The notes beneath the pieces are model-generated. The model saw nothing but the letters and a program-made list of their open reading frames with translations. It was not told the DNA's origin and ran no database searches. A DNA stretch of 64,000 nucleotides, from positions 103,334-167,333 of the forward strand of contig NZ_WHJG01000012.1 of the NCBI RefSeq assembly GCF_011682175.1. The letters are read 5' to 3'. This document shows positions 1 to 64,000 of this stretch, piece after piece. Origin of the DNA: Massilia frigida. Its GTDB lineage: Bacteria > Pseudomonadota > Gammaproteobacteria > Burkholderiales > Burkholderiaceae_D. A program made the position numbers and the translations under genes. Each line of letters opens with the position of its first letter. Position 1 is the first letter of the stretch.

Positions 1-550
1 CGATCACGTAGCGCTGGCCGCCCGGGGTCTGGATCGGTTGTTCGACCATGACAAAATGGTTTTTCAGCGCCTGGCCCCATTTGATGCCGGTGACCTGGCC
101 CTGGCCCGATGCCAGCATCGCCGTCACCTGTTCCGGATCGGGCCGTTTGGGCAGCACGCTGCCATACGGACGGCGCGTGTTGAGCAGTTGCTGGCCGCTG
201 GTGTCGTACAGGATGATCCAGCCGCCCGGCGCGGCGCTGGCCTCGCGCGCTTCCTCGTAGAAGTGCGCCAGGTCGCCGCCCGCCAGCGCATGCGAGTGGC
301 CGAGCACCTTGAGCACCGACTGGGCGCGGTAGATATCGGCATCGATGGCGCGCGCGGTGAGCGTGGCGCTGTGCTCGATGCGGCCGATGGCCGAGCTGTG
401 CTGGGTGTCTTGCAGGATGTGCAGCGCAATGGCGCCGAATACGGCGACCGGAACGGCAATCGAGATGGCCAGGATGAGATAGTGGGAACGCAGGCGTATC
501 AGTGTGTGGCGCCGCTGCGGCGCGAGGGGAATGCTGCTGGCATGGATCAC
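1..550 (-). CDS. Membrane sensor protein, N-terminal part (runs off the window)
   Basis: Only the first ~183 codons are present; the rest lies beyond position 1. The translated segment begins with a short arginine-rich cytoplasmic stretch, then one strong membrane helix (YLILAISIAVPVAVFGAIAL), then an extracytoplasmic region with an alpha-helical start and a PAS/Cache-like core (GGWIILYDTSGQQLLNT). This layout is typical of the sensing part of histidine kinases, diguanylate cyclases or chemoreceptors; the output domain is not visible. The start must be close to 550: the frame has a TAA stop about nine codons upstream, and the GTG at 550 is the only usual start codon before the membrane helix. 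The Shine-Dalgarno sequence is poor. Which output class it belongs to cannot be told here. Confidence 0.7.
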   Translation of the reverse strand, partial: MIHASSIPLAPQRRHTLIRLRSHYLILAISIAVPVAVFGAIALHILQDTQHSSAIGRIEHSATLTARAIDADIYRAQSVLKVLGHSHALAGGDLAHFYEEAREASAAPGGWIILYDTSGQQLLNTRRPYGSVLPKRPDPEQVTAMLASGQGQVTGIKWGQALKNHFVMVEQPIQTPGGQRYVI

Positions 551-611
551 CGGGGGAGGGGGACGATGGACGCGATTTTACCGCACTGGCCGGCTGGTCC
601 CGGCAATCGCT

Positions 612-878
612 TCAGCGCGCGCGCCGCCCGTGCTCCACGGCCAGCGCCAGCAGCGCGCGCCACACGACCAGGCTGGCCGCGCTGGCGCCGCCGCACAGCC
701 AGGCGCGCAGGTCGAGCGTGGGCTGGGAAGACAGGAACCACATCATGGCCAGCATGCCGCCGATGGTCACGATCATGGCGGCCAGGGCGGCCCAGGCGCG
801 CCAGTTGGCCGCGCGGGCGGTGGCGGCGGTGCTCAGGGTCAGGGCGATTTGCTGGTGAATGTTCATGCGGCCCAGCAT
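612..878 (-). CDS. Small two-helix membrane protein, unknown
   Basis: An 88-residue protein with two hydrophobic segments, roughly residues 26-48 (WRAWAALAAMIVTIGGMLAM) and 57-78, separated by a short loop, and basic ends. This looks like a small inner-membrane protein; I do not recognise the family. ATG at 878 or the ATG four codons later (MNIHQQ, 866) could be the start, and neither has a convincing ribosome binding site. It lies upstream of and co-directional with the sensor gene that starts at 550, separated by about 60 bases, so the two may share a transcript. Confidence 0.55.
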   Translation of the reverse strand: MLGRMNIHQQIALTLSTAATARAANWRAWAALAAMIVTIGGMLAMMWFLSSQPTLDLRAWLCGGASAASLVVWRALLALAVEHGRRAR

Positions 879-995
879 ACCTGTTGGGATGGCGAATGTC
901 CATGCCAGGCGGGCAGGCTTGCTGGTACACTCACGTCAAATGCTTGACTGAAACTACGATCCAACCAGACCCCACTGCGAGGCGCTGAACCGACG

Positions 996-1394
996 ATGAA
1001 AACGTATCTTGGAAGTTGCCATTGCGGCGCGGTGCGCTTCGAGGCCGATATCGACTTGAGCCAGGAAACAGTGCGCTGCAACTGTTCGATGTGCAAAAAG
1101 ATCCGCTGGTGGGCGGCCATCGTGAAGCCGGAATCGTTCCGCCTGCTGTGCGGTGCGTCGGAGCTGAGCGATTACCAGTTCCAGCGCCGCATCGAGCACC
1201 ACCTGTTTTGCCGCCACTGCGGAGTGCGCCCGTTCGGCATCGGCCAGTCGCCCCGGCTGGGCAAGTTTTACGGGGTCAATATCGCCTGCCTCGATGGCGT
1301 CAGCGACGAAGAACTGTCGTGGGTGCCGCTGCGCTACGTGGATGGCCGCAACGACGAGTGGGACCAGCCGCCCGCCGAAACGGGCTACCTGTAG
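996..1394 (+). CDS. GFA/CENP-V family zinc-binding protein
   Basis: A 132-residue protein of the glutathione-dependent formaldehyde-activating (GFA, CENP-V/Mss4-like) fold. The cysteine pattern is the family signature: CHCG near residue 8, CNCSMC near residue 29 and CRHCG near residue 68, which bind structural and catalytic zinc. The ending with ...YVDGRND... is also usual for the family. Members bind zinc, and some interact with glutathione adducts; the substrate of this copy cannot be predicted. The gene is monocistronic and converges with the lipoprotein gene that ends at 1412. Confidence 0.85.
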   Translation: MKTYLGSCHCGAVRFEADIDLSQETVRCNCSMCKKIRWWAAIVKPESFRLLCGASELSDYQFQRRIEHHLFCRHCGVRPFGIGQSPRLGKFYGVNIACLDGVSDEELSWVPLRYVDGRNDEWDQPPAETGYL

Positions 1395-1411
1395 CGCGTG
1401 ACGGCGCCCGC

Positions 1412-1792
1412 TCAGCGGTGGCGCCAGCCGCGCCCGACATGCGCGCGCCCGTAGCCGCCGTGGCCCCAGGAACGGCCGAAGCCGAATCCCAGGCTGAGCG
1501 AGATCGGCGGATAATAATAGGCGGGCTCCTCGACGTACACGGGCGCCGGCACGTACACCGGTTGCGGCACATACACGCGCTCGACGACCTGCACCGGGCG
1601 CGACGAATACTCGACGCGCGACCCGGTGGGCGAGGCCGCGGCCACGCGCTCGCCCGTGCCGGGCGCGACTGGCGTCACCGACACCACGCGCCACTGGTAG
1701 GGATCGGATGGCGGGACACGGCCCTGTGAAGATGGATAGGTGGCGCAGCCGCCCAGTGCGGCCATCAGCGCGATAAATAACAGGTTTTTCAT
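1412..1792 (-). CDS. Small proline/tyrosine/valine-rich lipoprotein
   Basis: A 126-residue protein with a lipoprotein signal peptide: MKNLLFIALMAALGGCATY, where LGGC is the lipobox and Cys16 would be the lipidated +1 residue. The mature chain has a repetitive middle built on VYVPxPVYVP, then YYYPP, then a glycine/arginine/histidine-rich tail. Such PV-Y repeats are common in small envelope lipoproteins of Burkholderiales, usually of unknown function. It probably sits in the outer membrane. It is divergent from the kinase gene at 1952 and separated from it by a 160-base promoter region. Confidence 0.75.
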   Translation of the reverse strand: MKNLLFIALMAALGGCATYPSSQGRVPPSDPYQWRVVSVTPVAPGTGERVAAASPTGSRVEYSSRPVQVVERVYVPQPVYVPAPVYVEEPAYYYPPISLSLGFGFGRSWGHGGYGRAHVGRGWRHR

Positions 1793-1900
1793 GGCGGGAA
1801 ACTCCTCATTCTGATGCTATCACTATAGGCAAACGGTGGGTGCCGGCGCTGCTACTTACAGCTTGTTACAACGTTGGCAAGAGATGAAACTTTTTTGTCA

Positions 1901-1929
1901 TTGACACCTTCCTACATGTACACTATGGA
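1901..1929 (+). promoter_or_regulatory. Sigma-70 promoter for the kinase gene
   Basis: TTGACA at 1901-1906, a 17-base spacer and TATGGA at 1924-1929. The -35 is a perfect consensus and the -10 matches four of six. Transcription would begin near 1936, only about 16 bases before the GTG at 1952, so the message has a very short leader. Confidence 0.6.
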
Positions 1930-1951
1930 AATGTTTGCATAACCAAGTGAC

Positions 1952-4120
1952 GTGGAGCGCGATTTGCAGGTGGATGAGCAAGAACTGGGTCATTATCGGC
2001 TGAAGCGTCTGTTGGGTGAGGGTGGCTTCGGGCAGGTATACGAGGCCTGGGATTCCAAGCTCCAGCGTACCATTGCCATCAAGCGACTCAAACCGCAATT
2101 GCTGTCGTCACGGCCGGACAACCTGCTCGACGAAGCGCGTCTGGCTGCGTCGCTGCGCCATCCGGGCTTCGTGCGCATCTTTTCGATCGAGGGCGATTGC
2201 GCCCAGCAATCGATCGTGATGGAATTCGTCGATGGCCGCACCCTGCGCGAAGCGGGCAAGAGCGGTCCGATGCCCGAGCACGCCGTGCTCGATATTGTAG
2301 CCCAGGTGGCCGACGCCATGCGCGAAGCCCACGCAGCCCGCTTGATCCACGGCGACATCAAGCCGGCCAACCTGATGCTGGAGGCGTCCGGCAAGGTGCG
2401 CATCATGGACTTCGGCCTGGCGCGCAAGATCGATCCGCAAGCGACCGAATCGGTGGTGTTCGACCAGACCGAGGGCACCATCGCCTACCTGGCGCCGGAA
2501 TTGATGATGGGCTCCACGCTCAGCGCGCAAAGCGATGTGTATGCGCTCGGCGTGGTGATGTACGAACTGCTCACCGGCACCCGCCCGTTTTCGCACCTGA
2601 GCGGGCTGGCGCTGGCCGCTGCCCATATCCAGTCATCCTCGGGTCTGTGGCCGTTCCCGGCCGATACCAGCCCCGGCGTGATCGCGCTGGTGCGCGCCAT
2701 GACGGCGCGCCAGGTCGAGGACCGGCTCGCCTCGATGCAAGCGGTCCAGGAGGCGGCGTTGCGCCTGCGCCATCCAGCGCCGCCAGCGGCCGCGCCAGCC
2801 GCGCCCGCGCGCGCTGCGGGCTGGCTGGGCCGGAACAAAGTGCGCATCGCCATGCTCGTGGCCGGGCTCGCGCTCGCGGCCGGGCTGGGCGGCGTGCTGC
2901 GCGGCGGCAACCTGAGCGACTGGTACCAGCGTAACGATCCCTTCTTTTCCGAAGCGACGGCGATGCAGACCGGCCTGACGGCGCTGCGGACCTTCGAGCG
3001 GCCCGAGAGCCTGGACCTGGCGGTGCGCAGCTTTTCCGCCATTCTCGCGCACGATCCGGAGCATGCCGCCGCCGCCGCCGGCTTGTCGTTCGCCTACAGC
3101 TTCAAGCAAACCAGCGAACACCGGGACGAGGCCTGGCTCAAGCGCGCCGATGCCAGCGCCCAGCTGGCCATCAAGCTCAATCCCCAGCTGGCGCTCGGCT
3201 ACGCGGCCCAGTCGACCGTGCGCTCCGGCCAGCGCAGGCTGCCGGAAGCGCTGGCGCTGGCCGAGCATGCCTTGCGCCTGGATCCGCTCAACTGGTTCGG
3301 CCTGATTACCAAGAGCAACTCCCTGACGCGCTTGCGCCGCTATGGCGAGGCCGAGCGCACCTTGCGCGATGCGATCAAGATCCATCCGACCGACCACGTG
3401 CTGCAAGATTTGCTGGGCACCCTGTTTTTCGAGCAGGGCTTGCTCAAGGACGCCGAGCAAGCATTCCGGCACAGCATCAAGCTGCAACCGGACACGGTCA
3501 GTTCCTACGCCAACCTGAGCCTGGCCTTGCAGCGCCAGAACCGCATGGATGAAAGCCTGCAAGTGTTGCAGCAAGGCTTGCAGGTGCGCCCGACGGGCGG
3601 TCTCTACACCAACCTGGGCAATGCCTTGTTCAACCGTGGCGATTACGTCGGCGCGGCCGAGGCCTTCCAGCGCGCCGTCGGGCCCCCGTTCACGACCAAT
3701 TCCGATTACCTGCGCTGGGCCAACCTGGGCGATACCCTGCGCTGGATTCCGGGGCGCGAGGAGGATTCGCGCAAGGCGTACCGGCAAGCGCTCGGGATGC
3801 TCAAGCCGCTGCTGCTGGAGGCCCCCGGCGAAGCCACCTTGCAGTCGCGCATGGGGCTGTACGGAGCACGCCTGGGCGAGCGCGCGGCGGCGCTCGAACA
3901 CACCCGGCGCGCCGTGGACATGCGGCCGGACGACCCCAACCTGCGTTTTCGCGCGCTCATGGCGTATGAGCTGCTCGGCGAGCGCGACCTTGCCCTGGCG
4001 GAGCTGGCGGCGGCGCGCCAGCGCGGTTATCCCGTCCATCTCATCAACGCCGAGCCCGACCTGATCGCGCTGCGGCGCGACCCGCGGTACTTTGATTCCA
4101 CCACAGAAAGTGATAAATGA
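1952..4120 (+). CDS. Membrane Ser/Thr protein kinase with TPR repeats
   Basis: A 722-residue eukaryotic-type (PknB/Hanks) kinase. The glycine loop GEGGFGQV is at residues 22-29, the ATP lysine is in IAIKRL (about 44), the catalytic loop reads HGDIKPAN (about 133-140) and DFG is at 153-155. The usual HRD is HGD here, so this is a non-RD kinase, which normally needs no activation-loop phosphorylation. A transmembrane helix follows at about residues 296-318 (MLVAGLALAAGLGG), then about 400 residues of TPR-type helical repeats that would lie in the periplasm. GTG is the start: the upstream frame closes at once, and a good promoter sits just ahead. The stop overlaps the next ATG (ATGA), so the two genes are coupled. 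The substrate is unknown; the co-translated neighbour is the obvious candidate partner. Confidence 0.9.
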   Translation: MERDLQVDEQELGHYRLKRLLGEGGFGQVYEAWDSKLQRTIAIKRLKPQLLSSRPDNLLDEARLAASLRHPGFVRIFSIEGDCAQQSIVMEFVDGRTLREAGKSGPMPEHAVLDIVAQVADAMREAHAARLIHGDIKPANLMLEASGKVRIMDFGLARKIDPQATESVVFDQTEGTIAYLAPELMMGSTLSAQSDVYALGVVMYELLTGTRPFSHLSGLALAAAHIQSSSGLWPFPADTSPGVIALVRAMTARQVEDRLASMQAVQEAALRLRHPAPPAAAPAAPARAAGWLGRNKVRIAMLVAGLALAAGLGGVLRGGNLSDWYQRNDPFFSEATAMQTGLTALRTFERPESLDLAVRSFSAILAHDPEHAAAAAGLSFAYSFKQTSEHRDEAWLKRADASAQLAIKLNPQLALGYAAQSTVRSGQRRLPEALALAEHALRLDPLNWFGLITKSNSLTRLRRYGEAERTLRDAIKIHPTDHVLQDLLGTLFFEQGLLKDAEQAFRHSIKLQPDTVSSYANLSLALQRQNRMDESLQVLQQGLQVRPTGGLYTNLGNALFNRGDYVGAAEAFQRAVGPPFTTNSDYLRWANLGDTLRWIPGREEDSRKAYRQALGMLKPLLLEAPGEATLQSRMGLYGARLGERAAALEHTRRAVDMRPDDPNLRFRALMAYELLGERDLALAELAAARQRGYPVHLINAEPDLIALRRDPRYFDSTTESDK

Positions 4121-4740
4121 AGAAACCGACATCGATGCTCCTGGAAGCCAATTTCGACATTAACCAGATCGGCGAAACGCTGGAATGGAAGTTCAGCCGC
4201 AAGGATGGGGACGGCAATCCCGTCACCGGGCGCTACGCCGGCGCCATCTACTTCACCATGGGCGAACTGGTGCGCATCAAGGTGCGCGCGGGTGGCTACG
4301 AGCAGATCGAGTCGTTCAAGGTGCTCGATTGCTCCCTGATCACGCGCCCGCAAATCGTCTGCATCGCACCCGGCCAGCTGGCCGTGTATGCCAGTGCCTC
4401 GCCGTTCGACGGCGTGGCCGGCGCCTGCGTGGCGATTGCTCCGGACCAATTCGGCCCGGGCCATGCCCATGCGAGCGAGGAAGAGGGGCGCAAATACCAC
4501 ACGATCTCGCGCAAATGGGACAACTTCCTCACCGTCGGCAAAGACACCGGCCGCTGGGAAGTCTCGTTCGTGCTGACCGTCGAAATCACGCGCTGCTCCG
4601 GCAAGCAGGAAACGCGCGTGTTCGCCTTCGATCCTGAAGGCGTGGTCGGCGCCGGCGTCACCCCGCCCGACATGGCCGAAGGCGGCGACGGCATCGCCTG
4701 CATGCCCGAAGGCGAAGTCATCGGCAGCTTGCCGGCCTGA
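4117..4740 (+). CDS. Unknown protein coupled to the kinase; weakly AidA/PixA-like
   Basis: A 207-residue soluble protein with no signal peptide or membrane helix. The C-terminal stretch WEVSFVLTVEI ... RVFAFDPE resembles the end of the AidA/PixA inclusion-body protein family, but the similarity is slight and I would not assign the family from it. The ATG overlaps the kinase stop by four bases, which implies translational coupling and a shared role, for example as a kinase substrate or adaptor. The gene converges on the sigma-54 regulator that ends at 4751. Confidence 0.75.
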   Translation: MKKPTSMLLEANFDINQIGETLEWKFSRKDGDGNPVTGRYAGAIYFTMGELVRIKVRAGGYEQIESFKVLDCSLITRPQIVCIAPGQLAVYASASPFDGVAGACVAIAPDQFGPGHAHASEEEGRKYHTISRKWDNFLTVGKDTGRWEVSFVLTVEITRCSGKQETRVFAFDPEGVVGAGVTPPDMAEGGDGIACMPEGEVIGSLPA

Positions 4741-4750
4741 TCCGGCTAAG

Positions 4751-6304
4751 CTAGCTGGTGCCGGCGTCCAGGCCGAGCACCCGCAAATGGCGGCGCAGCG
4801 CCTCGCTCGGCGTCTTCAGGCGCGAGGCGCAGCGCGCCAGGTCGCCGCCATCGGCGCGCAGGGCGGCGTCGAGTTCATCGCGCGGGATCAGGGCCGCCGG
4901 GCGGATTGCCGGATGCGCTTCGATCAGCTTGTACAGCGAGGGCCGCGACAAGCCCAGCTGCTGGGCCGCGCCGCTGATCTGCCAGCCATGTTCTTCGAGC
5001 GCGCCGAGCAGGTCGTCGTTGCTGATCTCGGCCAGCTTGCGGCGCGGGGCGCTCTCTTGCGGCGTTTTCAGGCTGGCGCTGCGCGCCTGTTCGTACGGGG
5101 CCGCGAGGCTGGCGCTGGCCGAGCGCAGCGCCGCCGGCGCGTGCACATACTGCGCCAGCAGCGGCCGCTCGCCCGCCTGCAGGGCCATTACCATGCGCCT
5201 TGCCACGTTGGACAACTGGCGGATATTGCCCGGCCAATCGTAATTGCACATCTCGCTCACCAGCGCGGGCGGGAAGGCGGCCAGTTCCTCGGCTTTCAAG
5301 CCGCAGCCTTTTAACATGTGCACCAGCAGCACCCCGATATCTTCGCGCCGCTCGCGCAAGGTCGGCACCCGGATCACGAACGCTTCCATGCGGCGCAGCA
5401 AAGGCTGGTTGAACCCGCGCGCGTCCAGGTCCTGGTCGGTGGCGGCGATCAGGCGCGCCGTGGTGCGCGCATCCTGGCTCGCGCCCAGCGGCCGGTAGCA
5501 ACCCGTTTCCAGCACCCGCAGCAGCATCGGCTGCACCGACGCCGGGGTGTCGCCCAGCTCGTCGAGGAACAGGGTGCCGCCATCGGCTTCGGCGAACAAG
5601 CCCTGGCGCGGCGCCTGCGCGCCAGTGTAGGCGCCCTTGGCCGCGCCGAACAGGTCGGCCGCGGCCAGCGACTCGCTCAGGGTCGCCATGTTGACCGCCA
5701 CCAGCGGATTGGCGCTGCGCTTGCTGGCCTGGTGGATCGCGCGCGCCGCCACATCCTTGCCGGTGCCGGTTTCGCCCAGCAACAGCACGGCCAGGTCGGT
5801 GCCCGCCACCTGGCGGATCAGCTCGCGCGTGGCGATGGCGCCGCTGCTCACGCCCAGCAGGCCGGGAAACAGGTTAGGGCGGGGAAAACTCGTCATCCAG
5901 TGCAGGCACAGCAGCACATGGCCGCCCAGGCCGAGCACCACGCCGGCGGCCACCTCGTCGCGGGAAAAGCTGCGCGTGCCGCTCAGCAGCGTGCCATTGA
6001 CTTCGAGCGCCATGCGGCTGTCCGGCGCGGCCAGTTCGACGCCATCGCTGGCGGTGCGGTAGACCATCAGCGGCGCGCGCGCGATGGCGCGGTGGCCCAG
6101 CGCGATGCCATCCTGGCCGGGACGGAAGAACAGTGGCGCGTAGCGGCACACCTCGATGTAACCTTCCTCGGCCGGGCCGATGAACTGCTCGCCGATGCGC
6201 TCGGTTTCCGGGTGCCACAGGATCGTCAGGCCCAGCAAGGCACTGGTGATGCCATTTTTCTGCGAGAAAAGCTGCGTCGTCAGCGTGTTGTCAACATCAT
6301 TCAC
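4751..6304 (-). CDS. Sigma-54-dependent transcriptional activator (AAA+/Fis)
   Basis: A bacterial enhancer-binding protein of about 517 residues. After a ~150-residue N-terminal region that looks FHA-like, the AAA+ domain carries Walker A GETGTGKD (about 177-184), the sigma-54 contact loop GAYTGA (about 224-229, with Tyr for the usual Phe), and Walker B in [11 protein letters not shown] (about 242-252). A Fis-type helix-turn-helix closes the protein ([20 protein letters not shown]). The open frame extends further upstream to 6457, but GTG at 6304 is chosen because GGAG lies seven bases ahead and the upstream part reads as regulatory DNA full of TGTAAA repeats. A divergent gene set has a perfect -24/-12 promoter, so it is the likely target. 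The FHA-like region suggests control by phosphoprotein binding rather than a receiver domain. Confidence 0.92.
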
Positions 6305-6367
6305 CGTTCGGCTCCATGGCACAGCGTTTAGTAATTGCCAATTATAGAGGAAAGCTGTCAATTGTTG

Positions 6368-6395
6368 ACATGTAAAGAACCTCTGCTTTACACGT
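6368..6395. promoter_or_regulatory. Imperfect inverted repeat, candidate activator-binding site 1
   Basis: ACATGTAAAG (6368-6377) and CTTTACACGT (6386-6395) are inverted with an 8-base spacer and one mismatch. A further TTTACAC half-site follows at about 6399. It lies between the sigma-54 activator and the -24/-12 promoter, where an upstream activating sequence belongs. Confidence 0.5.
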
Positions 6396-6454
6396 GTTTT
6401 ACACGTTTCCTGTCGCATCCCCTCCGGGCGCTTCCGTGTCATCTTGCTATCAGA

Positions 6455-6480
6455 CATGTAAATAGATTCTTATTTACATG
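6455..6480. promoter_or_regulatory. Perfect inverted repeat, candidate activator-binding site 2
   Basis: CATGTAAATA (6455-6464) and TATTTACATG (6471-6480) form a perfect 10-base inverted repeat with a 6-base spacer. It shares the ATGTAAA core with the repeat at 6368, and another TGTAAA half-site occurs at 6501. It lies about 65-90 bases upstream of the -24 element, a usual distance for an enhancer-binding protein. Confidence 0.6.
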
Positions 6481-6543
6481 CCCGTTGACATGTTTTTCCT
6501 TGTAAATCAAGGAATTGGCATGCCATTTAGGCACTTATCAGTG

Positions 6544-6559
6544 TGGCACGGGAGTTGCT
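6544..6559 (+). promoter_or_regulatory. Sigma-54 (-24/-12) promoter
   Basis: TGGCACGGGAGTTGCT matches the TGGCAC-N5-TTGC consensus exactly, with GG and GC separated by the required distance. Transcription would begin near 6570, giving a leader of about 50 bases before the ATG at 6622. Confidence 0.9.
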
Positions 6560-6621
6560 ATGTACTTAAACGTGGCCTTGTCGGGCTGCAAGTGGATAAT
6601 CCGCCGGAGAGAGTTGGAAAC

Positions 6622-7446
6622 ATGGGTATCGTGATCGAGAGTTATGCATTTGTTGGCGTGGCAACCCGGGCAACCGGGCCGACGGCCCAGGTATGGCTGC
6701 CGCCCGGCTTTACGCTGACCGGCGGCGGCGCCTACGACATGGGCCGCGGCACGTCGAACACGCTGACCGCCTGCTACCCGACCCGCAACCACGCAGGCGT
6801 CTTCAACGGCTGGACTGCCGCCGGCCGCGATTTCGGCCTGGCCGACCCGGTGCCGCTGGCGGTGTACGCGGTCGGCATCCGCATCACCCGCGACGGCGTG
6901 CCGGTCAAGGTCGAGCAGCAAGTGTTTTCCGCCACCAGTGCGCTGGTGTCCGAGCCCGGCGTGAGCGTCAAGCTCGGCGCCGGCTGGATCGGCACCGGCG
7001 GCGGTGCCCAGGATAACTACGCCACCCCGGTGAACGGCAATATGCTCACCGCCAGCTACCCGCTGATCGGGCCCGACGGCAAGATTTGCGGCTGGAGCGC
7101 GGCCGGGCGCGACCACGACGCGGCCGACCAGGCCCGCGTGACCGCTTTTGTGATCGGCATCCGCACCGGGCCGGACGTGGCGCTCGATGCCCATATCGTC
7201 TCGAACACCAGCCTCCTGACCGGCTACCCGAGCGCGCTGGTGGCGGCCCCGCACGGCAATGCCGTGGTGGCCGGCGGCGGCGCGCTGGTGGGCGAGAATG
7301 GGCGCGGCACCATGCTGAGCGCCTCGTGCCCCATCATCAGCAGCCAGGACGGCCGCCTGACCGGGTGGTTCGCCGCCCGCAAGGTGCAAAAATCAGCCCC
7401 GCCGAGCGGCATTACCGCGTATGGAGTCATGCTTGAAGCTGCGTGA
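6622..7446 (+). CDS. Protein of three tandem GGGA/GW-type repeats, unknown
   Basis: A 274-residue protein built from three similar units of about 80 residues. Each contains a glycine-rich turn (TLTGGGAYD / IGTGGGAQD / VVAGGGALV), a serine/threonine-cysteine or alanine strand (LTACYPT / LTASYPL / LSASCPI), a tryptophan turn (FNGWTAAGRD / ICGWSAAGRD / LTGWFAARK) and a closing strand (AVGIRI / VIGIRT / GVMLEA). This suggests a three-fold beta structure, perhaps trefoil- or propeller-like. There is no signal peptide. ATG at 6622 is chosen over upstream starts because GGAGAGAG ends eight bases before it and it lies downstream of the sigma-54 promoter. The next gene begins inside its last 26 bases. 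I do not recognise the family. Confidence 0.85.
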   Translation: MGIVIESYAFVGVATRATGPTAQVWLPPGFTLTGGGAYDMGRGTSNTLTACYPTRNHAGVFNGWTAAGRDFGLADPVPLAVYAVGIRITRDGVPVKVEQQVFSATSALVSEPGVSVKLGAGWIGTGGGAQDNYATPVNGNMLTASYPLIGPDGKICGWSAAGRDHDAADQARVTAFVIGIRTGPDVALDAHIVSNTSLLTGYPSALVAAPHGNAVVAGGGALVGENGRGTMLSASCPIISSQDGRLTGWFAARKVQKSAPPSGITAYGVMLEAA

Positions 7447-8659
7447 CTGGATCCTGATCGGCCTGGCGCTGCTGGCGATGGCGGTGGACTTGCCGGCACG
7501 CGCCAGCGCGGTTGGCGCCAGCGGCGGCGTGCTGGCCAGCGGCGTCCACTCCGACCGCCTGGCATGGCAGCACTTCGCCGGCATCGTGGCGCCGGCCGGG
7601 CGCGGCCGGGTCGAATTCGAAACCTGGGCCAGCGACGAGAACATCTACACCGAGACCCCGGCCTGGCCGGGCGAGGACGCCCCGCGCCGCCTGCGCAGCA
7701 GCGTGCTGCAGCGCGTGCTGGCGCCGCATGGCAGCGCAGACGCTCCCAGCGGCGACTGCGGCGCGGTGGCCGATGCCGTGTCGGGCAATTTCCCGCTCCA
7801 GGCGCCGCAGCCGGGCCAGGCGCCGTGCTTTGCCGAAGAAGTCAGGCGCAACCTCGCCACCTACCGCTACATCGTGCAAAACCAGCTCAATACCCAGGCC
7901 GGGCTGGCCGCCGCCTACCAGAAGGCGCAGGGCGGCTGGCGCGTGGCGCTGCCGGAAGACGCGGTCCAGGTCAAGGCCGACTGGGTGCCGGTCGAGACCC
8001 TGGTCGCCTGGCTGGGACGCAACGGCGTGCGCATCAACGCCGCGCAGGTGCGGGCCCAGTTCCACACCACGCTGGCGCAGGGCACCAGCTTCGCGCTGGT
8101 GGCCATGCACATCAGTTCCAAGGATGCGCCGAACTGGGTCTGGGCCAGCTTCGAGCACCGCCTCAATCCGGGCCGCTGCGACACCATGGGCTGCAACGAC
8201 AGCTACGGCGCGGCGCGGCGCAGGATCGCCCCGCTGGCCGGCGCGCAGAATGGCCAATACGCCGACTGCGCCAAGACGGCGGCCCTGAAAAAACTGTTCG
8301 AGGTCAAGCGCGTGGCGCCGGCGTGGAACAACTACTGCCTCAAGGCGTCCGAAATCGCGTTTGTCGCGCGTGACGGCGCGCCGCTCATGCACGGCAATTC
8401 GTTCACCGAGCGGGTCGCGGCCGGGATTCCGATCAAGCGTTCCTCGTGCATTTCCTGCCACGCCAGCGCCGGCTTCGGCCGCGACGGCAGAGCGTACATC
8501 AAGCAACTCACTTCGCACCCCATGGGCACGGTAAAACTGCCGGCCGACATCGTCGCCAACGATTTCATCTGGGGCATCCTGACAATCAACGCCGTGCCAG
8601 TGGAGCAGGCGAAGATCCCGCATAACCTCGATCGAACGAGGATTACAGCCAGACGATAG
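7421..8659 (+). CDS. Exported protein with a single CxxCH heme-type motif
   Basis: A 412-residue protein with an N-terminal signal peptide (hydrophobic LIGLALLAMAV, then cleavage near ARASA). The body has several cysteines, and near residue 345 a CISCH motif in SSCISCHASAG, the covalent heme c attachment pattern. A following HPMG could supply the axial methionine. This suggests a periplasmic c-type cytochrome-like protein, although the remaining chain does not resemble a standard cytochrome domain. The ATG overlaps the preceding gene by 26 bases, so both belong to the sigma-54 transcript. A strong hairpin terminator follows. The function is unknown; an electron-transfer role is inferred only from the motif. 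Confidence 0.8.
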   Translation: MESCLKLRDWILIGLALLAMAVDLPARASAVGASGGVLASGVHSDRLAWQHFAGIVAPAGRGRVEFETWASDENIYTETPAWPGEDAPRRLRSSVLQRVLAPHGSADAPSGDCGAVADAVSGNFPLQAPQPGQAPCFAEEVRRNLATYRYIVQNQLNTQAGLAAAYQKAQGGWRVALPEDAVQVKADWVPVETLVAWLGRNGVRINAAQVRAQFHTTLAQGTSFALVAMHISSKDAPNWVWASFEHRLNPGRCDTMGCNDSYGAARRRIAPLAGAQNGQYADCAKTAALKKLFEVKRVAPAWNNYCLKASEIAFVARDGAPLMHGNSFTERVAAGIPIKRSSCISCHASAGFGRDGRAYIKQLTSHPMGTVKLPADIVANDFIWGILTINAVPVEQAKIPHNLDRTRITARR

Positions 8660-8707
8660 GCGGACGGCGTTCCACCGCGCCTGCCGCTGCACCCTTCGTC
8701 TCCTTTT

Positions 8708-8735
8708 ACGCGCACCCAGAGTGCGCGTTTTTTTT
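8708..8735 (+). terminator. Rho-independent terminator of the sigma-54 operon
   Basis: ACGCGCAC (8708-8715), loop CCAGA and GTGCGCGT (8721-8728) form a perfect 8-bp stem followed by a run of T residues. It lies about 50 bases after the stop of the CxxCH protein. Confidence 0.85.
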
Positions 8736-8757
8736 CTTTAGCGCCTGGCCACGGCGA

Positions 8758-9774
8758 TCATTTCTCCGGTTCGATGCATGCTGAACTCTGCTTGGACACG
8801 TACACGGGATTTTCCTGCCTGCGGAACTCGCAGTAGTAACGGTATTCGAATTGCCGGAAACCTTTATCCCTGCTCTTTTCGTCGTTGCGGATGAAGGTCA
8901 GCACAGCGCCGGGATAGTCCTTTTTAAGCCGTTCCAGATAGTCATTACAGGCGGCCGTGCGATTGAAACCGCCTCCGCGCCACTCGCCCCAATTGCTTTT
9001 GTGTTCATCGATGGCATAGCGTTCGATCCCGTGGCTGGGATGCTGGCAGACGGGGTAGGCGGCGCAGGCGGCGGATTTCTTCGATCCCACCCCGGCGGCG
9101 CTCAACAGATGCTGCGCGCGGGCGATCGGAATCACGTAGGTGATCAATTGCCCACGGTCGTTCAATGCCACCGCCATCCCGACCACCGTGCCATATTGCC
9201 CGAACACCGGGCTGCCGCTATTGCCCGGACTAAATGCCAGATTGGTTTGCCACCACGGCTTGATCTGACCTTCCACGATGGTGTTTTGCGCCGTTTTCTG
9301 TCCGCCGGGTACCAGCGCCAGATCCGCCGAACCGGCAAAGCCGAGTCCGCTCAATGCGGCGCCCACGGCAATATCGCCCGGCGCGGCGATCGTCACGGCC
9401 GGCCACGGCGCATTCGCCGGCGCCGCCGGCAGCTTCAGCAGCGCCAGGTCGGATTCGTGATCGCGCGAGACAATGCTCGCTTCGACGGGCGGGTTGAGCA
9501 GGGAGCCGGGGCGCACGGTCACCATCGCTGAATTGATCGTCAGGTCTTTCAGTTGCGGGCTGACGACATGGGCGTTGGTCAGCACATGACCAGCCGGCGA
9601 GACAATGAATCCGGTGCCATAGTCAACGCCGGTGCCGTCGGGCGTGCTGTACTCGTACTTGATATGCACGGTCGCGCCCTGGTTGGCAGTGAACAGGCAC
9701 TGCATGTCCTGGGCCGCCGCGCCGGGCGACAGGAAAGCGGACACGGTCCAGCAAAAGCGAATCCGCATGCTCAT
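8758..9774 (-). CDS. Exported trypsin-like serine protease (S1C/DegP-type fold)
   Basis: A 338-residue protein with an N-terminal signal peptide that seems to end at GAAAQ. The chymotrypsin-fold triad is visible: His in LTNAHVVS, Asp in HESDLALLKL and Ser in SPGNSGSPVFG. There is no PDZ domain; instead the C-terminal ~100 residues form a cysteine-containing extension (CAAYPVC, CNDYLERL, YYCEFRRQ). It probably acts in the periplasm or outside the cell. The longer open frame running further upstream is not coding: the correct ATG at 9774 overlaps the stop of the upstream gene (ATGA). The tight coupling with an NlpC/P60 protein suggests a joint role at the cell wall. Confidence 0.85.
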   Translation of the reverse strand: MSMRIRFCWTVSAFLSPGAAAQDMQCLFTANQGATVHIKYEYSTPDGTGVDYGTGFIVSPAGHVLTNAHVVSPQLKDLTINSAMVTVRPGSLLNPPVEASIVSRDHESDLALLKLPAAPANAPWPAVTIAAPGDIAVGAALSGLGFAGSADLALVPGGQKTAQNTIVEGQIKPWWQTNLAFSPGNSGSPVFGQYGTVVGMAVALNDRGQLITYVIPIARAQHLLSAAGVGSKKSAACAAYPVCQHPSHGIERYAIDEHKSNWGEWRGGGFNRTAACNDYLERLKKDYPGAVLTFIRNDEKSRDKGFRQFEYRYYCEFRRQENPVYVSKQSSACIEPEK

Positions 9775-11435
9775 TTGCGCTCCCCTTCCTTGCTCAGGGT
9801 TATACGCCGCAGTGGCTTGTATCCGGCCTGCTGCAGCTCGCCCTGCGTGTACGACCTGCGGCACACGCCCCCGCACGATTTGTTCGCCGCCGATTCGATG
9901 ACGACCACCACCGGTCCCGCTGGCCCGTTGTGAACCGACTCGACCAGGCGCACATGGCTGCGCGGTTTGTTGACGATGTCCGCCGGAGACAGTTCGTGCC
10001 AGAGCACCGGCCTGCTCACGGCCCGGTCGGGAAGGCTGCCGGTGGTGAAGTAGCGCCCGGTTTGCCATGCGTAGGAAACAAAACCCGAGCAATCCATCCC
10101 CGTACTGTTGGCATAAACGCAGTTGACGTTGCGGCAGGTGCAGTCGTCCCCGGCGAGCCGTCCCGCGTCGAGGTGCTTGGAGAAATTGGCCAGCGCACTC
10201 ATGTAGCCGCCCCAGCGGTAAGGCACGCCGCTGACATCCTTGCCGAGCAAGCCGTCGAGGCGGAGCGGGCGACGCCATATGTTTGACGGTGGAGCGCACC
10301 GGTTGGCTGCGGCGGCGTGCTCGAATGCGCTCGCCTTCAGGCGCCACACCAGTTCCAGCGGCGCGCGGGCGCGTTGCAGGATCTGGCTGGCGCTGATGGA
10401 TGTCATGGCGATATTTGTGGCGCCGGAAACGCCATTGAGGCGTTCGAGTGCGCGCAAGGTGTCGTCGTGTTCCGCGATGAGCGTCGCAGCGGCAAGATGG
10501 GGTCCGAGTGCCAGCGGCTCGGCTTTGCCCAGCGGCGAAAACTGGATGGTATCGAGCGCGATGGTGTTGTCCTGGAAAACCAGGCTGACGACCGTTCCGT
10601 CGGCGCGGCGCGCGTATGGACGGCGGGTATCGCAGGCGAAGGCAGCAGGGCGGACATAGGCTTCGGCGTGCGCGGCGCCGGCGGCATCGACCTTGAGCAG
10701 GCGCACGTAGGCAGCCTCGTGAGGCAGGCGCCGGCTCTCGTGCAGCGCCACCAGCGCACCTTCGCCTTCGTTGACCCACAGGACCCGGGCGTCGACGACG
10801 CGCATGCGCGACTTGAGCGTCAGTGTTGAAAGCGGGCCGGCCACTTGAGCCGATGCGATGACGATGGTCGCCGGATCGGTACGCGGGGCCGTCGCGGCAT
10901 ACGACGCGGCGGCGGCCAGGTTCGCAAGCACCGGCGTCCCTGTCTGCCGTGCCGAAAGCGGCACATTGACCCGCTTGCCATTGAGGTCGTCGAGGGCGAA
11001 GCCGTCCGCCAGCGCGATCAGGCGCGGCACGCCCGCCTCGGGATCGTGGCCGGTGCGGGTGCGCGCCAGCACGTCGCCCTTCGCGCTCACCATCGCGACC
11101 TCCCCAAGCGCTCCGACAACCAGGAAGCCGCGTGAAGTGGCAATGACATCGACCGGTTCGAGGAGGTCGGCCGGTAGCGCGATGTCGTGCCTTCCTGCGG
11201 CTGCCAGCACGACGATCTTCCCGTTGACCTTGTCGAGCAGCGCCGTCGCATCGTCACCGGCGGCGACCATGGCGGCCGGTCCCTGGCAGTCCTGGTTGGG
11301 ATGCATCTCCAGGCCGATCTGGCCAGGACCTGCCCCGACTTCCAATGCCATGCCGCCAGGCGCTTGCGCATACCCGTACAGCGAAACGGCCATCAGGCAG
11401 GCCGGCAGGACGAAGAAACGGGAAAGATTGCGCAC
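9771..11435 (-). CDS. Exported NlpC/P60-type protein with a large N-terminal region
   Basis: A 554-residue protein. GTG at 11435 is the start: AGGAGG lies four bases upstream, and the chain begins with a clear signal peptide (RNLSRFFVLPACLMAVSLYG, cleaved near YAQA). Residues ~30-370 look like a beta-propeller-type region (repeated strands such as KIVVLAA and GFLVVGALGEVAMV). The C-terminal ~170 residues carry the NlpC/P60 pattern: Cys in GMDCSGFVSYAW and His in RSHVRLVE. Such enzymes are cysteine peptidases or amidases acting on peptidoglycan peptides. The cysteine-rich insert CTCRNVNC precedes the active site. The stop overlaps the start of the downstream protease gene. The substrate is unknown. 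Confidence 0.82.
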   Translation of the reverse strand: MRNLSRFFVLPACLMAVSLYGYAQAPGGMALEVGAGPGQIGLEMHPNQDCQGPAAMVAAGDDATALLDKVNGKIVVLAAAGRHDIALPADLLEPVDVIATSRGFLVVGALGEVAMVSAKGDVLARTRTGHDPEAGVPRLIALADGFALDDLNGKRVNVPLSARQTGTPVLANLAAAASYAATAPRTDPATIVIASAQVAGPLSTLTLKSRMRVVDARVLWVNEGEGALVALHESRRLPHEAAYVRLLKVDAAGAAHAEAYVRPAAFACDTRRPYARRADGTVVSLVFQDNTIALDTIQFSPLGKAEPLALGPHLAAATLIAEHDDTLRALERLNGVSGATNIAMTSISASQILQRARAPLELVWRLKASAFEHAAAANRCAPPSNIWRRPLRLDGLLGKDVSGVPYRWGGYMSALANFSKHLDAGRLAGDDCTCRNVNCVYANSTGMDCSGFVSYAWQTGRYFTTGSLPDRAVSRPVLWHELSPADIVNKPRSHVRLVESVHNGPAGPVVVVIESAANKSCGGVCRRSYTQGELQQAGYKPLRRITLSKEGERK

Positions 11436-11682
11436 GTTACCTCCTGGAAATAATCGATGCCCGGGCCGGGCAGAACGCCAGATTAACAGCAAGGACGTGC
11501 TGATAACGTCGCTAAATGTTGACGTAGATCAGATCGGCTGACTTGAAAATGTACTAGGTACGCATCAAAAACGAAGGGAATTTGTTGCTCAGCTTCAGGC
11601 GACCATGCGCCTGTCGCTATACTTGAGCCTCAATTCGCCCGCCGTCCCTTGGCCAAGCTCTGTTATCAGGAATCGATTCGCC

Positions 11683-12213
11683 ATGTTCACTATCCGCCCG
11701 GCGCGCATGTCCGAAAAAGCGCAGCTCGAAGCACTCATCGCGCGCTCCGGAATTGGCTTGGCCGATGGTTTCTATACGCCGCAGGAAGCCGCTGCCGTCA
11801 CGCGCGAGGTGTTCGGCGTCGACAGCGCGCTGGTGGAAGATGGGACGTATTTCGCGGTCGAGGAGGGCGCCACCGTGGTCGCCTGCGGCGGCTGGAGCCG
11901 GCGCGCCACCGATTTCGGCGGCGATGGCGCCAAGCATGGCAACGACCGCCTGCTCGACCCGGCCACCGAGCCGGCGCGCATCCGCGCATTTTTCGTGGAG
12001 CCGGCGATGGCGCGGCGCGGCCTTGGCAGCCTGCTGCTGCGGCATTGCATGGAGGCGGCGGCGCAGGCCGGTTTCGGTTCGCTGGAACTGGTGTCGACCA
12101 TGCCGGGCGAGCCGCTGTACCGGGCGCACGGCTTCGCGGCGATCGAGCCGATTGCGCTGCCGCTGCCCGCTGGCGTGGTGATCCGGCTGACCCGCATGGG
12201 GCGCAGCCTGTAG
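11683..12213 (+). CDS. GNAT-family N-acetyltransferase
   Basis: A 176-residue acetyltransferase. The acetyl-CoA-binding motif A is visible as VEPAMARRGLGSLLLRHC (R-R-G-L-G-S) and is followed by the helix EAAAQAG. The family end pattern GEPLYRAHGFAAIE is also present. ATG at 11683 (MFTIRPARMSEK) is chosen over the more upstream start because CAGGA lies ten bases ahead and GNAT domains normally begin with this TIRPA-type strand. The acceptor substrate is unknown. The gene converges on serB and is separated from it by only four bases. Confidence 0.85.
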   Translation: MFTIRPARMSEKAQLEALIARSGIGLADGFYTPQEAAAVTREVFGVDSALVEDGTYFAVEEGATVVACGGWSRRATDFGGDGAKHGNDRLLDPATEPARIRAFFVEPAMARRGLGSLLLRHCMEAAAQAGFGSLELVSTMPGEPLYRAHGFAAIEPIALPLPAGVVIRLTRMGRSL

Positions 12214-12217
12214 CGTT

Positions 12218-13069
12218 TTACGCGAGGATGGCGAGCAGGCCGTCGAGGCCCGTGTAGGTCAGCGCCACGTCGGCTTGCTCGCGCACCACGGGCTTGGCGC
12301 GGAATGCCACCGACAGGCCGGCAATGCTCATCATGCGCAGGTCATTGGCGCCGTCGCCCATGACGATCGCTTGCGAAGTGTCGATGCCCATGTCGGCGCA
12401 CACGCGTTCGACCGTGCGCTTTTTCTCCTCGGCGTCGACGATCCCGCCCAGTACGCGCCCGGTCAGCTTGCCGTCCACGATGTCGAGCACGTTGGCATGC
12501 GTGTAATCGAGGCCCAGGCGCGTTTTCAGGCGTTCCGTGAAGAAGGTGAAGCCGCCCGACACCAGGAGGGTGCGCAGGCCGGCCGCGCGCACCTGCGCCA
12601 GCATCGCTTCGCCGCCCATGGAAATGGCGAGGCGTTCTTGGTACACGCGGGTCAAAGCCGCCGCGTCCAGGCCCGCCAGCAGCGCCACGCGCCGCGTCAG
12701 GCTTTCGGAAAACTCCAGCTCACCGCGCATGGCCGCCTCGGTGATGGCCGCCACCTGGGGTTTGAGTCCCTGCATGTCGGCGATTTCATCGATGCATTCG
12801 ATGGTGATCAGGGTCGAGTCCATATCCATCGCGACCAGCTTGAAGTCGGCCAGCGTGCGTCCGGGCGCGATGAAGGTGGCGTCGACGCGGGCCGGGCCGG
12901 CGGCCGCCTCGATGGTCTGCCTGAGGGCCTCGGAGTAATGGACTTGTTCGCAGCGGATGGCGCGCGCGCCCAGCTCCGTCACGCGCGCCGGATTGGCGAG
13001 GGTGGCGATGCGGCGCAGGGTGTCGATGCTCGTGTCAGGGCCTTGCAGCACCAGGTTCATGGTCGTCAT
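12218..13069 (-). CDS. serB: Phosphoserine phosphatase
   Basis: This enzyme dephosphorylates O-phospho-L-serine in the last step of serine synthesis. It is a 283-residue HAD-superfamily member with the nucleophile motif MDMDSTLITIECIDE (about residues 79-93), motif II VSGGFTFF and motif III MGDGANDLRMM. An ~70-residue N-terminal ACT-like region precedes the catalytic domain, as in gamma/betaproteobacterial SerB. ATG at 13069 or three codons on (13060) are both possible. It lies seven bases downstream of mfd on the same strand, so the two form an operon. Confidence 0.95.
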   Translation of the reverse strand: MTTMNLVLQGPDTSIDTLRRIATLANPARVTELGARAIRCEQVHYSEALRQTIEAAAGPARVDATFIAPGRTLADFKLVAMDMDSTLITIECIDEIADMQGLKPQVAAITEAAMRGELEFSESLTRRVALLAGLDAAALTRVYQERLAISMGGEAMLAQVRAAGLRTLLVSGGFTFFTERLKTRLGLDYTHANVLDIVDGKLTGRVLGGIVDAEEKKRTVERVCADMGIDTSQAIVMGDGANDLRMMSIAGLSVAFRAKPVVREQADVALTYTGLDGLLAILA

Positions 13070-13076
13070 GTTCGTT

Positions 13077-16000
13077 TTACGCTAACAGTTGTTTGATCGT
13101 TTGCTTGACCTGCGTGACCCGCGCCGCGAGATCGGGCATGCTGGCCGTGATTTTCAGCTTGTCCTGGCCGGCCAGCTTGATGTGCCGGTTCTTCTGGATC
13201 AGCGTGATGATGCGCATCGAGTCGATCGGCGGATTGACCATGAATTGCAGGCTGGCCGCCTCGCCGTGGGCATCGATCTTGATGATGCCGACCGCCTTGG
13301 CGGCGATGCGCAGCCGGTGCGTTTCGATCAGGGCCTTGACCGGGTCGGGCAGCTTGCCGAAGCGGTCGATCAGCTCTTCCTGCATGTCGTCGATCTTTTC
13401 TTGCGCGCCGCAGTTGGCCAGGCGCTTGTAGATCGACAGGCGTTCGTGCACGTCGCCGCAGAAGTCGGCCGGCAGCAGCGCCGGCACGTGCAGGTTGATT
13501 TCAGTGGTGGTGGCCAGCGGCGCGGCCAGGTCGGGCTCCTTGCCGGCCTTGAGCGAACGCACCGCCTCGTTGAGCATGTCGGAATACAGCTGGAAGCCGA
13601 TTTCGAGCATGTCGCCGGACTGGTTCTCGCCCAGCACTTCGCCGGCGCCGCGGATTTCCAGGTCGTGCATCGCGAGGAAAAAGCCGCTGCCCAGTTCTTC
13701 CATCTGCTGGATGGCGTCGAGCCGGCGCTGCGCCTGTTTGGTCAGGCTGCTCACGTCGGTGACCAGCAGGTAGGCGTAGGCCTGGTGGTGCGAACGGCCC
13801 ACCCGCCCGCGCAGCTGGTGCAGCTGCGCCAGGCCGAATTTGTCGGCACGGTGCATGATGATGGTGTTCGCGGTCGGCACGTCGATGCCGGTTTCGATGA
13901 TGGTCGTGCACAGCAAGATGTTATAGCGCTGCGCCACGAAGTCGCGCATCACCTTTTCCAGGTCGCGCTCGTGCATCTGGCCGTGCGCCACGCCGATGCG
14001 CGCTTCCGGCAGCAGTTCGGTGAGCATGGCGAAGCGGTTCTGGATGGTCTCGACCTCGTTGTGCAGGAAGTAGATCTGGCCACCGCGTTTGAGTTCGCGC
14101 AGACACGCTTCGCGGATGATCGAGCCATCTTCGCTGCGCACGAACGTCTTGATCGCCAGGCGCTTTTGCGGCGCGGTGGCGATGATCGAAAAGTCGCGCA
14201 AGCCTTCCAGCGCCATGCCGAGCGTGCGCGGAATCGGGGTGGCGGTGAGCGTGAGCACGTCGACTTCGGCGCGCAGGGCCTTGAGCGCTTCTTTCTGGCG
14301 CACCCCGAAGCGGTGTTCTTCGTCGATGATGACCAGGCCCAGACGGGTGAACTTCACGTCCGGCGAGAGCAGCTTGTGGGTGCCGATCACGATGTCGAGG
14401 GTGCCGTCGGCCATGCCCTTGATCGCGTTGTTGATCTCCTTGCCGGTCCTGAAGCGCGACAGCTCGGCAATGCGCACCGGCCAGTCGGCGAAGCGGTCGG
14501 CGAAGGTTTGCGCATGCTGCTCGGCCAGCAGGGTGGTCGGCGCCAGGATCGCGACCTGCTTGCCGCCCATGACGGCGATGAAGGCGGCGCGCAGCGCCAC
14601 CTCGGTCTTGCCGAAGCCGACGTCGCCGCACACCAGGCGGTCCATCGGTTTGCCGGCCGTCATGTCCTTGATGACGTTGTTGATCGCCTCGGCCTGGTCG
14701 GGCGTTTCCTCGAAGCCGAAGCTGTCGGCGAAGTTCTGGTAGTCGTGCGCCGAGTAGTCGAAGGCGTGGCCCTGGCGCAGCGCGCGCCGCGCGTACAGGT
14801 TAAGCAGTTCGGCGGCGGTGTCGCGCACCTGTTCGGCCGCCTTGCGCTTGGCTTTTTCCCACTGGCCCGAGCCGAGCGAATGCAGCGGCGCGTCTTCGGG
14901 CGAGGCACCCGAGTAGCGCGAGATCACATGCAGCTGCGAGACCGGCACATACAGCTTGGTGTCCTTGGCGTATTCGAGGTGCAGGAATTCGGTTTCGCCT
15001 TCGCCCAGGTCCATGCTGGTCAGGCCCATGTAGCGCCCGATGCCGTGGTTGATGTGCACGACCGGGTCGCCGATCTTCAGTTCCGACAGGTCGCGCACCA
15101 TCGACTCGACCTGGGTCACGCCTTCCTGCTTCTTCTTGCCGGCGCGCCGGCCCGAGCCCGCATACAGCTCGGTCTCGGTGATGAAAATCAGCTTGCCGGT
15201 GCCCGCTTCGGATAGCTCGAAGCCGGCCTGCAAGGGCGCCACGCCCAGCGCCAGCCTGGCGTCGGACTGGACGAAGCCGGCGAAGCCCTCGACCGGCACC
15301 AGCGCCAGGTTGTATTCGTTGAAGTACTGCTGCAGCGTTTCGCGGCGGCCGTTCGATTCGGCGCAGATCATCACGCGCGAGTCGTGTAGCTGGTTCTGCA
15401 GCAGGTAGGCGCGCAGATTGGTCAGCGGGTCGTCGATGCGGCGGTTCACCGCAATATTGGGAATCGGCGCCGACAGTTCGGACGCCTGCAGGTCGGCGTC
15501 TTGCGTGAGGACCCAGCGTCCGTACGATTTGGCCAGGGTGAAGAAGTTCTCGTCGCTGAGGAACAGTTCATCGGGCGCCAGGATCGGGCGGTCGCGGTCG
15601 GCCTTGAGGAAGCGGTAGCGCGATTCGGTGTCGAGCCAGAAGCGCTTGATGGCGCCGTCGATGTCGCCCACCAGCGCCAGGCTGGCTTTTTCGGGCAAAT
15701 AGTCGAACAGGGTCGCGGTCTGCTCGAAGAACAGCGGCAGGTAATATTCGATACCGGCCGAGGCGATGCCGCTGCTGACGTCCTTGTACACCACCGAGCG
15801 CGATGGATCGCCCTCGAAGCGTTCGCGCCAGCGGCTGCGGAAGGTGGTGCGGGCCGCTTCGTCCATCGGGAATTCGCGCCCGGGCAGCAGGCGCACTTCC
15901 TTGACCGGGAAGATCGAGCGCTGGGTGTCGGCGTCGAAGGTGCGGATGGTTTCGATTTCGTCGCCGAACAGGTCGAGCCGGTAGGGCAGGGCGGAACCCA

Positions 16001-16532
16001 TCGGGAACAGGTCGATCAGGCCCCCGCGCACCGAGTATTCGCCGGGTGACATCACTTGCGAATTGTGGGTGTAGCCGGCCAGCGTGAGCTGCGCTTTCAG
16101 GCGCGTTTCGTCGAGCTTTTCGCCCTGCTTGAAGAAGAAGGTGTAAGCGGCCAGGAACGAGGGCGGCGCCAGGCGCACCAGCGCCGTGGTGGCCGGCACG
16201 ATCAGGACGTCGCACTGGCCGTTCTGGATTTCGTGCAGGGTGGCCAGGCGCTCCGAGACCAGGTCCTGGTGCGGCGAAAAGGCGTCGTAGGGCAGCGTTT
16301 CCCAGTCGGGCAGCAGGTGGCAGGCCAGCTTGCCGTCGGCGAACCAGGGGATTTCATCGAGCAGGCGCTGGCCGTCGCTGGCGTTGGCCACGATCACGGT
16401 CAGCATCTGCCTGGCCGATTTGAGTTCGAGCGCCGCCACCGCCAGCGCATACGCGTCCGATGATCCGTACAGGGTCGGAAGGGCGAAGCGGTTACCGGAT
16501 TTCGGGAGTGATTTCTTTAAATCGAAAGGCAT
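13077..16532 (-). CDS. mfd: Transcription-repair coupling factor
   Basis: Mfd displaces RNA polymerase stalled at DNA lesions and recruits UvrA. The 1151-residue length is that of the family. An N-terminal UvrB-homology region is followed by the CarD/RID-type polymerase-interacting domain (KIGDPVVHINHGIGRYMGL, about residue 490) and the RecG-like translocase module with Walker A CGDVGFGKTE (about 630), IIDEEHRFG (about 735) and the TATPIPRTL and QLRGRVGR motifs. The C-terminal D7 domain is present. It is followed directly by serB. Confidence 0.97.
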   Translation of the reverse strand: MPFDLKKSLPKSGNRFALPTLYGSSDAYALAVAALELKSARQMLTVIVANASDGQRLLDEIPWFADGKLACHLLPDWETLPYDAFSPHQDLVSERLATLHEIQNGQCDVLIVPATTALVRLAPPSFLAAYTFFFKQGEKLDETRLKAQLTLAGYTHNSQVMSPGEYSVRGGLIDLFPMGSALPYRLDLFGDEIETIRTFDADTQRSIFPVKEVRLLPGREFPMDEAARTTFRSRWRERFEGDPSRSVVYKDVSSGIASAGIEYYLPLFFEQTATLFDYLPEKASLALVGDIDGAIKRFWLDTESRYRFLKADRDRPILAPDELFLSDENFFTLAKSYGRWVLTQDADLQASELSAPIPNIAVNRRIDDPLTNLRAYLLQNQLHDSRVMICAESNGRRETLQQYFNEYNLALVPVEGFAGFVQSDARLALGVAPLQAGFELSEAGTGKLIFITETELYAGSGRRAGKKKQEGVTQVESMVRDLSELKIGDPVVHINHGIGRYMGLTSMDLGEGETEFLHLEYAKDTKLYVPVSQLHVISRYSGASPEDAPLHSLGSGQWEKAKRKAAEQVRDTAAELLNLYARRALRQGHAFDYSAHDYQNFADSFGFEETPDQAEAINNVIKDMTAGKPMDRLVCGDVGFGKTEVALRAAFIAVMGGKQVAILAPTTLLAEQHAQTFADRFADWPVRIAELSRFRTGKEINNAIKGMADGTLDIVIGTHKLLSPDVKFTRLGLVIIDEEHRFGVRQKEALKALRAEVDVLTLTATPIPRTLGMALEGLRDFSIIATAPQKRLAIKTFVRSEDGSIIREACLRELKRGGQIYFLHNEVETIQNRFAMLTELLPEARIGVAHGQMHERDLEKVMRDFVAQRYNILLCTTIIETGIDVPTANTIIMHRADKFGLAQLHQLRGRVGRSHHQAYAYLLVTDVSSLTKQAQRRLDAIQQMEELGSGFFLAMHDLEIRGAGEVLGENQSGDMLEIGFQLYSDMLNEAVRSLKAGKEPDLAAPLATTTEINLHVPALLPADFCGDVHERLSIYKRLANCGAQEKIDDMQEELIDRFGKLPDPVKALIETHRLRIAAKAVGIIKIDAHGEAASLQFMVNPPIDSMRIITLIQKNRHIKLAGQDKLKITASMPDLAARVTQVKQTIKQLLA

Positions 16533-16618
16533 GCGGGCGGCGGGCTGTGAGCGGGACGGGTAATTATAGCTGGATATGGATGAAGGTGACTGCGCCCGGC
16601 CAGCGTCCCGCGGTTGGC

Positions 16619-17560
16619 CTACGCCGGGCGCCGGTTGGCGATCCCGAACGGCACATGCACCATCGGGATGGTCCCTCCGGGCGAGGATGTCAGGTGGGTC
16701 AGCTGGTCGTCGAAGAAAATATGCGGTTTGAAGATCGACAGCACGCGCGTCTTGTTCATCCCGCCCAGGAAGAAGGTTTCGCTGGCCGACACGCCCCAGC
16801 TCTTGAGGGTGGTCACCACGCGCTCGTGCGATGGCGCATTGCGCGCGGTGATGATGGCGATGCGCAGCACCTTCTTGTAGGCCGGGTCGCGCCGCTGCGC
16901 GCGCTCTTCCAGGCGCTGCATCAGCGACAGCCTGCGGAACATTTTCGCCAGGGGCCCCGGCTGGTGCGGAACGGCCATGTGCAGGGTTTCGTGCGCGTGG
17001 AATTCTTCAACGTCGTTATTGCGCTTGAAGATGCTCTCCGATTCGTCGTCGGCGATCACGCCGTCGAAGTCGAAGGCCACGCGCAGTTCGATGTCGTCAT
17101 CGTCGTCGACGATTTTCGACGGCAGCACCAGGCCGGCCGGATAATCGGCCGCGATGGCGCTCTTGACGTCTTCCTCGTTCGCGCTCAGGAACAGCGCCGC
17201 GTTGAATGCCGGCAGATAGGTGTAAGGCGACTTGCCGGTGATGAAGGCGGCGCGCGAGATATCGAGTCCGTAGTGGGCGATCGAACGCATGACACGCAGC
17301 CCCGTTTCGGGCGAATTGCGTGAAAGGAGCACGACTTCGACCGGATTGTGGCGCGGGAATACCTTGTTGATGTTCAGGAAGCGCCGGATGAAGGGAAACG
17401 CCACGCCCTTGCCGAGGATGACGTCGAGATTGCGCTCCTGGTACCTGCGGTATTCATCCGGCCCGCTATCCAGGTATACCTGGTGCGAGGCGGTCAGGTC
17501 GAACAGGGCGCTGGACGCCACCCCGATCACCAGCTTGCCCTCGATCTCAAACGACATCAC
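16619..17560 (-). CDS. Cytosolic 5'-nucleotidase (cN-I-like, PF06189 type)
   Basis: A 313-residue protein matching the 5'-nucleotidase family related to eukaryotic cytosolic 5'-nucleotidase I, which removes phosphate from nucleoside monophosphates. HAD-like features are visible in the C-terminal half (RVAFDFDGVIADDESESIF; IAIITARNAPSHERVV; FFDDQLTHL), and the N-terminal half has the family pattern VVLLSRNSPETGLRVMRSI. The preferred nucleotide cannot be told. Its start overlaps the stop of the HDOD gene upstream (ATGA), so the two are co-translated. Confidence 0.85.
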   Translation of the reverse strand: MMSFEIEGKLVIGVASSALFDLTASHQVYLDSGPDEYRRYQERNLDVILGKGVAFPFIRRFLNINKVFPRHNPVEVVLLSRNSPETGLRVMRSIAHYGLDISRAAFITGKSPYTYLPAFNAALFLSANEEDVKSAIAADYPAGLVLPSKIVDDDDDIELRVAFDFDGVIADDESESIFKRNNDVEEFHAHETLHMAVPHQPGPLAKMFRRLSLMQRLEERAQRRDPAYKKVLRIAIITARNAPSHERVVTTLKSWGVSASETFFLGGMNKTRVLSIFKPHIFFDDQLTHLTSSPGGTIPMVHVPFGIANRRPA

Positions 17561-18558
17561 TCATCCTCATTCTGGAGTTCTTCGAAACAGGCCAGGCCGG
17601 CCGCGTCCAGCCCTTCGAGCACGAACGGGTCGTCGGCCTCGAAGTGGGCCGAGTCGACCAGCATGCGCAGGCGGCTGATCATGTCGCCCAAGGCCAGCGC
17701 ATGCGACAGCGGCGTGCCGTCCGTCTGGCCGGCCTGCTCGATGGCGCAGACCACTGTATCAGGAAAGCCCCATGCCTCGGCGATCCGCACCGACAGGGCG
17801 CGCGCCTGCGCGTGCAGGGCGATGATGAACCCGTCCGTTTGCGGCAGCGCCGGTTCGCTATTGACCTGGTCGAGCAGGCGAAAGCAGACGATCAGGCCCA
17901 GGTTGTACAGCAGCCCGGCGAAATACGCTTCGACCGGGTTGGCGCGCACCGCCGGCGCCAGCACACTGGCCGCCAGCGCACATTTTTCGCATTGGCGCCA
18001 CAGCAGCGGGGTGGACAACTGCGAAAACGGCCCCGGCGTCATGCTGATGATGTTCGGCAGCAGCGCGGCGCGCCCGACCAGCATGCGCAAGCCGTTCACC
18101 CCGAGCAGCATGGTGGCCCGTTCGACCGTGGTGACGGGGTCGTTGGTGTGGTAGTGCGGGTGGTGGCAGGGCCGGTTCGCTTCGCGCAGGATCTCGGCGA
18201 CCAGTTCCTTGTCCTGCGACAGCTGGCGCGCCAGGTCGGCGCCGGACACGGTGCTGTCGCGCATGCTGCGCAGCAAATGCGGGAACAGGGGCGGCATGCT
18301 GGGCGCGAGGGTGATCTCGTCCATCGGCAGCTGGCCCATGTAGGCCAGGTCGACCAGAATGATTTTTTCGTCGCTCGACGGGCCGCTATTGGGCGTGATG
18401 CCGGCCAGCCAGCGGTAAAACAGCGCGTCGACCTGCTGCGCATGCACGGGATCGGGTGCGCGCATACGCGCGGGGGCGGGCGCGGGCGCGACAGGGGCGG
18501 GCGCAGGCTTGCTTTCTTCGCTGTCGCTGCCCAACAATCGATCTAACCACCGTTTCAT
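17557..18558 (-). CDS. HDOD-domain signalling protein
   Basis: A 333-residue protein with a proline/alanine-rich N-terminus (APAPVAPAPAPA) and an HDOD domain over roughly residues 60-310. Family patterns include LARQLSQDKELVAEILREAN, the central helix ATMLLGVNGLRMLV and LLYNLGLIVCFRLL. HDOD domains are degenerate HD phosphohydrolases that usually work as protein-interaction modules in regulation and generally lack enzymatic residues. Its stop overlaps the 5'-nucleotidase start, suggesting a link to nucleotide signalling, though this is inference. Confidence 0.88.
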   Translation of the reverse strand: MKRWLDRLLGSDSEESKPAPAPVAPAPAPARMRAPDPVHAQQVDALFYRWLAGITPNSGPSSDEKIILVDLAYMGQLPMDEITLAPSMPPLFPHLLRSMRDSTVSGADLARQLSQDKELVAEILREANRPCHHPHYHTNDPVTTVERATMLLGVNGLRMLVGRAALLPNIISMTPGPFSQLSTPLLWRQCEKCALAASVLAPAVRANPVEAYFAGLLYNLGLIVCFRLLDQVNSEPALPQTDGFIIALHAQARALSVRIAEAWGFPDTVVCAIEQAGQTDGTPLSHALALGDMISRLRMLVDSAHFEADDPFVLEGLDAAGLACFEELQNEDE

Positions 18559-18698
18559 TGCGTTTCTCTTTTTACCTGCACAAAGGCTGTCCCCTGGATT
18601 TTACATGATTACTCAGTAGAAACTTAGGGTTGCCGTGTCCAGCGTCGCGTCTGGTGCACGAACGTTGTGTGAACGTCAAGTTGGCGGCGCCGGGCTGC

Positions 18699-19610
18699 CT
18701 AGTCGCACCGGAGCAGGACGGCCGTGACATTATCGCGGCTGCCATCCTGCAAGGCAGTGGCAATCAATTGCTTGCAGCAGTCGCCCAGCCCTTCCACGCT
18801 GGCACCGGCCAGCACGGCGGCGATGCGCTCGTCGGAGGTCGCGCCGTACAAACCGTCGCTGCACAGCAGATACACATCGCCCGCTTCCACCGCCTGGATG
18901 TGCAGGTCCGGATGGGTATCGCACGAGGGGCCGAGCGCTTGCAACAAGAGATTGCGTGGTGGCAAGTGTTCGGTCGCGCCCGCTTCGATGGCTTCCTGGT
19001 ACATGGTCTGGTCGCGCGTGAGCTGGGTCAGGCGGCCGGCCCGGTAGCAGTACAGGCGGCTGTCGCCGACGTGAAATACCAGCAGCGGGCCGCCCGGCGC
19101 GCTCTGCCACACGCCGGTGAGGGTGGTACCCATGCCGCCGCCGTCGCCGCGCCGGTTGGCCAGATTGGTCTGGTACATGCGCTGGTTGGCGAACTCGACC
19201 GCATCGTGCAGGGTGACCATGGCGGCCAGGGCCGCTTCGCTGGCCACGCCATCCGGATCGGTGGCGCCGGGGTCGAACGGGCTGGGACGGAAGTTGGGGG
19301 GCGCCCCGCTGCTGCCGGGGGCGGTGCTGGCGTGCAGGAAGTGGGCCAGCGAGGTGAGCGCGTCGGCGCTGGCGACTTCGCCCGATTCGTGCCCGCCCAT
19401 GCCGTCGGCCACGGCCACCAGGCCGAGGGCGGCGTCAATCAGGAAATTATCCTCGTTGGAGGGACGGACGGTGCCGGTGTCGGTCATGCCAAAAGCCGTA
19501 CCGGCGGCGAGGCGGTGCGGTGCGGACGGTGAAAGTTGCTTCCAAAAATACAAGGCGGCTCCTGAAGGTGGACCGGCGCCGATGGTGGGCGGCGATCGCA
19601 TATCTGCCAT
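18699..19610 (-). CDS. PP2C-family Ser/Thr protein phosphatase
   Basis: A 303-residue PPM/PP2C phosphatase. The metal-binding motifs are present in order: SNEDNFLID, AVADGMGGHESGEVAS, GTTLTGVW, FHVGDSRLYCYR, LLCSDGLYG and the terminal DNVTAVLLRC. The chain starts with ~35 residues of low complexity; an internal start near MTDTGTVRPSNED would give a standard-length domain, so the N-terminus is uncertain. It would remove phosphate from Ser/Thr residues, and could oppose the kinase encoded at 1952, but nothing here links them directly. Confidence 0.9.
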   Translation of the reverse strand: MADMRSPPTIGAGPPSGAALYFWKQLSPSAPHRLAAGTAFGMTDTGTVRPSNEDNFLIDAALGLVAVADGMGGHESGEVASADALTSLAHFLHASTAPGSSGAPPNFRPSPFDPGATDPDGVASEAALAAMVTLHDAVEFANQRMYQTNLANRRGDGGGMGTTLTGVWQSAPGGPLLVFHVGDSRLYCYRAGRLTQLTRDQTMYQEAIEAGATEHLPPRNLLLQALGPSCDTHPDLHIQAVEAGDVYLLCSDGLYGATSDERIAAVLAGASVEGLGDCCKQLIATALQDGSRDNVTAVLLRCD

Positions 19611-19740
19611 GCTAGCACGCAGGGTGGGCTTTGTCCGGCTTGCCAGGGGAAAAAACCTGGGCCGGCCGGGCCCGGGAGGGGCGATGCACGCTACGTAGTT
19701 TGTTGCAATTACGGCAAAGCGTTCGGAAAGCCGGGGCGGG

Positions 19741-21912
<2,172 letters not shown>

Positions 21913-22048
21913 ACTGACTCTTTTCACCTTTTTAAAAGGGATCCAATGCAGATGTTGCGTGTTGCCAAGTGTTACAACATCCAATAGGCTACAGCTTTTT
22001 ACCGAGAGCCGCGACAAGAATGTCGCATCTGTCCCCCTGAAGGCAGAT

Positions 22049-23653
22049 TCAGGACGGCGCGAGAAGGGCGGCGGCAATCGGTCCGCACGCACCGGCCAGC
22101 CCGGCAAGCATGCACCAGCGCCGGCCCGGCCGGCTGGCGCGTGCGAACAGACGTGCCAGCAGCGCCGCGCCCAGCCCGCCGAGGAGGGGCAACAGGCCGG
22201 CGCCGTCCAGCTGCATTGTTAACCGCGGAATCAGGAACATGACAAGGGCCGCGTACAGGAAGGCGGTCGTCACGACGCCGAGGCACGCCAGTGTCATTCG
22301 CGGTGCCGGCCCGGATAGCCGTGGGCGGCCTACGCGCCCGTCCAGCACCGCCGCTGCCAGCACTGCGCCGGCCAGCGCGGCCGCGGTGCCAGCGAGATAG
22401 GCGCCGGCATGACCGACGTGGTCCGCCAGCACGGCCCCGGCGGCAGGTGCGCAGCAGGCCGCCACCGCCGCGCCGCCGGCCAGTTGGGCCAGCGCACGCG
22501 CACCGCCGCCGTCGGCGTTGTCGTGCGCATAGCCATGGCAGGCGCTGAGCATCAGCCCCACGCCGGCGCCGGCCGTGGCGCGCGCGAGCATCAGCAGCGC
22601 CAGATGGGGCGCGAATGCGGTACAGGCCAGCGCCGCCCCTGCGACCAGCGCACCGCTCACGTAGCTGCGCCGCCGTCCGACGCGGTCCGACCACGGCCCG
22701 GCCCAGGCCAGCGTCAATGCCAGTGCCAGCACGAACGCGCTGACCGGCAGGGCTGACGCGGCGCCATGCTGCGCCAGCACCGGCTGCGCCACCATCGCGG
22801 CAAACACGCACAAGAAGGTGAGCAGGCGCACCGTGACGATGCGCAGGCGGGGCAGCGCCACGCCGCTGTCGTCTTCGTCGAAGCGGTAGCGCGCGCGCAG
22901 GCGCCGCAGCACGATGGCGCCGACCGCTTGCTGCCCTGGCACGGCAGCGCGCTGCGCGACCTCGCGAAAGCCGTCGTTGATGCGCGCTTCAAGCGCGTTC
23001 AGGCGCGCCGCCAGGGCTTCGGGCGGGCCGGCGCTGGTGCGGTGACGAAAGTCGCCGGCCGCCATGTGGCGCATGACCGCGATCACCTGGCGCACCGGGG
23101 CCGAGAAATTGAGCGTGATGATGAACCACAGCGCCTCGAAGGCGATGCAAAGACTGGCCAGCAGCAGGATCGCCAGGTCGTAGCGCAGCGCCAGCAGGCG
23201 CGTGCGCACGTAGCCGCGCTCCACACCCACGTGCACCTGCCCGTGCCGCACATAGCGGTGCACGATGTCGGCACGGGTGTCGAGGTAGTCCTCCGGCGCG
23301 ATCACTTCGGCGCCCGCGCCACCGCGGTACAGCACCTTGCCGCTGGCGTCGGTGAGCAGGATATAGGCGATGTCGCCATGGCGCGCCAGGATGGCCTGCC
23401 ATGCGGCGCTGGCGGTGGCAGCCTGCGCCAGCGGCGTTCCCTGGTCGATGGCGCGCGTCAGCCGTCCGGCCAGCGCCACGCCGATGGTCTGGGCCTTGCG
23501 TTCGAGCGCGGGCAGGAAGCGCTGGTCCGCCAGCGACCAGGCGTAGGCCGCCAGCGCCACTTGCGTGAGCAGCATCACGGCCAGTATGAAAGCGCACAGC
23601 TGGCGCATGGGGCGCGCATAGAGTTCACGGTCGCGCCGCTGCACCTGCATCAT
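22049..23653 (-). CDS. Membrane protein: periplasmic sensor + HAMP + MFS-like domain
   Basis: A 534-residue protein. The first third is receptor-like: membrane helix LCAFILAVMLLTQVALAAY, a ~120-residue periplasmic region (GDIAYILLTDASGKVLYRGG, a Cache-like core), a second helix (AILLLASLCIAFEALWFIIT) and a HAMP linker (SAPVRQVIAVMRHMAAGDF). Instead of a kinase or methyl-accepting domain, the last ~270 residues are a hydrophobic bundle with MFS motif A (GPWSDRVGRRRSY) and about nine to ten helices. ATG at 23653 overlaps the stop of the upstream gene (ATGA), which fixes the start; a second ATG follows directly. It may be a ligand-gated transporter or a sensor that uses a degenerate transporter fold. 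No specific function is assigned. Confidence 0.75.
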   Translation of the reverse strand: MMQVQRRDRELYARPMRQLCAFILAVMLLTQVALAAYAWSLADQRFLPALERKAQTIGVALAGRLTRAIDQGTPLAQAATASAAWQAILARHGDIAYILLTDASGKVLYRGGAGAEVIAPEDYLDTRADIVHRYVRHGQVHVGVERGYVRTRLLALRYDLAILLLASLCIAFEALWFIITLNFSAPVRQVIAVMRHMAAGDFRHRTSAGPPEALAARLNALEARINDGFREVAQRAAVPGQQAVGAIVLRRLRARYRFDEDDSGVALPRLRIVTVRLLTFLCVFAAMVAQPVLAQHGAASALPVSAFVLALALTLAWAGPWSDRVGRRRSYVSGALVAGAALACTAFAPHLALLMLARATAGAGVGLMLSACHGYAHDNADGGGARALAQLAGGAAVAACCAPAAGAVLADHVGHAGAYLAGTAAALAGAVLAAAVLDGRVGRPRLSGPAPRMTLACLGVVTTAFLYAALVMFLIPRLTMQLDGAGLLPLLGGLGAALLARLFARASRPGRRWCMLAGLAGACGPIAAALLAPS

Positions 23654-24378
23654 CTGGCGCCCGGGGCCAGCGTGTCGCGCGCCGCCGCCAGGTCGTGCAG
23701 CGCGCTGGCGGCCGCCTGGTTGACGTTGTCCACCAACGGGGCGGCGCCGTCGCCGGACCGGGGCTGGCCGAGCGCCGCGTTCATGCGCGCCAGCGTGCCG
23801 TCCATGCGCCGTACCAGCAGGTCGACGCCGACCACGGAACAGAAGGTGGTGAGCAGCACCGCGCACACGGTGGCCAGGGTCAGTTCGCGTGTCACCATGG
23901 CGACGGCGCCGGCCTGGCGCTGCGTGGCATGGCGCAGCAACAGCGTGCCGGCCGGGACGCCATCGGGCTGCGACAGGCGCGCGCCGAGGGTGACGAAACC
24001 CGGTTCGCGCAGCAGCCAGTCGCGCGCGGCGGCCTGGCGCAGCAGCGCCGGCGGATCGGTGCCGCCCGCGCCCGCGCCAAACACAGGGGCGGCGGCGTTG
24101 TCGATCACGCTGATGAAGACGATGTCGGGATCGCGCCGCAGTTCGCGTTCGAGCGCGGCGGCGGCATCGGGCAGGGCCTTGAGCGGCAGGCCGAGCGCCA
24201 TGCGCGCCTCGAACCGCTCGCGCAAGTCGTCGAGCGTGAAGCGCAGCCGCGATTCCTCGATGGCGCGCGTCGTGTCGTCAAGGCGGTCCGCTTGCAGCGC
24301 CACGCCCAGGCCCAATGCCATGACGGACACCAGCACGATGGGCGCGGCAATGAAGAGGCTGAGTCGGGAAGGCGCCAT
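23650..24378 (-). CDS. Periplasmic-sensor membrane protein, partner of the HAMP-MFS protein
   Basis: A 242-residue protein with an N-terminal membrane helix (LFIAAPIVLVSVMALGLGVA), a periplasmic domain of about 130 residues with Cache-like pattern (DIVFISVIDNAAAPVFGAG), a second helix (LATVCAVLLTTFCSVVGVDL) and a short cytoplasmic HAMP-like tail. It therefore repeats the first third of the next gene without the transporter part. ATG at 24378 (MAPSRLSLF) is chosen because the upstream extension lacks a hydrophobic or structured character. The stop overlaps the downstream ATG, so the two products are made in a fixed ratio and may form a complex. Unknown function. Confidence 0.72.
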   Translation of the reverse strand: MAPSRLSLFIAAPIVLVSVMALGLGVALQADRLDDTTRAIEESRLRFTLDDLRERFEARMALGLPLKALPDAAAALERELRRDPDIVFISVIDNAAAPVFGAGAGGTDPPALLRQAAARDWLLREPGFVTLGARLSQPDGVPAGTLLLRHATQRQAGAVAMVTRELTLATVCAVLLTTFCSVVGVDLLVRRMDGTLARMNAALGQPRSGDGAAPLVDNVNQAAASALHDLAAARDTLAPGAR

Positions 24379-24507
24379 AGGCGTTCTGCGTGGAATAGTA
24401 TTCGAACGACAACAAGTGTAGCATCGAACGAGCTCATCCACTGTTCGCCAGGACGCCGGCCGGCGTCCCGGGAACAAAAGGCGCCGCAGGGAGCGGCGCC
24501 GGGCCGG

Positions 24508-26490
24508 TCAGGCGGCCACTTTTTCGGCGTTGCGTGCGGCCCAGCGATACAGGCCGCTGACGATCGCGCCGCCCAGCACCAGCGCGACCAGCATCTGGGT
24601 ACCTTCGCCCATGCCGTTGGGGATGGCCAGCGGTTCGCCCACTCCCGAGGCGACGATCAGGCCGGCCAGGCCGACGTTGAACAAGCTCTCGCCGACGATA
24701 AATCCGGACATGATCAGCACGCCGATACGCTTGGCCGTTTCGCCCCAGGTCGCATTGTGCACGGCGCGTTCGAACAGCCAGCCGGCGACGGCGCCGACCA
24801 CCACCGGCGCGGTCACTGCGCTTGGCAGGTAGATGGCCAGGCCCACGCCGAGCGGCGGCAGGCTGTAGCGGTCGGCGCTGGCCTTCTTGATGATGAAATT
24901 GACGACCACCAGCAGCAGGCCGAGCGCTGCGCCGTAACCGACCAGGTTCCATTCGAGGTTGTGGCTGATGACGCCTTTGGCCAGAGTCGAAATCAGGGTG
25001 GCCTGCGGCGCCGCAAGGGGATTGTCCGAGATCACGCCGATATTCGGCGCGCCGGCAAAGCCATTGGCGCGGTTGAGCAGTTCCAGCACCAGCGGCACCA
25101 CGGCCGACCCGGCGCCGACGCCGATCAGCAGGCCTACCTGCTGCTTCCACGGGGTGGCGCCCACCAGTTGGCCGGTTTTCAGGTCTTGCAGGTTGTCGTT
25201 GCCGATGACGGCCACTGCCAGCACCACGGTGGTGACGAACAGCGCATAGGCGACCAGGGCGTGGGCCACTTCCGGACCCATCATGTGCTTGCCGACGAAA
25301 CCGACGCTCAGCGAGGCACCCAGGATGGTGAGGATGGCGATGCCGGACACCGGCGAATTGGACGAGCCGATCAGGCCCGCCATGTAGCCGCACACGGCGG
25401 CGGCGAACACGCCGGCCACCAGGATATAGCCGACACCGACCAGCACCAGCGGCAGCGCGAGGCTCGACAGCACGCCGCCCTGCAGGAAGCTGGCCAGCAG
25501 CCAGCCGGCGGGCACCATGGCCAGCAGGGTCACCAGGCCGACGATGAAAATCGGCAGGTCCTGGTCGGCACGCGGAATCTCGGCGCCGCTCATCTTGGCC
25601 TTGCGGGCCGTCTCCAGGGCCGACTTGAGGCCACCGAGCACCGGTTTGCCGAGACCGGCCAGGGTCACGATGGCAGCCGCGCCGATGGTGCCGGCGCCGA
25701 TGATGCGCACCTGTTTGCTCCAGACGCCGAGCGCATGGTCGGCGGCCGACAGGTCCGGCATCGGGTAAATCGACGTCAGTACAGGCACCAGCACGCCCCA
25801 GGCGATGATCAGGCCGACCAGCATGGCGATGCCGACGGTGATGCCCATCAGGTGGCCGGCGCCCAGCAGCGCGAGCGAACTGGCGGCGCCGATGCCGGTG
25901 GCGCCGGTGCCGGTCTTGAAATAGACGGCTACTTCAGCGGCCATCAGCTTGGCGCCGGCGGCAGCGGCGAACAGCGCGGACGTCACGCTGCCCCAGATGA
26001 CGGCCATCAGACCGAGTTTGCCCTCGGCCGCGCCGCTGCGCGACGAGGTGCCGACCTTGAGCACTTCGGCCGCGGCCACGCCTTCGGGATAGGGCAGGTC
26101 GGACTGCGATACCAGCGCGCGCCGCAGCGGTACTGTATACATGACGCCCAACACGCCGCCGATGGCGCAGGCGCCGAAGGTCGGCCAGAACGGCACGTGC
26201 GCCCACCAGCCGATCATCAAGAGCCCTGGCAGCACGAAGATCACCGATGCCAGGGTACCCGCCGCCGAAGCGATGGTCTGGACGATGTTGTTTTCCTGGA
26301 TGGTGGCGTCCTTGAAGGCGCTCAGCAGCGCCATCGAGATGACGGCGGCCGGGATCGAGGTGGCAAAGGTAAGGCCGACTTTCAGGCCGAGGTAGACCTG
26401 TGCGGCTGTAAAGACGAGGGTGATGACGATTCCGAGGAGGACTCCCCTGATCGTGATTTCTTTTGGTCCGGCTTGTACGACGTTCGCCAT
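24508..26490 (-). CDS. OPT-family oligopeptide transporter
   Basis: A 660-residue inner-membrane protein with about 15 hydrophobic helices, matching the oligopeptide transporter (OPT/YSL) family, whose bacterial members take up peptides or metal-chelate compounds. The N-terminus (KEITIRGVLLGIVITLVFTA, then QVYLGLKVGLTFATSIPAAV) is the family start, and the SDLPYPEGVAAAEVLK motif is highly typical. Length is normal. It is preceded by a run of 11 G residues in the leader region. The actual substrate is not predictable from sequence. Confidence 0.92.
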   Translation of the reverse strand: MANVVQAGPKEITIRGVLLGIVITLVFTAAQVYLGLKVGLTFATSIPAAVISMALLSAFKDATIQENNIVQTIASAAGTLASVIFVLPGLLMIGWWAHVPFWPTFGACAIGGVLGVMYTVPLRRALVSQSDLPYPEGVAAAEVLKVGTSSRSGAAEGKLGLMAVIWGSVTSALFAAAAGAKLMAAEVAVYFKTGTGATGIGAASSLALLGAGHLMGITVGIAMLVGLIIAWGVLVPVLTSIYPMPDLSAADHALGVWSKQVRIIGAGTIGAAAIVTLAGLGKPVLGGLKSALETARKAKMSGAEIPRADQDLPIFIVGLVTLLAMVPAGWLLASFLQGGVLSSLALPLVLVGVGYILVAGVFAAAVCGYMAGLIGSSNSPVSGIAILTILGASLSVGFVGKHMMGPEVAHALVAYALFVTTVVLAVAVIGNDNLQDLKTGQLVGATPWKQQVGLLIGVGAGSAVVPLVLELLNRANGFAGAPNIGVISDNPLAAPQATLISTLAKGVISHNLEWNLVGYGAALGLLLVVVNFIIKKASADRYSLPPLGVGLAIYLPSAVTAPVVVGAVAGWLFERAVHNATWGETAKRIGVLIMSGFIVGESLFNVGLAGLIVASGVGEPLAIPNGMGEGTQMLVALVLGGAIVSGLYRWAARNAEKVAA

Positions 26491-26511
26491 CGACTGCTCC
26501 AGTATGAGAAA

Positions 26512-26522
26512 GGGGGGGGGGG
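26512..26522 (+). repeat. Poly-G tract (11 G) upstream of the OPT gene
   Basis: Eleven consecutive G on the + strand (C on the transcribed strand), 22 bases upstream of the OPT start codon at 26490, so in its leader or promoter. Homopolymer tracts of this length slip during replication and can alter promoter or leader spacing. Confidence 0.85.
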
Positions 26523-26622
26523 CTAAAAAAGCGTCTCATCATAGCTGGCAAAGCGCAAACGCGGAAGTGAAATGCGTAACGCCGTCGTTCCCGCCATTCC
26601 CCCGTCGTTCTGACCACCCAGC

Positions 26623-26651
26623 CGTCGTTTCTGCCAATGGCAGGAACGACG
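26623..26651 (-). terminator. Hairpin after the PBP1A gene; CGTCGTT-type repeat
   Basis: CGTCGTTTCTGCC (from 26623) pairs with GGCAGGAACGACG (ending 26651) with one G-U pair and a 3-base loop. It begins about ten bases past the PBP1A stop. Two more copies of CCGTCGTTC stand at 26582 and 26602, and a related hairpin lies at 45147, so it is also a member of a dispersed repeat family. Confidence 0.6.
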
Positions 26652-26660
26652 AGTGTGCGG

Positions 26661-29126
26661 CTAGCCGCCCGCCTGCGATTCGGCGCCGTGCACCGGTTGC
26701 GGTTGTTGCGGCACCGGCGGCACGGCGGGCAAGCCCGGCACCGGCGGCTGGCCCGGCACGGCCGGTTCGCCCGGCTCCGCAGGGTCGCCCGGCAGCGCCG
26801 GCAGCGCATCCATGTCGATCGTCTTGAACTCGGTGCTGCCCGCGTATTCGGCATAGATCCAGTCGTCGTCCTCGCGCACCACGCCTTCCGGCACGGCGCG
26901 TTCCTTGCCGGGACGCTTGTCGAGCGCGGCGCGCATGTAGTCGACCCAGATCGGCATGGCCAGGGTGGCGCCGAACTCGCGCCCGCCCAGCGAACGCGGG
27001 TCGTCGTAGCCCATCCAGGCCACCCCCACCACGTTGCCGGCATAGCCGGCGAACCAGCCGTCGAAGGCGTCGCTGGTGGTGCCGGTCTTGCCGGCCAGGT
27101 CGCTGCGGCCAAGCTGCCTGGTGGCGCCGGCGGCGGTGCCGAAGCGGGTCACGTCGCGCAGCATGCTGTCGACCAAAAAGGCGTTGCGCTGGTCGATCAC
27201 GCGCATGGTCTCGTCGCCGCCGGCGGGCACCGGCGTCTCAAGCAGGATGGTGCCGTTGCCGTCCTTGATCGTGGCGATCAGATAGGGCTTGACGGCGAAA
27301 CCGCCGTTGGCAAACACCGCATACGCGCCGGCCAGTTGCAGCGGCGTGACCGCGCCCGTGCCGAGCGCCATGGTCAGGTTTTTCGGGTGGCGCGTCAGGT
27401 CGAAGCCGAATTTGCCCAGGAATTCATGGCCGTAGCCGACCTCGATGGCGCGCAGCAGGCGCACCGACGGCACGTTTTTCGAGTGCACCAGCGCGCGCCG
27501 CATGCTTACTTCGCCGTCGAATTTGCCGTCGTCGTTCTGCGGGGTCCAGGTGTTGCCGCCGCCGCTAGGCATCGCCAGCGCTTCGTCGAGAATGCGGGTG
27601 CCCGGCGAATACCCTTTTTCGATGGAAGCCGAGTAGATGAAAGGCTTGATCGAGGAGCCGGGCTGGCGCCAGGCCTGGGTGACGTGGTTGTATTTATTCA
27701 GGCCGTAATCGAAGCCGCCCACCAGCGCGTGGTAGGCCCCGGTGGCCGAATCGATCGCCACGAAACCGGCCGCCACCTGCGGCAGCTGCACGATCGACCA
27801 CGGTTTGTCGTCCTTGTCCTTCTCTTTGTCTTTGGCCTTGTCCTGGGCGATGCGCACCACCGCGCCCGGGCGCAGTTTGATAGCGGCCTTGGCGCCGGCC
27901 GCCAGCGCTGGCGCGGCGAAACGCAATCCGGCGCCGCTGATCTCGATGCGCTCGCCGTCCATGGTTTCGACGGCGACCAGTTTGGCCGATACCTCCGTTA
28001 CCACGGCCGGCATCAGGCCGTCGCTAACCGGGCGCTTGCGCAATTCTTCACGGATGTCGTCGGCGCGTTCCTCGGGATTCGACGGCAGGTCGATGAACGA
28101 TTCCGGACCGCGGTAGCCGTGCCGCTGGTCGTAGGCCAGCACATTGCGGCGCACCGAATCGTAGGCGGCGTCCTGTTCGGACTTGAGGATGGTGGTGTGG
28201 ACGGTGATGCCGCGCGTGTAGGCGTCATCCCTGTATTGGTCGAAGACCATCTGGCGCGCCAGTTCGGCCACGTACTCGGCGTGGGTGTCGAACTCCTGGC
28301 GCTTGGCCGCGATGCGGATCGGTTCCTCTTTCGCGCTCGCATACTGGGCGTCGTTCAGGTAGCCCAGCTCGCGCATGCGCTTGAGCACGACCAACTGCCG
28401 CTGCCTGGCGTTGCGCGGGTTGACGACCGGGTTGTTGCTGACCGGGTCGCGCGGGACGCCGGCCAGCATGGCCATTTCGGCGATCGAGAGCTGGTCGAGG
28501 CGTTTGCCGAAGTAGGCCTGGGCGGCGCTGGAAAAGCCGTACGAGCGCCGTCCCAGGAAAATCTGGTTCATATACAGTTCGAGAATCTTGTCTTTCTTGA
28601 GCGCGCTCTCGATCTTGAAGGCCAGGGCGACTTCATCGGCCTTGCGGCCCAGGACCTTGTCGCGCGTGAGGAAGAAATTACGGGCGACCTGCATGGTGAT
28701 GGTCGACGCCCCTTCGCGAAAGCCGCCGCGCAGGTTGGCCCGCGCCGCCCCGGCCGCGCGGATCCAGTCGACGCCGCCGTGCTGGTAGAAGCGCGTGTCT
28801 TCGATGGCCAGCACGGCGTTCTTCATCATGTCGGGCACTTGCTGGATCGGGATGAAGTCGCGGTGTTCTTCGCCGAATTCGCCGATCAGCACGTTGTCGG
28901 CGGTGTAGATGCGCAGCGGGATCTTGGGGCGGTAGTCGGTGACCGCGTCGATGGCGGGCACGCGCGGCACGATCACGCCGTAAAAGTAGCCGAGCAGGCC
29001 AAGGACCATCAGCAGGCCTGCGGCAAGCGCCAGCAGCAGGGCGCGAAGGATGTATTTGCGCGTCAGCCAGCGCTGTAAGAAGGTGTCTGTAGTCAAAACG
29101 GTGTCCGCCAGAGCGGGCCGTGCCAA
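26661..29126 (-). CDS. mrcA: Penicillin-binding protein 1A (bifunctional transglycosylase/transpeptidase)
   Basis: An 821-residue class A PBP that polymerises and cross-links peptidoglycan in the inner membrane. A membrane helix (LLALAAGLLMVLGLLGYF) is followed by the GT51 glycosyltransferase domain (EDTRFYQHGG with the catalytic Glu; GASTITMQVARN), an OB-type insert, and the transpeptidase with SxxK in GSSIKPF, SxN in SKNVPS and KTGTT in AGKTGTTSDAF. The C-terminal tail is proline/glycine-rich (AEPGEPAVPGQPPVPGLP). There is no ATG start: TTG at 29126 gives this length, but TTG at 29096 with GGCGGA seven bases ahead is an equal candidate. Confidence 0.95.
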   Translation of the reverse strand: MARPALADTVLTTDTFLQRWLTRKYILRALLLALAAGLLMVLGLLGYFYGVIVPRVPAIDAVTDYRPKIPLRIYTADNVLIGEFGEEHRDFIPIQQVPDMMKNAVLAIEDTRFYQHGGVDWIRAAGAARANLRGGFREGASTITMQVARNFFLTRDKVLGRKADEVALAFKIESALKKDKILELYMNQIFLGRRSYGFSSAAQAYFGKRLDQLSIAEMAMLAGVPRDPVSNNPVVNPRNARQRQLVVLKRMRELGYLNDAQYASAKEEPIRIAAKRQEFDTHAEYVAELARQMVFDQYRDDAYTRGITVHTTILKSEQDAAYDSVRRNVLAYDQRHGYRGPESFIDLPSNPEERADDIREELRKRPVSDGLMPAVVTEVSAKLVAVETMDGERIEISGAGLRFAAPALAAGAKAAIKLRPGAVVRIAQDKAKDKEKDKDDKPWSIVQLPQVAAGFVAIDSATGAYHALVGGFDYGLNKYNHVTQAWRQPGSSIKPFIYSASIEKGYSPGTRILDEALAMPSGGGNTWTPQNDDGKFDGEVSMRRALVHSKNVPSVRLLRAIEVGYGHEFLGKFGFDLTRHPKNLTMALGTGAVTPLQLAGAYAVFANGGFAVKPYLIATIKDGNGTILLETPVPAGGDETMRVIDQRNAFLVDSMLRDVTRFGTAAGATRQLGRSDLAGKTGTTSDAFDGWFAGYAGNVVGVAWMGYDDPRSLGGREFGATLAMPIWVDYMRAALDKRPGKERAVPEGVVREDDDWIYAEYAGSTEFKTIDMDALPALPGDPAEPGEPAVPGQPPVPGLPAVPPVPQQPQPVHGAESQAGG

Positions 29127-29183
29127 GAGTGACGGCCCTGTCCGGCGAATTATAGTCGATCGCTTTGGCGGCCCCGCGTCCGC

Positions 29184-30113
29184 TCAGACGAAGGCCAGGT
29201 CGTGCTGCAGGATCAGGTGATCGAGCCAGTCGTCGCTGTGGCCGAAGCGGTAGCCCAGCTGCGCGGCGCGCGCGGTATCCATCATATATGGGGCCGGGTA
29301 GTCGAAGGGACTCAGTTCGCCGGCCGGCACCGGCGGTTTGACGGGCAGGGCGCGCACCGGCACGTCGAGCAGCATGCCGATGCGCTGGTACAGGTCGAAT
29401 GCGGACAGGCCGCCGTCGCAGGCCGCGTTGACCGGTCCCAGGAAGTCCTGGGCGCCGGCCCACAGCAGGAAATTGCTGGTGCCCTGGGCGCTCATGAAGG
29501 AGCTGGCGGCGGCCGCATTCGCGTAGCGCAGCGGCGCGTGCTGGCGCACCAGGTCGACGTAATGGGCCAGGCGCCCGGTAAAGTCTTCCGCCCCGGCCAG
29601 CACGTGGCCGATGCGCACCGTTACCAGCGGCAGCGAGCCGTCGCGGTACAGATAGGCTTCGGCCTGGAGTTTACCCATCACGTAGCTCTGGGTGGCGAGC
29701 CGGGTGTCGTGCCACGGGTAGCGCGTGTCGATCGGCTGGGCGAGCATATTGATGTCGTCTTCCGCGAACGGCGCATCCTGGCGGCCGAGCAGATCGCGGT
29801 AGACGTCGATGGTGGAGGCGACGATGTAGCGTTTGACCTTGCCGGCGAAGACCTTGACGGCGATGGCCGCGTCCAGGGGGCTGTAGCACATCTGGTCGTA
29901 GACGATGTCGTAGCCGCCGGTGGCGGCGAAGGCGGCGCGCATGGCATGTTCGCTGCGGCGGTCGACCCGGATGCGGGCGATGCGCGCGCCGAACGGGTCG
30001 GCGGTGATGCCGCGCGTGGCAATCGTCACCTGGTGACCCGCGTTAAGCAAACGCTGCACCAGCAGCTTGCCGAAGTAGCGGGTACCGCCTATCACCAATA
30101 TATTCTTGCGCAT
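29184..30113 (-). CDS. NAD-dependent epimerase/dehydratase-like protein
   Basis: A 309-residue extended short-chain dehydrogenase-like protein. The Rossmann motif VIGGTRYFGK is at the N-terminus and is followed by ITADPFGARIARIRVDRR. A canonical YxxxK is not obvious, so it may bind NAD(P) for a non-epimerase role; similar proteins are annotated as NAD-dependent epimerases or reductases. ATG at 30113 is chosen because AAGG lies seven bases upstream and the longer version adds only an unstructured stretch. A LysR gene is divergent across a 104-base gap and is the likely regulator. Confidence 0.82.
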   Translation of the reverse strand: MRKNILVIGGTRYFGKLLVQRLLNAGHQVTIATRGITADPFGARIARIRVDRRSEHAMRAAFAATGGYDIVYDQMCYSPLDAAIAVKVFAGKVKRYIVASTIDVYRDLLGRQDAPFAEDDINMLAQPIDTRYPWHDTRLATQSYVMGKLQAEAYLYRDGSLPLVTVRIGHVLAGAEDFTGRLAHYVDLVRQHAPLRYANAAAASSFMSAQGTSNFLLWAGAQDFLGPVNAACDGGLSAFDLYQRIGMLLDVPVRALPVKPPVPAGELSPFDYPAPYMMDTARAAQLGYRFGHSDDWLDHLILQHDLAFV

Positions 30114-30217
30114 CGCATTCCCTTGTTGATTCCAGTATATTTTCTGCTTAGTATGGCGATTCAACAACCGAGAAAAATTGAACCGATGAGCAAGAAAATC
30201 TTATTCATGGAATATGC

Positions 30218-31120
30218 ATGAAGCCATTGCGCACGCTTTCCGGGCTGCTGGACTTCGACTGCGCGGCGCGCTGGGGCAGCTTCAAGCTGGCGGCCCAGGA
30301 GCTGCACAAGACGCCGGCGGCGATCAGCCAGCAGGTCAAGCAGCTTGAAGAAAACCTGGGTTTTTCCCTGTTCATCCGTCATGCGCGCCATGTGACCTTG
30401 ACCGCCAAGGGCCAGGAACTGGCGGTGCTGGTGGCGCGCATGCTGGCCGAACTGCGCGCCAAGATCGGCGCGCTGCAAGGCGGCGACGAGGAATCGGTGC
30501 TGCGCATCTCGACCACCCATTCGTTCGCGATCAAGTGGCTGGTGCCGCGCATGCACCGGTTTACCAAGCTGTATCCGGAACTCGATATCCGGCTCGACTC
30601 GAACGATGCGCCGGTCGACCTGGAAGACGACAGCAGCGACGTGGCGGTGCGTTACGGGCCGGTGGGCGATGGCGACCCGGCGCTGCTGTTTCGCGAGCGC
30701 CTGATCGCCGTCTACAGTCCGGACCTGCTGGCGCCGGGCCAGGCCGAACTGACCCTGGCCGACCTGCCCAATTTCCCGCTGCTGTACGAAAATTCGACCG
30801 AGTCCTGGCTCCAGCTGCTCAACGAGAACAAGGCCCTGAAGGGTAAATACGATTTTTCGCGCGGGTACAGCCACTGGGGCGTGCTGGCGCAGGCGGCGGT
30901 GGCGGGGCAGGGGATCGCGCTGGTGGCGTACGGGATCGCGTTCCAGGATATCCTGAAAGGGTCGCTGCGGCAGATCAATTGCCGCAGTGCGCCATTCGGT
31001 AGCGGCTACCGCTTCCTGGTCAACCGCAGCAAGGAGAACATGCCGAAGGTGCAGCGCTTCCGCGCCTGGCTGGTGGCGGAAATGAACGAGATGCAGCGCG
31101 CGCTCGATCAGATCGGGTAA
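30218..31120 (+). CDS. LysR-family regulator (GcvA-like)
   Basis: A 300-residue LysR-type transcription factor. The winged helix-turn-helix is at residues ~6-65 (FDCAARWGSFKLAAQEL, then TPAAISQQVKQLEENLG), and the effector domain follows from about residue 95. The sequence ISTTHSFAIKWLVPRM matches GcvA-like LysR regulators. It is divergently oriented to the epimerase-like gene ending its promoter region at 30113, the usual arrangement for a LysR protein and its target. The effector is unknown. Confidence 0.9.
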   Translation: MKPLRTLSGLLDFDCAARWGSFKLAAQELHKTPAAISQQVKQLEENLGFSLFIRHARHVTLTAKGQELAVLVARMLAELRAKIGALQGGDEESVLRISTTHSFAIKWLVPRMHRFTKLYPELDIRLDSNDAPVDLEDDSSDVAVRYGPVGDGDPALLFRERLIAVYSPDLLAPGQAELTLADLPNFPLLYENSTESWLQLLNENKALKGKYDFSRGYSHWGVLAQAAVAGQGIALVAYGIAFQDILKGSLRQINCRSAPFGSGYRFLVNRSKENMPKVQRFRAWLVAEMNEMQRALDQIG

Positions 31121-31123
31121 ACG

Positions 31124-31151
31124 ACAACGGCGGCCCGCGGGCCGCCGTTGT
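31124..31151. terminator. Bidirectional hairpin between lysR and the peptide transporter
   Basis: A perfect 13-bp inverted repeat, ACAACGGCGGCCC and GGGCCGCCGTTGT, with a 2-base centre, located between two convergent genes (ends at 31120 and 31169). There is no T run, so it may act as a weak or factor-assisted terminator for both. Confidence 0.7.
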
Positions 31152-31168
31152 TCATGGTGCTACAGCGC

Positions 31169-32707
31169 TTACTTCACGCCGTGCATCAGTTTCTGGATCT
31201 GTGGTGCGAGCAGGAACAGCAGTACGCCACCAGCCATCAGCCACCAGAATCCCTGCGTGTAGCCGTTCAGCGCCGACGCGATCGACATGCCCGATTCGCC
31301 GCTGACACTGCTGGCGAAGATGCCGGACAGGTTATTGCCGATCCCGGTCGAGAGGAACCAGCCGCCCATGCCCAGGCCGACCAGGCGCGTTGGCGCCAGC
31401 TTGGTGACCATCGACAGGCCGATCGGGGACAGGCACAGCTCACCGATCGACTGCACCCAGTAGACGGCGAACAGGGTCCAGAACGGGATCTTGCCGTAGG
31501 TAGGATCGACCAGATGGGTCAGCGCGTACATCAGCAGGCCGAAAGCGAGGCCGTTGAAAATGATACCCAGGCCGAATTTACGCGGAATCGACGGATTGAC
31601 GTTGGCCTTGCCCATGGCAACCCAGACCCATGCGATGATCGGAGCGCAGGCGATGATGGCCACCGAGTTCACGCTCTGGAACCAGGCGGTCGGGAATTCG
31701 GTCATGCCGAATGGCGCGGTGATGAAGGACAGCGCACCCTTGCGGTCGACGATGCTCTCGGCCAGGAAGGTGAACGAGCTGCCAGCCTGCTCGAAGAACA
31801 TCCAGAACAGGATGTTAAAGGCGAAGATGATCATCATGGCGAAGGTCTTGTCGCGCGCGATTTTGCCGTCGCGGATACCTTCGGCGATCAGCATGCCGGC
31901 CAGGATCAGGAACAGGATCGTGAGAACGACCTGCAGATTGTTGGCGCCGGCCTTGAGCAGGAAATACATCAGCGGAATGACCAGCAGGGCGCCGGCGACC
32001 ACCATGAGCATGCGTTTCGGGCTGTTGTCTTCCGCTGGTGGGGCGCCGATACCCTTGAGGGTGGCGCGGCCGAAGAAGAACCATACCAGGCTGATCAGCA
32101 TGCCGATACCGGAAGCGAAGAACACGACCTTGTAGGCCGGGATGTCGCCGGTGTTGAACACTTTCTGGGCCAGCACCTGGGTGAAGATCGGAGCGAGGAA
32201 TGCGCCGGCGTTGATGCCCATGTAGAAAATGGTGAAGCCGGAATCGCGGCGGGTGTCGTTCAGTGCGTACAGCTTGCCGACCATGGTCGAGATGTTCGGT
32301 TTGAACAGGCCGTTACCGACGATGATGGTGGCCAGGCCGAGCTTGAACACATCTTCGTTAGGGACCGTGATGGCGAACAGGCCGGCTGCCATGAAGGCGG
32401 CGCCGATCAGGATCGAACGCTGGTAGCCGATCACTTTGTCGGCGACATAGCCGCCGAAGACGGCGCCGGCGTATACCAGCGCGAGATAGGAGCCATAGGT
32501 CAGGTTGGCCGCCTGCTGGCCGCTGGCGTCGCCCCCGTAGAACTGCGTGACTATATATAGCACGAGCGCCCAGCGGATGCCATAGAAAGCAAAACGCTCC
32601 CAGAATTCGGTCATGAACAACATCCAGAGCGGACTTGGATGACCCAAGATCTGCTTGAACTCCGGGATTACAACTTCCTGGTGGGGTGTGGTAGCGGCAC
32701 CGCTCAT
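31169..32707 (-). CDS. POT-family proton-coupled di/tripeptide transporter
   Basis: A 512-residue MFS protein of the proton-dependent oligopeptide transporter (PTR2/DtpA) family. The family N-terminal signature MTEFWERFAFYGIRWALVLY is present, with the ExxER proton-coupling motif readable as EFWERF. Fourteen hydrophobic helices are evident. ATG at 32707 (MSGAATTPHQE) is preceded by AGGAG about eight bases ahead, which decides against the longer version. It imports small peptides. The second peptide transporter in the window (OPT, 24508) is unrelated in sequence. Confidence 0.93.
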   Translation of the reverse strand: MSGAATTPHQEVVIPEFKQILGHPSPLWMLFMTEFWERFAFYGIRWALVLYIVTQFYGGDASGQQAANLTYGSYLALVYAGAVFGGYVADKVIGYQRSILIGAAFMAAGLFAITVPNEDVFKLGLATIIVGNGLFKPNISTMVGKLYALNDTRRDSGFTIFYMGINAGAFLAPIFTQVLAQKVFNTGDIPAYKVVFFASGIGMLISLVWFFFGRATLKGIGAPPAEDNSPKRMLMVVAGALLVIPLMYFLLKAGANNLQVVLTILFLILAGMLIAEGIRDGKIARDKTFAMMIIFAFNILFWMFFEQAGSSFTFLAESIVDRKGALSFITAPFGMTEFPTAWFQSVNSVAIIACAPIIAWVWVAMGKANVNPSIPRKFGLGIIFNGLAFGLLMYALTHLVDPTYGKIPFWTLFAVYWVQSIGELCLSPIGLSMVTKLAPTRLVGLGMGGWFLSTGIGNNLSGIFASSVSGESGMSIASALNGYTQGFWWLMAGGVLLFLLAPQIQKLMHGVK

Positions 32708-32959
32708 GCGGTTTCTCCTGAATATGGTTATGGTTGGATAAATCATATGGACAGCCGTGGCTCGTGACCCCGGATTTCCAATAGGGTCGCATTTTAATGT
32801 AAATCGACTACGCCCAGCGAATTTTTGCCAGATGTGCTAATTAAGCCATGAAACGAGGCGGCGCAAGCACAGAGGAACTTGTGCCCCCAAGAGCGGCGAG
32901 TTGTCGTATATTGGCATTGCAGGCTTGTTTGTTACACAGAATCGAAAAGGATTTGTACT

Positions 32960-34330
32960 ATGGAACATGACGTTGTCGATACCCTGATTTCGCCGGAAGG
33001 CCAGCTGGAAGTGCTCTCGAAAGCCGAAGTCTATAAGCTGCTCGACACCAGCCAGGGCGGCCTGTATCAAATCTTCCGCAACTGCGCACTGGCGGTCCTG
33101 AACTGCGGCAGCACCATCGACGATGGAAAAGAACTGCTGGAACGTTATAAATCCTTCGATATCAGCATCGTGCAGCGCGAGCGCGGCATCAAGCTGGAGA
33201 TCCGGGGCGCCCCGGCGATTGCCTTCGTCGATGGCAAAATGATCAAGGGCATCCACGAGCACCTGTTCGCGGTGCTGCGCGACATTATTTTCATCAGCAG
33301 CGAAGTGACGGACAATCCCAAGTTCGACATGTCGCGCACGGAAGGCATCACCGATTCGGTGTTCCATATCTTGCGCAACGCCAATGTGCTGCAGCCGCAG
33401 CGCAACCCGAACCTGGTGGTGTGCTGGGGTGGGCACTCGATCAACCGGATCGAATACAACTATTCCAAGGAAGTCGGCTACCAGATGGGCTTGCGCGACC
33501 TCGACATTTGCACCGGCTGCGGCCCGGGCGCGATGAAGGGGCCGATGAAAGGGGCCACCATCGGCCACGCCAAGCAGCGCCTGGCGGGCGGGCGCTACCT
33601 GGGCATTTCGGAGCCGGGCATCATCGCCGCCGAATCGCCCAATCCGATCGTCAACGACCTGGTGATCATGCCGGATATCGAAAAGCGGCTCGAAGCGTTC
33701 GTGCGCACGGGACACGGGATCATCGTGTTCCCGGGCGGCGCCGGCACCGCCGAAGAGATTTTGTACATTCTCGGCATCCTGCTCCATCCGGACAATGCCG
33801 ACATGCCGTATCCGCTCATTTTCACGGGACCGGAGACGGCGCGCGACTATTTCATCCAGATTAACCAGTTCATCGCCGATACCCTGGGCGAGGAAGCGCA
33901 GAAACGCTACAAGATCATCATCGACGATCCGGAAATGGTGGCCAAGGAGATGCAGCTGGGGATTCGCCAGGTGCGCGAATTCCGCAAAGCGCGCAGCGAT
34001 GCCTATTATTTCAACTGGCTGCTCAAGATCGACGAGGAATTCCAGCGTCCGTTCCGGCCGACGCACGAAAACATGCGCAACCTCTCCCTGCACAAGAACC
34101 AGGAAAAGCATCTGCTGGCGGCCAACCTGCGGCGCGCGTTTTCGGGCGTGGTGGCGGGTAACGTCAAGGATGAGGGCATCCGCGCAATCGAGAAATTCGG
34201 GCACTTCGAAATCCACGGCGACGCCGCCATCATGGGACCGATGGATGCGCTGCTGTCGTCGTTCGTCGCGCAAAGCCGGATGAAATTGCCGGGCAAGGCT
34301 TATACGCCTTGTTACCGTGTGATTACCTAA
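32960..34330 (+). CDS. ppnN: Nucleotide 5'-monophosphate nucleosidase PpnN
   Basis: A 456-residue protein of the size of E. coli PpnN (YgdH), which hydrolyses pyrimidine and purine 5'-monophosphates to ribose 5-phosphate and base, and is stimulated by (p)ppGpp. The central LOG-type lysine-decarboxylase-like fold shows GCGPGAMKGPMKGATIGHA and the PGGxGT motif (FPGGAGTAEEI). N- and C-terminal extensions match the family layout. ATG at 32960 has AAAGG nine bases upstream; the upstream open frame is not used. Confidence 0.9.
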   Translation: MEHDVVDTLISPEGQLEVLSKAEVYKLLDTSQGGLYQIFRNCALAVLNCGSTIDDGKELLERYKSFDISIVQRERGIKLEIRGAPAIAFVDGKMIKGIHEHLFAVLRDIIFISSEVTDNPKFDMSRTEGITDSVFHILRNANVLQPQRNPNLVVCWGGHSINRIEYNYSKEVGYQMGLRDLDICTGCGPGAMKGPMKGATIGHAKQRLAGGRYLGISEPGIIAAESPNPIVNDLVIMPDIEKRLEAFVRTGHGIIVFPGGAGTAEEILYILGILLHPDNADMPYPLIFTGPETARDYFIQINQFIADTLGEEAQKRYKIIIDDPEMVAKEMQLGIRQVREFRKARSDAYYFNWLLKIDEEFQRPFRPTHENMRNLSLHKNQEKHLLAANLRRAFSGVVAGNVKDEGIRAIEKFGHFEIHGDAAIMGPMDALLSSFVAQSRMKLPGKAYTPCYRVIT

Positions 34331-34379
34331 GCTGCATGGTGCGCGCCGGCCGGCGCGCACCACTTTGCATTCGTGCGCG

Positions 34380-36470
34380 TCACTCGAACTTTTTGACAAA
34401 GCCCACGTAGATGCGCCGGGCGAGGAAATGATCGTAGCCGTCCTGGCGGAAGGTGCTCGCAGCGGTGCGGTAGGTGCGCTTGCTGCCATCGAAGATATCG
34501 CTGGCGTTGACCGTCAGGCTGAGCGTCTTGCTCAACTGGCGCTTCCAGCTCAGGTTCACATTGCTGGTCGCGCCATGCCGGCCGAGTGGCGTGATTGCCG
34601 ACGACTGGCCATGCGCGTCGAGCGACAGATTGTCTGGTCCTGCGCTGTAACTTGCCCTCAGGTTGATATATCCAGCGATGCCGTCCTGGCGCACAGCACC
34701 ATACAAATCGGGGGTGGACAGCACCACGCGATAGGCGCCGCCATCCATGCCCAGACTCAGCTTCGCATCGGGCGTCCAATCGAGAGAGCCTGTGACGCCT
34801 GCCGAGCGCGCCTGCCCGCCATTCTGCTTTGAGGTGACCAGCACGTTGTCGGCGAAACTGCGCGCATCGGCCACCGTATCGCGGCTGGTTCGGTAGAAGG
34901 TACTCGCACTGCCGCTCAGATGCTCCATGTCCGCGTTGGCGCCGATCTCCCATGAGGTCAGAAGCTGCGGCTTGAGGCCGGGATTGCCCCGGCTGAGGTT
35001 TTGCGCATCGACGTAGGTGGTGAACGGATTCAGATCGCGCGGATCGGGCCTCTGCAGGCTGCGCCGATAGCTGAGCGTCAGGTCGGCTTCGTCGCTGGCG
35101 GCATACTTCAGGTGCAGGCTGGGATTGAATGCCTGCCAGCGTCCTGTCTGCATGGCGCCGTCTGCCGGTCTGACCCGAAGCGCCATGCGCTCCATCCGTC
35201 CGCCCAAAAGCGCTTCCCATTTCCCATGCCTGATCTGGTCGGTGAGATAGGCGGCACTGAGCGTGGTGGCCACGGCATAGCCATTGGTCGTCTCGGGATC
35301 GGGCGTCTCCGCTCCCGTCGCACGGTCGACCGACGCCTGATAGTTATGGAGGTCGTTGACCTGGTCCTGGATATCGAGGCCCATGCCCCACTGGCCGTGA
35401 GCGGACGCGCGGCTCCAGTCGAGGGTGGCCTGGTCGAGGTGGCGCGCCGACCTGGTGGCACCGCGACTGTAGCTGGTGGCGCGCGCCGGTTCGACGAATA
35501 CATCGCTGAATGACTTGTCGATCAGGCCTTTCGTATGGCTGCGCTGGACCATCGCCTTGAGCGCGCTCCCCTTGTCCTGGTGGCTGTAATTGAGGCTGGC
35601 GCTGTCGTCGGCCTGCTCATTGGGGCCGTAGGAGATGCGATGAAAGATGGTCTGGCCGGCACCGTCGCGGGCCACGTTCAGCGTGTCGTGCAGCGGACGC
35701 GAACCCCGGTCATTATATTTCACCGACAGGCTCAGGCTATCTGTGTCGCTGAGGGCGACATCGACGCCCAGTGCCGCACTGTGGACTTTGCGGCGCACGA
35801 ATATCTCCGAGGTCTGCACGGTCGTTCCGGTTTGCCCGCTGAGAGGATTATTCCACTCGACTGCCGACCGGCGGAATTTTTGCGTGCCGTCGCGGCGATA
35901 CGCCAGGTTGCCGTGCACGCTGATATCCTTGCTGGTCAGGTCGCCCGATGTGCCGACATTCCACAGGCCGTGGTCGGCGGCGCTGGCCTGCATCTGCGCG
36001 CGCGCACCCGCTTTGCGGTTGCGCTTCAAGACGATATTGAGGATCGCCCCGCCATTGGCGTTGTAGGCGGCGGACGGATTGGTGATCACTTCGATGCTGG
36101 CGATGTCGGCGCCGCTCATGGTTTGCAGCGCCACCGCCCGCTCATCGCCCGACAACATCGCCGTCGGCTTGCCGTCGACCAGGACCGTGACCTGGGTATT
36201 TCCCTTGACCGAAATCTGGCCGTCGGCCGTCACCGCGACCTCGGGCGTCGACTGCAACACGTCCTGGGCGCTACCGTTGGCCGCCCTTGGCATGCTGGAC
36301 ACGTCATGGACAGTCTTGTCGATCTTTTTGACGACCGGCGCTTTCTTGCCTGTCACGGTCACCGTCGCGACTTCGGCATCGTCAGCGCGCGTTGGCGCTG
36401 GCTGCGCGGCCAGCCCGAACAGGATCAGGGAGAGTGCGGTCCTGGACAGGGAGCGTGGATCGAAATACAT
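34380..36470 (-). CDS. TonB-dependent outer-membrane receptor
   Basis: A 696-residue outer-membrane receptor. The signal peptide is SLILFGLAAQPAPTRADD, and the mature N-terminus begins near a TonB-box-like stretch (VATVTVTGKK). The plug domain follows (IDKTVHDVSS ... VEVITNPSAAYNANGGAIL, with the usual NANGG turn), then a beta-barrel that fits the PF14905 outer-membrane protein family and ends in phenylalanine (GFVKKFE). Receptors of this type import peptides, siderophores or carbohydrate-linked molecules. The adjacent genes do not fix the ligand. Confidence 0.9.
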   Translation of the reverse strand: MYFDPRSLSRTALSLILFGLAAQPAPTRADDAEVATVTVTGKKAPVVKKIDKTVHDVSSMPRAANGSAQDVLQSTPEVAVTADGQISVKGNTQVTVLVDGKPTAMLSGDERAVALQTMSGADIASIEVITNPSAAYNANGGAILNIVLKRNRKAGARAQMQASAADHGLWNVGTSGDLTSKDISVHGNLAYRRDGTQKFRRSAVEWNNPLSGQTGTTVQTSEIFVRRKVHSAALGVDVALSDTDSLSLSVKYNDRGSRPLHDTLNVARDGAGQTIFHRISYGPNEQADDSASLNYSHQDKGSALKAMVQRSHTKGLIDKSFSDVFVEPARATSYSRGATRSARHLDQATLDWSRASAHGQWGMGLDIQDQVNDLHNYQASVDRATGAETPDPETTNGYAVATTLSAAYLTDQIRHGKWEALLGGRMERMALRVRPADGAMQTGRWQAFNPSLHLKYAASDEADLTLSYRRSLQRPDPRDLNPFTTYVDAQNLSRGNPGLKPQLLTSWEIGANADMEHLSGSASTFYRTSRDTVADARSFADNVLVTSKQNGGQARSAGVTGSLDWTPDAKLSLGMDGGAYRVVLSTPDLYGAVRQDGIAGYINLRASYSAGPDNLSLDAHGQSSAITPLGRHGATSNVNLSWKRQLSKTLSLTVNASDIFDGSKRTYRTAASTFRQDGYDHFLARRIYVGFVKKFE

Positions 36471-36565
36471 GCCGGCATTTTAACGTTTCCACGATGTCAA
36501 CGGGCGAATTTCGAGTGCCGCCCGCTGGCATTTTTGGCTGCGCACACGCTTTGGCGAGCCGAATT

Positions 36566-36856
36566 TTACAACTGGCTGGCATAGCGGCCTGACGGCGGCT
36601 CCAGCAGGCAGGCGGCAATGGCGTCCCATCCGCCGGAGGCGCTCAGCGTCTCGATGTGCTTCTTGTGCGCCTGTTCGCTGTCCCACTGCTCGACCAGCGT
36701 GAACACGGCCGGATCGTCGCTGGCGCGGAAGATGCTCACCCCGCGGCAGCCGGCAACGGTGGGCAGCTCGCGCTTGACGCCATCGAGCATCGCGCGGAAG
36801 TCGGATGCGGCCTCGGGCCGGGTGGTGAATGTGATGATGAAGGTGGTGCCGGTCAT
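36566..36856 (-). CDS. Antibiotic biosynthesis monooxygenase (ABM)-type protein
   Basis: A 96-residue ferredoxin-like ABM domain protein. Family pattern: FIITFTTRPEAASDFRAMLD, then GCRGVSIFRASDDPAVFTLVEQWDS, then HIETLSASG. Members bind and oxidise aromatic or hydrophobic molecules, or act in redox stress. ATG at 36856 is preferred to a GTG six codons upstream. It lies about 96 bases downstream of the araC gene on the same strand and may be part of the sigJ-araC-abm unit. Confidence 0.8.
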   Translation of the reverse strand: MTGTTFIITFTTRPEAASDFRAMLDGVKRELPTVAGCRGVSIFRASDDPAVFTLVEQWDSEQAHKKHIETLSASGGWDAIAACLLEPPSGRYASQL

Positions 36857-36952
36857 GGTTGCGTCGCTTTGCACAGGTTGGTCGCGGCCGCGAATCGGCC
36901 GTACCCATACGATAGGCGCTGGCGCGCGGCGCCGCCAGCGCCCGGGCTGCGC

Positions 36953-37870
36953 TTATATTGACTGGGCCTGCTGACTTGCGAGCTGGCGCGCGTATTGCGC
37001 CGGCGGGGCCCCGTAGCGGCGCTTGAATTCGCGCGTGAAGTGCGCGGCGCTGTCGAAGCCCGTCATGGCGGCCACCTCGCCGGGCCGCTTGCCGCCGGCC
37101 AGCAGCAGCACCCGTGCCTCGTCGAGGCGCGTATTGCGCAAAAAATGCATCGGCGCCAGTCCGGCCACCTCGCGGAAGGTGTGGGCGAAGTGCGAGGGAC
37201 TCATCGCCACGGCGCCAGCCAGTTCGGCGATGTCCAGCGGGCGGCGGAAGTGCTGCTGTATCAGTTGCACCGCTTTCTGGATGCGGGCCGCCGAACGCTT
37301 GATCGCGGCGGCATCGCGGATGGCGCCCGCAGCGCCGGACCTGAGCAGGCGCACGATGATCTCTTCGACGATCAGCGGCGCGATGGTGGCGCGGTCGACT
37401 GGGTGGTCGGTCGCCGGCAGCAGGCGCGTGAACGCGTCGAGCACGCGCCCGTCGACCGGCGCGACGTAGTTCGGGGTCGTCTGCGCAGTGGACGGCGGCG
37501 CGGCGCCGGCCAGCGCGATGAAGGTCTTCACCAGCAGGTCGGGCGGCAGGTCCATATGGATCGCGAGATACGGACGGCCCGGGCTGGCCTCGACCACGGT
37601 GCCTTCGCAGCGGGTTTCGGCGCCGAGCACGAGGCAGCTCATCTCGTCGTAAGCGAGCGTGCTGGCGCCGAGGCGGGCGCTCTTGCGGCCCTGAAGAACG
37701 ACCACGATGCCCGGCGCCAGCGTCTGGGTTTTGTCGTAGCGGACCGGGGTCGAAAAGCGGTAGTAGCGCAGGCCAGGCCAGATGGAATCGGTGCGCCCTT
37801 CGTTCACGGCGCGCGCGGCGACCATGCCGCGCAGGCACGCCAGGGATGTCGAACCGGCGTCGGCGTTCAC
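36953..37870 (-). CDS. AraC-family transcription regulator
   Basis: A 305-residue AraC/XylS protein. The N-terminal ~180 residues match the AraC-type N-terminus (RYYRFSTPVRYDKTQTLAPG), and the C-terminal two helix-turn-helix units are clear: DIAELAGAVAMSPSHFAHTF and RPGEVAAMTGFDSAAHFTRE. The long open frame upstream is a shadow. GTG at 37870 overlaps the sigma-factor stop (GTGA), which decides the start and indicates translational coupling with it. The inducer is unknown. Confidence 0.85.
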   Translation of the reverse strand: MNADAGSTSLACLRGMVAARAVNEGRTDSIWPGLRYYRFSTPVRYDKTQTLAPGIVVVLQGRKSARLGASTLAYDEMSCLVLGAETRCEGTVVEASPGRPYLAIHMDLPPDLLVKTFIALAGAAPPSTAQTTPNYVAPVDGRVLDAFTRLLPATDHPVDRATIAPLIVEEIIVRLLRSGAAGAIRDAAAIKRSAARIQKAVQLIQQHFRRPLDIAELAGAVAMSPSHFAHTFREVAGLAPMHFLRNTRLDEARVLLLAGGKRPGEVAAMTGFDSAAHFTREFKRRYGAPPAQYARQLASQQAQSI

Positions 37871-38736
37871 GAAGCGTGCACCAGTTTGTCGGGATTGCGC
37901 ACCACGTAGATTGCAGCAATCCTGCCATCTTCCATATCGAACGACATGGTCGAATCGAGCTTGCCGTCGACAAGGCGCAGCAGGCCGGCCTCGCCGTTGA
38001 TGGTCGCGTGTTCGAAGGTGGTGGCGGCGCCATGCTTGCGTGCCATGCTTTCGTAGAAGCGCGCGATCTTGTCGGCGCCGCGCACGACGTTGATCGTGGC
38101 CGAGACCTTGCCGCCGCCGTCGGCGCGGAAGGTGGCATCCGGCACGAACAGCTGCGCCAGTTGCGCGCGCTCGCCGCTTTGCGCGGCCGTCACGAAGCGC
38201 CCCAGCAGCTCCATGTGGGCCGCATCGCTGACCGCAAAGCGCGGCTTGTCGGCGCGCACCCGTTCGCGCGCGCGGTGCAGCAGCTGGCGGCAGGCCGCTT
38301 CGGTCTTGTCGACGGCGGCGGCGATATCGGCGTAGTCGCAGTCGAACACCTCGTGCAGCAGGAATACCGCGCGCTCTTCGGGGCCGAGGCGCTCGAGCAT
38401 GAGCATGAAGGCCATCGATACGTCGCCGGCCAGTTCCAGGCGCGACTCGGGCAAGTCGCTCGCGCGCGTGACGATGGGTTCCGCCAGCCACGGGCCGATG
38501 TACGCTTCGCGTTCGGCGATGGCGCTGCGCAGGCGGTCGATGCACAGGCGCGTGGTCACGGTGACCAGCCAGGCATCGGTGCTGGCGAGGTCGGCGCGCG
38601 CGTCGTTGGCGTTCCAGCGCAGCCATGCATCCTGCACGGCGTCGTCGGCATCGGCGCGCGAGCCGAGCATGCGGTAGGCGATGCCGAACAGGCGTGGACG
38701 GAGCTGGTGGAATTGGCGGGTGAAGGTGTCGTTCAT
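37867..38736 (-). CDS. sigJ: ECF41-type RNA polymerase sigma factor (SigJ-like)
   Basis: A 289-residue extracytoplasmic-function sigma factor. Sigma region 2 is readable in QFHQLRPRLFGIAYRMLGSR and region 4 in LHEVFDCDYADIAAAVDKTE. A C-terminal ~110-residue NTF2/SnoaL-like domain follows (FVTAAQSGERAQLAQLFVPD), diagnostic of group ECF41, which controls itself through this domain rather than through a classic anti-sigma factor. ECF41 genes normally lie next to a carboxymuconolactone decarboxylase-like (AhpD-type) gene. That is exactly the case here, with a matching promoter in front of it at 38753. The following araC gene overlaps its stop. Confidence 0.92.
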   Translation of the reverse strand: MNDTFTRQFHQLRPRLFGIAYRMLGSRADADDAVQDAWLRWNANDARADLASTDAWLVTVTTRLCIDRLRSAIAEREAYIGPWLAEPIVTRASDLPESRLELAGDVSMAFMLMLERLGPEERAVFLLHEVFDCDYADIAAAVDKTEAACRQLLHRARERVRADKPRFAVSDAAHMELLGRFVTAAQSGERAQLAQLFVPDATFRADGGGKVSATINVVRGADKIARFYESMARKHGAATTFEHATINGEAGLLRLVDGKLDSTMSFDMEDGRIAAIYVVRNPDKLVHAS

Positions 38737-38752
38737 TCTTTTTGAGGAAAGC

Positions 38753-38779
38753 TGTCACAAACCGTGCGGAGGATTCGTC
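38753..38779 (+). promoter_or_regulatory. ECF41-type promoter (TGTCACA...CGTC)
   Basis: TGTCACA at 38753-38759 and CGTC at 38776-38779 with a 16-base spacer match the target-promoter pattern reported for ECF41 sigma factors. It sits upstream of the AhpD-like gene at 38827, divergent from sigJ. Confidence 0.75.
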
Positions 38780-38826
38780 TAATGATTGTAAGGCCAACCA
38801 GTCAACATCACCAAAAAGGAATCAGC

Positions 38827-39264
38827 ATGGAACGCATCAATTTTCAAACCGCTTCGCCGAACGCCATCAAGGCATGGATGGCGCTCGAACAGTACATCGC
38901 CACGTCGAGTATCGACACGCCGCTGGCGGAGCTGGTGCGGCTGCGCAGTTCGCAGATCAACGGCTGCGCTTTTTGCGTGGACATGCACGCGACCGACGCG
39001 CGCAAGGGCGGCGAGACCGAACGGCGCCTGCATGCGGTGTCGGTGTGGCGCGAGACGCCGTTTTTCACGCCGCGCGAACGGGCCGCGCTGGCCTGGACCG
39101 AAACCATGACGCGCCTGGCGCAGCAGCCGGAGACGGGCGAGAGCTACGCGGCGCTGGCCGCGCAGTTCAGCGCCGGGGAAATGGTCGACCTCACGCTGCT
39201 GATTTCGACCATCAATGGATGGAACCGGCTCGCGGTGGGATTTGCGAAGATGCCGGAGCCGTGA
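38827..39264 (+). CDS. AhpD-like/carboxymuconolactone decarboxylase-family protein
   Basis: A 145-residue protein of the CMD/AhpD fold, with the redox motif CAFCVDMH (CxxCxxxH) in the first half. AhpD-type proteins reduce peroxiredoxin-like partners or handle peroxides. The ATG follows AAGGA eight bases upstream. Its position opposite an ECF41 sigma factor, under a TGTCACA/CGTC promoter, strongly suggests that it is the sigma factor's main target. Confidence 0.9.
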   Translation: MERINFQTASPNAIKAWMALEQYIATSSIDTPLAELVRLRSSQINGCAFCVDMHATDARKGGETERRLHAVSVWRETPFFTPRERAALAWTETMTRLAQQPETGESYAALAAQFSAGEMVDLTLLISTINGWNRLAVGFAKMPEP

Positions 39265-39269
39265 AGCGC

Positions 39270-41675
39270 CTACTCGTGCACGATCTTGATGACGCCGCTA
39301 TGTACCGTGACGTACAGCGTGCTGTCGCTTGTAGCCGTGATTCCGGCGAGCCCCGACAGGCCGCCGGGAAGGGGCCCCAGGGCGAGCGTATAGTCCAGGT
39401 CTGAGTAAGTATAGTTGCCGGCAATGAGCTTGCCCACACCATCCGGTGTGAACATGAGTACCACGGAAGAATATCTGTTGACGACATATACCCGGCCCGC
39501 CGCGTCGACCGCCATGGCGTTCGGCTCGTTCAGGCATGTCTTGCGGAACGCATCGCCCGCGCACGTGATCTTGCTGGCCACCAGGGGCGAGCTCTTGCCG
39601 TTGGGCGATACCTTCATCACCGTCAGGTTGCTCTGGTCCAGGATATACACATTGCCGTCCGAATCAGCGGCCATGGCGGTGGGCATGAACGTCGCTTGCA
39701 TGGACGGCTTGCCCGCATAGATGTCTTCCCACGTCGTCAGCGTGGTGGCCACGCCGGCTGGGCTAATCTTGCGGATGGTTGCGCGTGCCCGCTTGCCGCA
39801 GGTATCGCGCGCCGGCGCGTCCGCGCAAGCCGCTTTGAAGGACCAGAGGGATGCGATGTAGTAGTTGCCGCTACGGTCGGCTGCGATGGCGACATGCTGT
39901 GGCGGGTGGACCGGCGCGCCCAGCGTGGCAAGGACCGGGTCGGCCGGTACCTCGACGGTGCTGACGACGCCGTCCGGCGTCATCTTGCGCAAGTAGCGAT
40001 TCGCGAGTGCCGCTTTGCTGTCGAGCAGATAAACGGTGCCGTCGCCAGCGACCGCCATCGCCGCGGGATCACGCAAGCGGGCGTCGGCGCCACGGCCGTC
40101 GGCCTCGCCGCTGACGCCGGGCGTGCCCGCCAGGGTACTGACCACGCCGCCAGGCATGATTTTACGGATCGTATAATTTTTGCTGTCCAGCACGTAGACA
40201 TTGCCGGCAGCGTCGGTCCCCATGCGTGTTGGCTCGTTGAACAGCGCCTCCTGGCCGATGCCGTCGAGCGAACCGGCCACCATCGATACGCGCGGTGCGC
40301 CCATCACGGTCGATACCGCACCTGCGCGCGTTACCTTGCGCACGATACCGGCCGGGTTATCGGCCACGTACAGCATGCCGGCGTTGTCGATGCTGATGGC
40401 GATCGGCGCCGTAAACCTGGCCATGTTGCCGAAACCGTCGCTGCTGCCCGGCAGGAAGACGCTGCCGGCGATGGTGCTGACCAGTCCGGCTGAGCTTACC
40501 TTGCGAATGCTGCGGTTGCCCTTGTCGGCGACGAACAGCGTCCCGTCGGCATCGAGTACGATGCCAGCCGGTGAATCGAAGCGCGCACCGGCGCCGCTGC
40601 CGTTGGCGGCACCGCTGGCAAGGGCGTCGCCCGCGAGGGTGCTGACCTTGCCGGCCGGGGTAATCTTGCGGATCGAGGTTTTGTCTCCCACAAACAGGTT
40701 GCCCGCCGTATCGAGCGCAAGCGAGCGGACTGCGCCGAAGCGAGCTGCCGCCCCGGTGCCGTCGAGCGGCGTGCCGACCTTGTCCGCGCCGGCCAGGGTG
40801 GTCACTACACGATCGAGGCCGATGCGGCGCACTGCGCCATTGCCGGGGTCGCCGACATACACCACGCCGCTGGCATCGACCGCGACCGCGCTGATGCTGG
40901 CGAAGCGCGCGCTGTCGCCGGGACCATCGGTGCTGCCAAGGTCAAGCTTGCTGCCGGCATAGGTGGACAGTACGCCTGCCGCCGTCAGCTTGAGAACGTG
41001 GTTGCCGCAGCCAGTGTAGATATTCCGATCCTTGTCGAGCGCGATCCGTCCCTCGTTGGCGCACACGTTCGAGCCCAATTGGGTCCACTCGCGCTTCGGC
41101 CCGCCTTTCCACAGGCTCTTGCCCTCGATGCCGTAGTGGGTACCGTCGGCATCGACGGCAAGCGAGGTGAAGTTGAATGCCGGGTTGGCCAACAGGACGA
41201 TGGGCTTGACGCCAAGGGCGCCGGCAAAAGGGCGGGAGCCGATCCCGTTGACAGTCAGCGCAATGCCGTTGCTTTCGCCCGATCCCGCCGGGCCGCTCGC
41301 GTTGACGCGCAGTACGGCGGCGTTATCGCTGGCACTCATGGCTGTACGGGTATACGTGGCGCCCGTGGCACCCTCGATCGGTGCGTGGTTGAGCGTCCAT
41401 TGATAGCTCAGGGGGCCGGAACCGGACGAGTCCACCGAGAACGTGGTCCCGTCCGCAGCCAGCGTGATCGTGGGCGGCTTGATACTGGCGCTGGTTTCGG
41501 GTACCGGCGGCGACGACGGCGGTGGCGATGGCGGTGCCGGTGCCGGTGCCGGTGGCGCGCTAGCAGGCGTAGCGCCGCCGCCACCGCCACCGCAGGCACT
41601 CAGTGCGGCCAGGCAAAGCCCGGATAACAGTGCGGCCGGAATGCGCCATCCGACATGTCGATTACTCATTTTCAT
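39270..41675 (-). CDS. Lipoprotein with Ig-like domain and NHL beta-propeller
   Basis: A protein of about 800 residues. The signal peptide ends with the lipobox LSAC (Cys28), followed by a glycine- and proline-rich tether (PPAPAPAPPSPPPSSPP). Residues ~60-140 are an Ig-like module (LSYQWTLNHAPIEGATGATY), and the rest is a run of NHL/SMP-30-like repeats such as FVGDKTSIRKITPAGKVST and YVLDSKNYTIRKIMPGGVVS, which fold as a beta-propeller. It is likely surface- or periplasm-exposed and lipid-anchored. The function is unknown; such proteins often bind ligands or other proteins. Confidence 0.82.
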   Translation of the reverse strand: MKMSNRHVGWRIPAALLSGLCLAALSACGGGGGGATPASAPPAPAPAPPSPPPSSPPVPETSASIKPPTITLAADGTTFSVDSSGSGPLSYQWTLNHAPIEGATGATYTRTAMSASDNAAVLRVNASGPAGSGESNGIALTVNGIGSRPFAGALGVKPIVLLANPAFNFTSLAVDADGTHYGIEGKSLWKGGPKREWTQLGSNVCANEGRIALDKDRNIYTGCGNHVLKLTAAGVLSTYAGSKLDLGSTDGPGDSARFASISAVAVDASGVVYVGDPGNGAVRRIGLDRVVTTLAGADKVGTPLDGTGAAARFGAVRSLALDTAGNLFVGDKTSIRKITPAGKVSTLAGDALASGAANGSGAGARFDSPAGIVLDADGTLFVADKGNRSIRKVSSAGLVSTIAGSVFLPGSSDGFGNMARFTAPIAISIDNAGMLYVADNPAGIVRKVTRAGAVSTVMGAPRVSMVAGSLDGIGQEALFNEPTRMGTDAAGNVYVLDSKNYTIRKIMPGGVVSTLAGTPGVSGEADGRGADARLRDPAAMAVAGDGTVYLLDSKAALANRYLRKMTPDGVVSTVEVPADPVLATLGAPVHPPQHVAIAADRSGNYYIASLWSFKAACADAPARDTCGKRARATIRKISPAGVATTLTTWEDIYAGKPSMQATFMPTAMAADSDGNVYILDQSNLTVMKVSPNGKSSPLVASKITCAGDAFRKTCLNEPNAMAVDAAGRVYVVNRYSSVVLMFTPDGVGKLIAGNYTYSDLDYTLALGPLPGGLSGLAGITATSDSTLYVTVHSGVIKIVHE

Positions 41676-41863
41676 TCAGCTACTTTCAAGACGTTTAAAC
41701 AATCATAATTTCCTATTGTTAATATTATAGATGGGGAGGTAAGCGCGGAAAGAGTTTAATGAAAAAACAACATCTTTTGCGTCGAGGAAAGCTGTTGAGA
41801 AGTGCCCCCGCGCATGGCCGGGGCGAGTGGCGCCGCGCCGGCGGCGCCGGGGAGGATTGCCGG

Positions 41864-43234
41864 TCAGGCCGGGTCGCGGCCTTCGCCGGCCAGCCAGCGC
41901 AATGCCGTCAGGCTGGGCATGAACAGATATTCACCGCCACGCACCGTGCAGAAAGTCTGGATGCCGTGGATGCGCTGGCGCACCGGGCGTTTCTGGATGG
42001 TGAAGGTGCTGTCTTCATCCTGCTGGCCGAGGATCGGATCGCGCTCCTTGCCCAGGTCCATGAAATTGCCATGGTCGACCCACTCGGCCTGCATGAACTC
42101 CACCGTTTCCGGCGCCTTGGCGCTGATCCCGATGAAGAACAGGCCGCGTTCCTGGCCGTCGTCTTCCAGCAGGTCCGCGCGCCACGGCGCACCGAAGGTG
42201 GTGCTGCGGCGGATGATGCGGTGGATGTTCACGTCGGTCAGCACGGCCAGCTTGCTGTCGCGCGGGTTCATGCGGCGCATGTGGCAGCCGTGCGGCGCCT
42301 GCAGGCCGGCCTGGTCGTCCTTGTACGTGAAGTCGTTGTTGCGCTTCGGGTCGGCGCCGAGGGCTGGATCGTCCTTTTCCGGCGCCAGCGTCAGCGGTGC
42401 GCCGCTGCGCCAGCGGCCCACCAGCTTGGCCGCCAGCAGTTCCTGGCCGGCTTCGTCGTCGGCGTTATCGCGCAGGAAGCGGTTGAAGGCGGCGGCGTCG
42501 GCCTGGTACTTGCGGATCACGACGAAGGTGCCGTTGCGCCCCAGCGCTTCCGGCTGCGGCATCGCCATCGGCACGCCCGATTCGCCCGGATAGCCGAGAA
42601 TCAGTTCGCCCGCCTTGATCGCATCGCCCTGGCCCGGCAGCAGGTCTTCGATGCCGCCGTCGATGGCCGGGTTGCTGATGTTGTCGCGGTAGCCGAACGG
42701 GTTCAGGCTGTCCGGCTGCGCGCCGAAGTCGTGCATGCCCAGCAAGGTGACGCCCTGGACATCCTTGAATTCGTTCTGCGCGGTGGCCAGCGCGTGCTTC
42801 CACGATGCTTCATCGGGCGCGAAGATCGAGATCGTCACGTGCACGTCGCCGCTGCCGTAAGGCGCTTCCCAGTTCGCCGGTGCGCTCGCGCCGATGTCTT
42901 GCAGGCGGTCGGCACGCGCCGCCATCCCGGCGCGGAAGGCGGCCGGGAAACTGGCCAGCGACTCCTCTGGGATGTCCAGCGCCACCAGGCCCGCGTGGCT
43001 CAGGGCCACGGCGATCCATGCGGTGGTATTGGTGCGCGCGTCGGCCGCGCTGCGCACGTGCGGCGCCAGGCGCGAGAGCAGCGCGCGCCCGCCCGCGGCC
43101 TCGCCGATTTTCAGCAGCACGTGGGTGCCGAAGTAAGGGTCGGGACGCTTGAAAAGGATGGTGGCCTGGATGTCGTCCAGCTCCAGCGTTGGCGAGGAGT
43201 GGACCAGGTTCTTGAGGGTGTCGATGATCGTCAT
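41864..43234 (-). CDS. DyP-type peroxidase
   Basis: A 456-residue heme peroxidase. The conserved Asp lies in FGYRDNISNPAIDG (about residues 181-194); the family GxxDG motif reads GYRDN here, with Asn replacing the last Gly. The proximal His is in GCHMRRMNPRD (about 318), and the distal Arg in IHRIIRRSTTFG. ATG at 43234 is fixed by GAGG ahead of it; the earlier codons are not ATG. There is no signal peptide, so it is probably cytoplasmic. It is the last gene of a catalase-like/unknown/DyP operon. Confidence 0.88.
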   Translation of the reverse strand: MTIIDTLKNLVHSSPTLELDDIQATILFKRPDPYFGTHVLLKIGEAAGGRALLSRLAPHVRSAADARTNTTAWIAVALSHAGLVALDIPEESLASFPAAFRAGMAARADRLQDIGASAPANWEAPYGSGDVHVTISIFAPDEASWKHALATAQNEFKDVQGVTLLGMHDFGAQPDSLNPFGYRDNISNPAIDGGIEDLLPGQGDAIKAGELILGYPGESGVPMAMPQPEALGRNGTFVVIRKYQADAAAFNRFLRDNADDEAGQELLAAKLVGRWRSGAPLTLAPEKDDPALGADPKRNNDFTYKDDQAGLQAPHGCHMRRMNPRDSKLAVLTDVNIHRIIRRSTTFGAPWRADLLEDDGQERGLFFIGISAKAPETVEFMQAEWVDHGNFMDLGKERDPILGQQDEDSTFTIQKRPVRQRIHGIQTFCTVRGGEYLFMPSLTALRWLAGEGRDPA

Positions 43235-43241
43235 GGGAACC

Positions 43242-43850
43242 TCAGGCAATCTTGTCCAGGAATTCCTGGAGCGCGTCGTTCTGCTTTTGCAGGCGGCGCG
43301 TTTCGACCACTGACAGGTTCGGATTGGCGACGTACCAGCCGTCGGCGGTGATCTGATGGCCGGCGATGAAGTCCTTTACGCCCGGATCGGTGATGCCCGG
43401 CCAGCCTTCGACGGACGAAAACAGCAAATCCATCAGGTCGGGAATCTTGGTCGCGAAGTCTTCGATGTAGGTATCCCAATCGCCGTCGTAGGTGGTGGCG
43501 AAGAGGATCTTTGTATCGTTTTCAAAAAACACGAAGCGCATGTCGTGCAGGGTCGAGACCTTCTGCGCGCCGTTGAAGTTGCCGTTGACGAGTTTGAAGA
43601 TGCGGCGCAGGCGCTCGGCGCCGCCCGGTTTCAGGTTGGCCATGGCGGTCAGTTCGGAGATCTTGCCGGACTGGCGCCCGATGCGGCCGGCCGATCCCGC
43701 GTGGCCTTCGGTATTCGGGTCCTGCTCGCGCAGCATGTTTTCGAGCGCGAGCTTGAGCAGGTCGGGGGCGTCTCCCAGGACCTCCTGGACCTTGCGCTTG
43801 ATGTCGGCGAGGTCATTGGAAGATTTATTTTGTGGGGTGGTATCGCTCAT
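43242..43850 (-). CDS. Unknown protein between catalase-like and DyP genes
   Basis: A 202-residue soluble protein with a coiled-coil N-terminal part (LADIKRKVQEVLGDAPDLLK) and a ferredoxin-like middle (FKLVNGNFNGAQKVSTLHDM; RFVFFENDTKILFATTYDGD). No known active site. It is found between a catalase-family and a DyP peroxidase gene, with 51-base and 7-base gaps on either side, so it may serve both as a partner or cargo. The segment resembles helper regions associated with heme peroxidases, but I cannot name a family. Confidence 0.75.
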   Translation of the reverse strand: MSDTTPQNKSSNDLADIKRKVQEVLGDAPDLLKLALENMLREQDPNTEGHAGSAGRIGRQSGKISELTAMANLKPGGAERLRRIFKLVNGNFNGAQKVSTLHDMRFVFFENDTKILFATTYDGDWDTYIEDFATKIPDLMDLLFSSVEGWPGITDPGVKDFIAGHQITADGWYVANPNLSVVETRRLQKQNDALQEFLDKIA

Positions 43851-43901
43851 GATTGCTCCTTAAGTCTTTAAAAAATGGTACTGCCTGGACTGCTTGACTA
43901 C

Positions 43902-44999
43902 TTAATCTGGTACCTGGCCGATGCTGTCGATCTCGATGCGCGGCTGCGCATTCATCTCGTGGCGGAACTTGGACGACGCTTCGTAGGCCTTGATGCGCGC
44001 GCGCATGATGGAGCCGAGCGGGCGGTGCGCCTCGATGCAGTGCCAAGGGTTGAACGAGAGGACGTCGTCGGCGAACACGCGGCGCGCCGGGCTGAAAGCC
44101 TGCTGCGGCGGGATGGTCAGCTTGGCGACCGGCTGATAGGGCGACGCTTCCTGCGGCCACTCGATCGAGGCGTCTTCGATCGGCATGGTGGCGATGTCGG
44201 TGCACAGCTGCGCGCGCAGCTCGTACTCGGCGCCCTGGCCGGCGAAGAAGTCGACCACCAGGTTGCGCAGGGCCGAGTCGTCGGCGTCGTCGCCGAGCGG
44301 CTGGCCGGTGAGGGTGCGCACCTTATCCGACAAAGGTGCCGCGCACAGCTTGGCCACGTAGTCGCCGTAGCGCACCGCTGCCATGCTGAAGAAGGTCTCG
44401 CCGAGGATATGGTTGTTGGGGGCGCCGAGCGTATCGACGACGGGGTTCTCGATGCCCAGTGCGTGCAGGGCCTTGCTGCCGCCACGGGCGAGGGCGGCCA
44501 CGATGCGGCGCACCATGTCCGGGTCGTCCGCGTGCTTTTCCAGCAGCTTCTGGGTCTTGAGGTAGGCGGCGGCGTGGCCGAAGGCGATCACGGGGTGGTT
44601 CACCAGCAGCAGGTCTTGCGTGGTCGCGTCCTGGCGCTTGGGCAGGAACTGCGGGCCGTCCACGCCCAGCATCTTGATCGCCATGCCGCGCGGGGATGGC
44701 AGCTTGTCGCTGTGGATGTCGCCGGGCGCGGTGGAGAGGCGGATCACAACCGGGTAGGTGGCGGGGCGGGCGAACACGCCCTGGGCCAGGTGCGGGGCCA
44801 GGTTGTCGTACACGGTGACGTGGCCGACCAGCACCCCGTGGCACTTGGCGTGGGCATCGCGCTTGGCGTGGCGGTGTTTGTCGAATACGCGGGTGTTTAC
44901 GCGCATCATCGATTCGACCACGCTGTCGATGATCTCATCCTCGTTTTCCTGCTTTTGTTCGAGATTGTCGTTGTAAGGGACGTACGTGGTTGTGGACAT
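43902..44999 (-). CDS. Catalase-family heme protein
   Basis: A 365-residue member of the shortened catalase-related clade (no full catalase C-terminus). The distal His is in AKCHGVLVGHVTV, and the family stretches APGDIHSDKLPSPRGMAIKM and DLLLVNHPVIAFGHAAAYL are present. Relatives of this size often have low catalase activity and act as peroxidases or lipid-hydroperoxide enzymes. It is first in the operon with the unknown gene and the DyP peroxidase. Confidence 0.85.
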   Translation of the reverse strand: MSTTTYVPYNDNLEQKQENEDEIIDSVVESMMRVNTRVFDKHRHAKRDAHAKCHGVLVGHVTVYDNLAPHLAQGVFARPATYPVVIRLSTAPGDIHSDKLPSPRGMAIKMLGVDGPQFLPKRQDATTQDLLLVNHPVIAFGHAAAYLKTQKLLEKHADDPDMVRRIVAALARGGSKALHALGIENPVVDTLGAPNNHILGETFFSMAAVRYGDYVAKLCAAPLSDKVRTLTGQPLGDDADDSALRNLVVDFFAGQGAEYELRAQLCTDIATMPIEDASIEWPQEASPYQPVAKLTIPPQQAFSPARRVFADDVLSFNPWHCIEAHRPLGSIMRARIKAYEASSKFRHEMNAQPRIEIDSIGQVPD

Positions 45000-45146
45000 G
45001 GGGGTTCCTCGCTTGTTTGTAATATTGCAATGGAACCAAGGAGTGTACCGATGGTGCGGGGGCGTTCGATAGAATGTTTGTTCGAACGGGGGGGTATGGT
45101 GGGGGATGTGGCGGGGGTAAAGGCGGATACAGTAAAAATGCAGACT

Positions 45147-45177
45147 CCGTCGTCTCTGGCATTGCCAGAGACGACGG
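45147..45177 (-). terminator. Hairpin after lysS; CGTCGT-type repeat
   Basis: CCGTCGTCTCTGGC (45147-45160) and GCCAGAGACGACGG (45164-45177) form a perfect 14-bp stem with a 3-base loop, 30 bases after the lysS stop. It shares the CCGTCGTnTCTG core with the hairpin at 26623. Confidence 0.75.
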
Positions 45178-45206
45178 GGGCGCGGGCATTGCGCCCGCCG
45201 CCGTCT

Positions 45207-46739
45207 TTACTCTTCGCGGCGCAGGTGCGGGAAGAGGATCACGTCACGAATGTTCGGCGAATCGGTAATGAGCATGATCAGGCGATCGATGCCGATCCCG
45301 CAGCCACCAGCCGGCGGCATGCCGTATTCCAGGGCGCGGATGTAGTCGGCGTCGTAGAACATTGCCTCGTCGTCGCCCGCATCCTTGGCCGCGACCTGCG
45401 CCAGGAAGCGCGCCGCCTGGTCTTCGGAGTCGTTCAGCTCCGAGAAGCCGTTGGCCAGCTCGCGTCCGACGATGAACAGCTCGAAACGTTCGGTGATGCC
45501 GGCTACCGTGTCCGACGCGCGCGCCAGTGGCGATACTTCGGCCGGGTAGTCGACGATGAAGGTCGGCTCCCACAGCTGCGCTTCGGCGGTTTCCTCGAAC
45601 AGCGCCAGTTGCAGCGCGCCCAAACCAGCGGTCGAAAACGGCTTCACGCCGAATTTGAGCAGTTCGGCCTTGATGAATTCCGCGTCCTGCAACTGCTCCG
45701 CGGTGTAGTGCGGCGCGTAGGCGTTGATGGCGCCGACGATGGTCATGCGGCGGAATGGCTTGGACAAGTCCAGCGGCTTGCCGCCGTAGGTCAGTTCGGC
45801 GGTACCGTGCGCATCGATGGCGGCCTGGCGGATCACCGCTTCGGTGAAGTCCATGATCCACTGGTAGTCGGTGTAGGCCGCGTAGAATTCCATCATCGTG
45901 AATTCAGGATTGTGGCGCGGCGAGACGCCTTCATTGCGGAAGTTGCGGTTCACTTCGAACACGCGGTCAAAACCGCCGACCACCAGGCGCTTGAGGTACA
46001 GCTCCGGCGCGATGCGCAGGAACATTTCCATGTCCAGCGCATTGTGGTGGGTAACGAACGGCTTCGCGGCGGCGCCACCAGGAATCGAATGCAGCATCGG
46101 CGTTTCGACTTCCATGAAGTCGTTCTTTTCCATGAAGCGGCGGATCGACGACATGGCGGCGGTGCGGGCCTTGAACGTACGGCGCGCCTGGTCGTTGGTG
46201 ATCAGGTCCACATAACGCTGGCGGTACTTGGTTTCCTGGTCCGACAGGCCATGGAATTTGTCCGGCAAAGGACGCAGCGACTTGGTGATCAGGCGCAGGG
46301 TCGACACCTTGACCGTCAGTTCGTCGGTCTTGGTCTTGAACAGCGTGCCTTCGACGCCCAGGATGTCGCCCAGGTCGTAGTGGCTCAGCGCTTCCATGGC
46401 CGCTTCGCCGGTCTTGTCGAGCGTGACGTAGATCTGGATGCGGCCGTCGGCGCGCGCGCCGGACGAATCCTGCAGGGTTGCGAATACGGCTTTTTTACCG
46501 GCTTCGCGCTTGAGCATCATGCGCCCGGCCAGGACCACGGGCACCTCGGTCGCTTCGAGTTCTTCGCGCGTCTTGCCGCCGAATTCCTCGACCAGTTGCG
46601 CCGCCTTGTGCTGCGGACGGAAATCGTTAGGAAAGGCGATACCGCCTTCGCGCAGCGTAGCCAGCTTGGCGCGGCGTTCGGCGATCAGTTTGTTTTCATC
46701 TGCCGGGGCGGGGGCTTGGTCTTGGATGTCCGTAGTCAT
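45207..46739 (-). CDS. lysS: Lysine-tRNA ligase (class II)
   Basis: A 510-residue class II lysyl-tRNA synthetase that charges tRNA-Lys. An N-terminal OB-fold anticodon-binding domain is followed by the catalytic core with the class II motif 1/2 region ([30 protein letters not shown]) and motif 3 in the last part ([12 protein letters not shown]). Length is standard. It follows the HAD gene on the same strand after 36 bases, in the prfB-lysS order found in many gamma/betaproteobacteria. Confidence 0.97.
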
Positions 46740-46775
46740 GGTGAGTGTCGCTTTGTGGGTTGGTGCGAATGTAAA

Positions 46776-47441
46776 TCAGGAGGAAAACAGGGCGTCGATC
46801 GTCAGCTCGGAAAAATCGCTGGCGATGTGGATGACGTTGTCGAATTCGGCAAAGGCGTCGGCGGACAGGGTGGTGGTCAGCACCACGGCGCGCATGCCGG
46901 CGCGGCGCGCCGCTTCCACGCCCAGCGGCGCGTCTTCGAACACGATGCAGTGCTCGGGCGCGACGCCGCAGCGCTCCGCCGCGAGCAGGAATACGTCCGG
47001 GTGCGGCTTGCCGCGCGCGACATCGGCCGCGCCGACGACGGTGTCGAAGTGGCGGCGCAGGTCCAGGCCATCGAGCGTGAAGGTGATGTTGGCGTTGGGC
47101 GCGGCGGTCGCCACGGCCAGCGCCACGTTCATCTCCTTGGCCAGCGCGATCAGTCCATCGAAGCCGGCCACCGTTTTGCGGTGCGGCTCGTACAGCTCGC
47201 GGTAGACCACTTCCTTTTCGTCGTTCAGGACCCGCACCTCGTCGTCATTGAGGTGTTCGCCCATCTCCGAACGGATGATTTCCTTGCCCTGGCGGCCGGC
47301 CGTGGTGCGGAAAAATTCGTCGGCGTCGATGTCCTTGCCACGGCGCCGGAAAAAGGCGATCCAGGACTCGGTGTGAAAGGACATGTTGTCGACGATGGTG
47401 CCGTCCATGTCGAAGATGAATGCGCGTCGGGTAGCGGTCAT
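46776..47441 (-). CDS. HAD-family phosphatase
   Basis: A 221-residue HAD-superfamily hydrolase of the beta-phosphoglucomutase/phosphoglycolate type: nucleophile motif FDMDGTIVDN, cap region, motif II near VATAAPN, motif III lysine in VARGKPHPDVF and motif IV IVFEDAPLGVEAA. The substrate is a small phosphorylated compound that cannot be fixed. It is inserted between prfB (3-base gap) and lysS (36-base gap), forming an operon. Confidence 0.9.
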   Translation of the reverse strand: MTATRRAFIFDMDGTIVDNMSFHTESWIAFFRRRGKDIDADEFFRTTAGRQGKEIIRSEMGEHLNDDEVRVLNDEKEVVYRELYEPHRKTVAGFDGLIALAKEMNVALAVATAAPNANITFTLDGLDLRRHFDTVVGAADVARGKPHPDVFLLAAERCGVAPEHCIVFEDAPLGVEAARRAGMRAVVLTTTLSADAFAEFDNVIHIASDFSELTIDALFSS

Positions 47442-47444
47442 GAA

Positions 47445-48549
47445 TTACACGCCTTGCTTGAGGGAGGCCGAAATGAAGTCGTCCAGGTCGCCGTCCAGCA
47501 CGCCCTTGGTGTTACCCGTTTCGAAGTTGGTACGCAAGTCCTTGATGCGCGACTGATCGAGCACGTAGGAGCGGATCTGGTGACCCCAGCCCACATCGGT
47601 CTTGGAGTCTTCGAGCTTTTGCTGCTCGCTCATGCGCTTGCGCAGTTCGTGCTCGTACAGCTTCGCCTTGAGCATTTCCATCGCCTCGGCGCGGTTGCGG
47701 TGCTGGCTGCGGTCGTTCTGGCACTGGACCACGATGCCGGTCGGGCCGTGCGTCATGCGGACTGCGGAGTCGGTCTTGTTAATGTGCTGGCCACCGGCGC
47801 CGGATGCGCGGTAGGTATCGACGCGGATGTCGGCCGGGTTGACGTCGATCTGGATCGAGTCATCCACTTCCGGGTACACGAACAGGCTGGTGAACGAGGT
47901 ATGGCGGCCGTTGGCCGAGTCGAACGGCGACTTGCGCACCAGGCGATGCACGCCGGTTTCAGTGCGCAGGTGGCCGTAGGCGTACTCGCCTTCGACCTTG
48001 AGGGTGGCGGTCTTGATGCCGGCCACCTCGCCGTCGGACTGTTCAAGAATCTCGACATTGAAGCCTTTGCGTTCGCAATAGCGCAGGTATTGACGCAGCA
48101 GCATCGAGGCCCAGTCCTGGGCTTCGGTACCGCCGGCGCCGGCCTGGATGTCGATGAAGCAGTTGTTGGCGTCCATCGGGTTGCCGAACATGCGGCGGAA
48201 CTCCATCGCCTCGACCACGGCCTTGATGGCATCGGCGTCGACGATGACCGCTTCGAGCGTGTCGTCGTCGTTTTCTTCGCGCGCCATCGCGAACAGGTCG
48301 TTCGCGTCCTTCAGGTCGGCGTCGGCCTTGATCAAGGTGTGCACCACGCCTTCCAGCGCCTTTTTCTCTTTACCGAGATCCTGGGCGCGTTTCGGATCGT
48401 TCCAGACGGTCGGATCTTCTAGTTCTTCGTTGACTTGTTCGAGCTTCTCTGACTTTTTATCGAAGTCAAAGATACCTCCGAAGTTCGGCTTCACGATCCG
48501 TCAGGTCGTTGAGCAGGGCGGAGAGGGCGTTAATGCGTTCGGCTTCCAT
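47445..48549 (-). CDS. prfB: Peptide chain release factor 2 (programmed +1 frameshift)
   Basis: RF2 recognises UGA and UAA and releases the peptide. The gene is a full-length RF2 of 367 residues made by a +1 frameshift: ATG at 48549 starts the zero frame, which runs 27 codons to TGA at 48466-48468, and translation continues one base on in the frame ending at 47445. The catalytic loop GGQ is in [15 protein letters not shown], and the codon-recognition SPF in [15 protein letters not shown]. It is first in the prfB-HAD-lysS operon. Confidence 0.96.
48466..48480 (-). other. prfB programmed +1 frameshift signal
   Basis: On the minus strand the sequence reads CGGAGGTATCTTTGAC: an internal Shine-Dalgarno-like GGAGG, then CTT (slippery codon), then TGA followed by C. 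This is the classic RF2 autoregulatory frameshift site: low RF2 slows termination at the TGA and favours the shift, so RF2 controls its own synthesis. Confidence 0.95.
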
Positions 48550-48706
48550 GGCGTTTCCGGTCTTATTGAATTGGTTAAATCGAACCTTCGATTATACCCC
48601 AGCGCGCCACATTTCCGGTCGCCCCGGCGCACCTGGCTTGATCGGCGTGGCGGCGCTGCCGTATCATGCATCGAATATTCCCCTGCCACCCGCCGAAATT
48701 GCCCCT

Positions 48707-50707
48707 ATGCGTTATCAAATTTGCATTCCCGCCGTGTCCCTGATGTTGTGCGCCGTCGCCGGCGCCGCCACGCCGCCCACCGGTTCGACTGCGGTGGTCG
48801 GGGTGATGGAAACCACCGACCTGCATTCGAACGTGGTCGGCTACGATTACTTCAAGCTCGCGCCCGAGCCGTCGCTGGGCCTGGACCGCACCGCCTCGCT
48901 GATTGCCCAGGCGCGCCAGCAGTTCCCGAACAATCTGCTGTTCGATAACGGCGACACCATCCAGGGCACGGCGCTGGCCGACTACCAGGCACTGGCCAAC
49001 CCGCTCAGGTGCGACCAGACGCTGGCGATCTACAAGGTCATGAACAAGCTCGGTTACGACGGCGGCGGCATCGGCAACCACGAATTCAATTACGGCCTGG
49101 CTTATCTGAGCCAGGTGACCGGCAACCGTTTCGAGGTCGATGGCGTCGATGCGTCCAGGCCGCGCTGCGCCGGGCCGGCCTTTCCGCAGGTACTGGCCAA
49201 CGTCTACAGTCTCAAGACGCATCAGCCGCTGTTTACACCTTACCGCATCATCGAAAAACAGATTGCGGCGCTGGACGCCGACGGCAAGCCGGTGACGGCC
49301 ACGCTCAGGGTCGGCATCATCGGCTTCGCGCCGCCGACCATCCTGTCGTGGGACAAGCGCTGGCTGGACGGGAAGGTCTACACCGAGGGCCTGCGCGAAA
49401 CCGCCGCCAAATTCATCCCCGAGATGCGCGCCAAGGGCGCCGATCTGGTGGTGGCGATTTCACACGGTGGCCTGGACGACAGCACCTACGCGCCGTCGAT
49501 GGAAAACGGGAACTGGCACCTGTCCAGGGTGCCCGGCATCGACGCCATGCTGATCGGGCACTCGCACCTGCCATTTCCGAATGCGGCCAGCACCGTCCCG
49601 CAATTCAACCTGCCGGGGGTGGACAAGGTCAAGGGCCTGGTCAACGGCGTGCCAACGGTGATGGCCAACCTGTGGGGCAAGCACCTCGGCGTGATCGGCC
49701 TGCACCTGTCGTACGACGGCCAGCGCTGGGTGGTCGACGCAAGCAAGACAACGGTGGAGGCGCGCGCCGCGCAGCAGGCCGATAAATCGTTCATCGCGCC
49801 CGATCCGGCCATCGCCGCGCTGGTCGCGAGCGAGCACGAAGCGACCATCGGCTACGTCAAGACGCCGGTCGGCGCGACCGACTTCCGCATGTCGACTTAT
49901 TTTGCCGACGTGGGCGACGTGTCGGCCGTCACGGTGGTCAACCAGGCGCAGACCGATTACGTGGTGAAGTACGTCAAGGCCAATATGCCGCAGTACGCGG
50001 CCCTGCCGGTGCTGTCGATGGCGTCGCCGTTCAAGGGCGGCACGGCCGGCGTAACCGATTACACCGACGTAAAGGCGGGCAACCTCGCGCTCAACAATGC
50101 TGCCGACCTGTACCTGTATCCGAATTCGCTGTACGCGGTGAAGGTCAATGGCGGGGAACTGAAGGACTGGCTGGAGCGGGCGGCGGAGCGCTTCAACACC
50201 ATCGATCCGGAACTGGCGACGCCGCAGGAGCTGATCAACACCGCGTTCCCGACCTATAACTTCGATGCGCTCACGTCGAAGGAGGTCAGTTACGAAATCG
50301 ATGTCACCAAGGCACCGGGCCAGCGCATCAAGAACCTGCGCTTCCGGGACAAGCCGGTCAATGCCTCGAACGAGTTTTTGGTGGCGACGAATAACTACCG
50401 CGCCAGCGGCGGTGGCGGCTTTCCGGGCCTGGACGGCAGCAAGACCGCGATTGCCGCGCCGGACGCCAACCGCGATGTGCTGATCGCCTACATCAAGGAC
50501 GTGAAGAACCTCACGCGCGCCCGGAACGGCCAGCAGCGCAGCTGGCGCTTTGCCAAAACGCGCACCGCCGGGCCGGTGGTGTTCCATTCGGCGCCGGCGA
50601 TGCTGCCGCTGGCGCAGCAGGCCGGCCTTGGCAATGTGTCGCTGCTGCGGGCCGACGATGGCCTGGGCAAGGGCTTCGCGCTGTACGCGCTCGACCTGTC
50701 GAAATGA
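48707..50707 (+). CDS. cpdB: 2',3'-cyclic-nucleotide 2'-phosphodiesterase/3'-nucleotidase
   Basis: A 666-residue periplasmic bifunctional enzyme that hydrolyses 2',3'-cyclic nucleotides and 3'-nucleotides. ATG at 48707 gives a signal peptide (ICIPAVSLMLCAVAGA). The metallophosphatase motifs are clear: METTDLHSN, DNGDTIQGT, GNHEFNYG, VVAISHGG and AMLIGHSH; the 5'-nucleotidase C-terminal domain follows, with NNYRASGGGGFPGL. It is divergent from prfB. Its stop overlaps the Sel1 gene. Confidence 0.95.
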   Translation: MRYQICIPAVSLMLCAVAGAATPPTGSTAVVGVMETTDLHSNVVGYDYFKLAPEPSLGLDRTASLIAQARQQFPNNLLFDNGDTIQGTALADYQALANPLRCDQTLAIYKVMNKLGYDGGGIGNHEFNYGLAYLSQVTGNRFEVDGVDASRPRCAGPAFPQVLANVYSLKTHQPLFTPYRIIEKQIAALDADGKPVTATLRVGIIGFAPPTILSWDKRWLDGKVYTEGLRETAAKFIPEMRAKGADLVVAISHGGLDDSTYAPSMENGNWHLSRVPGIDAMLIGHSHLPFPNAASTVPQFNLPGVDKVKGLVNGVPTVMANLWGKHLGVIGLHLSYDGQRWVVDASKTTVEARAAQQADKSFIAPDPAIAALVASEHEATIGYVKTPVGATDFRMSTYFADVGDVSAVTVVNQAQTDYVVKYVKANMPQYAALPVLSMASPFKGGTAGVTDYTDVKAGNLALNNAADLYLYPNSLYAVKVNGGELKDWLERAAERFNTIDPELATPQELINTAFPTYNFDALTSKEVSYEIDVTKAPGQRIKNLRFRDKPVNASNEFLVATNNYRASGGGGFPGLDGSKTAIAAPDANRDVLIAYIKDVKNLTRARNGQQRSWRFAKTRTAGPVVFHSAPAMLPLAQQAGLGNVSLLRADDGLGKGFALYALDLSK

Positions 50708-51162
50708 TGCGGCGCCTGCTGCTGGCGGCGCTGCTGTGCGGCTGCGCTGCGGCGCGCGCGCAGCCGCTCGATCCGGCCGGCCTGGCGCGTTTGCAGGACG
50801 CGGCGGGGCACGATGCGGCGGCCGCGTATGACCTGGGCCGCATGGTCCGCAACGGCATCGGCACGGCGCGCGAACCGCTGCGCGCCTTTGCGCTGATCGC
50901 GTCAAGCGCGCGGCGCGGCCATGCGCCGGCCATGTTCACGCTGTCGGCCATGCTGGCGGCAGGCGAGGGCTGTGCGGCGGACTTGCCGGCGGCGCGGCGC
51001 TGGCTGGAGGCGGCCGCGGAACTGGAGCATCCCGAGGCCCTGCAGCAGATGGCCATGTACGTGCAGGAAGGCGCGCTGGGGTTCGCGCCCGACCAGCAGC
51101 GCGCTGCCCAGCTGCTGCGTGAAGCGGCGCACGCGATGACGCATCGCGCGCAGGATCATTAA
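50704..51162 (+). CDS. Exported Sel1-repeat protein
   Basis: A 152-residue protein with a signal peptide (LLLAALLCGCAAARAQ; the cysteines could also make it a lipoprotein) and two to three Sel1/TPR-like repeats: AYDLGRMVRNGIGTAREP, AMFTLSAMLAAGEGCAADLP and ALQQMAMYVQEGALGFAPD. Sel1 repeats mediate protein-protein contacts. Its ATG overlaps the CpdB stop (ATGATG), so it is translationally coupled and may hold or regulate CpdB. Converges with the next gene. Confidence 0.8.
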   Translation: MMRRLLLAALLCGCAAARAQPLDPAGLARLQDAAGHDAAAAYDLGRMVRNGIGTAREPLRAFALIASSARRGHAPAMFTLSAMLAAGEGCAADLPAARRWLEAAAELEHPEALQQMAMYVQEGALGFAPDQQRAAQLLREAAHAMTHRAQDH

Positions 51163-51163
51163 G

Positions 51164-51997
51164 TTAGCGCTTGCCGGCCTCCAGGTAGGCCGTCAGGCCG
51201 TTGCAGCTTTCCTCGCCCGGCCCTTTGGTCCGCGTGATGTTCAGTTCCTTCGCCATCCATGTTTCGACATCGCGCATTTCGCGCTGCGTCAGCGTGGCTT
51301 CTTCGCGGGCGTCGTCGCGGCTGGTGCGCGACAGTTTCAGCATGGCCGCTTCGTTAAGCGCGCCGGCATGGGCCACCGTCCAGGTCTGGAGGGCACGTTC
51401 ATACGCGACCGCTTTGGGCGGCGCGACTTTGCCGCAGGCCGCCACCAGTTCTTTCAACAGGTCCTTGCGCGTGTACAGGCGCAGCGCATCCTGCTGCGCA
51501 GCCGTCAGCGGGGCTTGCGGTGCTGGTGCGGGCACTGGCGCGGATTCCTCCGCCTCCGGCTCGTAGGTCACATCCTTGCCCGGCGCGGGCGGCAGGCTAC
51601 GGATTTTTTCGATATGGGCCAGCAGCGCGGTGGCGCTTTCGGGCCTGCCGCCCGCGCTGCGCTGCTCCTTGCCATCCTTGAACACGATCTGGCGCGGTAT
51701 GCCGCCGTTCTCCACCCGTGCTCCCATCTTGGGGAACTTGTACCAGACGGGCCACTGCACGCGCGCGAACACGGTGTTGCGGTCGGTGGACGTGGCCGCC
51801 GCCTGGTCGAAGGTCTGGTCGGCGCCGATGCAGTATTTGCATCCGCGGTCCGGCGAGGTGAGTTGCAAGACCACGTATCCGGGCCGGGACAGGAAGGCAT
51901 CCACTTCAGCCGGTTTGAGTTCGGTCACCTTGGCGGCGTACGCCAACGTGCAGCCTAGCGCGGCGCCAACGGCCACGGCGATGTTCAGAAATTTCAT
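51164..51997 (-). CDS. Exported thioredoxin-like protein, unknown
   Basis: A 277-residue protein with a signal peptide (LNIAVAVGAALGCTLAYA) and a thioredoxin-like first half: VVLQLTSP then CKYC (Cys53-Cys56), the redox motif position, and GIPRQIVFKDGKEQ, where the conserved cis-Pro lies. The second half is alanine/proline-rich then helical with a cysteine near CGKVAPPK, and is not recognised. It is probably periplasmic and involved in disulfide handling. GAGGA lies eight bases before the ATG. Confidence 0.75.
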   Translation of the reverse strand: MKFLNIAVAVGAALGCTLAYAAKVTELKPAEVDAFLSRPGYVVLQLTSPDRGCKYCIGADQTFDQAAATSTDRNTVFARVQWPVWYKFPKMGARVENGGIPRQIVFKDGKEQRSAGGRPESATALLAHIEKIRSLPPAPGKDVTYEPEAEESAPVPAPAPQAPLTAAQQDALRLYTRKDLLKELVAACGKVAPPKAVAYERALQTWTVAHAGALNEAAMLKLSRTSRDDAREEATLTQREMRDVETWMAKELNITRTKGPGEESCNGLTAYLEAGKR

Positions 51998-52033
51998 CGG
52001 TTTTTTCCTCGTTGATGTGTGTCGCCAGGACGT

Positions 52034-52675
52034 TCAGAGCGTGCGCAGTCCGCCCGGCGTGTTGATATGGGCGCGCAGATAAGGCCGGGCGCCTGCATCG
52101 AGCCGCACCACCGTCACCGGCGCGTGCATGCCGATCGCGGCCAGCATCGCGTTCACGCGCGGCGGCTCGGGGTGGAACAGCTACAGTTTTTCCAGCGTCA
52201 GGCCCATATCGGCCATGCCCGCCGCCGGGTGCGGCCCGGCATCCCACTCGATCAGCGCGGGGCCGGCGCCATCCATCGGCACGCCGCCATCGGCCGGAAT
52301 GGTGATCAGCCAGTTGCGCGCCCCGCGGCTCATGGGCGTGACAGGGCCGAGCGGCGCGATGGCGTCCACCGCGCCGGCCGTGGCGGTGATATCGCCGGTG
52401 CGCGCGACCCAGGCCGACAGCGCCGGCGCCGCATCGCTTGCCAGCGTATCGAGCGCAAACCAGCGCGGACGGCCGGGCGCCGGCGCGTCGGGATCGATCG
52501 CGATGATCTCCAGGAACAGGGCGTCGCCCAGGCGCAGCAGCAGGTTGTGGGTGCCCATGGCGGGATGTTTTCCACCCGCAGCGGCAACGACGCCGAGAAC
52601 ATCGTGGACCCAGGCTGCGCCCTGGTCGAGCGTGCAGGCGGTGACGCTAATGTGGTCGAGCTGGTAGGGTGGCAT
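52034..52675 (-). pseudogene. Glyoxalase-like (PF13468 type) gene broken by an in-frame TAG
   Basis: The frame from ATG at 52675 encodes YQLDHISVTACTLDQGAAW and the VOC-like continuation, typical of the glyoxalase-like domain (PF13468). Codon 165 is TAG (52181-52183) directly after LEKL, and the same frame then continues with meaningful sequence (LFHPEPPRVNAML ... VTVVRLDAG) to a TGA at 52034-52036. A single G-to-T change from GAG would explain it. The truncated product would lack the last ~48 residues of 213. Either a recent nonsense mutation or a sequencing error; I would treat it as a pseudogene. Confidence 0.75.
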
Positions 52676-52729
52676 GCGGACGTGTTCCGACGTGGTTTGA
52701 ATATGAAAGACACAACATTCTAGCACCAC

Positions 52730-53631
52730 GGAGCGTCAAAAAACCGGCATCGGGACCGGCCTGCGGCGGGAAACGCCTATCAAAAGAGCTATTTAGCATG
52801 AAAGCGATTTCAAGAGTGATGAAATTTTCTCGCGTCAGTTTTTCACCACGCGTGCTGAGTAGACCAGGAAGCTGTTTAGCGCACTGTCCGGCATATGCAC
52901 GTTGCGGAATTTTACATTTCCTTCTTGCAGGAGATCTTGAACACCAAGCATCTTTATTTTGTGCTTATTTCGGCGCATTTTCTCTATGTATTGACCATGA
53001 AACGCATGAAAGCCCCGCTGTTGAGGGAGATACTTGTTCTTTTTTCTGGAAACGGTTCACAAATGCTCCGCCCGGAACACACCTGTTTTCGCTCAGCAAT
53101 TGCTATATGTGCAATGCAAAAACACCCATTTTTGTGTTCTTGACATTTAACCTTTGCAGCAGATACATTGCGTCCATACCTCAGTAACTGCTGGTTTCGT
53201 TACCCGATGTATAGCCTTGGCCCGGACACGTCCGCAGCCAGGGAATTTGGATAAAAAACGGTCACTTGATCGTTTTTTTTGAAAAACAGTTGAAAACGTT
53301 TTCAAGCCTGTGTAAAGCGGGGTCGGCATGGCCGGCTCCTCTGTGCAGGCCCTGTATGCGCCGCAGCCTTGCTCTGGGCAGTGGAAGGTGCGGCACATGC
53401 AGACAGCGAAGGCATCCACCTGCCTTCGGGCGCAAGTCGATTCCTGCTCCGGCAGGCAGCGGCCGGCGCAACGGGTTCCGCGCCGTGGCCGCCCGCCACG
53501 GACCGGGACACGGGCCAGAAACTGAAACCACCGCCATCGGCACCGGTGCAACCGGGAAGAGGGCGGCAACCATGCCGGCGTACGTGCCTCACGGACGCCA
53601 TAAAGTACGACAATTGCGAGGAGACTCCTGA
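52730..53631. other. Long intergenic region before the cellulase locus
   Basis: About 900 bases with no gene I can support. The part from about 52790 to 53320 is clearly more AT-rich than the rest of the window. It contains a perfect LacI-like palindrome at 53290. The stretch 53312-53635 has a signal-peptide-like frame (CAAALLWAVEGAAHADSEG), but no convincing start codon and no codon bias, so I did not call it. Confidence 0.5.
53290..53305. promoter_or_regulatory. Perfect 16-bp palindrome, candidate LacI-type operator
   Basis: TTGAAAACGTTTTCAA is fully self-complementary with a central CG, the typical form of a LacI/GalR-family operator. It lies 327 bases upstream of the GH48 start, in the only extended AT-rich promoter region of the window. 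The regulator gene is not in this window. Confidence 0.55.
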
Positions 53632-56600
53632 ATGAATTCGATGTCCAAAATTAAACTGAACGCCGTTACCGATGCCCTGCGCAACAGCGGCAGCGGCCGG
53701 AACCTGGCGCGCAGCGCGATGCGCGGCCTGCTGGCCCTGTCGATCACGGCCGCCACCGCCGCCGCGATCAGCCTGCCGATGATGGCAACGGCGCACGCCG
53801 CCGCCGATGCGGAATACACCCAGCGCTTCCTGGCCCAGTACAAGAAGATCAAAGATCCTGCGAACGGTTATTTCAGCAAGGAAGGCGTACCGTATCACTC
53901 GGTTGAAACGCTGATGGTCGAAGCACCGGACCACGGCCACGAAACCACGTCGGAAGCCTACAGCTACTGGCTGTGGATGGAAGCGCAGTACGGCCGCGCC
54001 ACCGGCGACTGGGGCCCGCTGAACGCGGCCTGGGCCAACATGGAAAAGTACATCATTCCATCGCAGTCCGACCAGCCGACCAACAGCTTCTACAATCCGG
54101 GTAAACCTGCGACCTACGCCGCCGAATACGATCTGCCGAAAAGCTACCCAGCGCCCCTGAACGGCGGCGTACCGGTCGGCCAGGATCCGATCGCCAACGA
54201 GCTGAAATCGGCTTACGGCACCAGCAATATCTACGGCATGCACTGGCTGGTTGACGTCGATAACTGGTACGGCTATGGCAAGTGCGGCGACGGCACCACG
54301 CGTCCTTCGTACATCAACACCTTCCAGCGCGGCTCGCAGGAATCGGTATGGGAAACCGTGCCGCATCCATCGTGCGAAACCTTCAAATGGGGTAAAAACG
54401 GCGGCGGCGAAGGCTTCCTCGGCCTGTTCATCGGCGACAACAACCGCGCCAAGCAATTCCGCTACACCAATGCACCTGACGCCGATGCACGCGCCGTGCA
54501 AGCCGTGTACTGGGCCTCGGTCTGGGCCAAGCAGCAAGGCAAGAGCGCGCAAGTGGCCGACCTGGTCACCAAAGCGGCCAAGATGGGCGACTTCCTGCGT
54601 TACGCCATGTTCGACAAGTACTTCAAAAAGATCGGCAATTGCACCAACGCCAATTCGTGCCCAGGCGGCAATGGCCAGCAGGATGCACAAGGCGAACGCG
54701 ACAATCAGCACTATCTGATGAGCTGGTACTACGCATGGGGCGGCGCAACCGATTCCAACGCCGGCTGGGCATGGCGCATCGGTTCGAGCCACAACCACTT
54801 CGGTTACCAGAATCCGCTGGCAGCATGGGCACTGTCGACCCAGGCCGACTTCAAGCCACTGTCGCCGACCGCCGCTGGCGACTGGGGCAAGAGCCTGACC
54901 CGCCAGATGGAATTCTACCGCTGGCTGCAATCGGCTGACGGCGCGATCGCCGGCGGCGCGACCAACAGCTGGGGCGGCGATTACCTGACCCCACCGGCAG
55001 GCACCCCGACCTTCCACGGCATGTTCTACGATGAAAAACCGGTCTACCACGATCCGGCGTCGAACACCTGGTTCGGCTTCCAGGCCTGGTCGATGCAGCG
55101 CGTCGCCGAGTACTTTTACGCCAGCGGCGACGCCCGCGCCAAGGCAGTCCTGGACAAATGGGTTGCCTGGGCATCGGCCAACACGGTCCTGAAAGCGGAT
55201 GGCACCTACACCATCCCGAACACCCTGGCATGGAGCGGCGCGCCTGACACCTGGAACGCGGCAACCCCTGGCGCGAATGCCGGCCTGCGCGTGAAAATCG
55301 TCGACAGCACCAACGACGTCGGTATCGCCGCCGCCCTGGCCCGCACCCTGATCTACTACGGTGCCAAAGCCAACAACGAACCTGCCAAAGTGCTGGCCAA
55401 GCAACTGCTGGACCGCATGTGGGCCAAGCATCAGGATACGGCTGGCCTGGTGGTTGACGAAACGCGCGCCGACTACAAGCGCTTCACCCAGGCTTACGAT
55501 CCGGCTACCGGTTCGGGCGTGTACATTCCACAGGGCTGGACCGGCACCAACGGCCAGGGCGCGACCATCGATTCGAGCGCAACGTTCCTGAGCATCCGTC
55601 CGAAATACAAGGACGATCCACAGTGGCCCAAGCTGAAAGCCTACCTGGACGGCGGTCCTGCACCAACCTGGCGCTACCACCGCTTCTGGGCCCAGGCCGA
55701 TATCGCCAATGCGCTGGCCGATTACGCCAACATTGTCGGCGGTACCGACTCGCCGTCGATCGTCACCAGCACCAATGCGCTGAGCGTACCTGAAGGCGGC
55801 TCGAACAGCGTGCGTATCAGCCTGTCGAAGGCGCCTGCCGCCAACGTCACGGTGGCGATCGCCAAGGCAGCCGGCGGCGACGTCGACCTGACCACGCCAC
55901 AGACCACCCTGCTGTTCACGCCTGCTAACTACAACGTGCTGCAAGCAGTGTCGATCAACGGTGCGGTGGATGCGGATGCTGTCAACGGCAGCGCCAACTT
56001 CAGCTTCACGGCGCCTGGCTACCTGAGCGCCACCACGGTGGCTACCGAGGCGGACCGCGATGTGGTGGTTCCAGTGACCCTGGTTGTCACCGGCGCGCCG
56101 CTGTCGGTACCGGAAGGCGCATCGCGCACCTTTCAGGTCCGCCTCGGTGCCGCTCCGAAAGCCAACGTCACGGTCAGCGTAGCCCGCCTGACCGGCGACA
56201 CTGACCTGTCGGTTGCCGGTGGTGCGACGCTGACCTTCACGCCAGCAAACTGGAACGTGACCCAGGCAGTGACGGTTGCCGCCGCAGTTGACGCGGATAG
56301 CCTGAACGGCAGCGCCACCTTCGCAGTCACCGCGCCGACGGCAGCCGCCGTCAACGCCGTCGCCACCGAAGCGGACAAGGATGTGGCGACCGGCGGTTGC
56401 GCTGTCGATTTCGACACCACCAACGACTGGGGTTCAGGCCAGGTGCCAAAGGTCGTGCTGCGTAACACCGGTGCCGCGCCGATCACCGGCTGGACACTGA
56501 ACTGGACCGCGTCCAACGACGTGACCCTGAGCAACTCGTGGGGCGCCACAGTGACCCAGAGCGGCCGTGCGTTCAGCGCCACCCCAGCTGCCTGGAATGC

Positions 56601-56718
56601 GACCATCGCCGCCGGCGGCAATGTCGAGTTCGGCGTGCAACTGGCTTACAGCGGCGCCAAAGTGCTGCCGACCGCCGTGAGCTGGGCTGGCCGTAGCTGC
56701 ACCATCGCTGTGAAGTAA
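53632..56718 (+). CDS. GH48 cellulase with two beta repeats and a CBM2
   Basis: A 1028-residue exported enzyme. A signal peptide ([20 protein letters not shown]) precedes a GH48 catalytic domain (about residues 58-705), which includes the signature [20 protein letters not shown] where the acid Glu lies, and [22 protein letters not shown]48 enzymes are processive cellobiohydrolases. Two ~100-residue Calx-beta-like repeats follow ([20 protein letters not shown] and [20 protein letters not shown]), then a C-terminal CBM2 cellulose-binding module with two cysteines and three exposed-type Trp ([28 protein letters not shown]). GAGGAG lies eight bases ahead of the ATG. Synonymous codon choice (CCA and CCT proline codons) seems to differ from neighbouring genes. 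Confidence 0.93.
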
Positions 56719-56729
56719 TTGTTAGTCGT

Positions 56730-56764
56730 CCGCGCGGGCCATGCTTGGCCCGCGCGGATTTTTT
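56730..56764 (+). terminator. Rho-independent terminator after the GH48 gene
   Basis: CCGCGCGGGCC (56730-56740), loop ATGCTT and GGCCCGCGCGG (56747-56757) form a perfect 11-bp stem followed by a run of six T. It ends the GH48 transcript, so the following LemA-like and GH5 genes need their own promoter or readthrough. Confidence 0.9.
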
Positions 56765-56807
56765 GCGTTTGAAACAGACAGGCGTTTGAAAACAGAGGAG
56801 GACGACC

Positions 56808-57365
56808 ATGACGATTCGTTCAACACAAGCCGGGATCGCAGTGCTCGCCGTGGTACTCGCCGTCGCCGGGGTAGGCGCCGGCATCAGTTACAACACGCTC
56901 AGCGCCGCGCGCGCGGGCGGCACCGACGCCTGGCGCGACCTGACCCAGATCCACGCCGAACGCGCGCGCCTGGCCAGTACCGCGCTCGAAGGCGCGGCGC
57001 GCGCGGGCGGACTCGATCAAGCCTTTATCGAGCAGGCCCGGACCAGCCTGGTGCGCGCCAGTGCGCTGCCGACCAACAGCGATGTGCTGAACGACCTGGA
57101 AGCGGTCGATACCTACAAGCGTTACCAGGGTGAGTTGACCGGCGTGCTGTACCGCCTGGCGGGAACGCGCGGCGCGCCCGAGCTGGAAACAGTGTCCTCA
57201 CTCAAAGAACTACGCGGCAAATTGCCACAAGACGAGCTTGCGCTGGCCGACGCCCGCAACCGTTACGGAAAGTCGGCCGAAGGCTACAACGCCCTCGTCG
57301 GCACCTTCCCGGGTGCCGCGGTCGCAGCGGTGACCGGTTTTCGGCCGCTACCAGCCGGGCTGTAA
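56808..57365 (+). CDS. Short LemA-like membrane protein
   Basis: A 185-residue protein with one N-terminal membrane helix (AGIAVLAVVLAVAGVGAGI) and a C-terminal pattern close to LemA proteins (RYGKSAEGYNALVGTFPGAA ... GFRPLPAG). LemA proteins are anchored to the inner membrane with a helical bundle outside. It lies between two cellulase genes, 90 bases after the first and 42 bases before the second, an unusual partner. Start fits AGAGGAGGACG ahead of ATG. Confidence 0.75.
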   Translation: MTIRSTQAGIAVLAVVLAVAGVGAGISYNTLSAARAGGTDAWRDLTQIHAERARLASTALEGAARAGGLDQAFIEQARTSLVRASALPTNSDVLNDLEAVDTYKRYQGELTGVLYRLAGTRGAPELETVSSLKELRGKLPQDELALADARNRYGKSAEGYNALVGTFPGAAVAAVTGFRPLPAGL

Positions 57366-57407
57366 CGGGCCCGCTTCAAGTCATCTCACTTATATTGGAG
57401 ACGCACG

Positions 57408-58952
57408 ATGATTACCCCGAAAGTAGTAAGTAAACTGGCGCTGTCGCTGGCCCTGGCCTTCGCGGCCACGGCCGGCCAGGCCTTTACCGTATCCGGAAAC
57501 AAGATCCTGGACGATGCCAACCGTCCGGTCGTGCTCAAGGGCGTGAACTGGTTCGGTTTCGAGACCTTTGACGGCACGGTGCACGGCCTGTGGACGCGCA
57601 ACTGGAAGAGCATGCTCGACCAGGTGCAAGCGAACGGCTTCAACGCCCTGCGTATTCCGGTGTGCCCGGCCACCTTCCGCGAATCATCGGTCAAGCCGAA
57701 TATCGACGCGCTGGCCAATCCCGACCTGGTGGGACTGAACTCGCGCCAGTGGCTCGACGTGTTCCTGAAAGAAGTCGACCGTCGCGGCATCTACATCCTG
57801 CTCGACCACCATCGTCCGGATTGCAACGCGATCTCGGAACTGTGGACGACGCCGCAGTACACCGAAGAACAGTGGCTGACCGACCTCGAATACCTGGCCC
57901 AGCACTACTCCGGCCTGCGCAACCTGATTGCGCTCGACATCAAGAACGAGCCGCACGGCCAGGCCAGCTGGGGTACGGGCAACATCAAGACCGACTGGAA
58001 TCTCGCGGCCGAGCGCGCATCGAAGCGCATCTTGGCGGTCAATCCGAACCTGCTGATCTTCGTCGAAGGCATCGGCAGCAATCCGGGCGGTTGCCAGGGC
58101 CAGTTCGGCCATTTCTGGGGCGGCAACCTGGAGCCGATGAACTGCAAGCCGCTGGACATTCCGCGCAACAAGCTGGTGCTGTCGCCGCACGTGTACGGTC
58201 CGGACGTGTTCGAGATGGATTACTTCAGGGCCGCCAATTTCCCGGCTAACATGCCTGCGATCTGGGATCAGCAGTGGGGCAAGTTCGCCAAGGATTATCC
58301 GGTGGTGCTGGGCGAGTGGGGCGGCAAGTACGGCCACGGCGGCGGCCATCCGAAAGACAAGGTCTGGCAGGATGCGCTGGTGAAATACCTGAAAGAACGT
58401 GGCATGATCAGCTCGTTCTACTGGACCCTCAATCCGAATAGCGGCGACACCGGCGGCATCTTGCAGGATGACTGGAATACCGTCTGGCCGGACAAGATGG
58501 CATTGCTGAAAAACTTGTGGGCGGGTGCGACGCCGACCCCGACCCCAACGCCGACACCAACCCCAACGCCGACACCGACGCCAACACCGACGCCAACGCC
58601 TACACCGACGCCAACGCCGACGCCGACGCCGACGCCGACGCCAACGCCAACGCCAACGCCAACGCCGACACCAACCCCAACGCCGACCCCGACGCCGACA
58701 CCATCGGTCACGGCAGTGGTGAAGATTTCGTCTGACTGGACGGCTGGCTATTGCGCCGATGTTGCGGTGACCAACAACGGCACGACGCCGGTGGTGTGGA
58801 AGATCCAGGTATCGGTGCAAGGCAAGATCAACAACCTGTGGAACGCGGTCTACACCCAGACCGGTGCGGTTTTGACGGCATCGGGCCAGGCGTACAACGC
58901 GACTGTGCAGCCGAAGGGCACGCAATCGTTCGGCTTCTGCGCCGTGCGCTAA
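57408..58952 (+). CDS. GH5 endoglucanase with TP linker and CBM2-like C-terminus
   Basis: A 514-residue exported glycoside hydrolase. After the signal peptide ([16 protein letters not shown]), the GH5 catalytic domain runs to about residue 370, with acid/base Glu181 (DIKNEPHG) and nucleophile Glu303 ([10 protein letters not shown]). Residues 375-432 are 29 Thr-Pro dipeptides, a flexible linker, and residues 433-514 resemble a CBM2 cellulose-binding module with paired cysteines. It acts on cellulose chains, complementing the GH48 enzyme upstream. Confidence 0.93.
58530..58703 (+). repeat. Thr-Pro codon repeat coding the cellulase linker
   Basis: A 174-base tract of 58 codons encoding 29 TP dipeptides with mixed ACC/ACG/ACA/ACT and CCC/CCG/CCA codons, so the DNA repeat is imperfect at the base level but periodic at 6 bases. 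It is within the GH5 gene and could change in length by slippage. Confidence 0.95.
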
Positions 58953-58963
58953 GCCGGCATGTG

Positions 58964-58992
58964 GCTTAACCGGGGTCTGACCTCGGTTAAGC
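58964..58992. repeat. GGGGTC/GACC palindromic repeat, copy 1
   Basis: GCTTAACCGGGGTC and GACCTCGGTTAAGC are an inverted repeat with one mismatch and a one-base centre, directly after the GH5 stop. The core is the ACCGGGGTCTGACC type seen as a dispersed palindrome in Oxalobacteraceae genomes. Confidence 0.75.
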
Positions 58993-59008
58993 AACGGCCG
59001 CGCAGTAT

Positions 59009-59040
59009 TCCCCAACCGGGGTCAGACCCCGGTTAGGGAA
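59009..59040. repeat. GGGGTC/GACCCC palindromic repeat, copy 2
   Basis: AACCGGGGTC (59014-59023) and GACCCCGGTT (59025-59034) form a perfect 10-bp inverted repeat, extended on both sides by TTCCC/GGGAA. Both copies are followed by AACGGCCGC, so the unit is tandemly repeated. It could also act as a terminator for the GH5 gene. Confidence 0.8.
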
Positions 59041-59151
59041 CAACGGCCGCCCATGTATCAATCATGGCAAATTAGCACTTGCATCGCCGCAAAAAATCGC
59101 CTACTATCGCACTCCCAAGCAGGCCAACCATTTTAGAAAAGGAGATCGATC

Positions 59152-59211
59152 ATGCAAAAACTGAACATAAACGCTCTTTTTCTGGGTCTGGCTGGCTACA
59201 TCCTGCACTGA
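59152..59211 (+). CDS. 19-codon leader ORF upstream of rtcB
   Basis: ATG at 59152 is preceded by AAGGAG eight bases upstream, the best ribosome-binding site in the region, and encodes MQKLNINALFLGLAGYILH before a TGA stop. The next ORF, rtcB, begins 112 bases further on. It is short, hydrophobic at the end and could be a leader peptide or a small protein. No homology is claimed. Confidence 0.45.
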   Translation: MQKLNINALFLGLAGYILH

Positions 59212-59323
59212 ACCGACGGCATTCGCCCGTCTGTCGCATCGTTTTAGCCCTCTCTTGACGAGTTAATCGTCAGCGCTCCGCCAGCGCCCAATCCCGTATC
59301 GAATTTTTTTGGATTGGCATCAC

Positions 59324-60517
59324 ATGGGCAATTTTGTTCAGCAAATTTCTGATCGTATTTCGATCATCGCGTCCGACCGTCTGTGGCTCGAAGACGCAGC
59401 AATACAACAAACCAAAACCACGGCCGCACTGGCCGGCATGCAGCGCGTGGTCGGCTTGCCCGACCTGCATCCGGGCCGCGGCTATCCCGTCGGGGCCGCA
59501 TTCTTTTCCACCGGACGCCTGTATCCGGCACTGGTCGGCAATGACATCGGCTGCGGCATGGCGCTGTGGCAAACCGACATCCTGGCCGGCAAGGCCAAGC
59601 TCGACAAGATCGACAAGCAGATCGGCAACCTCGACGATGTGATCGACGAGGAAGAATGGGCCGCCCTGGAACGCATCGATCCGTCCTGGCCGGCGCGCAT
59701 GGATGCGCTGTCGGCAGCGCTGGCAGCAGCCGGCCTGGACCTGGCACCGCTGCGTTCGCTCGGTACCATCGGCCGTGGCAATCACTTCGCGGAACTCCAG
59801 GTCATGGATGCTGTCGAAGATGAAGAGGCCCTGGGGCGCACGGCGCTGACCCGCAAATGCCTGCAGTTGCTGGTGCACAGCGGTTCGCGCGGTTTGGGCC
59901 AGATGATTTTGCGTGCCCACGTTGACGTGCACAGTCACGCCGGCCTGGTCGATGGCAGCGCGGAAGCGCTGGCCTATTTGCGCGAGCACGACGCGGCGCT
60001 GCAATACGCCGAGGTCAACCGCTCGCTGATCGCGGCGCGGATTTTTCAGCGTCTGCGTTGCGAGGCCGTGCGCGTGCTCGACGTTCACCACAACACGGTG
60101 ACGCCGGCATGTATTGATGGGCAGGCAGGCTGGCTGCACCGCAAAGGTGCCACGCCGAGCGACCAGGGGCTGGTCATGCTGCCCGGTTCGCGCGACGACT
60201 ATAGTTACCTGATCGAACCGGTGCTGTCGGCCGGTGAGTTGAGCCTGCATTCGCTGGCGCACGGAGCAGGGCGCAAGTGGCAGCGGACCGATTGCAAGGG
60301 CCGCCTGGACAAACTGGCGACGCCGGCGCAGTTGAGCCGCACGTCGATGGGCGGGCGCGTCATCTGCAATGACCGTGCCCTGATTTACGAGGAGGCGCCG
60401 CAAGCCTACAAGAATGTCGACAGTGTGCTCGGCTCGCTTGTGGGAGCGGGACTGGCCAAGGTGGTATCCAGAAGCAAGCCTGTGCTGACCTACAAAACGC
60501 GTGGGGAGTGCTGCTGA
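59324..60517 (+). CDS. rtcB: RtcB-family RNA ligase (PrfH-linked type)
   Basis: A 397-residue tRNA/RNA splicing ligase that joins 2',3'-cyclic or 3'-phosphate ends to 5'-OH ends in a GTP/Mn-dependent reaction. Metal-binding motifs are visible: LPDLHPGRGYPVG, LVGNDIGCGM, GTIGRGNHFAE, LLVHSGSRGLG and HSLAHGAGRKW with the catalytic guanylylated His. ATG at 59324 (MGNFVQQI) is chosen over the upstream ATG. It overlaps the prfH start (TGATG). RtcB paired with prfH is the type found to repair damaged ribosomal RNA. Confidence 0.93.
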   Translation: MGNFVQQISDRISIIASDRLWLEDAAIQQTKTTAALAGMQRVVGLPDLHPGRGYPVGAAFFSTGRLYPALVGNDIGCGMALWQTDILAGKAKLDKIDKQIGNLDDVIDEEEWAALERIDPSWPARMDALSAALAAAGLDLAPLRSLGTIGRGNHFAELQVMDAVEDEEALGRTALTRKCLQLLVHSGSRGLGQMILRAHVDVHSHAGLVDGSAEALAYLREHDAALQYAEVNRSLIAARIFQRLRCEAVRVLDVHHNTVTPACIDGQAGWLHRKGATPSDQGLVMLPGSRDDYSYLIEPVLSAGELSLHSLAHGAGRKWQRTDCKGRLDKLATPAQLSRTSMGGRVICNDRALIYEEAPQAYKNVDSVLGSLVGAGLAKVVSRSKPVLTYKTRGECC

Positions 60518-61146
60518 TGATCTGGTTACAAATTACGGCCAATACCGGCCCGGTGGAGTGCTGCCTGGCAGTGACCAAGGCGCTTGCGCAACTGAACCGC
60601 GAGGCGCGGAAGGCAGGCGTGGCGGTCAGCGTGGTGGAGCAGCTGGACGGACCCGTGGGTGGAACGTTGCGCTCGGTGCTGCTGGAGCTGGACGGACCTG
60701 CGGAACTTGAAGGCGAACTGGCTGCGCGCTGGTGTGGCAGCATTCAGTGGATTTGCGAAAGTCCTTACCGCAAGATGCACAAGCGGAAGAACTGGTTCCT
60801 GAGCGGCGCTGCGTTCGCGCCGCCGGCGGTGTCGACCGAGTTCGGAGAGATCCGGTATGAAGCGACGCGCGCCTCCGGGCCGGGCGGGCAGCATGTGAAC
60901 AAGACCGATAGTGCGATCCGGGCAACCCATGTGGCGTCGGGCTTGTCGGTGAAGGTGCAGACCGAGCGCAGCCAGCATGCCAACAAGCGGCTGGCGGCGC
61001 AGCTGTTGCTCAGCAAGCTGGGGGAATTGGCGACGGCGGAGGAGGGCAAGAACAAATCCGAGCGCCGCATGCATCACTTCCAGGCCGAACGCGGCAATGC
61101 TGAACGCGTGTTCGTGGGGATGGGTTTCGTGGAAAGGACGACCTGA
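60517..61146 (+). CDS. prfH: Peptide chain release factor H (ribosome rescue)
   Basis: A 209-residue short release factor. The catalytic GGQ lies in ASGPGGQHVNKTDSAIRATH, with the RF superfamily domain around it, but the SPF-type codon-recognition domain of RF1/RF2 is missing. PrfH is reported to act on ribosomes damaged in the decoding centre; together with the RtcB partner it forms a repair/rescue unit. The ATG overlaps the rtcB stop by one base, and GGGGAG lies eight bases ahead. A strong hairpin follows about 160 bases later. Confidence 0.92.
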   Translation: MIWLQITANTGPVECCLAVTKALAQLNREARKAGVAVSVVEQLDGPVGGTLRSVLLELDGPAELEGELAARWCGSIQWICESPYRKMHKRKNWFLSGAAFAPPAVSTEFGEIRYEATRASGPGGQHVNKTDSAIRATHVASGLSVKVQTERSQHANKRLAAQLLLSKLGELATAEEGKNKSERRMHHFQAERGNAERVFVGMGFVERTT

Positions 61147-61308
61147 CGGATCAATGCAGCCGGTAATGCGATCGATGCCCATGGCGTCGCCGGCCTTGGA
61201 ATACGTCAAGGCCAGCTTTCCTGCGCAGGCCCATCGCTGACTCCGCTGTGATTGCCGAACTCGTGGCGCGCTTGCGTCACGAGCCGGAACGGTTTGCTTG
61301 TATTCATT

Positions 61309-61333
61309 GCAAGCCAAGGTCACCTTGGCTTGC
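61309..61333. terminator. Hairpin between prfH and the convergent exported gene
   Basis: GCAAGCCAAGG (61309-61319), loop TCA and CCTTGGCTTGC (61323-61333) form a perfect 11-bp stem, ending 8 bases before the convergent gene stop at 61342. It can serve both directions; there is no T run. Confidence 0.7.
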
Positions 61334-61341
61334 CTCCCGGC

Positions 61342-61839
61342 TTACTTCCAGATGCGGTCGACAAGATCGCCGATTTCCAGCGGCTTTCCTGCCGCCTTGG
61401 CTTCGGTCGCCCACTCCGCTGGCGAGGGCATCGGACGCGACGGAACAGTTCCTCCAGCGACACCATATTTCATTGCGAGCACGACGGTTCCGCCGTTCAC
61501 CGCCGGCGGCCGCACGTCTTTGGCACCGGCGAGCAGCGCGTCCGCGACCGCCTGCGGCAAGGGCGGATCGAAATCCAGCCAGAATCTCGATTGCTGGCCC
61601 GGACGGATGGCCACGACCAGGAATCCTCCGCTGGCCGGCCCGGCATTCGCCGCACGCAAGGTGCGGCCAGCGACAGCGTCGACTTGCTTGAGGTAGGGGG
61701 CGAGCTTATCCACGCTGACCCGCGCACCGATGACTTTTTCAGGCTGCAGCAAAACAACGCCGCCGGCGGTCATGCCGGCGGCGGCCTGGACGCCACTGGC
61801 GCAAAGCCATGCCGCAAAAAGAAACGCGATCGAACGCAT
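61342..61839 (-). CDS. Exported protein, unknown
   Basis: A 165-residue protein with a signal peptide (SIAFLFAAWLCASGVQAAA). The mature part has a balanced beta-rich sequence (GGVVLLQPEKVIGARVSVDK; GGFLVVAIRPGQQSRFWLDF) and no known motif. ATG at 61839 is chosen because GGAG is six bases ahead; an earlier ATG at 61851 would only add four residues. It is probably periplasmic. Divergent from the HerA-like gene. Confidence 0.75.
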   Translation of the reverse strand: MRSIAFLFAAWLCASGVQAAAGMTAGGVVLLQPEKVIGARVSVDKLAPYLKQVDAVAGRTLRAANAGPASGGFLVVAIRPGQQSRFWLDFDPPLPQAVADALLAGAKDVRPPAVNGGTVVLAMKYGVAGGTVPSRPMPSPAEWATEAKAAGKPLEIGDLVDRIWK

Positions 61840-61982
61840 GAGGAACTCCATCAAGAATAGCAGCGGCAAGGCGCCGCAGGCGTATTGGACCACATTCGGA
61901 ACGTTGCCGGGAAACGGCTGTCAATCCACGCCGATGGCATGATGTACTATTGATTTCCGACCGCGCCGAGGAGATTGCCACC

Positions 61983-63521
61983 ATGTCCATGCTGCTGCCC
62001 ATTGCCAGAAACAATGCATCCGAACCGCCGCTGGTGCTCGACTTGCTGTCGGCGCTGGTCAACCGCCACGGCTGCATCACGGGCGCAACTGGCACCGGCA
62101 AGACCGTGACCTTGCAGGTGATTGCCGAGGCGCTGTCCGGGATCGGGGTGCCGGTGTTCATGGCGGACGTGAAGGGCGACCTGTCCGGCATGGCCAAGGC
62201 CGGCAGCGCGTCGGAAAAGATGACAAAGCGGCTGGGCGCACTGGGCGTCGACGCGCCTGCGTGGGCCGCGTGCCCGGTGACCTTGTGGGATGTGTTCGGC
62301 GAAGCCGGCCATCCGGTGCGCGCCACGATTTCCGACCTCGGTCCGCTGCTCCTGGCGTGCATGCTGAACCTGAATGATACCCAGGAAGGCGTGCTGCAAC
62401 TGGTATTCAAGATCGCCGATGACAATGGCTTGCTGCTGCTCGACACCAAGGATTTGCGCAGCATGCTGCAGCACGTGGGCGACCACGCAGCCGATTTTCG
62501 CACGACGTACGGTAATATCTCGGCGGCCAGCATTGGCGCCATCCAGCGCGGCCTGGTGGCGCTCGAGCAGCAGGGCGGTGACCGCTTTTTCGGCGAGCCG
62601 ATGCTCAATATCGATGACTTGCTGCAAACCGACGCCCAGGGCAAGGGCATCGTCAACATCCTCGCCGCAGACAAGTTGATGAATGCACCGCGCCTGTATG
62701 CGGTTTTCCTGCTGTGGCTGCTGTCGGAATTGTTCGAGAACCTGCCCGAGGTGGGCGACCTGGACAAGCCGAAACTGGTGTTTTTCTTTGACGAGGCGCA
62801 CCTGCTGTTCAGTGAAGCGCCCAAGCCCTTGCTGCAAAAGATCGAGCAAGTGGTGCGGCTGATCAGGTCAAAAGGCGTGGGCGTGTTTTTCATCACCCAG
62901 AATCCGCTCGACATTCCCGATACCGTGCTCGGCCAGCTCGGCAACCGCGTCCAGCACGCCTTGCGCGCCTACACGCCACGCGACCAGAAAGCCGTCAAGG
63001 CCGCTGCGGAAACGTTCCGCCCCAATCCGGCGCTCGATACCGCCCAGGTCATCACGGAACTGGAGCTGGGCGAAGCGCTGGTTTCTTTCCTCGACGAGAA
63101 AGGGCGTCCGAATATGGTCGAGCGCGCCTACATCCTGCCGCCGGCATCGCAGATCGGACCGATTGACGAGGCCGAACGCCAGCGCGTGATGGCGCAGTCG
63201 GTGGTGGCCGGCGTGTATGAGCAAGGCATCGACCGCGAATCGGCGCACGAACTGATTGCCGCCCGCGTGTCGGCTGCGGAACAGGCGCACACGCCTGCGC
63301 CGCGCGCCAGGACCCCGGCCGGCGGCGCCCGCAGCGAGGTGCCCGAGCGCGCGCCCGACACGTCCTTGGGCGGCATGCTCGGCGGCCTGTTCGGCGGCAG
63401 CAGCGGCAAACGGCAATCGCCGGTAGAGGCGATGGTGAAGTCGGCCGCGCGCAGCATCGGCTCCCAGGTCGGGCGGGAAATTATTCGCGGCGTGCTCGGA
63501 TCGATCCTGAAGCGGCGCTAG
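61983..63521 (+). CDS. HerA-like/DUF853 ATPase
   Basis: A 512-residue P-loop ATPase. Walker A is [10 protein letters not shown] near residue 35, and Walker B is [12 protein letters not shown] around residue 260. The chain fits bacterial HerA-like proteins with the DUF853 C-terminal region, which are DNA-translocase-type ATPases of mostly unknown role. ATG at 61983 has GAGGAG nine bases upstream. The last ~90 residues are Ala/Pro/Gly-rich ([20 protein letters not shown]) then helical. Confidence 0.9.
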
Positions 63522-63549
63522 GCGCTTAGTGCCACCCCGTTCAAGGCCT

Positions 63550-63732
63550 TCATACGATCCGCCCCTCCTTCAGAACCCGTGCAGTGGATACATGTTTGCG
63601 TACTCTTTCTGGGTCAGCACGTGCCGCCACTTGCAGCAACAAGTCCGCCAACTGGCAGGCATCAAGGTTGTCGTAAGCGCGCCAATCACTGCTGGGAAGG
63701 GAGATCATGATGCCCTCATAGGCTGCCTTCAC
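63550..63732 (-). CDS. Short ORF, probable gene remnant
   Basis: A ~60-residue frame with GTG start at 63732; a TGA stop in the same frame lies about 14 codons upstream. The sequence (AYEGIMISLPSSDWRAYDNL) has ordinary protein composition, and the frame continues upstream past the GTG with coding-like sequence (ELSAFYLALEV) to the stop. It looks like the tail of a degraded gene or a small unknown protein. No function assigned. Confidence 0.35.
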   Translation of the reverse strand: MKAAYEGIMISLPSSDWRAYDNLDACQLADLLLQVAARADPERVRKHVSTARVLKEGRIV

Positions 63733-63888
63733 CTCCAGTGCGAGGTAGAAGGCCGATAGTTCGATCTCGCATCACAAGGCTTCGGTCAAAAAATCAGCTC
63801 CGCATCAGTAGCGATAAATAGCATTTTCGTTTTTCTTAACATTGAAAAACGTATTACCTGGTCTTGTTAACCCGTAACTATTCAGCCG

Positions 63889-64000
63889 CTACGCAGTTGG
63901 CCTGATCGGATCGCCAGCAAATGCACGGCGCAGCACTTCCAGCATGCTGTGCCCTTGTTTGCGTAGGGTGTCGAGGCAGGAGCGGATGGTGCAGAAGTTA
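63889..64000 (-). CDS. Partial C-terminus of a probable transposase (window edge)
   Basis: The last ~36 residues of a protein: FCTIRSCLDTLRKQGHSMLE then VLRRAFAGDPIRP before the TAG at 63889. The STLRKQG-type pattern with a following helix and G-x-P ending resembles the C-terminus of IS66-type transposases. The 5' part is outside the window. The 150 bases between this and the small ORF at 63732 contain nothing I can name and are AT-rich. Confidence 0.45.
   Translation of the reverse strand, partial: NFCTIRSCLDTLRKQGHSMLEVLRRAFAGDPIRPTA

Follow-up and report, generated by a model that had tools for sequence, protein, structure and literature searches.

The window, a stretch of 64,000 nucleotides from Massilia frigida (assembly GCF_011682175.1, contig NZ_WHJG01000012.1, positions 103,334-167,333 of the forward strand), contains a Ser/Thr kinase with a TPR domain, a small protein of 207 residues (O207), an FHA-type sigma-54 activator (ACT), a promoter with a cluster of inverted repeats, a triple-repeat protein (TRI) and a single-CxxCH protein (CXX), whose positions are given in Table 1. 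The initial annotation of this DNA had recognised the activator, promoter, repeats, TRI units and CXX motif, all of which are present, but overlooked the kinase and the 207-aa reading frame (1952-4740) as well as the FHA-like N-terminus of ACT. No RNA element reached the Rfam gathering threshold across the window.

Table 1. Features of the kinase-activator-TRI region, in window coordinates
Feature	Position	Strand	Basis or remark
Ser/Thr kinase with TPR domain, 722 aa	1952..4120	+	Pkinase E 8e-51, TPR families, motifs
O207, 207-aa protein	4117..4740	+	start overlaps kinase stop
ACT, FHA-type sigma-54 activator	4751..6304	-	GTG start 6304; Sigma54_activat and HTH_8
GAYTGA sigma-54 contact loop of ACT, residue 224	5618..5635	-	sequence
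Predicted FHA domain of ACT, about residues 22-140	5885..6241	-	structure model
N-terminal tail motif D-V-D-N-T-L-T of ACT, Thr7 candidate phosphosite	6278..6298	-	tail alignment
Predicted operator dyad 1, TGTAAA-N10-TTTACA, centre about -188	6371..6392	+	pattern search
Extra TGTAAA half-site	6398..6403	-	pattern search
Predicted operator dyad 2, TGTAAA-N10-TTTACA, centre about -102, 86 bp from dyad 1	6457..6478	+	pattern search
Extra TGTAAA half-site	6501..6506	+	pattern search
Sigma-54-type -24/-12 promoter TGGCACGGGAGTTGCT	6544..6559	+	exact TGGCACN5TTGCW match
TRI, triple-repeat protein, 274 aa	6622..7446	+	units about 6622-6897, 6898-7173, 7174-7443
CXX, single-CxxCH protein, export-type N-terminus	7421..8659	+	overlaps TRI stop; accessory

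ACT was first described as a Fis/AAA+ activator with a GAYTGA variant of the contact loop, and this agrees with its matches to an AAA+ sigma-54 interaction domain (PF00158, E 4.1e-49) and a Fis-type helix-turn-helix (PF02954, E 2.7e-8); the genome has one rpoN match (PF04552, E 2.4e-64). The GTG is preferred as the start because the residues upstream of V1 vary between orthologues, and an upstream ATG at 6457 is less likely. The promoter divergent from ACT, also part of the initial description, is the only exact TGGCACN5TTGCW match in the window, and since matches with up to two mismatches number 32 against 40 expected, only the exact one stands out. Transcription is predicted to start at about 6569, and TGGCA[CT]-N5-TTGC is kept in the intergenic regions of all ten loci that carry TRI.

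Comparison of loci with and without an intact GA[FY]TGA loop supports a link between the activator and such promoters. Strict sigma-54 sites lie within 2 kb upstream of ACT at 16/26 loci with the loop and at 0/13 without it, against a background of 0.045 per 2 kb; because the loci share kinship, the Fisher p of 2.8e-4 for this comparison overstates it. No locus was left out of the count, and L053, a draft genome with frameshifts, was retained. Three of the ten intact-loop loci without a strict site (L050, L053, L063) have a near-consensus site and were scored as site-less all the same, and two of the 16 strict sites are far from ACT and in the opposite orientation (L100, L147). Two further sites fall outside the region upstream of ACT and were therefore not scored: the one at L135 adjoins a dyad on the side of the kinase, and the one at L146 lies within the kinase gene itself. 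The loop-less activators without sigma-54 sites can be regarded as natural knock-outs that already support the link between activator and promoter.

The perfect and imperfect inverted repeats and accompanying TGTAAA half-sites noted initially are likewise real, with perfect 10-bp arms at 6455-6464/6471-6480, 90% arms at 6368-6377/6386-6395, and 6 of the 14 TGTAAA in the window (5.7 expected) falling within 6371-6506. A search of the 7.79 Mb genome for TGTAAA-N(4-18)-TTTACA gives three sites, namely the two at this locus, each with N10, and a single N6 site at another place; a backwards control pattern is similarly frequent (four for N4-18, one for N8-14), so that the clustering and conservation are unusual and the genome count is not. 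Allowing one mismatch, 9/10 TRI loci retain an N10 dyad, even where TRI is only about 57-68% identical. Two paralogous kinase/ACT cassettes with other target genes have, respectively, an N10 dyad with one mismatch (L063) and half-sites at N13 together with a sigma-54 site (L054). In other genera, 26 additional loci totalling 398,023 bases contain eight exact dyads; the seven loci that have them all belong to the 14 with an FHA activator. The corresponding counts for 59 permuted palindromes of equal composition average 0.20 and reach 6 at most. Dyads are present at 13/26 intact-loop and 4/13 loop-less loci, and absent from the seven g40 loci examined.

The TyrR box is TGTAAA-N6-TTTACA, with half-sites identical to these, and the one site elsewhere in the genome has this N6 spacing. 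That the dyads are operators of some other regulator, for example a TyrR-like one, with ACT working elsewhere, nevertheless seems to us very improbable: the N10 sites are confined to this locus in the genome, dyads of N9-12 occur in 7/14 FHA-activator loci of other genera but in 0/12 O207 loci, and the two dyads, centred some 102 and 188 bp ahead of the predicted start, are at distances typical of enhancer sites.

The close ACT orthologue and TRI are found in the same 10 of 17 genomes of the genus, and the kinase, O207, ACT and TRI stand together at all ten TRI loci, ACT being in frameshifted pieces in one of them (G197). The local sigma-54 module of the initial annotation, with its activator beside the target in other genomes, thus stands within the genus, where both the adjacency to TRI and the -24/-12 element are seen at 10/10 loci, but the description of the module as self-contained is not supported, the kinase and the 207-aa gene accompanying it at every one of them. 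O207 lies directly 3' of the kinase at these ten and at 12/12 loci examined outside the genus; it has no Pfam, NCBIfam or PHROG match, and its best PDB sequence match (E 0.3) is not significant. The kinase has HGDIKPAN, DFG and APE motifs and, by hydropathy, a hydrophobic segment (residues 297-315, about 2840-2896) that separates its kinase and TPR parts. The HGD motif is found in 35/38 kinase-domain matches; the three exceptions are partial matches or come from a second, distant kinase. We consider it probable that everything from 1952 to 7446, from the kinase through the operator and promoter to TRI, is one circuit, and likely that kinase, small partner and activator form a predicted switch that turns on TRI in a group of Massilia.

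What would join the kinase to the activator is the N-terminal part of ACT, which has an FHA fold in the predicted structure. The domain is below Pfam detection, and in a PDB profile search of the N-terminus ten heat-shock chains (E about 0.06) precede the FHA chain 3gqs_A (E 0.12), none of them significant, so the FHA assignment rests on the model. The phosphothreonine pocket of FHA domains consists of Arg, Ser and Asn-Gly, and by eye the candidate pocket residues in 11 sequences are R54, R76 and G104, all invariant, and N103, kept in at least 90%; the position that we take to be the pocket Ser, again assigned by eye, is Ala in this ACT clade. Ahead of the domain lies a tail modelled with low confidence (pLDDT 51-63), in which a Thr with L, V or I as the next residue is present at 25/25 and 14/14 loci, or 39/39, when the printed tails are read by eye (strict regular expressions find 24/25 and 7/14).

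The Ala at the presumed Ser position is one of several observations consistent with a circuit in which ACT drives TRI without taking its signal from the kinase: the two would simply travel together, and ACT would be controlled through its own level or through a ligand that its N-terminal domain binds. Kinase and O207 lack an activator within 16 kb at 6/6 g6 loci examined (12 g6 genomes have O207), which means that the kinase has other roles too, and the activator paralogues L056-L062 have an equal FHA part and the tail Thr with no match to the window kinase within 15-16 kb. We nonetheless regard this arrangement as rather unlikely, given that the tail Thr is kept in all 39 tails read and that the kinase adjoins the activator at all ten TRI loci and, convergent and at most 0.8 kb away, at 12/14 loci of other FHA activators in other genera.

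With the kinase as input, a signal, perhaps detected through O207 or on the membrane face where the TPR part lies, would activate the kinase, which would then phosphorylate Thr7 in the tail of ACT. The FHA domain of the same or a neighbouring ACT could bind this phosphothreonine and so alter oligomerisation, and the active ring, seated on the upstream dyads, would open the sigma-54 promoter by looping. The result would be synthesis of TRI and then, in some species, of the accessory CxxCH protein; the dyad nearest the ACT gene may also restrain expression of ACT itself. Such a module would couple Ser/Thr phosphorylation to sigma-54 transcription in a compact way, and its predicted operator, TGTAAA-N9..13-TTTACA, can be read from the sequence.

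FHA-domain sigma-54 enhancer-binding proteins of Myxococcus xanthus were reportedly described by Jelsbak, Givskov and Kaiser in 2005. These resemble ACT, with its predicted FHA domain, in combining FHA, AAA+ with GA[FY]TGA and a Fis-type helix-turn-helix, but ACT differs from them, as far as their description goes, in having a TPR kinase and O207 as partners, its conserved N-terminal Thr, an operator motif found in several genera, its TRI target and an FHA domain below Pfam detection. In GarA and OdhI a phosphorylated Thr ahead of the FHA domain is the switch, a type of Thr switch said to have been treated by Nott et al. in 2009. GarA/OdhI and PknG of Actinobacteria likewise pair an FHA protein with a TPR-bearing Ser/Thr kinase (excerpts of PMC8546545), and in ACT the conserved Thr precedes the predicted FHA domain, within a flexible tail; the two systems, likened by the FHA fold alone, differ in outcome, which is enzyme inhibition there and predicted sigma-54 transcription here.

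The target itself, as first described, consists of three similar units of about 80 residues, with pairwise identities of 31/85, 23/64 and 28/80, each scoring above all 500 shuffles. The initial annotation had proposed a search of structure and profile databases, and this yields a predicted fold but no PDB match by sequence: TRI is predicted to adopt a three-unit, pseudo-threefold all-beta fold like that of the V-domain, the tail domain of human PCSK9, whereas three PDB sequence searches give no match, to PCSK9 or any other chain, a negative result still compatible with a sequence relationship. PHROG gives no match for TRI, and in Pfam searches for TRI over 42 relatives six families appear (E from 0.0024, one to eight members each), none at the cut-off in the TRI of the window. 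In excerpts of PMC6294395 and PMC5943054 the PCSK9 V-domain and the apicomplexan perforin-like APC-beta domain are double-layered beta-prisms, and in those of PMC6294395 APC-beta has two disulfides per subdomain joining inner and outer sheets. TRI differs from both in lacking detectable PDB sequence similarity, in standing alone without a signal peptide and in having only three Cys. These are too few for such disulfides, for which reason we describe TRI as predicted to fold like these domains and do not file it as a family member. Among 120 of 232 relatives listed, a TRI-related domain is C-terminal in some bacterial MACPF proteins, and in excerpts of PMC2954219 the bacterial Plu-MACPF has a C-terminal beta-prism possibly touching the membrane; TRI, likened to it by description, has no MACPF part, and the genome has no MACPF match. 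TRI would be a stand-alone binding domain akin to the C-terminal part of some bacterial MACPF proteins. Our tentative suggestion, less probable than not, is that it belongs to a bacterial branch of the V-domain/APC-beta fold, formerly the target-binding part of bacterial perforin-like proteins and now freed to stand alone under a phosphothreonine switch in a sigma-54 activator.

By eye TRI has no obvious signal peptide, and it has no strong hydrophobic segment; the former leaves an extracellular role unexplained. Together with the small number of Cys relative to APC-beta as excerpted in PMC6294395, this makes it a real possibility, if short of a probable one, that TRI is not a surface or membrane binder but a cytoplasmic protein such as a scaffold or a partner of O207. 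Against this, by eye P0060, P0213 and P0225 are relatives that look exported, and MACPF fusions occur among the others, though several relatives are leaderless like TRI. A profile of TRI run on 398 genomes of the phylum matches only this genome, with at most six candidates scored per genome, so that a weak relative may be missed. Our literature search (titles and abstract openings) found no report of a bacterial PCSK9-like domain. If the prediction holds, bacteria too have a PCSK9-type fold, in part joined to perforin-type proteins, and the origin and original binding role of this medically important domain would become testable in harmless bacterial species.

CXX, initially predicted to be an exported protein of single-heme type and a joint target with TRI, does have the single CxxCH (CISCH at residue 343), a putative haem motif, and the hydrophobic, export-type N-terminus of c-type cytochromes; no Pfam or NCBIfam cytochrome family model matches it. 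As a core target it was rejected, being full-length at 4/10 TRI loci, a 64-codon relic at 3/10 and absent from the locus at 3/10. The idea that TRI and CXX work as a pair under the control of ACT draws on their overlap here, on the four full-length copies and on relatives of TRI at 62% (P0045) and of CXX at 68% (P0078) that possibly share one contig of 41,287 bases; it is improbable, since in three species CXX has a large internal deletion where TRI is 93% identical, three more lack it at the locus, and relatives number 202 for CXX against 69 for TRI. Among 120 of those 202, the CxxCH is single in every one and a hydrophobic N-terminal stretch is present in 110.

The account of the locus that we favour, and hold to be somewhat more probable than its failure as a whole circuit, is a kinase/FHA/sigma-54 cassette controlling a protein of predicted PCSK9 V-domain-like fold (TRI, the triple-repeat protein); of its steps the sigma-54 link has the strongest support, that of the kinase is one we infer, and least can be said about what TRI does. 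The initial annotation had described a self-contained sigma-54 module with TRI and a single-CxxCH protein (CXX) as joint targets. Its sequence claims on the activator, promoter, repeats, TRI units and CXX motif all hold on recheck, while the modular interpretation is supported in part only, and a Ser/Thr kinase with a TPR part and the adjoining 207-residue protein (O207) had been overlooked as members of the gene block. The TRI units share identities of 31/85, 23/64 and 28/80 residues, every alignment score exceeding all 500 shuffles.

Genes of the locus, in window coordinates
Feature	Position	Strand	Remarks
Kinase	1952-4120	+	Ser/Thr kinase with TPR part
O207	4117-4740	+	207 residues
ACT (activator)	6304 to 4751	minus	sigma-54 AAA+ domain, GAYTGA loop, Fis-type HTH; FHA-type by model prediction
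TRI	6622-7446		three similar units
CXX	7421-8659	+	overlaps TRI stop; one CISCH

Within the 64-kb window only TGGCACGGGAGTTGCT, the promoter, matches the consensus exactly; it leaves a leader of 53 nt between the predicted transcription start and TRI. Upstream of that start are two TGTAAA-N10-TTTACA dyads, the predicted operators, centred at about -102 and -188 and thus 86 bp from each other. In the 7.79 Mb genome the dyad at N4 to N18 occurs 3 times and a backwards control pattern is similarly rare (4), so the argument rests on position and conservation, not on the genome count. The only occurrence outside the window (L157, G000:C184:43772-43789) has an N6 spacer and lies, by eye, near a KfrA-like ORF.

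The order kinase, O207, ACT, divergent promoter region, TRI recurs at all 10 TRI loci, and the activator-repeat-promoter-TRI block is conserved: ACT adjoins TRI and TGGCA[CT]-N5-TTGC is retained in 10/10, and in 9/10 there is an N10 dyad deviating in no more than one base, the tenth (L050) having a degenerate N9 site only. Beyond the promoter element little else aligns, by eye, in the three distant orthologous regions. TRI is present in 8/195 sampled family genomes, all 8 from the window's own genus, in 10/17 genomes of that genus (among them Massilia mucilaginosa, M. atriviolacea, M. rubra, M. aquatica and one Massilia draft genome) and in 1/398 genomes sampled across the phylum, the window's own. 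In the 7 genus genomes lacking TRI the best ACT matches are general activators only, with E no better than 2.6e-51. One TRI relative, P0064, is annotated as from the amoeba Pelomyxa schiedti.

Some FHA activators of the family have lost the GA[FY]TGA loop, which amounts to a natural experiment on the link to sigma-54. Among 39 loci the loop is intact in 26 and missing in 13, and a strict sigma-54 site lies at most 2 kb upstream of ACT in 16/26 loop-intact versus 0/13 loop-less loci (Fisher p 2.8e-4, relatedness of loci ignored), the background being 13 matches in 575,331 bases, or 0.045 per 2 kb. Two of the 16 sites are distant from ACT and oppositely oriented (L100 at -1209, L147 at -1924); the strict site is absent from 10 of the 26 intact-loop loci, 3 of which have near-consensus ones. 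Dyads occur at 13/26 intact-loop and 4/13 loop-less loci.

Seven FHA-type activator paralogues without the loop (L056-L062; genomes G148, G181, G192, G159, G000:C173, G138, G111) are neighbours of genes that, by eye, form a potassium-uptake-like operon with its sensor/regulator; lacking the loop, these paralogues are most unlikely to activate sigma-54 promoters and may have taken on another role. FHA activators with a degraded loop (GAHAGE, GAYPGA, GALPGV and GAYAGA, for example) are found in two other genera, at L134, L137, L140, L141 and L143 (g18) and at L139 (g4), and none of these six loci has a strict sigma-54 site. Four of the 5 g18 loci have a TGTAAA dyad in front of a gene for an unknown protein of 268-301 aa that is co-directional.

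The dyad also occurs at FHA-activator loci outside the genus. A scan of 26 loci of other genera (398,023 bases) yields 8 exact N8-14 dyads within 7 loci, all belonging to the 14 FHA-activator loci and none to the 12 O207 loci; for 59 palindromes permuted from the same bases the mean was 0.20 and the highest count 6. The window's plan is mirrored with wider spacing at L142, from another genus, where a Trp-halogenase/FAD-type protein (5490-6896) is divergent from the FHA activator; ACT is flanked there by two N10 dyads, and the sigma-54 site, TGGCACGTGAATTGCT, is divergent. The dyad lies 1.1-1.7 kb upstream of ACT in four other loci, 2.0 kb upstream in L147, and on the kinase side in L135. Two paralogous kinase/ACT cassettes stand opposite unrelated genes, L054 with an N13 dyad and a sigma-54 site, and L063 with an N10 dyad carrying one mismatch and a site that, as read from the sequence, deviates at its first base.

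CXX did not hold up as a joint target. It is full-length at 4 of the 10 TRI loci and missing from 3, one of those genomes having a 55% relative elsewhere; M. mucilaginosa, M. rubra and M. aquatica have a 64-codon relic in which roughly 28 residues from the start and 11 from the end survive. CXX is therefore a passenger of the module. The stretch 8758-11492, between CXX and the GNAT gene, encodes a trypsin-like protein and another that also looks exported; they were matched at only one (L051) of the nine other TRI loci, a pattern reflecting either recent insertion or repeated loss.

O207 directly follows the kinase at the 10 TRI loci and at 12/12 fetched loci from two other genera, and occurs in 25/195 family genomes spanning 3/44 genera. 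In one of these genera (g6, 12 genomes with O207) the activator is absent within 16 kb at 6 fetched loci, and in the other (g40) it is present at 5/6. Kinase and O207 thus look like the wider unit, with the activator as an add-on and the target gene swapped between loci: TRI here, the halogenase-like gene at L142, and radical-SAM and haem-oxygenase-like genes at L055. A radical-SAM protein is divergent from the FHA activator at both L055 and L097, joined at L055 by the Haem_oxygenas_2-type protein, and the two loci are possibly peptide-modifying clusters. The O207 homologues of L049 and L053 end in a twice-repeated PEGEVGxGVSPP motif, and a DPE-x-x-VG motif likewise closes the small protein encoded in L054, a paralogous cassette.
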